Origin: a virus
Virus record (IMG/VR): IMGVR_UViG_3300035698_004595
Coordinates: 1-32,933 of that record
Strand: one strand, 5' to 3'
DNA length: 32,933 bases
The notes beneath the pieces are model-generated. The model did no database searches and was not told the DNA's origin. It worked only from the letters and a program-made list of their open reading frames with translations. Shown one piece after another: positions 1 through 32,933 of this stretch (its first letter is position 1; each line of letters begins with the position of its first letter). Position numbers and translations under genes: made by a program.

Positions 1-1058
1 ACCGACTGCTCCTCAAGTCCAAACAGGGTAGAATACCCATGAAGCTTAGCCCGTTCTATAATACGAGCCTCGGCAGCCTTGGACTTCGACGCCTTCCACA
101 TACGATCAAGCTCTTCTATCTCGGCCCGCTTGTTGTGTTCACGCTGGGTTTCAATAAAAGCCTCATCCGCGCCGTCGAGCTCCTCACCACTCTCGAGCTT
201 GGCTTTGATCTTGGCGATCTGTTCGTCCTGCCACTCAACGGAACCAAACTTGGCTTCATTGCTTTTATTCAACACACCAAGAATCTCTTCGAGCTCATGA
301 TCTTCCAAGCTCTTCAGTATATCCAATAAATCGTCTTCGGTTACATCAGAAAACCCGGCTATATCTTCCTCACCAAGATCCTTGATCGCCGCCACTATTA
401 ATGGCGGATCAAACTTCATTATAGTGGATATCTTGTCAACGTCACTATTGGTATTGTCTTCCCTGTCCTCAACAGTCTCAGGCCTTTTAACGAGCTCGAG
501 AACGGACGCGGGCTCCTCGGTCTTAATGGGCTTATCACCGTCGGACCAATGCACCACGACCTCAGACTCGGATATCATCTTAGACACACGTCCATATATA
601 CGGCTGCGGTCGGTACGCTCAACCAAGTCACCAACAGCAAGCTGAGGGCGCTTAGTTCCCTCGGACGCCTTCTTATAATCTTCCCCGAGCTTATCATTAT
701 CCACGTCGCCACGGATAAAAGAATACAAACCCTCCACCATGGTCTTGTTTTCTGCGACGGGCTTAGGGCGTGGCTTCTTTGGCTTTTCCTTAAGCGCCTC
801 AAGCACGGCGCGGCCGTATACCTTATCCTTGGACTCAACACGACCTGCCCCCTCAGCAGTACGTGCGATATCAGCAATGACAGTATCGCCCCGATCACGG
901 ACATTCTTCACCTCAACTTGTACTTCCTTGAGGTTATTGCGTACAGCATCTTCACGCTCAAATTGCATAATAGCTCGCTCAAATCCCGCGTACGAATCCG
1001 GCAGGATCTCACGATTCACACCATCGGATATGCTCGTATAGATATCTCTAATACTCAT
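1..1058 (-). CDS. Unknown phage protein with SH3-like segment, 3' end beyond window
   Basis: An open frame starts at ATG 1058 and runs uninterrupted for 352 codons off the left edge, so the C-terminus is missing. The start overlaps the stop of the upstream gene as TAATG, and GGAGG lies just before it. The protein is highly charged and mostly helical in look, with acidic stretches (VTEDDLLDILKSLEDHELEE) and a Lys/Pro patch (KEKPKKPRPKP). Around residues 145-195 the pattern VGDLVER...YGRVSKM...EVVVHWSDG looks like a small beta-barrel of SH3/Tudor/KOW type. It is the last visible gene of the virion module, so a structural or head-associated role is likely by position only. I do not recognise the family. 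Confidence 0.85.
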   Translation of the reverse strand, partial: MSIRDIYTSISDGVNREILPDSYAGFERAIMQFEREDAVRNNLKEVQVEVKNVRDRGDTVIADIARTAEGAGRVESKDKVYGRAVLEALKEKPKKPRPKPVAENKTMVEGLYSFIRGDVDNDKLGEDYKKASEGTKRPQLAVGDLVERTDRSRIYGRVSKMISESEVVVHWSDGDKPIKTEEPASVLELVKRPETVEDREDNTNSDVDKISTIMKFDPPLIVAAIKDLGEEDIAGFSDVTEDDLLDILKSLEDHELEEILGVLNKSNEAKFGSVEWQDEQIAKIKAKLESGEELDGADEAFIETQREHNKRAEIEELDRMWKASKSKAAEARIIERAKLHGYSTLFGLEEQS

Positions 1059-1504
1059 TATTTTCCTCCATCGTTATCTTTAGTCAGATCAACAAGGCTG
1101 ACGCGCTTGGCGTCAAGGTCGGCCCAAAATCCAGCAGGGCCACCGTCTATATTTAACAGCTTGAATACTTTATCATAAAGTTTACCGTCCACGGACCAGA
1201 AAGCCACAAGCTTCCTATTTATACGCTTATATATAGGCTGAATCCCGACCGGAAGGTCGGCAAATCTGGCGTTCATAAGCTTCTGTACCTTTGCGGCGGA
1301 CGATAAAGACTTATCGCCAATTATAGAATTAAGAATGGCAAGAGATTGCTTATCCTTAGGTATAACAGATATTCCACGCTCCATGGCTTTATTGGCTACC
1401 TTATCAACCCCCGTAGCCGGAAATTTATCAGCGTACTCGCCCAAGGTACGAATAAGCGCTTTATAGAGTTTAAGATCTTTAGCTGCTTCGAATATATTAG
1501 TCAT
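1058..1504 (-). CDS. Hypothetical protein, 148 aa
   Basis: A complete 148-aa frame with AAGGAG six bases before ATG 1504. The start overlaps the end of the previous gene and the stop overlaps the next start (TAATG), which points to a translationally coupled string. The protein is basic and mainly helical by appearance (AAKDLKLYKALIRTLGEYADKF), with a C-terminal part containing VAFWSVDGKLYDKVFKLLN and GGPAGFWADLDAKRVSLVDL. No signal peptide, membrane segment or catalytic motif is visible. Position downstream of the capsid and neck genes suggests a virion or assembly role, which is inference only. Confidence 0.8.
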   Translation of the reverse strand: MTNIFEAAKDLKLYKALIRTLGEYADKFPATGVDKVANKAMERGISVIPKDKQSLAILNSIIGDKSLSSAAKVQKLMNARFADLPVGIQPIYKRINRKLVAFWSVDGKLYDKVFKLLNIDGGPAGFWADLDAKRVSLVDLTKDNDGGK

Positions 1505-2720
1505 TTTTAGCTCCTTTTGGGGCGGTCTCTATGTACCCCGTCATTTTGCTTATTCGAGCGGGTTGCATTGAAATTACATCTTTCTCATCTGCCAATACTA
1601 CCTTTTGTGTTGTACTTCCACCTTTTCCGCCAAATAAAGGATTTCCCGTTTTATCAACTTCAGTAAAAACAAATCCATTTTTGGTTTTCTTAGGCTCTTC
1701 AGCAAAGAATGTAATAGTTTTAGTGCTACCATCACTCATCATTACTTTAGACTTTACTTTGACATATTTCCGCGGAGTATACTCATCAGGTGAAAATTCC
1801 TCATCAACCACAGATGATTCAGTCGCTTTCTTCCCTTTTATGGCACGGATGGCCTGAGCCATTCCACGAATGGTCCTAGGTGTAAATGTCTTTCCTGTAG
1901 GATATACAACGTTCTTTGTAGCATGGACGCCGTTAGGCCAAGCCAAACTCGAAGCCTCAACGTTGGTATCGAATATCATACGCTCGGCAGGTATAAAGTC
2001 CATACCAATAACCGACTCAAAGGTAACTGGGACACCGGCCAATGTAGCCCGTACACGGTCGCCCATAAGGCTATTATATTCCGAGAACACGTCATAAGCA
2101 TTGAGTGGACGGTCTGAGGATATGCCGTCTGCTACCATTTCAAGTGTCCCCCTATCGTCACCGTATACGGCACGCATTCGGGATACGAGACCGTCCACCG
2201 ACTTGTCTATATCATGAAGTTTAATCAATATGTCTTTAGACTGCTCACCCATATACTGACCGCCGGGAAACTCACGGTTGAATGCGTCTATCCTAACTTG
2301 CATCTGCTTGGCATCCCCGCGCCGAGCCAGACCCTTAAGCCCGTCCGATATCTCACCGTACAGAGCGTCCACGTCCTCACGGGCTTCCTTGATTACATAA
2401 GCCGAAAGGTCAACCATGAACGTGTTGGGGTCTATAACCCCTTGCGCTCCTATTAAATCTTTCATAAAGTTATCGAGGTCGTAACTGTTTTTTACCTTTA
2501 TGCTAAGTGCTTTTTCGAACTGCACGTCGTATGACTCATCAGATTTCTTGAGTACCTTAATATTCCAGTCCTTCTTGAGCTTAGCCAATACACGAAGGGC
2601 ACTCTCTACGGAAGAGAACCCACTAGGAAGATACGATATGTTAGACGAGTACGTAGTTTCGTCCGAACGCGCACCCTCTTTAAGATCAAGCTCTATGTGT
2701 TCTACAAGTCTATCTACCAT
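1497..2720 (-). CDS. Hypothetical virion-module protein, 407 aa
   Basis: A 407-aa frame starting at ATG 2720, preceded by GAGGTTCAC and overlapping the upstream stop by 7 nt (ATGGTAG). The N-terminus, with RLVEHIELDLKEGARSD, is acidic and holds LVE and LKE-G motifs like T4-type prohead protease sites. The middle is helical; the C-terminal third (from about residue 300) has a beta-rich look with VKVKSKVMMSDGSTKTITFF, KKTKNGFVFTEVDKTGN and a Gly/Ser/Thr loop. No enzyme motif is recognised. Context (capsid, neck and SWIM protein upstream) favours a structural protein. Confidence 0.8.
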   Translation of the reverse strand: MVDRLVEHIELDLKEGARSDETTYSSNISYLPSGFSSVESALRVLAKLKKDWNIKVLKKSDESYDVQFEKALSIKVKNSYDLDNFMKDLIGAQGVIDPNTFMVDLSAYVIKEAREDVDALYGEISDGLKGLARRGDAKQMQVRIDAFNREFPGGQYMGEQSKDILIKLHDIDKSVDGLVSRMRAVYGDDRGTLEMVADGISSDRPLNAYDVFSEYNSLMGDRVRATLAGVPVTFESVIGMDFIPAERMIFDTNVEASSLAWPNGVHATKNVVYPTGKTFTPRTIRGMAQAIRAIKGKKATESSVVDEEFSPDEYTPRKYVKVKSKVMMSDGSTKTITFFAEEPKKTKNGFVFTEVDKTGNPLFGGKGGSTTQKVVLADEKDVISMQPARISKMTGYIETAPKGAKND

Positions 2721-3220
2721 GTGAACCTCGGCCCTATACCGATATCGTACCCTTTATCACCACGACGCTTAGAATATAACTTTATGCGCTTATACCACGG
2801 AAGCTTCTTATTCTCGTTCTCAGTATCAAACTCTACACTCTCTACAGGCAAATCCTTACTATTATGACTACCCTCGGCCAAACCCGCTTGACGAGCTATC
2901 GCCCCCAAAGCCTGAAGCTCAACGGTTAAAGTAGGCGGGGACTTATATCTACTAGCTGAAAAGTATTGATCCCAGCCCTTTTTATCGGCCGACACCGAGC
3001 ACGAAAAGAATATTTCCCTATCCGACTTTATACGCTGTGCGAGCCTAGCGAGGTCGGTTATAGATGTTATTTGTTGAAATACAAGAACAGTCTTTATATC
3101 ATCCGTATCGGGAACGAGCCCGGAGTATTTCTCCTTTACGGCACGCTGCTTAAGGAAAAACACCGAAAATGGCTCTTTGAACTTCGTATGTATTTTTCTA
3201 TCAAATATAAGACTAGGCAT
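2714..3220 (-). CDS. Hypothetical protein, 168 aa
   Basis: I place the start at ATG 3220 (MPSLIFDRKIHTKF), which has GGGAG upstream and overlaps the stop of the SWIM gene by 8 nt (ATGCCTAG). An in-frame ATG at 3238 would add six residues but lacks a good ribosome binding site. The protein contains an alpha/beta-like stretch (DIKTVLVFQQITSITDLARLAQRIK followed by REIFFSCSVS) and a very basic C-terminus (LPWYKRIKLYSKRRGDKGYD) ending in GIGPRFTW. I recognise no family. It sits between the SWIM protein and the 407-aa protein in the virion cluster. Confidence 0.75.
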   Translation of the reverse strand: MPSLIFDRKIHTKFKEPFSVFFLKQRAVKEKYSGLVPDTDDIKTVLVFQQITSITDLARLAQRIKSDREIFFSCSVSADKKGWDQYFSASRYKSPPTLTVELQALGAIARQAGLAEGSHNSKDLPVESVEFDTENENKKLPWYKRIKLYSKRRGDKGYDIGIGPRFTW

Positions 3221-3896
3221 AACACACTCCCTCTTCATTTAAAATATCAACGGGCGACGCCCCAACAGCAACTACCGATTCTGTAGGTTCATTATCCTGA
3301 GGCATATCACGCCTTACTGCCGCCTCAGCACGCTCTATATCGCGAGAATAAAACCGCCTCAACCACGAGGCTATCGTCCCTGAATACATAGGAAGCACTT
3401 CCATAACCAAAGCCACGTGCTTGCAGTAAGCTCCATATTGTCTAGGATTACGCTTATTCGGAGGCCTTCTTTCGGGTCGGGTGTACTTAGCGCCCATGCG
3501 GGTGCGTATGTAATGTCCCCCGTAATAAAGGTCGGCTGGGCATGAACAGAATGCCTTCAGATCGGAATTGAACATAACGTCTATGGCGAGCTTCCTTAAA
3601 TCTACGCCCGACCTGTCTTGCTTCCAATTCCTAAGTTTACCGACTGATTCCCGAACAACAGGCTTGAGGTTCTCAAACTTGAAATGCACGTCGTATCGGA
3701 CTCCGGGCTTAGTCCCCGAGGTTACCTTGAACGACCAAACCTGAGGCTTCATGTCCACCAAGCGAACCCCGCCTCGGCCCCCGACGGCACGGACACGGTC
3801 TTTAAACGTAGGAAACAACCTACCTATATCAGACTGCCTACGAGCCAGTTGAGAGTACGTAACCTCATCAATTATCTGATCCATAAGTTCTATCAT
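3213..3896 (-). CDS. SWIM-type zinc-finger protein, 227 aa
   Basis: A 227-aa protein with CSC at residues 117-119 and CKH at 158-160. This gives the CxC-x(n)-CxH arrangement of SWIM zinc fingers, a family linked to DNA binding or protein interaction. The spacer is long (about 38 residues) and very basic (RTRMGAKYTRPERRPPNKRNPRQYGAYCKH). The N-terminal half (FKVTSGTKPGVRYDVHFKFENL) looks like the beta-strand region that usually precedes SWIM. Upstream spacing is 6 nt from a 58-aa gene; downstream the next gene overlaps by 8 nt. A SWIM protein inside a head/neck gene cluster is unusual. It may contact DNA at the portal or the DNA end, which is inference. Confidence 0.8.
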   Translation of the reverse strand: MIELMDQIIDEVTYSQLARRQSDIGRLFPTFKDRVRAVGGRGGVRLVDMKPQVWSFKVTSGTKPGVRYDVHFKFENLKPVVRESVGKLRNWKQDRSGVDLRKLAIDVMFNSDLKAFCSCPADLYYGGHYIRTRMGAKYTRPERRPPNKRNPRQYGAYCKHVALVMEVLPMYSGTIASWLRRFYSRDIERAEAAVRRDMPQDNEPTESVVAVGASPVDILNEEGVCYA

Positions 3897-3902
3897 TATC
3901 GG

Positions 3903-4079
3903 CTATCCTCGGCACTCCGGACAATCACACGTCACACCAACAAGGTCGGGTATTTCACTAACGAGCCTTTCGAGTTCTATATCACAATTGGCCTCGTAGT
4001 TTGGTTTTCCTAACTTGCGAGCCCGGTTCTTCTCATGCGCCCAGGATTTATAATATACTATTTGTTCTTTAGTAGCCAC
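3903..4079 (-). CDS. Small Cys-rich-tail protein, 58 aa
   Basis: A short frame from GTG 4079 to TAG 3903, with AAGGAG upstream. It fills the gap between the neck-like gene and the SWIM gene. The sequence begins MATKEQIVYYKSWAHEKNRA, which is helical and basic, and ends with TCDCPECRG, a closely spaced Cys cluster that could bind zinc with the single internal Cys. The frame is tight against both neighbours, which supports it despite its size. Function unknown. Confidence 0.6.
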   Translation of the reverse strand: MATKEQIVYYKSWAHEKNRARKLGKPNYEANCDIELERLVSEIPDLVGVTCDCPECRG

Positions 4080-4094
4080 TTTAAGATCTCCTTA

Positions 4095-4793
4095 TTAAAA
4101 GCGACGGCTGAATGCCATCCACCTACCACACACAGCCAACTCGTTTTGAAGAGCTTCTATTTCTTCCTTACCTTCATTTAACACAGCTTGACCGTCGTTC
4201 TGCACGCCTATAATTGAACCCTTACGAAGGGCATTACCCTCAGAAACTTTAACCAGTGATTTAGCGTACCTGCGAACCCAATTGTATATGTGTTCAGAGT
4301 CTATACTATCCGTCTTCGGGTTTATACGGCGTGAGCCTACGACACAGACACGGGTCATGTCGTTAGGAACGTTTATTATGTAAAGTTGGCCTCCAACCTC
4401 GGGATCCTCAGAACGAATGAAACTCCACCTAAAGTCGGTGCCTACATATTTTCGATAGCTACGGAATGCCTCGCCCATTATGATAAGATCTTCTGTAACA
4501 TTATCTAAAATGGTGAGTCCAAGTAGGGACCACAACGGCTGATCTTGAAGTATCCAGGTCGTGGTATAGTTAGGAATGACCTCAGCAACAGCTTTGAACT
4601 TTGCCGGGAGCGCGGCATACGTCTGCCCCCGAACATAATCTACCATTGCAATGGTCTTAAATGCGGAGTGGGTGTTCCAATAAGCTATGGCATTATCAAC
4701 CTGCTGCATCAGTGTTTTTACTGGAGTTGCAAGCTGAACGTCACCAAATTCCTTCTGTATCCACTCAACGATCTGAGATTTTGTCATACTCAT
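4095..4793 (-). CDS. Neck / head-completion-like protein (T4-like phage type), 232 aa
   Basis: The start is set at ATG 4793 (MSMTKSQIVEWIQKEFG). An upstream in-frame extension to 4856 would run through the terminator hairpin and has no ribosome binding site, whereas GAGGAG precedes 4793. The pattern MTKSQIVEWIQKEFG...LMQQVDNAIAYWNTHS, then a strand-rich middle, then YNWVRRYAKSLVKVSEGNALRKG and LNEGKEEIEALQNEL matches the layout of neck proteins in T4-like and cyanophages (helical N-terminus, W-x-RRYA, late helix). Such proteins sit at the portal vertex between head and tail. The position straight after the major capsid gene agrees. The exact T4 counterpart (gp13 or other) is not certain. Confidence 0.6.
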   Translation of the reverse strand: MSMTKSQIVEWIQKEFGDVQLATPVKTLMQQVDNAIAYWNTHSAFKTIAMVDYVRGQTYAALPAKFKAVAEVIPNYTTTWILQDQPLWSLLGLTILDNVTEDLIIMGEAFRSYRKYVGTDFRWSFIRSEDPEVGGQLYIINVPNDMTRVCVVGSRRINPKTDSIDSEHIYNWVRRYAKSLVKVSEGNALRKGSIIGVQNDGQAVLNEGKEEIEALQNELAVCGRWMAFSRRF

Positions 4794-4821
4794 TATTGTG
4801 GACTCCTCTAAAGTGTAAAGG

Positions 4822-4859
4822 AAAAACGTATGGGACCGAGGAGTGCCCGGTCCCATACG
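4822..4859 (-). terminator. Rho-independent terminator after the capsid gene
   Basis: On the minus strand a perfect 12-bp stem (CGTATGGGACCG pairing with CGGTCCCATACG, loop of 9 nt) is followed directly by TTTTT. It lies 35 nt past the stop of the major capsid gene and before the neck gene. It is the clearest intrinsic terminator in the window and would set high capsid expression relative to the downstream genes. Confidence 0.9.
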
Positions 4860-4894
4860 GTGCTTCTTGACAATACAAACGAATAACCGTTCGC

Positions 4895-6355
4895 TTATGG
4901 AAGATTCGCAACCGTACCATAGGTGAACAGGCCATCGTTGATGACCTTGAAGCCCTGTGCGCTGAAAAATCCCTTCTGCGCTTCTAATGTTGAAAGCAGA
5001 AGCGTAGGTGTGGTGAATAGCGGGATATATGGTGCGTAAATAAATCCAGCGAACAAGTAGCTATCACCCTTGAAACCAAGAGTGTAAGCATTGGTCGGAA
5101 GGAACGGATCCTGAACAACCAAGCGGCCATCCAAGGTACCAATTTCCATCGGACCAGTCGGGACCATTTTGCCCAGGTTCGCAATAGGCTTGAAGTGAGG
5201 ATCTAACTGCTTAATCACTCGTGCCGCATTGTTTCCTGCCAAAATGAATGTCGCCTGTCCACGCAATGTTTTCGCGAAGATGGCGTTGGATCCCTTCTCA
5301 ATATAGTCTAGGAACTGGTACCGTTTAAATACCCATTCCTGACCCGTACCAAGAGTTGCAGACCACGCGCCAATAGGATCCGCTGCATCTGCCCCTATCG
5401 AAGCGTTATAAATCATATCAATCCCGAAATGGTCAATTTCGAACTTAATCTCTCCACCAAGAAATTTTACTAACTCGGATTCGAGGTTAAGGCCGTGAGC
5501 CTTTTGGAGATCAATAGCTGCTCCTGCCTGGTACTTTGCCCTTAACTTGAAATCCTCGGCCTCAATCGTCGAAGAATTCAAATCAACATTCACCTCGGGC
5601 ACTCCGGAAGCATCCTTCTCCATGTTATACCGATAATCCATGGTAGGAGCTGCGGCTACTGCATTGGTGAATATAACCGAATAGACGCCGGTGGCATAAA
5701 CTATCGTGCCATCAACACCTGCTGAATCATCGGTTACTAGGTTTCCACTACCGTCATCGGTGAATGTCTCCACCCCGTCGGTAATGGTCATAGACGACGC
5801 AATAACGGGCTTATACGTGACTGTGCCAGCATAAGTTGTCCCGCCAGTGAGAGTCGCGGCCTCATCATACACACGATTAGTCGCATACTTACGCGACGCC
5901 TCGGATGACGCATGACCTGTTTTGGCTCCAATCAAAGTTGAATCCGCTGTAAGAGAGCCCTTTGTCTGACCGTACTTCACGTCCAGATAAAATACTGCAC
6001 CTGTACGACGATCAAGCGCTTGAACAACACCGATCTTGTTCATTACCAATGAAGGCAAAAGAGCTGCGATCACAGGCAACTGCACACCCAAGAAATCAAT
6101 GTTATCCGAGTAGGTAGTCTCAAAGACGTTACCACGTCTACGAATAGCAACCTCCATCAACGCATTGTCGAGGCACTGAGCCATATTGCGCTTCTCGATC
6201 ATGGAGAGCTTACGACCTTCTTTTTTCTGGAAGTAAGCATCGGCGGAGTTGATGTAGCGACCCCAAGTCTCAACGAGCTTATCGCGCTCGGCGATAATCG
6301 CCTGATACCTGGACTCAACTAACTGACCTAACTTTTCTGTGTTAGTAGGAGGCAT
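4895..6355 (-). CDS. Major capsid protein, T4 gp23-like
   Basis: A 486-aa protein with GGAG seven bases before ATG 6355. The HK97-fold/gp23 family is suggested by the order: an N-terminal helical region to about residue 75, then FLGVQLPVIAALLPSLVMN and IGVVQALDRRTGAVFYLDVKYG, then EDFKLRAKYQAGAAIDLQKAHGLNLESEL...GGEIKFEID, and a C-terminal region with PIANLGKMVPTGPMEIGTLDG and a late YAPYIPLFTTPTLL. This matches the gp23 order of strongly conserved blocks. A Thr/Gly/Asp-rich stretch at about residues 165-245 looks like an inserted surface beta domain, as in many T4-like capsid proteins. LxE motifs at LVE (12-14), LVE (27-29) and LME (66-68) are possible maturation sites; T4 gp23 loses 65 residues. 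It is followed by a terminator. Confidence 0.9.
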   Translation of the reverse strand: MPPTNTEKLGQLVESRYQAIIAERDKLVETWGRYINSADAYFQKKEGRKLSMIEKRNMAQCLDNALMEVAIRRRGNVFETTYSDNIDFLGVQLPVIAALLPSLVMNKIGVVQALDRRTGAVFYLDVKYGQTKGSLTADSTLIGAKTGHASSEASRKYATNRVYDEAATLTGGTTYAGTVTYKPVIASSMTITDGVETFTDDGSGNLVTDDSAGVDGTIVYATGVYSVIFTNAVAAAPTMDYRYNMEKDASGVPEVNVDLNSSTIEAEDFKLRAKYQAGAAIDLQKAHGLNLESELVKFLGGEIKFEIDHFGIDMIYNASIGADAADPIGAWSATLGTGQEWVFKRYQFLDYIEKGSNAIFAKTLRGQATFILAGNNAARVIKQLDPHFKPIANLGKMVPTGPMEIGTLDGRLVVQDPFLPTNAYTLGFKGDSYLFAGFIYAPYIPLFTTPTLLLSTLEAQKGFFSAQGFKVINDGLFTYGTVANLP

Positions 6356-6408
6356 TATCTTACTCCTTTTCCGCTTGCTGGTTAATCAAAAGCAACGGCC
6401 CTCTTAGG

Positions 6409-9111
6409 CTATTGCTTGCCATGCATTCCTTCAAGCACGGCTGTGATCGAACGCCTAACGGGATCATTGGGAACCTTGTCCTTGATCTCATTAGCGTTCT
6501 CCATGGTATTGGGATCCTCATCGAGGTGGCTAGAGTGTAGCTCATTATCCCTTACCGCGTCGCGGAATTCAACCAGTTTTTTGTCTACTTCCTCACGACT
6601 TTCTACTTGCTCCAGAAGTGCCAGAGCCTTCTTTCCTAATTCAAGACCGCTGGATTCTATCTGCAGCTCCCGATATATTTTGACATCGAGGGCTTTGATT
6701 TCATCAGCGTGTTTAGTCTTTAGTCCTTCTATCTGTTGCTTAGCGGACTCACTAAGCTTAGTGAGTTCGTCTATTTTTTTCTTAGTATCTTCACTACCTT
6801 CGGTAGCCTTCTTAAGTCCAGCCTCGAGCTCGGTTGCCTTGCCCTGAGCCTTCTCGGCTATAACCACCGCCTGATCACGTTCTGCACGCCGTATAGCTTC
6901 ACGGACGCGGAGATTAGTCACCATACGCCGGACCGAGTCCGGTTGGTTATCCACAGACGGCTGAATGGACTCCGAGAGTACGGACGACAGCTTCTTCTTT
7001 ACCTCTTCGGACTCATCGCCGAACTCGTTCTCGAAATACTTGACCAGTTCATCGAAGGTCTCGAACGTGTACTTCTTCGATTCGTTGGTCTTGGGTAGCA
7101 TAGAAGCACTGCACTTCGGGCATTTCTGCTCAGTGCATGGTATACCTCTATCATGCTTGGCTATGGTCTTACATTCGGGACAAACACACTCGTCTACCCC
7201 ACCATCGCCCTGCCTTTGGCCTCCTTGACCCATGCCCTCACCTCGAGCCTCTTCCACTTTTTTGGATTCGGTAATAAGTTCCTCGAGCTCGGACATAACC
7301 TTCTTAATGGCCCCATCCTTACCCTCGCTCTCCATAAGTACCTTATCCTTATAAATACGGTCGAACTCAGCACCGGCCTCATCGAGGATAATAGGAGACA
7401 CAAACTTAGGCAACCCGGTAACAAAGAACCTGCGAGACTCGTTCTCTATCTTTTGTTCTCCCTCAATGTCCGTAGGCTGTAGATACTCGGTACGCGGAAC
7501 GAACTTCATATCCGGGAATTCCTTCTTGGTCTCAGGGCTTGCTGCCTTATTCAGGAAATCACAATAATCCTGTTCGGCCTTAAGTCCCTCAACGTCTCCG
7601 GGAGGCGTATCGCCGACGGTCTTAATTTCCTTATCGGCTACGGCGGGTTCCTCACTAACCTTCTTCTCGGCCAACCGCTTGATGTCCTCAGGCATTTTTC
7701 CGCCGCCATCCTCTATCTGCTTCTTAGTTGTATCATAGACACCGGCCGATACACCGTGCTCAGACTCATTCCATTCGCGCATCTTGGCTATGAGACCATC
7801 CACAGTAAGGTTCTCGTTCTCGGTATCTATAAGCCCAGATTCCTCGGCACGCTTACGGGCCTCATCGTTCTTGAATAGCTTAGAGTCATACTTCTCAGCT
7901 ACAATAGCCTCAAGCGCGATATCCGTTTTCTGCTTGTCCTTGCCCGAAAACTGCACCTTATCGAACGCGACCTCGGTACCCTCAAGGGTATCCTTACCCT
8001 TGTACTTCTCGCCTACACCGGGCTTTACGTACGCCACGGTCATATGCGGAATGTACTCGGGCTGAGTGTCGGTGTGTTCCATGCTATCAGATATCTTCTT
8101 ATTCAGACGCTTAAGGTCCTCAGATTCTATGGTTACATAGACCACGTCGTAGGGTGCGCCCTCTTTAGAGGCGAATATGTCGGTCTTACCTAGCTTCGCG
8201 GTAAGTACCTTCTCGCCCTTAAGAACGGGTTCTAAGTCCTTAGACTCGTCCGTATGAAGCCCAAACTTCAACGTCACATGAGGCTCTTCCTCACGTCCAA
8301 ATGAGGGATCCTTAGGATCTACGTAGATCTCATCATCGGATATTGACTTGGAGAATTCGAGTACCTTGTCGGCCGTTTCCTTCGGGGCCTCAAGCTGCAC
8401 ACACGAAAACTCGCGCTTCTGTTCGCCCAAGTCCTTCTTTATGTTCTCAAGCAGGGACTGAGCCGCCGGAGATTTCACCGACTCGAGCATCTGTACAGCA
8501 AAATCCTTATCTATCTTGGCTTGATCTAGGCCTACCTCGATATGACCCACCACCTCACGAAGCACGGACTCAGGAGCCGAATTGAACGTTGAAGCGTCGG
8601 CCGTAAAGTCTGTGGTTATGTAGCGATAGGATTCGGGAACGACATAACGGTACTTGCCAAATTCCTTGTCTTCCTTTTCTTGGAGCTCACCCTCGGCACG
8701 GGTAGAACACCCGACCAAGCAACCTGCCTTGAGCATGGTGTCTATGATACGGCCGAACGGAGTATCGAGAACATCGAATTCCTGAAGCACGCGCTGGCTG
8801 GACTCGTCTATGTGCATCTTAGACACCACATGCGAGGCCTTCTCCAACGAGGACTGCAATTTGTCCGGGTGTTCCGCATGGCCTACTAGCCCGCGGGACT
8901 CTATCTTGGACATAATATCCTTATCCCCCATAACCCTATCCCATACGCCCTTTTCATACATACGGCCGTTATGGTTGAGTTTACCTATGTTACAAATAGG
9001 ATACACCACGCGGCACAGAACCCCTTCGGGGAGCTTCTTTGCATCACGTTCTAATATCGTACCCTTTTCCTGAATGCGCTCATCTAACTGGATCAAAGTT
9101 TTCTTAGACAT
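6409..9111 (-). CDS. Prohead protease fused to 2H phosphoesterase-like domain, zinc ribbon and scaffold-like coiled coil
   Basis: A 900-aa protein with GAGGAGG before ATG 9111. Residues 1-190 look like a T4 gp21-type prohead serine protease: NHNGRMYEKGVW (46-57), GLVGHAEHP with candidate catalytic His78, and GCSTRAEGE with candidate nucleophile Ser136, then TTDFTAD. Residues about 235-400 carry two H-x-T motifs, PHVTLKFG (His278) and PHMTVAYV (His356), the signature of 2H phosphoesterases, which act on cyclic phosphate or 2'-5' RNA bonds. Residues 644-667 have CPEC...CPKC, a zinc ribbon. Residues about 735-860 are a charged coiled coil like a scaffold protein. The C-terminus ends VLEGMHGKQ. 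It sits directly before the capsid gene, where protease and scaffold are usually separate genes. The 2H insertion is the odd part. Confidence 0.8.
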   Translation of the reverse strand: MSKKTLIQLDERIQEKGTILERDAKKLPEGVLCRVVYPICNIGKLNHNGRMYEKGVWDRVMGDKDIMSKIESRGLVGHAEHPDKLQSSLEKASHVVSKMHIDESSQRVLQEFDVLDTPFGRIIDTMLKAGCLVGCSTRAEGELQEKEDKEFGKYRYVVPESYRYITTDFTADASTFNSAPESVLREVVGHIEVGLDQAKIDKDFAVQMLESVKSPAAQSLLENIKKDLGEQKREFSCVQLEAPKETADKVLEFSKSISDDEIYVDPKDPSFGREEEPHVTLKFGLHTDESKDLEPVLKGEKVLTAKLGKTDIFASKEGAPYDVVYVTIESEDLKRLNKKISDSMEHTDTQPEYIPHMTVAYVKPGVGEKYKGKDTLEGTEVAFDKVQFSGKDKQKTDIALEAIVAEKYDSKLFKNDEARKRAEESGLIDTENENLTVDGLIAKMREWNESEHGVSAGVYDTTKKQIEDGGGKMPEDIKRLAEKKVSEEPAVADKEIKTVGDTPPGDVEGLKAEQDYCDFLNKAASPETKKEFPDMKFVPRTEYLQPTDIEGEQKIENESRRFFVTGLPKFVSPIILDEAGAEFDRIYKDKVLMESEGKDGAIKKVMSELEELITESKKVEEARGEGMGQGGQRQGDGGVDECVCPECKTIAKHDRGIPCTEQKCPKCSASMLPKTNESKKYTFETFDELVKYFENEFGDESEEVKKKLSSVLSESIQPSVDNQPDSVRRMVTNLRVREAIRRAERDQAVVIAEKAQGKATELEAGLKKATEGSEDTKKKIDELTKLSESAKQQIEGLKTKHADEIKALDVKIYRELQIESSGLELGKKALALLEQVESREEVDKKLVEFRDAVRDNELHSSHLDEDPNTMENANEIKDKVPNDPVRRSITAVLEGMHGKQ

Positions 9112-9126
9112 TTATAACCTCCTCAA

Positions 9127-9453
9127 TTAAATACTAGGCTTATCATTCTTCGGTTTCTTCGGCATATAAGAATCTAACTTAGCCGACCAATACCTTACCT
9201 GAGTAGCTATTTCGGCAAGGTTAGATTTAAATGGATTAGACTCATTGAATACACGAAGCTCGGTGGCGCGGGCCTCGTCATTAACCGCCTGGGACTCGAG
9301 AATAGCGCGAGCGGAATCCACCTCACGCACCGCACGCTCTAGCTTAGACAGCTCGGATACGAGCTTCTCGAATTCGGGCGATACTATAGCAAACTGCCAC
9401 TCGTTAAGTTCAACACTCTCTGCAATTTTATCAGAATCATCTCTGAGACTCAT
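9127..9453 (-). CDS. Hypothetical coiled-coil protein, 108 aa
   Basis: Start ATG 9453 follows GGGAGG at seven bases. The middle (FEKLVSELSKLERAVREVDSARAILESQ) has heptad-like spacing of Leu/Val/Ala and is likely a coiled coil; the C-terminus is Lys/Pro rich (YMPKKPKNDKPSI). It lies between the protease fusion and a 141-aa protein in the head cluster, so a prohead core or assembly role is possible. No family is recognised. Confidence 0.75.
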   Translation of the reverse strand: MSLRDDSDKIAESVELNEWQFAIVSPEFEKLVSELSKLERAVREVDSARAILESQAVNDEARATELRVFNESNPFKSNLAEIATQVRYWSAKLDSYMPKKPKNDKPSI

Positions 9454-9468
9454 AACGTAACCTCCCTA

Positions 9469-9894
9469 TTATGCCGCCCGGTCCTTACGGAGACCATAAT
9501 CCCCGCCGTATATGAGCGATCCTATGCGGTTAAATACTTCAGTAAGAACTATATGATATTCGGTAGCCCCGTGCTCTATCTCTATGCAACAATGCGTGGA
9601 TAATGAGTACAAGCCCTTTAAGGCCTCATACGGGCTATCGCACTTTCCACCGACTATACGCTTCAAGGTATGATACACGGACTTGGCTTTAAGCTTCTTT
9701 ATAAGGCTGCCCATCAGATGCCTGGCGTCCGGAAACTTACTAAACAAATCGAGGACCATACTGTACTCCTCCTGCTGATATAGCTCGTTGATAGCCTCGA
9801 CACGCTCACGGTATACAGGATTTGGGGCGAAGTATTTATTCAACATAGATACCACATCCAACGCCTGCATAGCTTTTCCGTTTTCACTACTCAC
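9469..9894 (-). CDS. Hypothetical head-cluster protein, 141 aa
   Basis: Starts at GTG 9894, which overlaps the upstream stop as GTGA, with GGAGG ten bases before it inside the upstream gene. The protein is helical through about residue 85 (VYRERVEAINELYQQEEYSMVLDLFSKF, SLIKKLKAKSVYHTLKRIVGG). A later segment (LYSLSTHCCIEIEHGATEYHIVLTEVFNRIG) pairs two Cys with a hydrophobic stretch. No catalytic motif is visible. Translational coupling with the 108-aa gene upstream suggests co-function in head assembly, by position only. Confidence 0.75.
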   Translation of the reverse strand: MSSENGKAMQALDVVSMLNKYFAPNPVYRERVEAINELYQQEEYSMVLDLFSKFPDARHLMGSLIKKLKAKSVYHTLKRIVGGKCDSPYEALKGLYSLSTHCCIEIEHGATEYHIVLTEVFNRIGSLIYGGDYGLRKDRAA

Positions 9895-10217
9895 GATAGT
9901 ATTTCCTCCAAGAACCTTATGCTTTTATCACTTGACTGCACCCGCTCGGCCAACTCCTCTATTACCTCACGGCCTACTCTATCCTGCTTGGTCTTCTTCT
10001 GCAAAACCTCGGCTAGCATATCATTAGCCGACATCGCATCAGGGTTAACCGATATCGTATCAGGATTAGCCTCTGCCGGATTGAGGGGATGTGAAGTCCC
10101 CTCATCCGGTTGAGGTTTACTTGCCTCGGACATGTCCTGCATCATCTGACTTCTTAATGCGTCCTTGTCCTTCGGCAAATCAGTATTATGGTAAGCTGAT
10201 AAATCTACCTTATTCAT
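9891..10217 (-). CDS. Hypothetical acidic protein with Pro/Asn-rich linker, 108 aa
   Basis: Start ATG 10217 has GGGG five bases upstream. Residues about 30-65 form a low-complexity Pro/Asn/Asp/Ser linker with a near-repeat (NPDTISV followed by NPDAMSA). The ends are helical (KDALRSQMMQDMSEA; REVIEELAERVQSSDKSIRFLEEIL). The layout of helix, disordered linker and helix suits an assembly or scaffold accessory protein. Function unknown. Confidence 0.75.
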   Translation of the reverse strand: MNKVDLSAYHNTDLPKDKDALRSQMMQDMSEASKPQPDEGTSHPLNPAEANPDTISVNPDAMSANDMLAEVLQKKTKQDRVGREVIEELAERVQSSDKSIRFLEEILS

Positions 10218-10226
10218 ACTAACCCC

Positions 10227-10457
10227 TTAGTTGTCTCCAGACTTAACACTATTCAGGTACTCACTACGCTTAGCGACCCAACTGGCAGCTACCTCACGGC
10301 TGAGCCCACCCTCTTTCATAAAATACGCGATAAGTTCCTCATCGGTTGATTTCTCGTCGTTGGACAGAGTGGCCTTGATCCACCGCTCCTTACCAGCAGC
10401 ATCGTCAACCGCGACATCATCTTGTATCTGTTGCCTTAGTTCATCGTCGTATGGCAT
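10227..10457 (-). CDS. Small protein of the MPYDDELR pair, 76 aa
   Basis: Begins MPYDDELRQQIQ, almost the same N-terminus as the next gene upstream (MPYDDELRDHIQ), while the rest of the two proteins differs. The remainder is acidic and helical (STDEELIAYFMKEGGLSREVAASWVAKRSEYL), with a segment that resembles a short UBA/HTH-like helical bundle. Spacing to neighbours is 2-9 nt. The shared N-terminal tag between the portal and protease genes suggests a common docking or capsid-targeting peptide. Confidence 0.75.
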   Translation of the reverse strand: MPYDDELRQQIQDDVAVDDAAGKERWIKATLSNDEKSTDEELIAYFMKEGGLSREVAASWVAKRSEYLNSVKSGDN

Positions 10458-10459
10458 AA

Positions 10460-10756
10460 TTACCCGCCTTCCGGGTATTCGTCGATCTCAGCTATTTCCT
10501 CATCAGACAACTTCCGCTTGGAAATAATGAACCCATACGTATCCGAGCCTTGCACAGAAGGTAATGGATACATGAACAGCCCAAACTTCTCAAGAGCATT
10601 ACGTGTCTGTTCCAAGAGGTTATCAGTCTCCTTGTAGTCAGCAGTCACGACCTCATAATCGGACTCATTGACCTTCTCGGACACCTTCTTGGGGAGCTTA
10701 GCATCGCCGGATACCGACCTCTGAATATGATCTCTTAATTCGTCATCGTATGGCAT
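10460..10756 (-). CDS. Small protein of the MPYDDELR pair, 98 aa
   Basis: Starts at ATG 10756 one base after the stop of the 427-aa gene, with AAGGAA upstream. The first twelve residues match the neighbouring 76-aa protein, then the sequences diverge. The rest shows SDYEVVTADYKETDNLLEQTRNALEKFG, then beta-like SDTYGFIISKRKLS and an acidic tail (DEEIAEIDEYPEGG). Function unknown; a head-core or assembly role is inferred from context. Confidence 0.75.
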   Translation of the reverse strand: MPYDDELRDHIQRSVSGDAKLPKKVSEKVNESDYEVVTADYKETDNLLEQTRNALEKFGLFMYPLPSVQGSDTYGFIISKRKLSDEEIAEIDEYPEGG

Positions 10757-10757
10757 A

Positions 10758-12041
10758 TTATTTTTCCTTCTTTTTCTTCTTCTTAGCTTTTATATCAAAG
10801 CAGGAGAACAACTTGCCCTCCTCAACCTTAAATACTCCAGGCTTACCCACATAGGCGAGCTTCACCGAGCCCATTCCGTCGGCCTCAAAAGCCACGTCAA
10901 GGGCTTCAATACCCTCATCGGCCTTGAGTGCCTCGGAGATACCTTTGGTGATTTCCTCTTGTATTTCCTTTGAGGTCTTTAATGTCTCGCATGAACGTTT
11001 AATCACACGGGTAACAAGCCGAGTATCGTCCTCGGCTATCTTAAAGTTAGCATATATGTTAGGCAGAATCTCCTCCAACATATCGGCTATCTGCTTGGGT
11101 ATCGTATCGGTCGGATTCGGCACCTTGCCCTCTATCGGCGTAGGCGGAGCGACGGCTGCTGGTGGTGTGTTAGGAGTTGGTTTACCTTGACCTGCCGGAG
11201 GCTGTTCGCCTGCCAGAGGCTCTTCATCACCCTCAGGCTCCATCATAAGCTCGGTAAGCTTCGGATAGATGTACGCCACATAGATATCATGCGAGATCTC
11301 GTCCATATCGGCGTCCTTGATAGCGTCGATTAAGAAGCCTATGTCATCGGACGGATCCTTTTCCATGGCTTTGGCCGACATTACCTCATTGCCGTCCACG
11401 TCAGCGACTACAAGGTCCTCAACGTCCCCTGCATCGTTCCGCTTGCGTAGGAGATAGAAATACTTGTCTCCACTACGGCCAAAATATTCCTTATCAGCAG
11501 GCTCCTTCTTCTTCGGAGGCTCGCCCTTATCATCCGCAGCGGGCTTATCATTACCGATCGGAACATCATCGCCGGCCGGGGCAATATCCTCCCCGCCCTC
11601 TTCAGGAGCTACGTCCTCATCACCCTCTTCGCGTAATGCCTTACGGAGAGTCCCCAAATCGGCCTCAAACTTGGCAAAGTCATAGCCCTCGGGAACACCG
11701 AGAACCATGGCGTTAATCTTCTTTTCGGCTACGAACTCAAGAGCCTTGTCTATATCCTCAAATACTTGAGGCTTCTTTTCCTCACGTACGAACATAAGCT
11801 TGCCTATATCAAACACGGCACATGTCTTGTTCTTGTCTATACCCTCAACCACACGGGCTATGTCGAGCTTGAGCGTAGTACGTTTCGCGAATGCCTCTAT
11901 CATGGTGTGGATCTGATCCATAATCTTGTCACGCTTATCGGGCATACGTCCCTCAGACAGCCTCCCCTTATTAAAATACAGATCATCAGCTATCCTCATT
12001 CCCTCAGTCAATAAATCCTTCATCATATCTTGGTTACCCAT
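10758..12041 (-). CDS. Large acidic head-cluster protein with Pro-rich linkers, 427 aa
   Basis: AGGAGG lies before ATG 12041. The protein has ordered blocks separated by disordered linkers: residues 1-135 helical/alpha-beta (KRTTLKLDIARVVEGI, CAVFDIGKLMFVREE), then an Asp/Glu/Pro linker at about 137-185, an ordered block with FGRSGDKYFYLLRKRND, a Pro/Ala/Gly linker at about 275-310, and a final domain ending in a poly-Lys tail (AKKKKKKEK). The N-terminus MKDLLTEGMRI and LSEGRMP hold L-x-E-G motifs that match T4 prohead protease sites. It could be an internal or core protein packed with DNA, the Lys tail supporting nucleic-acid contact. Not recognised as a known family. Confidence 0.75.
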   Translation of the reverse strand: MGNQDMMKDLLTEGMRIADDLYFNKGRLSEGRMPDKRDKIMDQIHTMIEAFAKRTTLKLDIARVVEGIDKNKTCAVFDIGKLMFVREEKKPQVFEDIDKALEFVAEKKINAMVLGVPEGYDFAKFEADLGTLRKALREEGDEDVAPEEGGEDIAPAGDDVPIGNDKPAADDKGEPPKKKEPADKEYFGRSGDKYFYLLRKRNDAGDVEDLVVADVDGNEVMSAKAMEKDPSDDIGFLIDAIKDADMDEISHDIYVAYIYPKLTELMMEPEGDEEPLAGEQPPAGQGKPTPNTPPAAVAPPTPIEGKVPNPTDTIPKQIADMLEEILPNIYANFKIAEDDTRLVTRVIKRSCETLKTSKEIQEEITKGISEALKADEGIEALDVAFEADGMGSVKLAYVGKPGVFKVEEGKLFSCFDIKAKKKKKKEK

Positions 12042-12074
12042 TGTCCTATCCTCCTATCAATAACAGTTTAAAAA

Positions 12075-12509
12075 TCAGTCCCACCAAAGTCTTAACTCGT
12101 CACCCTTTAAGTCAGCCTCATCGGAAAGAAATTCACCCTTAGGAACCTCAACGCCGGGCTTAATATACACGGCCGGGCTGCTCTCACGGGCCAACCGATA
12201 CTGCACCTTGTCACCGAAGCGGTCAACTATCTCATGGGCTACCTCAGGGCTGAACTTATTATATTCCCCTACAATGTCGGCCTGTTCAAGGAACACGTCT
12301 TTGTTTGTGTATTCACCGGCCCAATCGAGGTCTCGTTTTGGCTTATTTTCACCTTCCCAGTCCTGCTTATCGAAAGCGTCGGCAAATGCCTTAGCCGTAT
12401 CACGCAATACACCCTCAGGAAAGTCCTCGAGGTTCAATTCTACGATGCCCCTACTGGCCACATCAAGATTCCGTTCTATCAGATCACCCAATATACTTTG
12501 ATCATCCAT
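12075..12509 (-). CDS. Hypothetical protein with GDLIERN N-terminus, 144 aa
   Basis: I choose ATG 12509 (MDDQSILGDLIERNLD) because AGGAGAA precedes it and a longer in-frame extension to 12677 lies wholly over the upstream gene. The N-terminal GDLIERN is shared with the upstream 176-aa protein (VGDLIERNME). The rest is acidic with LNLEDFPEGVLRDTAKAFADAF and FSPEVAHEIVDRFGDKVQYRLARE, and it ends DELRLWWD. The short shared start with an LIE motif resembles a capsid-targeting peptide. Function unknown. Confidence 0.75.
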   Translation of the reverse strand: MDDQSILGDLIERNLDVASRGIVELNLEDFPEGVLRDTAKAFADAFDKQDWEGENKPKRDLDWAGEYTNKDVFLEQADIVGEYNKFSPEVAHEIVDRFGDKVQYRLARESSPAVYIKPGVEVPKGEFLSDEADLKGDELRLWWD

Positions 12510-12513
12510 AAAA

Positions 12514-13044
12514 TTATTCTCCTGTTTTCTTCTGCTCGCTATTATGTATAACGCGAGGGTTCTCATCCAAGTGATAATATGTCTTACCGCCGTCCGTAGA
12601 AAATAACGCCGGATTACGCTTGCACTGCCACATGTCTTCTTTGAATCCTTTGTCTGTCCCATAATATTCACACACATTCATCCAGTCATCGGGACTACTA
12701 GTAATAGGCGTTAAGTTCTCAAATTTCAGGAGCTTAGGCATAATCTGCAGGACTATGCTGGCGCTACCGCCCGAATGCCCCTGCTTACAGAATGCCTCAA
12801 CCATATCCATTACAGCCTTACCCATCATACCACCATAATCAGCGTCCGAATCAAATAGTCCGGCCAACTTAAGCTCACGAAGGGCGTGCTGATAGAGGTT
12901 ATCCTTTTCCTTGTCCCAGTTATCCCCCGATTCATTGAGGTCCCCCTTATACTTCTTGAATTCCTCAATAAGGAGCCTACATTTAGACTCGTCAATGTCG
13001 GATTCCATATTCCTCTCTATAAGATCGCCTACATCACTCATCAT
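12514..13044 (-). CDS. Hypothetical protein with GDLIERN N-terminus, 176 aa
   Basis: The start overlaps the portal stop (ATGATGA), so it is translationally coupled to portal. The N-terminus carries VGDLIERNMESD, shared with the downstream protein. The middle is helical (KAVMDMVEAFCKQGHSGGSASIVLQIMPKLLKFENLTPIT) and the C-terminal part, with PDDWMNVCEYYG...MWQCKRNPALFSTDGGKTYYH, resembles a domain I have seen in many phage hypothetical proteins, without known function. A head-associated role is inferred from the location beside portal. Confidence 0.8.
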   Translation of the reverse strand: MMSDVGDLIERNMESDIDESKCRLLIEEFKKYKGDLNESGDNWDKEKDNLYQHALRELKLAGLFDSDADYGGMMGKAVMDMVEAFCKQGHSGGSASIVLQIMPKLLKFENLTPITSSPDDWMNVCEYYGTDKGFKEDMWQCKRNPALFSTDGGKTYYHLDENPRVIHNSEQKKTGE

Positions 13045-14933
13045 CTAGCTCTTTTCCTTAGAATATCCATCACATCATCAAGTGGGTCATTACCCTCAGC
13101 CCTACTGTTATTGCCCCACCCAGTTCCTGGGGCTACCTTATGATCCATAACGCTGACTTGGGACTTCTTGCGCTTGGTACTACCCTCCTCAGCCTTCTTA
13201 AGGCCATAAAGTCCACGCCACTCATTAAGGTTGCGGGGCCACTTGCCATTTACATTCTTACTGTTTATAGGCAAATGAGCCAAAAGGTCGGTATTATGTA
13301 TTCGTTCCCTGATTGACTTCTTCCGGGCTTTGGACTGCTTAGATCTCTCATTAAGCAGGTCCATGTATTCCTTCTTATCGAATATGTGCTTGCCGGTACG
13401 GGCGAAACGCTTCTCGTCCATATCGGCGAGCATAGAGTATAAGTCCAAGTCCCCTAACTTGAGTATCTTCTGATTCAAATAATCCAATAGTTCTAATTTA
13501 TCTACCTTATCCCCTGTATGCTTGGCTATAAGATCGGATAGTTTGTCTACCACGTCCACGCCCTTATCTAGGGCGTCCTTAAGTTCCTCTTCCTCGGCGG
13601 AAGATGTCTCGGACATATTAACCTCAAATAGCGCCGGGTCGGGGTCCATGCCCATATAAGCCAAGTGGATCTGACACATTCTCTTTATCCCATCCAATAT
13701 CGAACGCTGCAACCTACGGGAGGCGCGGGCGAACCTTATGTCGATACGCTCTAAGGCAGAAGTACCCAAAGAAGAGGGCAGATCCTTCGTAAAGCCACCA
13801 AGAAGCTGAAGAGGCACGCGTAAAGCCACGGCCAATTGGTTCCTCATATCCTCCACATCCTTAATCCAACGTATATCGGGCTCACCACCGAGCTTTTCCA
13901 CCGATAGATCCCCGGCATCTCCCCATACGGGAAGCACTATATCCTCATTGACCGCCATAGGATTGTATTTGGAATCAAAATTCTCGCTACCCGAGGTGGT
14001 ATCCAAAGCACGGGCCTGTTTCAGGGTAGCCGTATACTCGTCCATAATCTCAGCAACGGCTTCAAGGTTGGTTCCGTCCACCTTTACCTTATAGAGATAT
14101 CTCAAAAGCCCTTTGGAAAGCCTGGCCAATAGTACCGAATCCTCGGCCAACCTAAGACGTTTGTATACCGGAATAGCATTAAGAAGTAAGGAAGTACCAT
14201 ATTTAGAGCTTGCCTGGCGGGTATCTGCACACATAAGACTTACTGTGCGGTATTCTGAGTATTGTGGGTCGTGGTATGACGGACGTTTCCTTTTAGCCCC
14301 TAAGAGGCGCATATGAACATATTCCCACGGAGGCAATAAGTCGGTGGCTGTAGGAGCCCCTACATAACCAACAGGGGTATTGAAGAAGCCCACTAGACGC
14401 CCATTATGATCCACGCGGGATACGTTAAGAGGGTGATCATCATCGTCTACAGATATTATACCTGTCCCCGGCTTAGCATGCATCTTAACGAATAAGTCCC
14501 CATAAGCCCCTACCGTCCAGGACCAGTCGAATATCTTTTCTTCTATTCCTATATGATCGAGAAGCTTAGTCAGTTCTGTGGTATATTTAGCCGAGTCCGA
14601 GGTTATCCATACCGTAGCCCCCTGCAACTGGGAATAGTTTGTGGCTACTTCTGAATATAACTCTAAGGCGGATCCAACGAGGAAGTACGTCAAGGCACGG
14701 TCTACTTCGAAGTATATCTTGTGCCTATCGAAATTAACGAGAGTCTGTCCCGCCATATAGTCGTATAGGTTTCGGGACGTAAGGCCTATACGTTTAAGTA
14801 GGACTCTATCTGTATCGGTAAGTGTACTAATGGGTTGCTTGAATATGCCGGCTGGTATGACTTCTGGCTTTCCTAATATACGGAAAAGCAAATCCGGGAA
14901 CGAAGATAGTGGCTGCTGCTTACTTTTATCCAT
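13041..14933 (-). CDS. Portal protein, T4 gp20-like
   Basis: A 630-aa protein with GAGGAG before ATG 14933. The portal family is indicated by an N-terminal region with RNLYDYMAGQTLVNFDRHKIYFEVDRAL, the clip/wing-like middle (YGDLFVKMHA, LPPWEYVHMRLLG), the long helix region RLAEDSVLLARLSKGLLRYLYKVKVDG, and IKDVEDMRNQLAVALRVPLQLLGG, which corresponds to the conserved gp20 segment where a helix is followed by a VP-x-x-LGG turn. Twelve copies would form the DNA entry ring and dock the terminase. The C-terminal tail after about residue 560 is basic and likely flexible. It is preceded by a structured leader and followed, with a 4-nt overlap, by a 176-aa gene. Confidence 0.85.
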   Translation of the reverse strand: MDKSKQQPLSSFPDLLFRILGKPEVIPAGIFKQPISTLTDTDRVLLKRIGLTSRNLYDYMAGQTLVNFDRHKIYFEVDRALTYFLVGSALELYSEVATNYSQLQGATVWITSDSAKYTTELTKLLDHIGIEEKIFDWSWTVGAYGDLFVKMHAKPGTGIISVDDDDHPLNVSRVDHNGRLVGFFNTPVGYVGAPTATDLLPPWEYVHMRLLGAKRKRPSYHDPQYSEYRTVSLMCADTRQASSKYGTSLLLNAIPVYKRLRLAEDSVLLARLSKGLLRYLYKVKVDGTNLEAVAEIMDEYTATLKQARALDTTSGSENFDSKYNPMAVNEDIVLPVWGDAGDLSVEKLGGEPDIRWIKDVEDMRNQLAVALRVPLQLLGGFTKDLPSSLGTSALERIDIRFARASRRLQRSILDGIKRMCQIHLAYMGMDPDPALFEVNMSETSSAEEEELKDALDKGVDVVDKLSDLIAKHTGDKVDKLELLDYLNQKILKLGDLDLYSMLADMDEKRFARTGKHIFDKKEYMDLLNERSKQSKARKKSIRERIHNTDLLAHLPINSKNVNGKWPRNLNEWRGLYGLKKAEEGSTKRKKSQVSVMDHKVAPGTGWGNNSRAEGNDPLDDVMDILRKRAR

Positions 14934-14947
14934 TCACTCCTCTTTCT

Positions 14948-15034
14948 CTCAACAAAAACGGAAGACTACCGCGAGGCCACTCCTCTATATTTGTTGAGCG
15001 CGCAGCCTATATAAACACACAACTCCAAGTCTTC
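14948..15034 (-). other. Structured leader upstream of portal
   Basis: The 169-nt gap between 15102 and 14934 has no convincing ORF. On the minus strand GAAGACT (15034-15028) can pair with AGTCTTC (14967-14961), and CTCAACAAA (14998-14990) with TTTGTTGAG (14956-14948). The two helices interleave, so they form either a pseudoknot or alternative folds. A GAGG/CCTC hairpin sits inside. It lies just before the portal ribosome binding site, so it may regulate the head operon. I see no clear promoter here. Confidence 0.4.
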
Positions 15035-15102
15035 ATAGAAGAACAAAATTGGATATAGTAATTAGTAATTATATGGAAGGAAAAATGTACACCGGGAATA
15101 CT

Positions 15103-15426
15103 TCAATCTATACTACATGCATTATACTTATCACCAATAAAGGCCCTTACAAAAGAGATAATACAGTCAACATTAGACACGGTCCCTATGGGGTAGTCAT
15201 TAACTATCAATACAATAACAATTTCAGACCCTTTACGGTATATCTGCATCCAGGCCACAAATGGAAAATCCCAAAACGTTATCCTGATCTCCTCTACGTC
15301 CCCCGCGGCAAACGCCCCCGGTATATTATACCCCGACATCCACGACTCAAGTTTATCGACGGAATTAATGTTAATACCTTTTACTTGGTTAATAGTCTCC
15401 GCGGGCTTTCTTAATTCTATTATCAT
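15103..15426 (-). CDS. Hypothetical protein, 107 aa
   Basis: GAGGAGGG stands six bases before ATG 15426, a strong start, and the gene follows a 52-aa frame at 16 nt. The protein has an N-terminal region with GININSVDKLESWMSGYNIPG, then hydrophobic strands (ITFWDFPFVAWMQIYRKGSEIVIVLIVNDYP). It is the last accessory gene before the structured portal leader. A plus-strand frame over the same bases is judged a shadow. Function unknown. Confidence 0.7.
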   Translation of the reverse strand: MIIELRKPAETINQVKGININSVDKLESWMSGYNIPGAFAAGDVEEIRITFWDFPFVAWMQIYRKGSEIVIVLIVNDYPIGTVSNVDCIISFVRAFIGDKYNACSID

Positions 15427-15442
15427 AATATACCCTCCTCAA

Positions 15443-15601
15443 TTAGTCAACTAATCTATCCTGTGTCTTACCACACTTTATACACTCTCTACATTCCCTT
15501 GATTCTGTAAAAGGTAGCATTTCCGTACTGAAACAATGAACCTGCATCCTCCCAGACTCTACATAGGCTTTCCACTTAGTCCACTTATGCCAACATATCA
15601 T
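15443..15601 (-). CDS. Small Cys-rich protein, 52 aa
   Basis: Starts at ATG 15601, overlapping the upstream stop as ATGA. It begins MICWHKWTKW and ends with RECRECIKCGKTQD, a CxxCxxC cluster typical of a small zinc-binding phage protein. A CWHKW...RECRECG pattern is familiar from small phage proteins of unknown role. The ATGA coupling and dense packing support it. Confidence 0.7.
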   Translation of the reverse strand: MICWHKWTKWKAYVESGRMQVHCFSTEMLPFTESRECRECIKCGKTQDRLVD

Positions 15602-16296
15602 AATATTCCTTGTCTTTTCAGCCCTTTCAAAACCTCGTTAAGTTTGTTAGCAACAAGGGCTAGACCAAATTCGTGTCGTTTATCAAGTTCTTCTATAAAC
15701 CCTTTGCTTAGTTCCTCTATCTCCTTCGGCTTATCTATTACATCTTTACGTTCACAATACTCTTTTGGCTTCGGCTCGGAAGTATCTACTGTAAACTTTA
15801 CCTTTTCCCCTAGCATTTCTGTGCCACACTTAGGGCAAGTTCTTACTTCCATTACACCTTCCTTCGGCTCGGGCTTGTCTGTAAGATTAACCCCATCGAT
15901 AGGGCATACCTTCGGCTCGGTCTGGCGTAACTTGTTGTAAATCTCATTATCGTGGTCTAGCTGTTTCTCGAACTTTTTAAGTTTTTCACCTTTCCAATCG
16001 GTCTGCTCTGCCTCTGGCACCTTGATGAGTTTCATACAAGTGCCACAAGTTGGTGGAGTTACATTATCCATAATACACATAGCATCCACACCTTTACACT
16101 CGCAGTATTTGGGCTTAGCATATCCAGTTCCCTTTGTTTCTGTCTCGTCACATTTAATTGGCACTTGATTATACCCCAACGCCTTCTCCACATCCTTGCG
16201 GTCAACAGAGATGGTGGCTGTATCATAGTGTCTATAACCATATTTATCTTGATAGCCCGCTAAACACTTACCCGTTAATGTAATCTTGTCTGTCAT
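15598..16296 (-). CDS. Multi-zinc-finger hypothetical protein, 232 aa
   Basis: A 232-aa protein with many Cys pairs: CECKGVDAMC, CGTCMK, CPIDG and CPKCGTEM. They suggest two or more zinc-binding knuckles separated by charged linkers (KLKKFEKQLDHDNEIYNKLRQ). The N-terminal part (GKCLAGYQDKYGYRHYDTATISV) looks beta-rich. The C-terminus is helical (FIEELDKRHEFGLALVANKLNEVLKGLKRQG). It is coupled by ATGA overlaps to genes on both sides. Function unknown; nucleic-acid or protein binding is inferred from the zinc motifs. Confidence 0.75.
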   Translation of the reverse strand: MTDKITLTGKCLAGYQDKYGYRHYDTATISVDRKDVEKALGYNQVPIKCDETETKGTGYAKPKYCECKGVDAMCIMDNVTPPTCGTCMKLIKVPEAEQTDWKGEKLKKFEKQLDHDNEIYNKLRQTEPKVCPIDGVNLTDKPEPKEGVMEVRTCPKCGTEMLGEKVKFTVDTSEPKPKEYCERKDVIDKPKEIEELSKGFIEELDKRHEFGLALVANKLNEVLKGLKRQGIL

Positions 16297-16529
16297 TTCT
16301 CACCTCTCTTTCCTTTGTGGTAAACCTCAGCATCACGTCCGATGACTGTGCTAGATTCACCCAGAGCAATACTCTTTGACGCTCTATTTGAACCTTCGCA
16401 AGAAATATTAGGAAGTGGCTTCGTTGTTGACCTATTGCGACCCTCAAATACTTTGCCCCAAAATGTAGCTATTAGAATAACCAAAGTAAGTAGCACTAAA
16501 CATATTACTGGTATTTGATTACTGCTCAT
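16293..16529 (-). CDS. Small membrane protein, 78 aa
   Basis: GGAGGAG precedes ATG 16529. Residues about 7-24 (PVICLVLLTLVILIATFW) form one clear hydrophobic membrane segment; the rest is polar and basic and probably cytoplasmic or periplasmic (KRGEK end). No lipobox or known holin/spanin motif is evident. The stop overlaps the next start as ATGA. A role at the host membrane is inferred from the topology. Confidence 0.7.
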   Translation of the reverse strand: MSSNQIPVICLVLLTLVILIATFWGKVFEGRNRSTTKPLPNISCEGSNRASKSIALGESSTVIGRDAEVYHKGKRGEK

Positions 16530-16541
16530 TTCTCCTCCTCC

Positions 16542-16625
16542 TTAACCTTTCCATATAAACAGTCTAAATCCTATTATTGACCAACTTATCCAACAAACAA
16601 TATCAAAAATCCATATGTATTTCAT
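16542..16625 (-). CDS. Membrane micropeptide, 27 aa
   Basis: A very short frame from ATG 16625, overlapping the upstream stop as ATGA, and followed by AGGAGGAG for the next gene. The sequence is mostly Trp/Ile/Phe rich (MKYIWIFDIVCWISWSIIG) with a basic tail, so it could span the membrane once. Support comes from coupling and from filling an otherwise empty gap; it could also be non-coding. Confidence 0.45.
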   Translation of the reverse strand: MKYIWIFDIVCWISWSIIGFRLFIWKG

Positions 16626-17041
16626 TTCTCCTTCCTTTCTCTAATGGCTTTGGCGATTTCTTCCCATCTTCTATTTCTGTGAGAGTATGTTTTACCACTC
16701 AACGCTCCCTCGTCTAATCCCCCTGCATATATCTTGGGATAGTTTACAATGATACCCACTTTTTCTTCAGCCTCTTTCGCACACGCCTCCCGTTCCTCTT
16801 GCTTGGCTTGTTCTATAGCTTTGTCTTCTGGTAAAAGCTCTAATCTTTCTTTAAGCATATTGAATCCTTTAGATTCAGCTTGTTCTATCAACGGATAAAG
16901 GGCTTCGGCTATTATTTCAGATGCTTCAGTATACGATGTTTCTGTTTCTGGTGTTATTTTCAGAAGGGTATCCATTTTGTTAGAATATAACCTATCCCAA
17001 ACTACATCATATATTTTCTCAATCCACTCTTGCTTATCCAT
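16622..17041 (-). CDS. Hypothetical protein, 139 aa
   Basis: AGGAGG lies six bases before ATG 17041. The protein is helical, with an N-terminal EWIEKIYDVVWDRLYSN and a middle Glu/Lys/Ala-rich helix (EQAKQEEREACAKEAEEK). The C-terminus WEEIAKAIRERK resembles the ends of many small phage proteins of the Ea22-like type that carry a REACAK-type helix. Role unknown. Confidence 0.7.
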   Translation of the reverse strand: MDKQEWIEKIYDVVWDRLYSNKMDTLLKITPETETSYTEASEIIAEALYPLIEQAESKGFNMLKERLELLPEDKAIEQAKQEEREACAKEAEEKVGIIVNYPKIYAGGLDEGALSGKTYSHRNRRWEEIAKAIRERKEK

Positions 17042-17052
17042 TTAGACCCTCC

Positions 17053-17220
17053 TTACTCTTTGTAGAACTCATCAACATCGTGGTAGTTTCCTCTGTTCTT
17101 CCATTTGTCATATTCTTTTAACATCTCACATTGACAACTCCAAAATGTTTTCCTGTTAGTGTTATATAAGTGAACACAAAATGGGTGATGACGTTTAACT
17201 TGTTCTTCGTCCATTTTCAT
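17053..17220 (-). CDS. Small His/Cys protein, 55 aa
   Basis: A frame from ATG 17220 to TAA 17053, overlapping the upstream stop as ATGA. It contains HHPFCVHLYN and WSCQCEM, so His and Cys residues could form one metal site, followed by a charged helix (LKEYDKWKNRGNYHDVDEFYKE). The stop is directly followed by the ribosome binding site of the 139-aa gene. Function unknown. Confidence 0.65.
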   Translation of the reverse strand: MKMDEEQVKRHHPFCVHLYNTNRKTFWSCQCEMLKEYDKWKNRGNYHDVDEFYKE

Positions 17221-17498
17221 AAACCCATCGCCTTTCTGACCTCTGCTTTGGCTTCGTTGAACCCTTTACATTGGCAGAATTTCTCACTTAACCTACATGA
17301 AGAACAATAGACATCATCTAAGAAAGAGGTTTTTCTATTCTTCCCAATCCTCTTATCTATCTCTTTGAGAAGGGCGGAGAGGGCTTCTTCTGGAGTTAAG
17401 TTATAACCTACGGCATAAGGCACTCCCGAAGGTCGTTGTATAAACTTTACAGTATTTAATTCTTGCAGTATCTCCCTCACCACATCTTTAAATTCCAT
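17217..17498 (-). CDS. Hypothetical protein with Cys cluster, 93 aa
   Basis: The start is placed at ATG 17498 (MEFKDVVREILQEL), which overlaps the upstream stop as TAATG and has AAGGAG upstream; an extension to 17537 would read through the upstream gene. N-terminal helices are followed by YCSSCRLSEKFCQCKG, a CxxC...CxC cluster likely to bind zinc, then a basic C-terminal helix. Function unknown. Confidence 0.7.
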   Translation of the reverse strand: MEFKDVVREILQELNTVKFIQRPSGVPYAVGYNLTPEEALSALLKEIDKRIGKNRKTSFLDDVYCSSCRLSEKFCQCKGFNEAKAEVRKAMGL

Positions 17499-17677
17499 TA
17501 GACGGTCTCCTTTAGTTTCTTTCCACAACGAGGACATACATCAAGCCATTTCCAAGTATAGAATTTACCCTTCACGGGTAATCTAGTTAAGTGGTCAACA
17601 GTGTCATAAGTGCTGCCATCAAATTGTTTTTCTCTATATTTGTGTCCCCACAATAAACATACAAGTTTACCTAGCAT
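17498..17677 (-). CDS. Small zinc-ribbon-like protein, 59 aa
   Basis: ATG 17677 (MLGKLVCLLWGHKY) is chosen because GGGAGG sits four bases upstream and the start overlaps the upstream stop by 7 nt (ATGCTAG). The N-terminal C-x-x-x-x-G-H and the C-terminal CPRCGKK suggest one zinc site. The MxxLxCLLxGHKY...CxRCG layout is familiar from many phage and prophage small proteins of unknown function. Confidence 0.7.
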   Translation of the reverse strand: MLGKLVCLLWGHKYREKQFDGSTYDTVDHLTRLPVKGKFYTWKWLDVCPRCGKKLKETV

Positions 17678-17994
17678 CGTGCCTCCCATCGTTTGAGGAT
17701 TTCTTTGCGGAATTCATTGCGTATAGTTTCGTGCTGATAAGCTAAATTCTTCTTATATTTTTTAAGCCACTTGGGAATCTTGTCCATCTCTCCCACACAC
17801 TCCTTCACGATAGCATCGAGGTCGGCTATGGCTTCTCTCTTGTATTCTTCAAAGTGTTTCTTAAAATCTTCCGCGGTCTTTATACAACAGTAGACATTTA
17901 ACCCAAACATATGCAACGCACCCTCAACACAAGTTTTCCTTTCAGCTACTTGTTCACTTAGAATATCGTTTAACCTCACCGTCCTATGTTTCAT
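17671..17994 (-). CDS. Hypothetical helical protein, 107 aa
   Basis: ATG 17994 (MKHRTVRLNDILSEQV) is preceded by GGAGGTGCAAG, so the longer frame to 18081 is rejected. Two conserved-looking Cys occur (CVEGALHMFGLNVYCC). The rest is a charged helix (FKKHFEEYKREAIADLDAIVKECVGEMDKIP) with a basic end. The stop overlaps the next start by 7 nt. Function unknown. Confidence 0.7.
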   Translation of the reverse strand: MKHRTVRLNDILSEQVAERKTCVEGALHMFGLNVYCCIKTAEDFKKHFEEYKREAIADLDAIVKECVGEMDKIPKWLKKYKKNLAYQHETIRNEFRKEILKRWEARC

Positions 17995-18112
17995 CTTGCA
18001 CCTCCAAATTCCACCCTCCACACTCGCTACACATATCACAAGTGGACTGGGGAAATATACCTGACTGAAATTCGCAACCACATTTTACACATTTACGGAT
18101 TACGATAGTCAT
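17984..18112 (-). CDS. Zinc-ribbon micropeptide, 42 aa
   Basis: A frame from ATG 18112, overlapping the upstream stop as ATGA, and overlapping the next gene by 11 nt. It reads KCVKCGCEFQSG then TCDMCSECGGW, giving CxxCxC and CxxCxxC, a classic small zinc ribbon. Coupling on both sides supports translation. Confidence 0.65.
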   Translation of the reverse strand: MTIVIRKCVKCGCEFQSGIFPQSTCDMCSECGGWNLEVQDET

Positions 18113-18351
18113 TCTCCCACCACCAATCCTTTGCCTAAACAGTCAACACAATCAGAATACCGATTAGGTCTACCCACGTGAACGTGTACCCATCTACCGC
18201 CACCCTTACACTCAGGGCATACCTTGAGCTTATCCCAAATAGCGGAGGCGACACCTTCAAAGGAGTTCTTCTTGTTGGGATACCAACCATACTTTTTAGC
18301 GTGTTCTCGTATTATCTCCGCTATCTTCTCTACGCCTTTTCTGTGGGTCAT
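18109..18351 (-). CDS. Small protein with DnaJ-like CxxCxGxG repeats, 80 aa
   Basis: ATG 18351 (MTHRKGVEKIAEII) has GGAGGT four bases before it. N-terminal helices (IREHAKKYGWYPNKKNSFEGVASAIWDKL) are followed by CPECKGGGRW and CVDCLGKG, two CxxCxGxG-type knuckles as in the DnaJ zinc domain. No J domain is present. It may bind zinc and a protein or nucleic-acid partner. Function unknown. Confidence 0.7.
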   Translation of the reverse strand: MTHRKGVEKIAEIIREHAKKYGWYPNKKNSFEGVASAIWDKLKVCPECKGGGRWVHVHVGRPNRYSDCVDCLGKGLVVGE

Positions 18352-18497
18352 GGCGACCTCCAACATTCTTCAGAACAGTAAACATGACTTACGTTGACAG
18401 TGAACCATTTATCTACAAATCCATTACCGTTAAGGGCTGTATCTAGGTCTTCCTGTTTACCACATACATCACAGATGGCTACTTTTTTTATTGGCAT
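18348..18497 (-). CDS. Small zinc-binding protein, 49 aa
   Basis: A frame from ATG 18497 to TGA 18348, four bases after the stop of the 361-aa gene and with ATGA overlap to the next gene. It has CDVCGKQ near the start and YCSEECW near the end, so a four-Cys zinc site is likely (treble-clef-like CxxC...CxxxC). Function unknown. Confidence 0.7.
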   Translation of the reverse strand: MPIKKVAICDVCGKQEDLDTALNGNGFVDKWFTVNVSHVYCSEECWRSP

Positions 18498-18500
18498 ATC

Positions 18501-19586
18501 TCACTCGAGCTTCTTGATATGGTTTAAGATAACAGCTATATCGTAGATGTCTTTGGATAAACCCAATGCTCTCACTATTCTTCTTTCTCGGTCTGCCATA
18601 GCTCTTGATTGACGAAAGTTATCAACGTCTTGGGCTTCCAACTCTTTAATCTTAGCTTCCTTTCCCTCTATAACCGCTTTGGAGAAGGCTATCTCTGAAC
18701 CTGTTTTGCCATTTGCAAAATCTAATAGCTGGCTCAACTCCCTATTCTCCTGCTCTAACTTCTTATAGTTCGGATGCGATAAATCCATTATTGCTTTCTC
18801 GGTCTTTTCCAACTCTTTAATCTTGGCTTGGAGTTCCTTTTTATCTATATCCTTAATATTTATAGGGATAGAGCTTCCTCCTTTGGGAGGTTTTGACGAA
18901 TCGAGTTGTCCATGAGTGGGCTGATAACCTCCTTTAATCCTCCCTTCGAGCTGCGCGTGTAACCTTGTACACAATACATCCATATTTTCTAGGTCAGCTT
19001 CCAACTCTTTAATCTTGGATTTACGTTCTCTATCAAACAAACCCCACTCAACAACACAACCACATTCTCCTACTGATTTATTGCGATTACTACATAAGAG
19101 ATGATGACAGTGGTGCAACTTGCGTTCTACTTCTTTTGTTTTAGCTTCCTGTTCTTTGATTATCCCCTGTAATTCATCACAGTTAGCACCTATCATAGCG
19201 TTGGCTCTCTTGTTGGCTTCCTTCAACTCCCCATTCTCCTGCTCTAACTTGGTAATCTTCTCCTCTGCTCTTATGTAATCTCTTACTATTATGTATTTTT
19301 TCAGTTCTCGATTCTCCTGCTCTAACCCAGCATAAGCTAGGGCGGAGTCGTGGAGGGCTTGGTTGTAAGATTTTTGTACAGGGCTGTCATAATAGTCGTG
19401 GTTACCTTCAGCCAAATCTTTACCACCTATGATAGCGGTAGAATGGTATTCTTCTGGCAACTTCCCCCTCCACTTCAAAACATCTTGAGCGAGGGTGATG
19501 ACAGTATTAAATGCTTGCTGGTCTCTTTCTGTTGGCATATCACCAAACCATGCTTTCATTATTCCTATCGCTTCCTCAATCTTCAT
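18501..19586 (-). CDS. Long coiled-coil protein, 361 aa
   Basis: Start ATG 19586 overlaps the stop of the 51-aa gene as ATGA, with GAGGGAGG upstream. After a short globular N-terminus (residues 1-85) it has repeated coiled-coil blocks: LEQENREL (twice), LEQENGEL, and several IKELE segments. A central CHHLLCSN...CGCVVEW cluster may bind metal. These modules also repeat at the DNA level. The likely role is a scaffold or oligomer adapter, or an evolved mosaic of internal duplications. It is the largest protein of the accessory region. Confidence 0.75.
   Translation of the reverse strand: MKIEEAIGIMKAWFGDMPTERDQQAFNTVITLAQDVLKWRGKLPEEYHSTAIIGGKDLAEGNHDYYDSPVQKSYNQALHDSALAYAGLEQENRELKKYIIVRDYIRAEEKITKLEQENGELKEANKRANAMIGANCDELQGIIKEQEAKTKEVERKLHHCHHLLCSNRNKSVGECGCVVEWGLFDRERKSKIKELEADLENMDVLCTRLHAQLEGRIKGGYQPTHGQLDSSKPPKGGSSIPINIKDIDKKELQAKIKELEKTEKAIMDLSHPNYKKLEQENRELSQLLDFANGKTGSEIAFSKAVIEGKEAKIKELEAQDVDNFRQSRAMADRERRIVRALGLSKDIYDIAVILNHIKKLE
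18638..19327 (-). repeat. Intragenic repeats encoding coiled-coil modules
   Basis: Inside the 361-aa gene two plus-strand DNA motifs recur. ATTCTCCTGCTCTAAC occurs at about 18744, 19233 and 19311 and encodes LEQEN. CCAACTCTTTAATCTT occurs at about 18638, 18809 and 19000 and encodes IKELE plus neighbours. Copies are near-identical over 15-20 bases, which suggests recent duplication or recombination between modules. Confidence 0.75.
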
Positions 19587-19738
19587 TCGGAGCCTCCCTC
19601 AATTCCTTTTCTCTTAGCATTCCTTAAATCGTAATCCCTTACCAAATGGTATAAGTCATTTACAACTTGATGGACAATCACCATTTCGTGTGTCTTCGCT
19701 ATCTTCTGGTACTTCTTTAGTAACTTTCTGACACTCAT
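19583..19738 (-). CDS. Small basic protein, 51 aa
   Basis: A frame from ATG 19738 to TGA 19583, with ATGA overlaps both upstream and downstream. It is basic and helical (MSVRKLLKKYQKIAKTHEMV...VVNDLYHLVRDYDLRNAKRKG). No motif is recognised. The tight coupling on both sides is the main support. Confidence 0.65.
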   Translation of the reverse strand: MSVRKLLKKYQKIAKTHEMVIVHQVVNDLYHLVRDYDLRNAKRKGIEGGSE

Positions 19739-19926
19739 CCCTTCACCTCAAGTGGAAATTGTGATACTATTACCCGATTGTCTTTTATCAAACCATTTTT
19801 AACCGCCTCAAAGTAATTATAACTTCTTCTTTCCCCATATTCGTCTACTACAACATAGCAAGGAAGATAAATATTTGTTCCTGGAACATGGCCCTTTTCA
19901 TCAACTTTATATTCTTCTTGTTTCAT
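19735..19926 (-). CDS. Hypothetical protein, 63 aa
   Basis: A 63-aa frame from ATG 19926, with AAGAGGGTAAG upstream. It has beta-like segments (YLPCYVVVDEYGERRSYNYFEAVKNG and NRVIVSQFPLEV). The start overlaps the end of a 33-aa frame and the stop overlaps the next start as ATGA. Function unknown. Confidence 0.65.
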   Translation of the reverse strand: MKQEEYKVDEKGHVPGTNIYLPCYVVVDEYGERRSYNYFEAVKNGLIKDNRVIVSQFPLEVKG

Positions 19927-20008
19927 CTCTTACCCTCTTCCAATAGCTTTCTACCTTCGTACCATTAGAGCGTGTATAACCCTTAACTTTTATCCTTTTA
20001 TACTTCAT
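19907..20008 (-). CDS. Small basic phage protein, 33 aa
   Basis: A frame from ATG 20008 that starts inside the last codons of the 56-aa gene (GAGGTCTCGCC upstream). It reads MKYKRIKVKGYTRSNGTKVE, a VKGYTRxxGTxV pattern that I recognise from very small proteins common in phages, with no known function. It overlaps the following gene by 20 nt. Confidence 0.5.
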   Translation of the reverse strand: MKYKRIKVKGYTRSNGTKVESYWKRVRDETRRI

Positions 20009-20168
20009 GGCGAGACCTCATAACTGGTTTTCTTGTTTTATAACATTCGGCTATAACGTCGGCCTCGAGGTCATCATCTGATTCTATATAAAGATCCCCT
20101 CGCCTTCGGTACTTAGGGTTAGACAACCCTATCTTTGCCTTATGTATTATCGTAGTAAACCAACTCAT
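19998..20168 (-). CDS. Hypothetical protein, 56 aa
   Basis: A frame from ATG 20168 to TAA 19998, with AGGAAATAA upstream. It reads MSWFTTIIHKAKIG, then basic PKYRRRGD, an acidic run (ESDDDLEADVIAEC) and a basic tail. The next frame starts within it. No family recognised. The 49 nt between it and the upstream gene (20169-20217) hold nothing I can identify. Confidence 0.6.
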   Translation of the reverse strand: MSWFTTIIHKAKIGLSNPKYRRRGDLYIESDDDLEADVIAECYKTRKPVMRSRHEV

Positions 20169-20217
20169 ATCATTTATTTCCTATTAGGTTCTAGCGCTTC
20201 ACACCTTTTATCTTAAC

Positions 20218-20427
20218 TCACAACCCCTCCCCACTTACGTTCTTGAATCCACAACGCGCGCAAGGCTTACTTGTATCTGCTACGAAAGCCCCCACTCTCG
20301 AGTCTTTGTAGTCTTCGGGAAAAGCTTTCAAGAGCCATTCAGGAGTGGGTAACTTCTTCTCTGGGTACAAATGCCCACATATCTTACATATCAATCTATT
20401 AATAATTTTACTACCAGTTTTAAGCAC
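20218..20427 (-). CDS. Small zinc-binding protein, 69 aa
   Basis: Starts at GTG 20427 two bases after the methyltransferase stop. It has CKICGHLYP near residue 14 and CARCGFKN near the C-terminus, one probable four-Cys zinc site flanking a helical insert (PEWLLKAFPEDYKDS). The style is the same as several other accessory proteins here. Function unknown. Confidence 0.65.
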   Translation of the reverse strand: MLKTGSKIINRLICKICGHLYPEKKLPTPEWLLKAFPEDYKDSRVGAFVADTSKPCARCGFKNVSGEGL

Positions 20428-20429
20428 CC

Positions 20430-21113
20430 TTATTTAATCCTTCTTAATAAAATAGGCGAATCATGCAAACCCCAAAACCGTAAATAAGATCCGCACAGAT
20501 CCCAATTATCCTCAACCTCATGGCCTTCAACCGTATTAAAAAATTCCTCATTAGCATTGCACCCATCGCCATACTCACCAATGTACAGCAAATATTGACC
20601 GTCGCGCATGGACTTCCATATGTTAGCAGCTACATCGTCCATCCACGGCCAAGATAATACAAATAAATCAACGTTAGGGTGAGTCTTAACGAATTCTACC
20701 GAATCGGCACGCTCCACAAAAGGAAGGTACTTATCAAACGGCCAACGCATATCATCAACAGCCTTGACAACGTCTACACCGTACCTACGCAACCAATAAG
20801 TAAGCCACCCAGGACCACACCCAAGCTCGCAAGTAAAACCGGGTTTAATATCGTCAACCATGTGTTTGATAGACAGAATAAAGTCCTCAGTAAGAAGAGG
20901 GAATGATTGCTTACAATAGTGCTCTCTAAAACTTATATCTAAATGCGCTTTTTGCATGTAGCTGTCATCAAGCTGAGGGTATGTAAGTTTGGGGGCCATC
21001 AATGACTTAACATAGGATAATGTAGGAAGGCGACCACAGGACTCACCGAAGGTCATCTCAATCAGCTCCTTATGTTGCTCTCCTAAAACTCCATATTCTC
21101 TCGTCATCTTCAC
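20430..21113 (-). CDS. SAM-dependent methyltransferase, 227 aa
   Basis: The Rossmann-type class I methyltransferase motif I is CELGCGPGWLTYWL (about residues 94-107), followed by an acidic motif II region (VVKAVDDMRWPFDKY) and motif IV-like DLFVLSWPWMDD. The enzyme would transfer a methyl group from S-adenosylmethionine; the substrate cannot be read. Start could be GTG 21113 or ATG 21107; neither has a strong ribosome binding site. It lies 13 nt after a tRNA-like RNA element, so its translation could be affected by that structure. C-terminal FWGLHDSPILLRR is typical of a final strand pair in this fold. Confidence 0.75.
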   Translation of the reverse strand: MKMTREYGVLGEQHKELIEMTFGESCGRLPTLSYVKSLMAPKLTYPQLDDSYMQKAHLDISFREHYCKQSFPLLTEDFILSIKHMVDDIKPGFTCELGCGPGWLTYWLRRYGVDVVKAVDDMRWPFDKYLPFVERADSVEFVKTHPNVDLFVLSWPWMDDVAANIWKSMRDGQYLLYIGEYGDGCNANEEFFNTVEGHEVEDNWDLCGSYLRFWGLHDSPILLRRIK

Positions 21114-21126
21114 ATCTCACCATCCT

Positions 21127-21248
21127 TGGAGCTGCTCCTAAGATTTGCACTCAGCCGCGGGACGACCCGCGTTTCTGTCAGTAAGTATCTCGGGGGGTCT
21201 ACTCCCTCTAACACTTACTCAAGGCCACCTTAATTGGGACCGAGCAGC
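21127..21248 (-). ncRNA. tRNA-like structured RNA element with CCA
   Basis: On the minus strand GCTGCTC (21248-21242) pairs with GAGCAGC (21137-21131) over 7 bp, followed by T and an encoded CCA (21129-21127). Just before it lies a 5-bp stem with a 7-nt loop, CTGAG-TGCAAAT-CTTAG, in the place of a T-arm (with G at the usual psi-55 position). Upstream are a GC-rich hairpin CGCGGG-TCGT-CCCGCG in the place of a variable arm, and a longer AGTAAGT/ACTTACT stem. Total length is 122 nt, too long for a normal tRNA, and no clean D-arm or anticodon is visible. It may be a degenerate or inserted tRNA, a tRNA mimic, or a leader of the methyltransferase gene. Confidence 0.5.
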
Positions 21249-21262
21249 ATTAATTTTCAACC

Positions 21263-21523
21263 TTACAAGTCAAATTCAACTTCAAACGGCTGATCCTTTG
21301 GCAGTGTAGATATTACTTTGTTCTTGAACTCTTGGTAACCATCCGGTTTGTCCGTACATTCAAGCACTACGGCCAAAGCAAGCTGCGATGGGCCACTACC
21401 ATAATAACCCCAGTTAAATCCATCGGGGCTGTGGTTCTTTACCTTTTGGCTTCTTTCAGGCAACAACACCTTACGGTCTAGCTTAACGTTCCTGTCTCTA
21501 TCACCTTCAAGTACGTGTCTCAT
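21263..21523 (-). CDS. DUF6166-like protein, 86 aa
   Basis: GGAGG lies seven bases before ATG 21523, and a strong promoter stands upstream. The central FNWGYYGSGPSQLALAVVLE strongly resembles the conserved core of DUF6166 proteins (FNWGYxGSGPxQLAL), small proteins of phages and mobile elements with no known function. The C-terminus ends PFEVEFDL. It is the first gene after the promoter and before the tRNA-like element. Confidence 0.75.
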   Translation of the reverse strand: MRHVLEGDRDRNVKLDRKVLLPERSQKVKNHSPDGFNWGYYGSGPSQLALAVVLECTDKPDGYQEFKNKVISTLPKDQPFEVEFDL

Positions 21524-21545
21524 AACTGACCTCCTTCATAAAACC

Positions 21546-21593
21546 ATTATAACACAACAACACATATCTTAACAATATACGAAATAGATTATA
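21546..21593 (-). promoter_or_regulatory. Sigma-70-like promoter with conserved upstream block
   Basis: On the minus strand a TATAAT box (21551-21546) with an extended TGT before it lies 18 nt from TTGTTA (21575-21570). Immediately upstream is an AT-rich block that matches the one at 26787-26809 in 21 of 23 positions. It sits in the 75-nt gap between the TyrA-like gene and the DUF6166-like gene. Confidence 0.75.
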
Positions 21594-21598
21594 TCTTC

Positions 21599-22345
21599 TT
21601 ATATTTTACCATTTTTCCGTGTTATGCCCATCCAAATATCCCTTACGGGATTAAAATTCTTTAGCCTTCGTCTAAACTCGCGCATAGCATCGGACAAAAA
21701 TTCATTTTTCTGAATTAACATATACAAAGCACGGTCCCCGCTCCTAATACGACTTGCTAAGTCCTGCACTTTCCCACCAATATAAGTCTCACAAGGAAAG
21801 TCGTACGATATATCACTCAGTATAAGTAATACTCTATGCATCATAGCCTGCTGAAAAGCCATAGTGACATCGTGTTCCTCACAGTCGCCAAGCTCTATTA
21901 CCGCTGAATCGGTAACCTCCTTCACAATCTCACGGTATGGATATACGCACTGATCCCAAAACGGATGCCTAATCAATGCAACACGCCTATCTGATTTATC
22001 CAGTGTAGCTGAAGGCCTAAATAACACATGCATAGACAACAACGTAAAATTGGAATGCCTAACTCTTGACACCCAACCCTTTAAGGATGTCTGCTCTATC
22101 ACCACTTTATCCTTGAGAAACTTCCTATATTTACTTATCCACCCCAAAGTCATTTGCATAGGAACACACAGAAATATAACGTCAGACCTCTTAATTCTCC
22201 TTATTTTTTCTTTCTCAGTCTCGTTAACATCAAAGCACCAAACATTAAGAGCTTTAGGCATAACACGTAACAGCCCTTGAAGAATGAAGGACCCTATTTC
22301 ACCCCTATAACCCACAACCAGAGGATTTTTAATACTTACAATCAT
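21599..22345 (-). CDS. TyrA-like (prephenate dehydrogenase family) protein, 248 aa
   Basis: The N-terminal Rossmann motif VGYRGEIGSFI (11-21) is followed by SDVIFLCVPM (54-63), a TSLK motif (86-89), and SMHVLFRP with His106, where TyrA proteins have a conserved HP-x-x-GP with catalytic His. The second domain has EEHDVTMAFQQAMMHRVL, matching the EHD...Q-x-x-H helix of prephenate dehydrogenases, then LASRIRSGDRALYMLIQKN, like the TyrA C-terminal helices. The family oxidises prephenate with NAD(P) in tyrosine synthesis. The usual GxGxxG is GYRGEIG here and HPxxGP is HVLFRP, so the substrate may differ. Start overlaps the DNA methyltransferase stop as ATGA. A TyrA relative in a phage is unusual. 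Confidence 0.7.
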   Translation of the reverse strand: MIVSIKNPLVVGYRGEIGSFILQGLLRVMPKALNVWCFDVNETEKEKIRRIKRSDVIFLCVPMQMTLGWISKYRKFLKDKVVIEQTSLKGWVSRVRHSNFTLLSMHVLFRPSATLDKSDRRVALIRHPFWDQCVYPYREIVKEVTDSAVIELGDCEEHDVTMAFQQAMMHRVLLILSDISYDFPCETYIGGKVQDLASRIRSGDRALYMLIQKNEFLSDAMREFRRRLKNFNPVRDIWMGITRKNGKI

Positions 22346-23748
22346 AGCATTACACTCCCTATTCGCTTATTAGCCATGTCTATATAATCTGAGTTAAGTT
22401 CAGTACCAACGTAGTGCCTACCCAGCTTCTTGGCCACCACAGCTACAGTACCTGAACCCATAAAGGGGTCAAACACCACACCACCATCAAACCCAGTACC
22501 ACACCCACAGTCGGTATATCCGATTTCTATAGTTTTTCCATCAATTCTACCACTTCCCGATTTTCCTACCGTTCCTGTAGGTTTTCCTGACCCCCCCCTT
22601 GCTTCATGCGAAGATTGTGTTTTGGGGCACTCTTTAGATGAGCCAGGAATAACTTTATATTTCCTCTTCCTCGACTTCTTACATTTGGTGCACACAAACT
22701 CGGGACACCCAGCCTTTATCATAGGCTCAATTAGAGTTTCGGGGAATGTAGCAAAGTGGGCCTCGGCAAACGCTTTGGTATTTATAGACCACACACAGCG
22801 CTTGTGGCGACCCTGTTTATCATAGGAAACCTTACCTATAGCGTACTGCCCAGTTAGGATCTTGCCCGATTTAGGGGCCACCTGTTTAATACTCCTTTTA
22901 TCACGGCCCGCCCAAAGGTGAGGCTCATACTGCTGCTCAAACCAATATTTCTTCGACTTCACAAAAAAGAACACGTACTCAAAGTCCGACGTAAACCTAT
23001 CCTTCACAGACTGAGGCATAGCGTTGGGCTTATACCATATCAAAGTATTGCGTAGTATCCAACCTCGATTGCACATCTCTATCGAAAATCGAAACGGGAT
23101 TTGGCAGAGGCATTTATGGGGAAGTTCATTACCCCAATTTGGTTGCGGCATATCAAGAGTTCCAGTATTACTTCTCTGTTTTTCACTCCATTCAGCAATT
23201 CCTTGTCCCCTCCCCCTACCACCACCATAATAGGTATCTCCTAAATTCACCCAGCACGTACCCGTACGCTTAAGTATACGCTTGATCTCATCAAAGATGT
23301 CACATAGATGTTTAACATAGAGGTCAAACGTAGGCTCAAGGCCTAATGAGCCTCGCCAAGCGCTACACTTAGAACAAAAATTTCCAGCCGTTGGCCGTTT
23401 TCGATCTGTTGGTATTTGCCCATCGGCACCGATCTTCGATTTATTTTGAAACCCGGTTGTTAAATCTTTATTTCCACTAACTTGCCCCGCAAACTTCAAG
23501 TCCATACCCCACTCATGCGCGCAATTAGGGTCTCCATCCCAAATATGATCGTCGGTCTTGTAGTCCCTCAAAGCCCAGTACGGAGGGGATGTAATTACAC
23601 AGTCTATAGACTCTGATGGGAAGGACTTTAATATATCAATGACGTTACCGCAGTAGATATGATCAAGCTCAAGATCCAAGCTATTGGGCTTGCTCTCTAC
23701 CTTAGCTACTTCAACATCATCAACAATTTCCCAACCGCCATTTGTCAT
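22342..23748 (-). CDS. DNA methyltransferase, beta-class N6-adenine/N4-cytosine
   Basis: A 468-aa protein with motif IV TSPPYW (53-58) before motif I FDPFMGSGTVAVVAKKLGRH near the C-terminus, the order of beta-class amino-methyltransferases. Between them lie WRGSLGLEPTFDLYVKHL and WVNLGDTYYGGG, blocks typical of phage and bacterial DNA methylases of this family. Cys pairs (CSKC; CTKCKK) suggest zinc-binding inserts. It would methylate an adenine N6 or cytosine N4 in a sequence-specific site; the site cannot be read. No restriction endonuclease lies beside it, so it probably protects or marks phage DNA. The next gene overlaps as ATGA. Confidence 0.85.
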   Translation of the reverse strand: MTNGGWEIVDDVEVAKVESKPNSLDLELDHIYCGNVIDILKSFPSESIDCVITSPPYWALRDYKTDDHIWDGDPNCAHEWGMDLKFAGQVSGNKDLTTGFQNKSKIGADGQIPTDRKRPTAGNFCSKCSAWRGSLGLEPTFDLYVKHLCDIFDEIKRILKRTGTCWVNLGDTYYGGGRGRGQGIAEWSEKQRSNTGTLDMPQPNWGNELPHKCLCQIPFRFSIEMCNRGWILRNTLIWYKPNAMPQSVKDRFTSDFEYVFFFVKSKKYWFEQQYEPHLWAGRDKRSIKQVAPKSGKILTGQYAIGKVSYDKQGRHKRCVWSINTKAFAEAHFATFPETLIEPMIKAGCPEFVCTKCKKSRKRKYKVIPGSSKECPKTQSSHEARGGSGKPTGTVGKSGSGRIDGKTIEIGYTDCGCGTGFDGGVVFDPFMGSGTVAVVAKKLGRHYVGTELNSDYIDMANKRIGSVML

Positions 23749-23752
23749 AGCA

Positions 23753-24256
23753 TTACCTTCTAAAGTGCCCTATTACTCTTGTTGTCCAGTGCCTATCTAC
23801 TACCATCTTAGTGCCTTTACGAATAGGTTTATCTAGATCCGAAGCTAACCCAATATCAAGACATTTCAGCTTTGGGAACAACACTTTGATACCGTCACAT
23901 GTGAACCTAAAGTAGTCCTTTGGGTACTCATGTATTGTCCAAACAAACGGGGCAGTAATAAATAGCAATGCGCCCTTCTTTAGGGAGTTGGTTATGTTCT
24001 TAGCTACTATGAATGGGTTACTGCAGTGCTCCAACATATCCATACAGATCCCCAAGCCGTACTTTCTACCTTTTATAGGCTTTAACAGGTCATACCCCGT
24101 TGTGTAGTCAATCTGGGTGTAGTCTTTGATTTCCCCCGCTAAAAGGATGTTCTTAACTATAGGGCCAACACCACCATAGTCAGCCACGGGCTCGCGGAGC
24201 TCCTTCTGGTACTTATTAAGGAAATTCACCAGGGACTGCCTAGAAAACGGTGTCAC
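23753..24256 (-). CDS. SAM-dependent methyltransferase-like, 167 aa
   Basis: Starts at GTG 24256, overlapping the upstream stop as GTGA, with AGGAGG upstream. The methyltransferase fold is suggested by ADYGGVGPIVKNIL (motif I, degenerate), IDYTTGYDL (motif II area), YGLGICMDMLEHCSNPFIVAKNITNSLKKGALLFITAPF (motif IV and V as in type 11 methyltransferases) and HEYPKDYFRFT. The HEYPxDYFRFT motif is familiar from small glycan or lipid methyltransferases in capsule gene clusters. It lies between a UDP-sugar-dehydrogenase-like gene and the DNA methylase. Confidence 0.75.
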   Translation of the reverse strand: MTPFSRQSLVNFLNKYQKELREPVADYGGVGPIVKNILLAGEIKDYTQIDYTTGYDLLKPIKGRKYGLGICMDMLEHCSNPFIVAKNITNSLKKGALLFITAPFVWTIHEYPKDYFRFTCDGIKVLFPKLKCLDIGLASDLDKPIRKGTKMVVDRHWTTRVIGHFRR

Positions 24257-24411
24257 TTTTTCCTCCTGTTATTACGAAAAATTCTCATAATGCTATTTAT
24301 CACCCTATCTACGTCTTTATACGTAATACATGGCTCATCTTTAAGATAATTAATAAAGTCTAAAATCTTTTCCTTTACCTGATACCGCAACCCACGCCCC
24401 TTCTTTGCCAT
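24253..24411 (-). CDS. Small basic protein, 52 aa
   Basis: A frame from ATG 24411 to TGA 24253 that ends in GTGA shared with the methyltransferase start, whose AGGAGG lies in its last codons. It is very basic (MAKKGRGLRYQVKEKILDF ... RIFRNNRRKK) with a helical core. Nucleic-acid binding is possible from charge; no family is recognised. Confidence 0.6.
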   Translation of the reverse strand: MAKKGRGLRYQVKEKILDFINYLKDEPCITYKDVDRVINSIMRIFRNNRRKK

Positions 24412-24417
24412 ACGTAA

Positions 24418-24483
24418 TTACCCCCAAAGTGCAATAGCAACAGCCACAACGACTATAATAATAGCCAAGACGATTATCTTCAT
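24418..24483 (-). CDS. Single-pass membrane micropeptide, 21 aa
   Basis: A frame from ATG 24483, overlapping the upstream stop as ATGA, to TAA 24418. After MK the chain is almost wholly Ile/Val/Ala/Leu, ending in LWG, so it is a single hydrophobic helix of membrane-spanning length. The coupling supports translation; its size makes the call tentative. Confidence 0.5.
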   Translation of the reverse strand: MKIIVLAIIIVVVAVAIALWG

Positions 24484-25286
24484 TTGTTCTTTTCTAAGAA
24501 GCCCTCGTTGGACTTGATTACCTGTTGGAGCAAACTTGCATCATAGCCATATGCATCGCTAAAGGCGACAAGGGCTTTAATATCTTTCGGGAAACACTTG
24601 CCACTGTAACCCCTTTTATCCTTAAAGACCATTGTATGACCACGAGCTACGCGCTCATCATTAAGCCACAAGTCACGAGCTTCATAGAAGTTTACGCCAA
24701 ACTTCTTACAGATCTCAAACATTTCATTGCAGAACGTTACTTTAGTCGCGTAAAAGGAATTAACCCAATACTTAACCAATTCGGCTGTCTTCGCGTCGGT
24801 TCTGAAATACTTCTTGTAGGGGCCACCTATTCTAGCAAAGAAATCGATTGCTTCTTCTACGTCAGCAAGGTCTCCACCTACTATTACGAACGGGGTATCG
24901 CTCATATTCTTTTCAAAGTCAATAGGACTCCAATAAGCAGATTCCCCGATGTACTCAGGGCTAAACACTATTCGTTTGTTATACTTAACTCTGAGTCTGT
25001 CGGTTGTTCCAGGTGGAATGGTTGATTTGATGATTATTAGGGGGTCGTTCTTGATTAGCTTAATAGATTCCTCTACAGCGAATATGACACAAGAACCATC
25101 ATATCTCGACGGAGTGGGAACACAGATAAACACTATACTTGGTTCTTTTGAATCTATACCATCTATTGTAGACTTACTAGGATCTTTATCGTATATTCCT
25201 ATCTTGAGGTTAATGGCTTTCGTTTTTGTCAGCATTTCGTCTACGCTCTTGCCTACGTGCCCGTAACCTACTATCACTACATTCAT
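24480..25286 (-). CDS. UDP-glucose/GDP-mannose dehydrogenase-like, C-terminal domain absent
   Basis: ATG 25286 (MNVVIVGYGHVGKS) is chosen: AAAGGAG precedes it and the NAD-binding motif GYGHVG (7-12) starts there, so the longer frame to 25337 is rejected. The protein has VFICVPTPS (52-60), STIPPGTT (88-95), FSPEYIGE (108-115), a central helical domain with KYWVNSFYATKVTFCNE (172-188), and GYSGKCFPKD (226-235) with catalytic Cys231. The family oxidises UDP-glucose to UDP-glucuronate (or GDP-mannose) in two steps. Typical members have about 400-450 aa; here 268 aa remain and the UDP-binding third domain is missing, ending soon after the Cys motif. It may pair with another protein or use a different substrate. 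Confidence 0.8.
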   Translation of the reverse strand: MNVVIVGYGHVGKSVDEMLTKTKAINLKIGIYDKDPSKSTIDGIDSKEPSIVFICVPTPSRYDGSCVIFAVEESIKLIKNDPLIIIKSTIPPGTTDRLRVKYNKRIVFSPEYIGESAYWSPIDFEKNMSDTPFVIVGGDLADVEEAIDFFARIGGPYKKYFRTDAKTAELVKYWVNSFYATKVTFCNEMFEICKKFGVNFYEARDLWLNDERVARGHTMVFKDKRGYSGKCFPKDIKALVAFSDAYGYDASLLQQVIKSNEGFLEKNK

Positions 25287-25395
25287 GCTCTTCTCCTTTT
25301 CTTTTGTTATAGGCTGTAAACGCATGAACGATATCATTCAAGTTGCTTACAGAACCCAGTTTCTTAAACTCGGGGCTGCCTCTAAATTTCCACAT
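25210..25395 (-). CDS. Possible small ORF overlapping UGD-like gene, 61 aa
   Basis: A frame starting at ATG 25395 inside the last codons of the 75-aa gene. It fills the 95-nt gap before the UGD-like start and runs 77 nt into that gene in another frame. The part in the gap (RGSPEFKKLGSVSNLNDIVHAF) looks protein-like; the tail is Arg/Glu-rich shadow-like sequence. No clear ribosome binding site. It may be real but is weakly supported. Confidence 0.35.
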   Translation of the reverse strand: MWKFRGSPEFKKLGSVSNLNDIVHAFTAYNKRKGEEHECSDSRLRARRQERRRNADKNESH

Positions 25396-25609
25396 CTTTA
25401 TTCAGACCACTTTCAGTCAACACACCAACAAACTGTTGGTTGATAAGCTCGTTAGTTGTACCGATATCATACTCATATACAGCAGCGTGAGTCCCGTAGT
25501 CACCAGCATAGGACTTAACCTCTTTCAGCGAATCACAGCATACCATTACCTGCGCATCATCCGGATCACCGAGGATAGCGCGAGCGTCGTATATTATCCA
25601 CTTTTTCAT
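25382..25609 (-). CDS. Hypothetical protein, 75 aa
   Basis: Start ATG 25609 overlaps the upstream stop as ATGA. The protein (MKKWIIYDARAILGDPDDAQVMVCCDSLKEV...) has an alternating strand/helix look with acidic and aromatic residues (SYAGDYGTHAAVYEYDI). No known motif. Its coupling to the 75-aa upstream gene suggests a shared transcript from the promoter near 26768. Confidence 0.7.
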   Translation of the reverse strand: MKKWIIYDARAILGDPDDAQVMVCCDSLKEVKSYAGDYGTHAAVYEYDIGTTNELINQQFVGVLTESGLNKDVEI

Positions 25610-25833
25610 TCAACTTCCTCATCGTAGACTATAAGCTTAGCACGGCGCTTAACGAACGTGTTCGGCCCTGATACCACTACAGGTAGAGGCATGTTCAGAT
25701 CTGACACAGGTAAGAACGTTCCACCCTGCGGAGTGGACTGCCCTCCAAGCATCTTAAGCTTGGGGTTATAGTACACCTTGTATTCAAATTCCTTAAGTAC
25801 CCTGGGGTTGAGTTTGAATCTGTTCTTTACCAT
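25606..25833 (-). CDS. Hypothetical basic protein, 75 aa
   Basis: ATG 25833 follows GGAGG by about six bases inside the upstream zinc-ribbon frame. It reads MVKNRFKLNPRVLKEFEYKVYYNPKLKMLGG, then beta-like LPVSDLNMPLPVVVSGPNTFV and an acidic end. Function unknown. Confidence 0.65.
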   Translation of the reverse strand: MVKNRFKLNPRVLKEFEYKVYYNPKLKMLGGQSTPQGGTFLPVSDLNMPLPVVVSGPNTFVKRRAKLIVYDEEVE

Positions 25834-25933
25834 CACCTTCCTCCTTTATAGAACCACAGTTTCGACATTCATACTTCTTGTATTCAACCTTCGTTTTCCA
25901 CCGACTTTTACCACATTTAGGACACACTATCAT
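25793..25933 (-). CDS. Zinc-ribbon micropeptide, 46 aa
   Basis: A frame from ATG 25933 to TAA 25793. It begins MIVCPKCGKSRWKTK and has YECRNCGSIKEEG, giving CPxCG...CRNCG, a complete zinc ribbon. It overlaps the next gene by 41 nt, in which the ribosome binding site of that gene is embedded. Confidence 0.6.
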   Translation of the reverse strand: MIVCPKCGKSRWKTKVEYKKYECRNCGSIKEEGDGKEQIQTQPQGT

Positions 25934-25944
25934 TACTATCCGCC

Positions 25945-26181
25945 TTACTTACTGCTTTGCGTGTTGATGACAATAGATCTACCACCTACGACATTCAGTA
26001 ATGCGATAGCAGAGTACAAATCGTTTATATGATGATCATACATCAGTTGCTCCTCATAGTGCCATTCTTTACCCAATTTCCGTTTATCTTCCTCCGACAT
26101 AGACATATGATGATGATATTGACCAGACACTTCAGCTAACTTTTGTTTAAGAATTACTACAGAAAAGTTCTTTATAATCAT
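25945..26181 (-). CDS. Hypothetical His-rich protein, 78 aa
   Basis: AAGGAGG lies six bases before ATG 26181. Residues 22-55 hold GQYHHHMSMSEEDKRKLGKEWHYEEQLMYDHHIND; the spacing HHH...H...HH may bind metal or just reflect polar helix surface. The N-terminal strand (MIIKNFSVVILKQKL) and C-terminal GGRSIVINTQ are beta-like. A structured gap lies upstream. Function unknown. Confidence 0.65.
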   Translation of the reverse strand: MIIKNFSVVILKQKLAEVSGQYHHHMSMSEEDKRKLGKEWHYEEQLMYDHHINDLYSAIALLNVVGGRSIVINTQSSK

Positions 26182-26209
26182 TTTATCCTCCTTATTAGTT
26201 TTAAAAACA

Positions 26210-26282
26210 GGCGGTGTTTTTATACGTTACGGTTTCACCTTTAGGGCAGTGCTATAGTACCCCTACAACCAACTCCACCGCC
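26210..26282 (-). other. Structured intergenic element, 7-bp closing stem
   Basis: The gap 26182-26298 has no ORF. On the minus strand GGCGGTG (26282-26276) pairs with CACCGCC (26216-26210) around a 73-nt unit. Inside, TAGGG/CCCTA forms a smaller stem. The unit lies just before the start of the 78-aa gene. No T-arm or anticodon can be drawn, so it is not called a tRNA. It could be a leader, a processed small RNA or a regulatory hairpin. Confidence 0.35.
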
Positions 26283-26298
26283 AAAGCATGGAGGTTAG

Positions 26299-26496
26299 CT
26301 ACGCCGTCAACACACTCACAAAATTAGGTATAAATACCGCATACTCGCTACTACCAGTACACTTTATAGCGTAAATCCCGCCGTATTGAAGAAGCTGATC
26401 GACGGCAAACCGTATATCATGCGAATTCTTACACCAGTCAGTAAGCTGCCTCGGACAATTAATAGTGCTATTAGACTCAATTACCGTTAAACCCAT
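26299..26496 (-). CDS. Hypothetical protein, 65 aa
   Basis: Starts at ATG 26496, overlapping the upstream 87-aa gene by 20 nt. Contains TINCPRQLTDWCKNSHDIRFAVDQLL, with two Cys and a helix, then GGIYAIKCTGSSEYAVFIPNFV with strands. No recognised family. It is the second gene after the promoter at 26763-26809. Confidence 0.6.
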   Translation of the reverse strand: MGLTVIESNSTINCPRQLTDWCKNSHDIRFAVDQLLQYGGIYAIKCTGSSEYAVFIPNFVSVLTA

Positions 26497-26740
26497 TACT
26501 CTCTACACCTTTCTTCTTCTCCACCACTATCAGGTCAACATCCTTAGACAGAGAGATCTTTTTAAAAAACCTAATTCGAGGAAGAATCTCCCGAAGACCC
26601 AAACATACGCCACGGACGGCGTCTATATTTTTCCGATCATCCGCGGTGAATATTGGCCCCCGCTCCTCAAGCTCATCAAGGTTAACTTCTATGCGAGCTA
26701 CCGCTTCTAAAATGAACGTACTAAAGTCTTGATTAGCCAC
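26477..26740 (-). CDS. Hypothetical protein, 87 aa
   Basis: Starts at GTG 26740 with AGGAGG eight bases upstream, first gene after a strong promoter. Helical N-terminus (FILEAVARIEVNLDELEERG), then DDRKNIDAVRGVCLGLREILPRIRFFKKISLS and a beta-like DVDLIVVEKKKG. No known motif. Its promoter-proximal position suggests early or middle expression. Confidence 0.7.
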   Translation of the reverse strand: MANQDFSTFILEAVARIEVNLDELEERGPIFTADDRKNIDAVRGVCLGLREILPRIRFFKKISLSKDVDLIVVEKKKGVESNGFNGN

Positions 26741-26762
26741 AATGCATTCCTCCTAACAAACC

Positions 26763-26809
26763 ATTATACCACACAAAAGCCGCCCAAACAATATACGAAG
26801 TAGGTTATA
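26763..26809 (-). promoter_or_regulatory. Sigma-70-like promoter with conserved upstream block
   Basis: On the minus strand TATAAT (26768-26763), with TGG directly before it as an extended -10, lies 17 nt from TTGTTT (26791-26786). The adjoining upstream block 26787-26809 matches 21571-21593 at 21 of 23 positions. It would drive the 87-aa gene and the genes beyond. Confidence 0.8.
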
Positions 26810-26813
26810 CCTA

Positions 26814-26960
26814 TCAACGCTTTTTCTTCTCCATAGAATCACAAAATTCAAAAGAGTCTACGTCCTCATCAACGAGGCACTCAGCCTCATATTCATCGGT
26901 CTCAGGAACGAAATTCGAACAAAACAAGCATATTTTATCTTTCCGCTTGACGTAACTCAT
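26814..26960 (-). CDS. Small acidic Cys protein, 48 aa
   Basis: A frame from ATG 26960, overlapping the DUF5662-like stop as ATGA, to TGA 26814. Contains CLFCSNFVPET near the start and two further Cys, so a zinc site is possible. Strongly acidic in the second half (DEDVDSFEFCDSME). It ends just before the promoter at 26809, closing the upstream operon. Confidence 0.6.
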   Translation of the reverse strand: MSYVKRKDKICLFCSNFVPETDEYEAECLVDEDVDSFEFCDSMEKKKR

Positions 26961-27457
26961 CTAAGGCTTTCCCTTTCTAATACGGACTCAATGCGCGTAC
27001 GCGTAATGTCTGTCAACATCATAGTAGACTTATTGGCCGCGTACCAAGACTTCACGTTCGCCGACTTCCCTTGTTGCACACGCCCCGCGGCTTGCCAGTC
27101 ACACACCATTTCAATAACAAGTCTCATCGGCATATCAAGGCACTTGTACCCACCGCGGCTACGCTTAAGGACCCAATGTTGCCAGTGGTGAGGGTTGCGA
27201 TGCAAATGAAAAAGCAAAGCCTTATCAAACTTAGATTGAAGTTGAGGGTCAGCAATGTCATTTTCTTCGTAGTTCCTTTTGCCTCGCTGCCTCCTTTTTC
27301 CATAAAAGAAATCTGCATACGGAAAGAACTCAGACGGCCAAAACTTACTAAAATCATGCATAATGGCACGAATGAACATCCTATGCCGAAAACAATGCGC
27401 GGCAACGAACCATTTATGCCGAATGAGATACCAAAGATACCTAAAGTGCCTAATCAT
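26957..27457 (-). CDS. DUF5662-like protein, 166 aa
   Basis: ATG 27457 overlaps the sigma-like gene stop as ATGA. The HDFSKFWPSEFFPYADFF block (about residues 34-51), then LLFHLHRNPHHWQHWVL and MPMRLVIEMVCDWQAAGRVQQG, matches the conserved order of DUF5662 proteins, phage and bacterial proteins with His/Asp-rich motifs that resemble an HD-type metal site. The N-terminus is basic and His/Trp rich. Enzymatic role is unknown; a metal-dependent hydrolase is a plausible inference from the HD and HH pairs. Confidence 0.7.
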   Translation of the reverse strand: MIRHFRYLWYLIRHKWFVAAHCFRHRMFIRAIMHDFSKFWPSEFFPYADFFYGKRRQRGKRNYEENDIADPQLQSKFDKALLFHLHRNPHHWQHWVLKRSRGGYKCLDMPMRLVIEMVCDWQAAGRVQQGKSANVKSWYAANKSTMMLTDITRTRIESVLERESLR

Positions 27458-28038
27458 TCTCTACTCCTAAGATATTCCCTAACGGACTCACGCATCTTGC
27501 ACTTTGCACGCTGAAACTTAGTCTTCATGTACTTCTTCGATCTCGCACCAAACATCATAAGGGCCATTTTATAATAATCATAATGATAAAGGTACATAAT
27601 CCGACCAATACCCAATGGAGCCCCATTAAGTATTCCAGAATCAAAGTCATGATACGGAGCAACAACCCTATCAGCAATGCCTTCAACTGGCATCTCATGC
27701 CTACGATGCTTATAATGCTGCCTCAATACATAATAAACATACGACTTTATCCTAGATCCAACATTCTTTATACTATCCACGTCTTTAACTCGGTCAAATG
27801 CGAGTATCATACCAAGGTATGCACAATGCAATGTATCCTTATAATCCGACATAGTAAGACAAGCCCACCAGTTATTTCTACGATTCCATTGCTGAATGAC
27901 CTTAAGCACCAATGGCTCATAACGCATCAGCATAACCGAAATGTAGACTGAATGACGCTCCTTACGATACCTTTTTATTATTTCAATATCAGAAACTTCA
28001 TTATACTGTGATAAGTCTGATATGGGATCATACATCAT
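27454..28038 (-). CDS. Sigma-factor region-2-like protein, 194 aa
   Basis: Overlaps the terminase stop as ATGA. The stretch SDIEIIKRYRKERHSVYISVMLMRYEPLVLKVIQQW, then MSDYKDTLHCAYLGMILAFDRVK and SRIKSYVYYVLRQHYKHRR, follows the pattern of sigma-70 region 2 (a D-L-x-Q-x-G-x-L-x-x-A-x-x-x-F core and an FxxYAxxxIRxxI helix that contacts core RNA polymerase and the -10 element). The C-terminal DYYKMALMMFGARSKKYMKTKFQRAKCKMRES could be a reduced region 4-like helix set. T4 uses gp55, a small sigma, for late genes, so a late-transcription role is the main hypothesis. Confidence 0.65.
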   Translation of the reverse strand: MMYDPISDLSQYNEVSDIEIIKRYRKERHSVYISVMLMRYEPLVLKVIQQWNRRNNWWACLTMSDYKDTLHCAYLGMILAFDRVKDVDSIKNVGSRIKSYVYYVLRQHYKHRRHEMPVEGIADRVVAPYHDFDSGILNGAPLGIGRIMYLYHYDYYKMALMMFGARSKKYMKTKFQRAKCKMRESVREYLRSRE

Positions 28039-30038
28039 GCTCTTCTACCTTTGGTTGATTTCTTTAATATCTTAGTAAATTTTGACATATCAGACGTCGG
28101 AATAGACCCAGCAGCAGCCACGACTTTGGCTGGTTTTCCGCCACTCTTAACACCGTCAACCCACCAGTAAGGATCTTCCTTTACGGACGTGGACTTCCTC
28201 ATGTTCTGCAACAACTCCTTCAAACGCCTGTTGTCTGGTAAGCCCTCAACTATAGACACCGCGCCCATAACCGATCCACATATCGCATCAGCAAGGTCCT
28301 TAGATCCTACAAGCACTATGTCACGTACCTCGCCGGACTTCATAACTTCAACGTCCGTAACCTTTTCTGGATGGTCAACCTTCTGCCTGTCCCGATCAAA
28401 TATAAGGTGCTTAAGCTCAAAGTGTACTATAGGATGCTTATGGAATACCCACCTCTTATCAAACAACATCTGCCTAAAATCCATATACGCCTTGACGTCC
28501 TTATCTACGGAAAACGACTCGGCCTTAAGGCCCGATCTATTTAGAGTCTGTAATAAATGAGCAGACGCTATTTTAAGGTCAGCAGTAAACCGGCGTATAT
28601 TAAACCCTAACGCCCTAAGATCGAGGACAAGGCGTATCACCTTATTAAGTGGAATTTCGTCATTCTCACGCGCACGTAGTCTGATCACAAAGTCGGTCTC
28701 AACTACCGGCATCCTTTCCTGTGTCCGCGCACCATCTTCAGACTCGGACTCCACAGACGACCACCCACACACACCGGACATAGCAAGCGCCAAGCAGTTC
28801 TCACCATGGGCGAACGCAATATCTAAGTGCATAGACCTTGGTGCGGAACGCTCCATACGTATACGGTCATAGTCTATAAAGTATGCAAGCTCAACATCCT
28901 TATCACGCAACCCAACGTCTATAGTAAGCTTCTTCATAGGCTCAAGCTTCGAGTCATCATAACAGTCGTATAACACCTGTTCAGACGGAATAAAATGCGA
29001 CTTCCTAATTCCCGTAACTGACACGCCAGCAATATCACGCAGCGCCCCGACTATGTCACGGTTAAATTCATCTTTGTACTCAACCGGAATTTCTATCACC
29101 TGGTACCCATCTATTCGAGCCTGCCTCACCTCCTCAGGTTGATACAGCACCTGGGGCTCATGGTACGCATCCCCAACAGAAACGGTAAACTTCTTACCAG
29201 AATAATTGCCCGATGATTTGGCCTCCCATAAAGGTATGTCAACAACGTACACACGATTAGACCCCCTCATTTCATCAATGTACGTATTTAGGAATGACAT
29301 TTCGTCTTGCTTGGAGGAAACTAAAAACATCTTGCCAATAGATCGCCCATTTCTAACGAATCGGGACTCAAACCTACGTTCTGTAGCCTCATATGCCTTA
29401 ATAACTTTAACTTTCTGCTTAGCGGACTCGGTCGGAGAATCAAGCTCGTCCATAATTGCTATTAGAACGTCCTCACCTATAACTCCCGAACCCTCAGCCC
29501 TGGGTGAGCTCAAGACGAATACAAATAGGGGAAATTCTATACGGCGCGAGTCCTCGGAATTACCCATCACACGGCCCTTACTCAAAAACCACGGAGAATT
29601 TAACAGGTAGGACTGCAGAAGTCCAAACCCCTTAGACTTACCAAGAGTCTTAGTAAGGTTAAAAAATGAAATAGCCATACGGCCCGCTTGGTTTAGATCG
29701 AAGTACCCCCAAGGATCGCGCAAGCACAACACCCGGTGCATAATATACAACACACCAATTATAGCAGCGCTAGTCTTACCGGTACCAATAGCCCCAGTAA
29801 GGATTACAGCCCACTTACTATCATCAGGCATGAACCGCCTCAACTCACGATTCCAACAATTCCGAATTGTATGTCCTTGTTCTGTTGATTTGCCAAGAAA
29901 ATCCGGGTGGGAGATAAACGTACCTATATCAACGGGCCTTTCCTTATAATTCATCTTATAAAGCTCGTTGATGTATCCTTTTACCTTATTAACTTTGCCC
30001 CGCGCACGTCGAGGATCTAAACTTTTATAATCATGCAC
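28035..30038 (-). CDS. Terminase large subunit
   Basis: A 667-aa packaging motor. Walker A is GAIGTGKT (82-89) and Walker B with catalytic acid is IAIMDE (193-198) in VLIAIMDELDSP. The SSK motif near 241-243 fits the coupling motif. The nuclease domain has HLDIAFAHGEN (Asp406), RRFTADLKIASAHLL (Asp487), and KVDHP...GSKDLADAI (Asp581/584), the usual RNase H-like acid set. It starts at GTG 30038 with a weak ribosome binding site. The stop overlaps the sigma-like gene. It would translocate DNA into the prohead through the portal and cut the concatemer. Confidence 0.9.
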   Translation of the reverse strand: MHDYKSLDPRRARGKVNKVKGYINELYKMNYKERPVDIGTFISHPDFLGKSTEQGHTIRNCWNRELRRFMPDDSKWAVILTGAIGTGKTSAAIIGVLYIMHRVLCLRDPWGYFDLNQAGRMAISFFNLTKTLGKSKGFGLLQSYLLNSPWFLSKGRVMGNSEDSRRIEFPLFVFVLSSPRAEGSGVIGEDVLIAIMDELDSPTESAKQKVKVIKAYEATERRFESRFVRNGRSIGKMFLVSSKQDEMSFLNTYIDEMRGSNRVYVVDIPLWEAKSSGNYSGKKFTVSVGDAYHEPQVLYQPEEVRQARIDGYQVIEIPVEYKDEFNRDIVGALRDIAGVSVTGIRKSHFIPSEQVLYDCYDDSKLEPMKKLTIDVGLRDKDVELAYFIDYDRIRMERSAPRSMHLDIAFAHGENCLALAMSGVCGWSSVESESEDGARTQERMPVVETDFVIRLRARENDEIPLNKVIRLVLDLRALGFNIRRFTADLKIASAHLLQTLNRSGLKAESFSVDKDVKAYMDFRQMLFDKRWVFHKHPIVHFELKHLIFDRDRQKVDHPEKVTDVEVMKSGEVRDIVLVGSKDLADAICGSVMGAVSIVEGLPDNRRLKELLQNMRKSTSVKEDPYWWVDGVKSGGKPAKVVAAAGSIPTSDMSKFTKILKKSTKGRRA

Positions 30039-30090
30039 TTACATACCCCATATCAAATTGCAATTCGTTGTTGCCTGCCAAACTATAAAC

Positions 30091-30444
30091 TCAACCGGAT
30101 TTCCCATAAACGCTACCAATAACTTCCCTATTATGAAAATTAGGATACATATAACTTACGTATTTCCGTTTGTTCTTGCTTCTTAGCCCCCAACGTAAGA
30201 ATTCACTCTCCCAAAACACTTCCTGATTAATGTATTTCCCCTTAACGTCCGGGTTTTCTGCCTTAAAAATATCCCCCTTATATACATCCACGCCATTCTT
30301 GTCCTTAATACCTATATATTGTTGAGATAATCTTTTAAGGTCAGCGTTGGCGGGAGAAGCAAACCCTCCCCTTATATAACCCCAATAATGCCAACTTACA
30401 AACTTACCATCTCCAAATATCGGCTGCCTAAACTTTATTTCCAT
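30091..30444 (-). CDS. YopX-family protein, 117 aa
   Basis: ATG 30444 (MEIKFRQPIFGDGKFVSWHY) is preceded by AAGGGGGGG and overlaps the upstream gene by 17 nt. The conserved YopX core is visible as LSQQYIGIKDKNGVDVYKGDIFK, followed by EVFWESEFLRWGL and HNREVIGSVY. YopX proteins are common small phage proteins with a barrel-like fold and no settled function. Its place between the candidate small and large terminase genes is uncommon. A 52-nt gap follows before the terminase start. Confidence 0.85.
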   Translation of the reverse strand: MEIKFRQPIFGDGKFVSWHYWGYIRGGFASPANADLKRLSQQYIGIKDKNGVDVYKGDIFKAENPDVKGKYINQEVFWESEFLRWGLRSKNKRKYVSYMYPNFHNREVIGSVYGKSG

Positions 30445-31129
30445 CTTGCCCCCCCTTATCATCAACCTTGGGCTTACTTTCAGTCACAACGTCAACATCA
30501 ACTATAGAACGTGTAAGGTCTTCTATCATACGGTCTCTATCTGCCGGAGCCATCGTTCGCAACTTACTCATTACGTCACGGTCTTGCGCCGACAACGTCG
30601 TACCACCAAATACAAACGTCTCATTCTTAACTATTGGGGCCGGGACACGACGTGTATATCCCATCTTATCCGCAAATTCAATAAGCTTCTCATCTTCTGC
30701 ACGAAGCTGCTCAAGGATCTCAGACTTAAGCTTAAATATATCAACATGGTCAACAATCTCAATATCACAGTTCTTATTACACCGTGTACACACATACTGC
30801 GTATCTGGGTGTTCAGAGTCGGCTTCCTTATATAATGCATGACAGCACGTCGATAAATATACTTGCTCTCTTCCTTGAAGACTCCTAAGCATAGTCATAA
30901 AATGGTTAACCCTAGACTGATACCCCTCAAATATGTACGTCATCAACGTGTCGGATATCATATACGAAACGTCATGGCTACACTTGACTTTCACTTTGTG
31001 CTGTATCCGGCGGACATAACCAACATCAACATTAAGCAAACTGGCCACATACAGAACGTCGCCCCTGTGCCTCATAAGAGCGATACGCACGTGCTCCTCG
31101 GCTTTCCATTTTTCTATGTTATGAGCCAT
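30428..31129 (-). CDS. Candidate small terminase with HTH and Cys cluster, 233 aa
   Basis: Start overlaps the GroES-like stop as TAATG. Near the N-terminus MRHRGDVLYVASLLNVDVGYVRRI looks like a helix-turn-helix, as in small terminases. A central STCCHALYKEADSEHPDTQYVCTRCNKNC is a Cys/His cluster that may bind zinc. Residues 130 onward are helical and coiled-coil-like (FKLKSEILEQLRAEDEKLIEFADKMG), and the tail is acidic. Position two genes upstream of the large terminase and the HTH make a small terminase likely, though direct homology is not recognised. Confidence 0.5.
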   Translation of the reverse strand: MAHNIEKWKAEEHVRIALMRHRGDVLYVASLLNVDVGYVRRIQHKVKVKCSHDVSYMISDTLMTYIFEGYQSRVNHFMTMLRSLQGREQVYLSTCCHALYKEADSEHPDTQYVCTRCNKNCDIEIVDHVDIFKLKSEILEQLRAEDEKLIEFADKMGYTRRVPAPIVKNETFVFGGTTLSAQDRDVMSKLRTMAPADRDRMIEDLTRSIVDVDVVTESKPKVDDKGGQDGNKV

Positions 31130-31869
31130 TAGTCTATATCAACCTCCTGTTCACCCTCAACTATAAACAGTATGTCTTTACAAATTACTATCTTATACAC
31201 CCCGTCATCAATAAATATGTTCGTACCGTCATGCCTCATCATACACACCCTATCACCAACCGACAACGTAGAGTCAACCCCAGATCCGATCTTAACAATC
31301 TCAACCAAAATGCGAGACGGTACATTAAGTATCGGAATAACAATGCCGGACTTAGTCTTCGATTCGGCTTTGGGTATAACACGGACGAGCAGCCTATCAA
31401 ATATAGGACTGACACCGCCCATAGTCTTATCATTTACAACGGCCCGGATATCGCGTTCTCCCATCATACGGACCTTGTGCTTTTTCCCGTCTATACCCTC
31501 AAAGTCCATATGCCACGGAACGCTTGAGGTATAATTCACCCGGTCTCCAGACTTAACTGTAGTGGGGCGAAACTTGCCACGATCATCGGTATAACCCTTA
31601 CCTACAGCAAGCACGGTACCCACCGAGTTATACAACTCGCCGGATTCCCTATACAACTCACGAACTATATCAGGCACAATGATACCACCATCTGTCTTTT
31701 CGGGGATCTCATCGGGGTACATAAACACAATATCACGCAACGGACGCCACGGGAATTTAATAGCACCACACTCCTTACACCGAAACGGCACATTAAACTT
31801 AGCGCCTATCCCAGCTTTGGACCTAGAAGCCCCGCACACAAGGCATTTCTTTACAGGGTTATCCTTCAT
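31129..31869 (-). CDS. Tandem GroES (Cpn10)-like co-chaperonin with zinc ribbon
   Basis: I place the start at ATG 31869 (MKDNPVKKCLVCG), with GGAGGT just upstream and an 11-nt overlap with the resolvase gene; the frame extends to 31974 but has no ribosome binding site there. Residues 9-34 have CLVC...CKEC, a zinc ribbon. Domain 1 (about 42-145) shows PLRDIVFMYPDEIPEKTDGGIIVPD, a GroES strand and mobile loop, then GTVLAVGKG. Domain 2 (about 151-240) repeats the pattern with PIFDRLLVRVIPKAESKTKSGIVIPI and VEIVKIGSG. Normal GroES and T4 gp31 have one domain of about 100 aa. It likely caps host GroEL to fold the capsid protein, as gp31 does in T4. Confidence 0.8.
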   Translation of the reverse strand: MKDNPVKKCLVCGASRSKAGIGAKFNVPFRCKECGAIKFPWRPLRDIVFMYPDEIPEKTDGGIIVPDIVRELYRESGELYNSVGTVLAVGKGYTDDRGKFRPTTVKSGDRVNYTSSVPWHMDFEGIDGKKHKVRMMGERDIRAVVNDKTMGGVSPIFDRLLVRVIPKAESKTKSGIVIPILNVPSRILVEIVKIGSGVDSTLSVGDRVCMMRHDGTNIFIDDGVYKIVICKDILFIVEGEQEVDID

Positions 31870-32383
31870 ATCTACCTCCATGAGTAAACAAACGTCGACC
31901 GTATTCTGCGATAAGCAACGAGTCACACCTTCCGTCTCGAGGGTTTCCCTTTGGAGTCCGCAAGTCCACACCAAGCGGAAACATCCTATGCGCTATCTGA
32001 TAAGCGGCGTTCTTAGTTTGATCCTTCTTTCCAGTTATACGAAATGCAGACTGCCAACTTCTCACACTAACAAACTCATACGATACACCAAGTGCCTCAA
32101 ATATGCCTGAAAACAAACCTTCAGCATATCCAAGACTCCAGTTTCCTTGTGACGAAGAGAACCCCTTAATGGTCGGAATCGGGCCGGTCTTTTCTATATA
32201 TACCCTAGCCTTGCCAATAAAATCAGATAGTACATTCCTTACCTTAGCCGTATCGTACCTCGTCTTCTTTCCTACTTTTATCGTAGGCATATCAATTACA
32301 TACATAAAATCACCATGCACAGACAGTGCAGAGATAGCACCCTTAAGTCCTAAATCAATACCAACCACAAATCGAACGCTCAT
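31859..32383 (-). CDS. RuvC-like Holliday junction resolvase, 174 aa
   Basis: Begins MSVRFVVGIDLGLKGAIS, the RNase H-like first strand with catalytic Asp10. VYIEKTGPIP gives Glu64, and RDGRCDSLLIAEYG gives Asp150 and Asp154, the last acidic pair of RuvC (DGxxDA-like). It also carries KGFSSSQGNWSLGYAEG and a W-x-SAFRITGKKDQTK segment known from phage RuvC relatives. The enzyme would cut four-way junctions in recombining or replicating DNA so that it can be packaged. It overlaps the ATPase stop as ATGA. Confidence 0.85.
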   Translation of the reverse strand: MSVRFVVGIDLGLKGAISALSVHGDFMYVIDMPTIKVGKKTRYDTAKVRNVLSDFIGKARVYIEKTGPIPTIKGFSSSQGNWSLGYAEGLFSGIFEALGVSYEFVSVRSWQSAFRITGKKDQTKNAAYQIAHRMFPLGVDLRTPKGNPRDGRCDSLLIAEYGRRLFTHGGRYEG

Positions 32384-32933
32384 TCTACCAACACCTCCTC
32401 AGCATGTTCAACACCGTCACTAATCAAAGACGTAATGCCATCCACTTTCTTTATCTTAATCACGTTCATGGCCCAACTTTCTAAGTCCATGGCGTGTGAT
32501 ATAACGAACACGGAGCGACCGTCCAACCCCTCATTATACAGCATACCAGCAACGGCCTCCTCACCCGAAGAGTCCACAAATGAGAACACCTCATCAAATA
32601 TAACAATACCAAGAATACCTTGCTTCGCGCCGTACCGATTACTCACCCACCTATTAAGAGCCAAGCAAATAGCTATGTCAACGCGCCTTTTCTCGCCGCC
32701 AGACAACGAGTTATACGTACGAGACTGATTACCCATACGTATCTCAAGGAATATAAAGTTCCTTTCCTCGCCCTTCTTCTTGAGCTCCTTAGTCGGCTTA
32801 ACCACTACCGACATAGACCCATGAGAGGCATCAGCAAGATACCTATTCACTATAACGTTAAACTCATTGCAGAATTTATCCAAAAGCACCGTCCTAATAC
32901 CCTTAGACGAAAACGCAGACTTCCAAAATTCCA
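32380..32933 (-). CDS. gp46/Rad50-like recombination ATPase, C-terminal part
   Basis: The frame stays open to the right window edge (last full codon begins at 32931), so the N-terminal part lies outside. The visible part begins EFWKSAFSSKGIRTVLLDKF, the conserved block before the ABC-type C-terminal head. The signature motif is NSLSGGEKRRVDIAICLAL, the Walker B is GIVIFDEVFSFVD, and the H-loop is VFVISHAMDL. T4 gp46 with gp47 processes DNA ends for recombination-dependent replication. It sits before the RuvC-like gene, which fits a shared repair and recombination role. A GTG at 32889 is not the true start. Confidence 0.85.
   Translation of the reverse strand, partial: EFWKSAFSSKGIRTVLLDKFCNEFNVIVNRYLADASHGSMSVVVKPTKELKKKGEERNFIFLEIRMGNQSRTYNSLSGGEKRRVDIAICLALNRWVSNRYGAKQGILGIVIFDEVFSFVDSSGEEAVAGMLYNEGLDGRSVFVISHAMDLESWAMNVIKIKKVDGITSLISDGVEHAEEVLVE

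Follow-up and report, generated by a model that had tools for sequence, protein, structure and literature searches.

A predicted 2H phosphodiesterase domain inside a putative prohead protease-scaffold protein, next to the capsid gene of a T4-like head gene cluster

Results

A 900-residue protein encoded in the head gene cluster

The window analysed here is the whole of the IMG/VR record IMGVR_UViG_3300035698_004595, a stretch of 32,933 bases that is probably a genome fragment. An earlier reading, made from the sequence alone, had described a single 900-residue frame at 6409-9111 and had left out its strand. We found this open reading frame on the minus strand, complete from ATG to stop, while the plus strand over the same interval contains many stops. 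The encoded protein, here called P0001, precedes the major capsid gene immediately, and the genes for the portal protein and the large terminase subunit are located farther upstream. The order of the head genes in the window is T4-like. The features discussed below are the following.

4895..6355, minus strand: major capsid protein, the next gene after P0001 (PHROG 138, 9e-39)
6409..9111, minus strand: P0001, protease-2H-zinc ribbon-scaffold fusion protein of 900 aa (open reading frame, family searches, whole-protein model)
6532..7056, minus strand: coiled-coil scaffold, residues 686-860, with a conserved ALLE near the C-terminus (modelled helices, blast to family members)
7102..7191, minus strand: zinc ribbon with C644, C647, C664 and C667, residues about 641-670 (Cys residues, model)
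7192..7896, minus strand: middle region, residues 406-640, short helices and disordered linkers with no recognised domain (whole-protein model, blast)
7906..8415, minus strand: 2H phosphodiesterase domain, residues 233-402 (PF13563, AF2 model, Foldseek against PDB)
8038..8046, minus strand: second catalytic motif, H356-M-T358 (65-sequence alignment)
8272..8280, minus strand: first catalytic motif, H278-V-T280 (65-sequence alignment)
8479..8484, minus strand: candidate self-cleavage point Glu210/Ser211 in [LIM]-x-E, between the two helices that end the protease domain (motif conservation, model)
8512..9087, minus strand: S77 or gp21-type prohead protease domain, residues 9-200, catalytic His81 and Ser136 (PHROG 207; 5jbl by profile and Foldseek)
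13041..14933, minus strand: portal protein (PHROG 1497, 1.1e-23)
28035..30038, minus strand: large terminase subunit (annotated terminase of Rhizobium phage RHph_TM21B matched by blastp at 4e-70)

A single Foldseek search with one model of the whole chain gave PDB matches to T4 gp21 (5jbl) as well as to 2H enzymes. The domain architecture of P0001 is far beyond what chance would give.

The protease domain and a candidate cleavage point

Residues 38-246 of P0001 matched PHROG 207, 'head maturation protease', at 5e-23, and T4 gp21 (5jbl) was matched at 7.9e-6 by profile and at 1.3e-5 by fold in Foldseek. The Pfam S77 match to the window protein (9.5e-5) was under the family cut-off, which most of the relatives passed. 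His81 and Ser136 were invariant in all 27 family members, the window included. The gp21-type protease with Ser136 that had been proposed from the sequence alone thus holds. The same reading took His78 as the catalytic histidine, which we reject in favour of His81, as position 78 is His in just 18 of the 27 and Gln, Glu or Asp in the others.

T4 gp21 cuts after L/I-X-E. The [LIM]-x-E motif was found at the column of E210 in 24 of the 27 family members and at that of E834 in 22. The model shows E210 as the last residue of a helix (202-210), just ahead of a loop, which is followed by a second helix (215-227), and the site falls between the protease and the 2H domains. Because L/I-x-E triplets are abundant in P0001 (22 were found), we treat the conserved site as suggestive, and we infer from it that P0001 may cut itself at E210. 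The major capsid protein contains a hydrophobic-x-E site resembling a maturation site (NVFE/TT), and 25 of the 26 capsid proteins aligned share it.

A complete 2H domain in the middle of the chain

The match of P0001 to PF13563 (3.7e-10) was over the curated cut-off. Both H-x-T motifs are located where they had been claimed, at residues 278 and 356, their His and Thr were invariant in the 65 aligned sequences, and the other invariant 2H residues were also kept in the window copy. An AlphaFold (AF2) model of residues 225-410, built from the 65 sequences, had a mean pLDDT of 94.2. Its best PDB matches in Foldseek were Usb1, Acb1, LigT-type enzymes, plant cyclic phosphodiesterase and poxvirus cGAMP phosphodiesterase. 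The sequence-only reading had staked the assignment on a 2H fold in the predicted structure and, as all of these best matches are 2H enzymes, such a fold was found with confidence. We concluded that the domain is complete with its catalytic residues intact, and on sequence and model it is predicted to be a phosphodiesterase.

When the 2H profile was compared with PDB sequences, Acb1 was the best match (9q2g at 5.6e-8, 7t26 at 8e-4), above the LigT-type enzymes; YjcG and a cyclic phosphodiesterase came next. Acb1 is a phage-encoded, separate enzyme that protects from CBASS (PMC9117128; PDB 7t26, 9q2g). It shares the 2H fold and the HxT/HxT tetrad with the window domain, besides being the profile's top PDB match by sequence. 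Unlike the window domain, which is part of a 900-aa chain, Acb1 stands alone and has about 150 aa. The Pfam Acb1 model gave the window protein 16.9 bits against a cut-off of 27, while one relative (L030) passed. As the window domain lies under this cut-off we do not call it an Acb1; an Acb1-like action is a reasonable lead. With Acb1 as the best PDB sequence match, the most likely use of the domain would be against cyclic-oligonucleotide or other nucleotide-based defence.

The domain might instead, packaged or not, be an RNA enzyme, either a Usb1-like RNase or a healer of 2',3'-cyclic ends on RNAs cut by host anticodon nucleases. In Foldseek, Usb1, LigT and plant cyclic phosphodiesterases were about level with Acb1, an RNase role is one of the two proposals made for phage 2H domains, the other being degradation of nucleotide signals (Iyer et al. 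2017, PMC5512222), and a 2021 survey of jumbo phages suggests RNA repair. Against this stand the sequence ranking, with Acb1 ahead of the LigT-type enzymes, the observation that polyvalent 2H versions were never seen beside RNA ligases (Iyer et al. 2017, PMC5512222), and the fact that no ligase was recognised among those window genes that were scanned. Weighing both sides we find the RNA enzyme rather doubtful.

Middle region, zinc ribbon and scaffold

Residues 406-640 were modelled at pLDDT 29-77 over most of their length, with disorder at 478-507, 540-571 and 623-639, and blast found no relative over the length of this region in the loci searched. A weak IMEF_Flp match at residues 569-621 was dismissed, being under the cut-off and in a poorly modelled part. 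The four-Cys zinc ribbon at 644-667 is present as described from the sequence and was modelled at pLDDT 83-92; residues 642 and 659 are also Cys. A related ribbon occurs in one relative (L019) and in a separate open reading frame of another (L021). The long coiled coil noted earlier was likewise recovered, as long helices at 686-721, 725-768, 774-833 and 839-860, with blast matches in family members.

A linker and zinc ribbon of the form 'GEGMG-GG-RQGDGG ... C-C-C-C' is common to window positions 7102-7230 and a separate 490-aa open reading frame (L021:16104-17576), with 53% identity over 34 aa, which amounts to module shuffling. An unnamed module, 'KG(I/V)HTK-FH--A--I-KGY ... LG--K-V-K-H', recurs in the variable middle of protease-scaffold proteins (L021:6910-9981, L022:2990-4855, L137:10001-13708). 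Another small repeated module, ending 'DP-DP--F-VVVEE', is part of a scaffold insert and was also found in separate open reading frames (L020:5368-10005, L026:15489-17663, L021:16104-17576).

Protease-scaffold relatives share a frame with a variable middle

The whole of P0001, used directly as a query of IMG/VR, gave no relative, and for this reason relatives were retrieved with the capsid protein and then with a protease profile. In this way a related protease-scaffold fusion of 533-1545 aa was found on 26 further IMG/VR contigs; it adjoins the capsid gene in those examined. The proteases were 43-56% identical to that of the window where this was measured. The C-terminal coiled coil gave a blast match in eight of the nine relatives L018-L026 and in L074. 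In Rhizobium phage RHph_TM21B, Bacillus phage SP-15 and Listeria phage LIS04, the prohead core scaffolding and protease proteins likewise have an N-terminal protease and are encoded directly upstream of the capsid gene. At 500-570 aa they are much shorter than P0001, tblastn reached their protease part only, and no 2H domain was detected in them.

The sequence-only reading had stressed that protease and scaffold are separate genes in T4. This is correct for T4 but does not make P0001 special, as fusion is the rule in this phage group. With the 26 relatives and the Rhizobium, Bacillus and Listeria phages all having it, the fusion was discarded as a novelty. The unusual feature is the 2H insertion alone, which was found in the protease-scaffold middle of the window and in none of the other 26 (1 of 27). 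Two close relatives encode a 2H domain elsewhere in the head cluster, some 4 kb beyond the capsid gene in both cases: as a separate 192-aa gene (L074) and inside a 724-aa open reading frame with DUF5661 (L026).

Its absence from the 26 relatives, together with its occurrence on a single contig, could suggest an assembly chimera of two phage contigs. Such an origin is scarcely credible, as the two junctions are in frame without stops, the GC content is even (0.505 in the 2H part, 0.49-0.505 in the rest of the P0001 frame), and homologous protease and scaffold flank the insert on both sides.

The middle of the relatives varies in length and content: KOW motifs were found in three (L117, L125, L126), DUF7249 in one (L020), and about half of the 27 proteins contain CxxC motifs. 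This could mean that the slot tolerates unrelated inserts and that the 2H domain is structural filler of the scaffold, its catalysis no longer relevant. As the window copy has lost none of the invariant 2H residues, those of the two HxT motifs included, such a role is very unlikely. A related reading takes the middle as a cargo slot, into which the phage group swaps effector or binding domains (2H, KOW, DUF7249, zinc ribbons and small shuffled modules), so that every prohead core would carry its own proteins, self-cleaved free and delivered to the next host. We consider this broader reading possible, although we lean against it.

A further relative is a 1235-aa protein (L137) on a 179-kb contig binned with a MAG of the Asgard archaeon Candidatus Borrarchaeum weybense; the 2H profile did not match this protein. 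The contig either comes from a virus of Asgard archaea or was binned wrongly.

2H domains are often linked to head and portal proteins

At least 577 stretches in IMG/VR encode relatives of the 2H domain, and none was found in the plasmids searched. Among the best 80 of these loci the domain stands alone in about 25, and in the rest it is part of open reading frames of 482 to 5096 aa. A solo 2H gene lies between the terminase and portal genes in 14 loci, two of which are near duplicates (L052, L053). In the multidomain frames scanned, 2H was fused to Phage_portal (L038, L048, L063), to Phage_portal_3 (L043) and marginally to Phage_portal_2 (L087), or was part of polyvalent proteins with LPD38 or ART-PolyVal. 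Some phages have a solo 2H gene among metabolic or unknown genes, outside head clusters, and the linkage is therefore frequent, not universal. In a tree the window domain was placed near a polyvalent-protein clade, in the same set as the domains of L026 and L074 (the latter as the identical copy L077). As the support was weak (80, no starred set), we make no claim on the origin of the window domain.

Occurrence of 2H domains in polyvalent proteins, and their fusion to MuF or portal proteins, has been described before, with the proposal that they are packaged and injected into the host (Iyer et al. 2017, PMC5512222). P0001 agrees with this in joining 2H to what would be a virion protein, and the nearest relatives of its 2H domain sit in such proteins. 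It combines disparate activities in one chain (peptidase, 2H fold and scaffold) within a head gene cluster, as polyvalent proteins do, while the typical polyvalent-associated domains (LPD, ART-PolyVal and others), present in near 2H relatives, were not found in it. The carriers described by Iyer et al. are portal, MuF or giant polyvalent proteins, whereas that of the window is a prohead-core protease-scaffold, normally dismantled during maturation. We found no report of a 2H domain in a prohead protease-scaffold in the open-access literature searched. P0001 is a new carrier, and adds the head scaffold as a third physical route to the known idea of 2H domains in virions.

Discussion

In the T4 core, gp21 and gp22 occur together with Alt and the IP proteins. 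By analogy with this core, the scaffold end would place P0001 inside the prohead, where the protease would cut itself and the scaffold at hydrophobic-x-Glu sites, E210 among them. The freed 2H domain could then stay in the head, as Alt and the IP proteins do in T4, and enter the host along with the DNA, where it would hydrolyse a nucleotide signal or the 2',3'-cyclic end of an RNA. Taken as a whole, the explanation that P0001 serves a T4-like phage as both protease and scaffold of the prohead core, and carries a 2H phosphodiesterase as internal cargo packaged and delivered against nucleotide-based defence, stands in our judgement at an even chance. Packaging of the domain into particles is likely, and injection and counter-defence are plausible.

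The cargo reading is favoured by the intact catalytic residues of both enzymes, by the conserved frame with a variable middle, and by the recurrent link of 2H to head and portal proteins. Against it counts that the insertion is known from one contig. Most fragments of the T4 scaffold do not stay in the head, and for the same reason the window phage could lose a domain that is built into its scaffold.

The likeness to T4 gp21 (PDB 5jbl) and gp22 comprises the protease fold, the His and Ser residues, the place before the capsid gene and the candidate Glu-directed sites. The T4 proteins are separate gene products, whereas in the window protease and scaffold share a single chain, which also holds a 2H insert and a zinc ribbon. 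The internal proteins IPI-III and Alt are core-associated and processed by gp21, and many are ejected into the host; IPI counters restriction, and Alt is an enzyme. They are encoded by separate genes and have short targeting peptides, in contrast to the 2H domain of the window, which is inserted in the protease-scaffold chain.

Alternatively, the domain could act in the cell that produces the phage, ahead of assembly or while it proceeds, for instance against late-triggered abortive signalling. Its link to the scaffold would then be a simple tether, and it would do nothing after injection. Acb1, a separate phage enzyme, protects from CBASS (PMC9117128), and the solo 2H genes outside head clusters would suit such a role. 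An enzyme acting in the producing cell needs no link to a head protein, yet 2H is repeatedly fused to portal proteins or located in the head gene cluster, and we regard this alternative as unlikely. The sequence-only reading had offered two functions, the processing of RNA or a cyclic nucleotide inside the assembling head and the countering of a host cyclic-nucleotide defence after injection. The second plausibly fits the context better, because 2H recurs in virion-associated phage proteins and Acb1 is the best PDB match of the profile.

If the cargo reading is right, a 2H domain in the head scaffold is a built-in means of loading virions with an early-acting effector, and differs from the known portal and MuF fusions and from short targeting peptides. 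Should the enzyme degrade defence signals, protection would be ready at entry, before any phage gene is expressed. The reading makes a testable prediction on which parts of phage scaffolds stay in the mature head.

Other genes in the window and related loci

PADLOC found nothing. Two further genes on the minus strand of the window, at 22342-23748 and 24480-25337, encode a DNA N6/N4 methylase and a UDP-glucose/GDP-mannose dehydrogenase-like protein, which suggests DNA modification and sugar metabolism. Among the portal genes, one 857-aa frame (L001:13131-15704) appears to be interrupted by an intein, with a segment ending in '...VMHNC'; related loci have portals of similar length. At 31129-31974 on the minus strand the window encodes a 281-aa protein in which an N-terminal Cys-rich segment is followed by two tandem Cpn10/GroES stretches, a double co-chaperonin.
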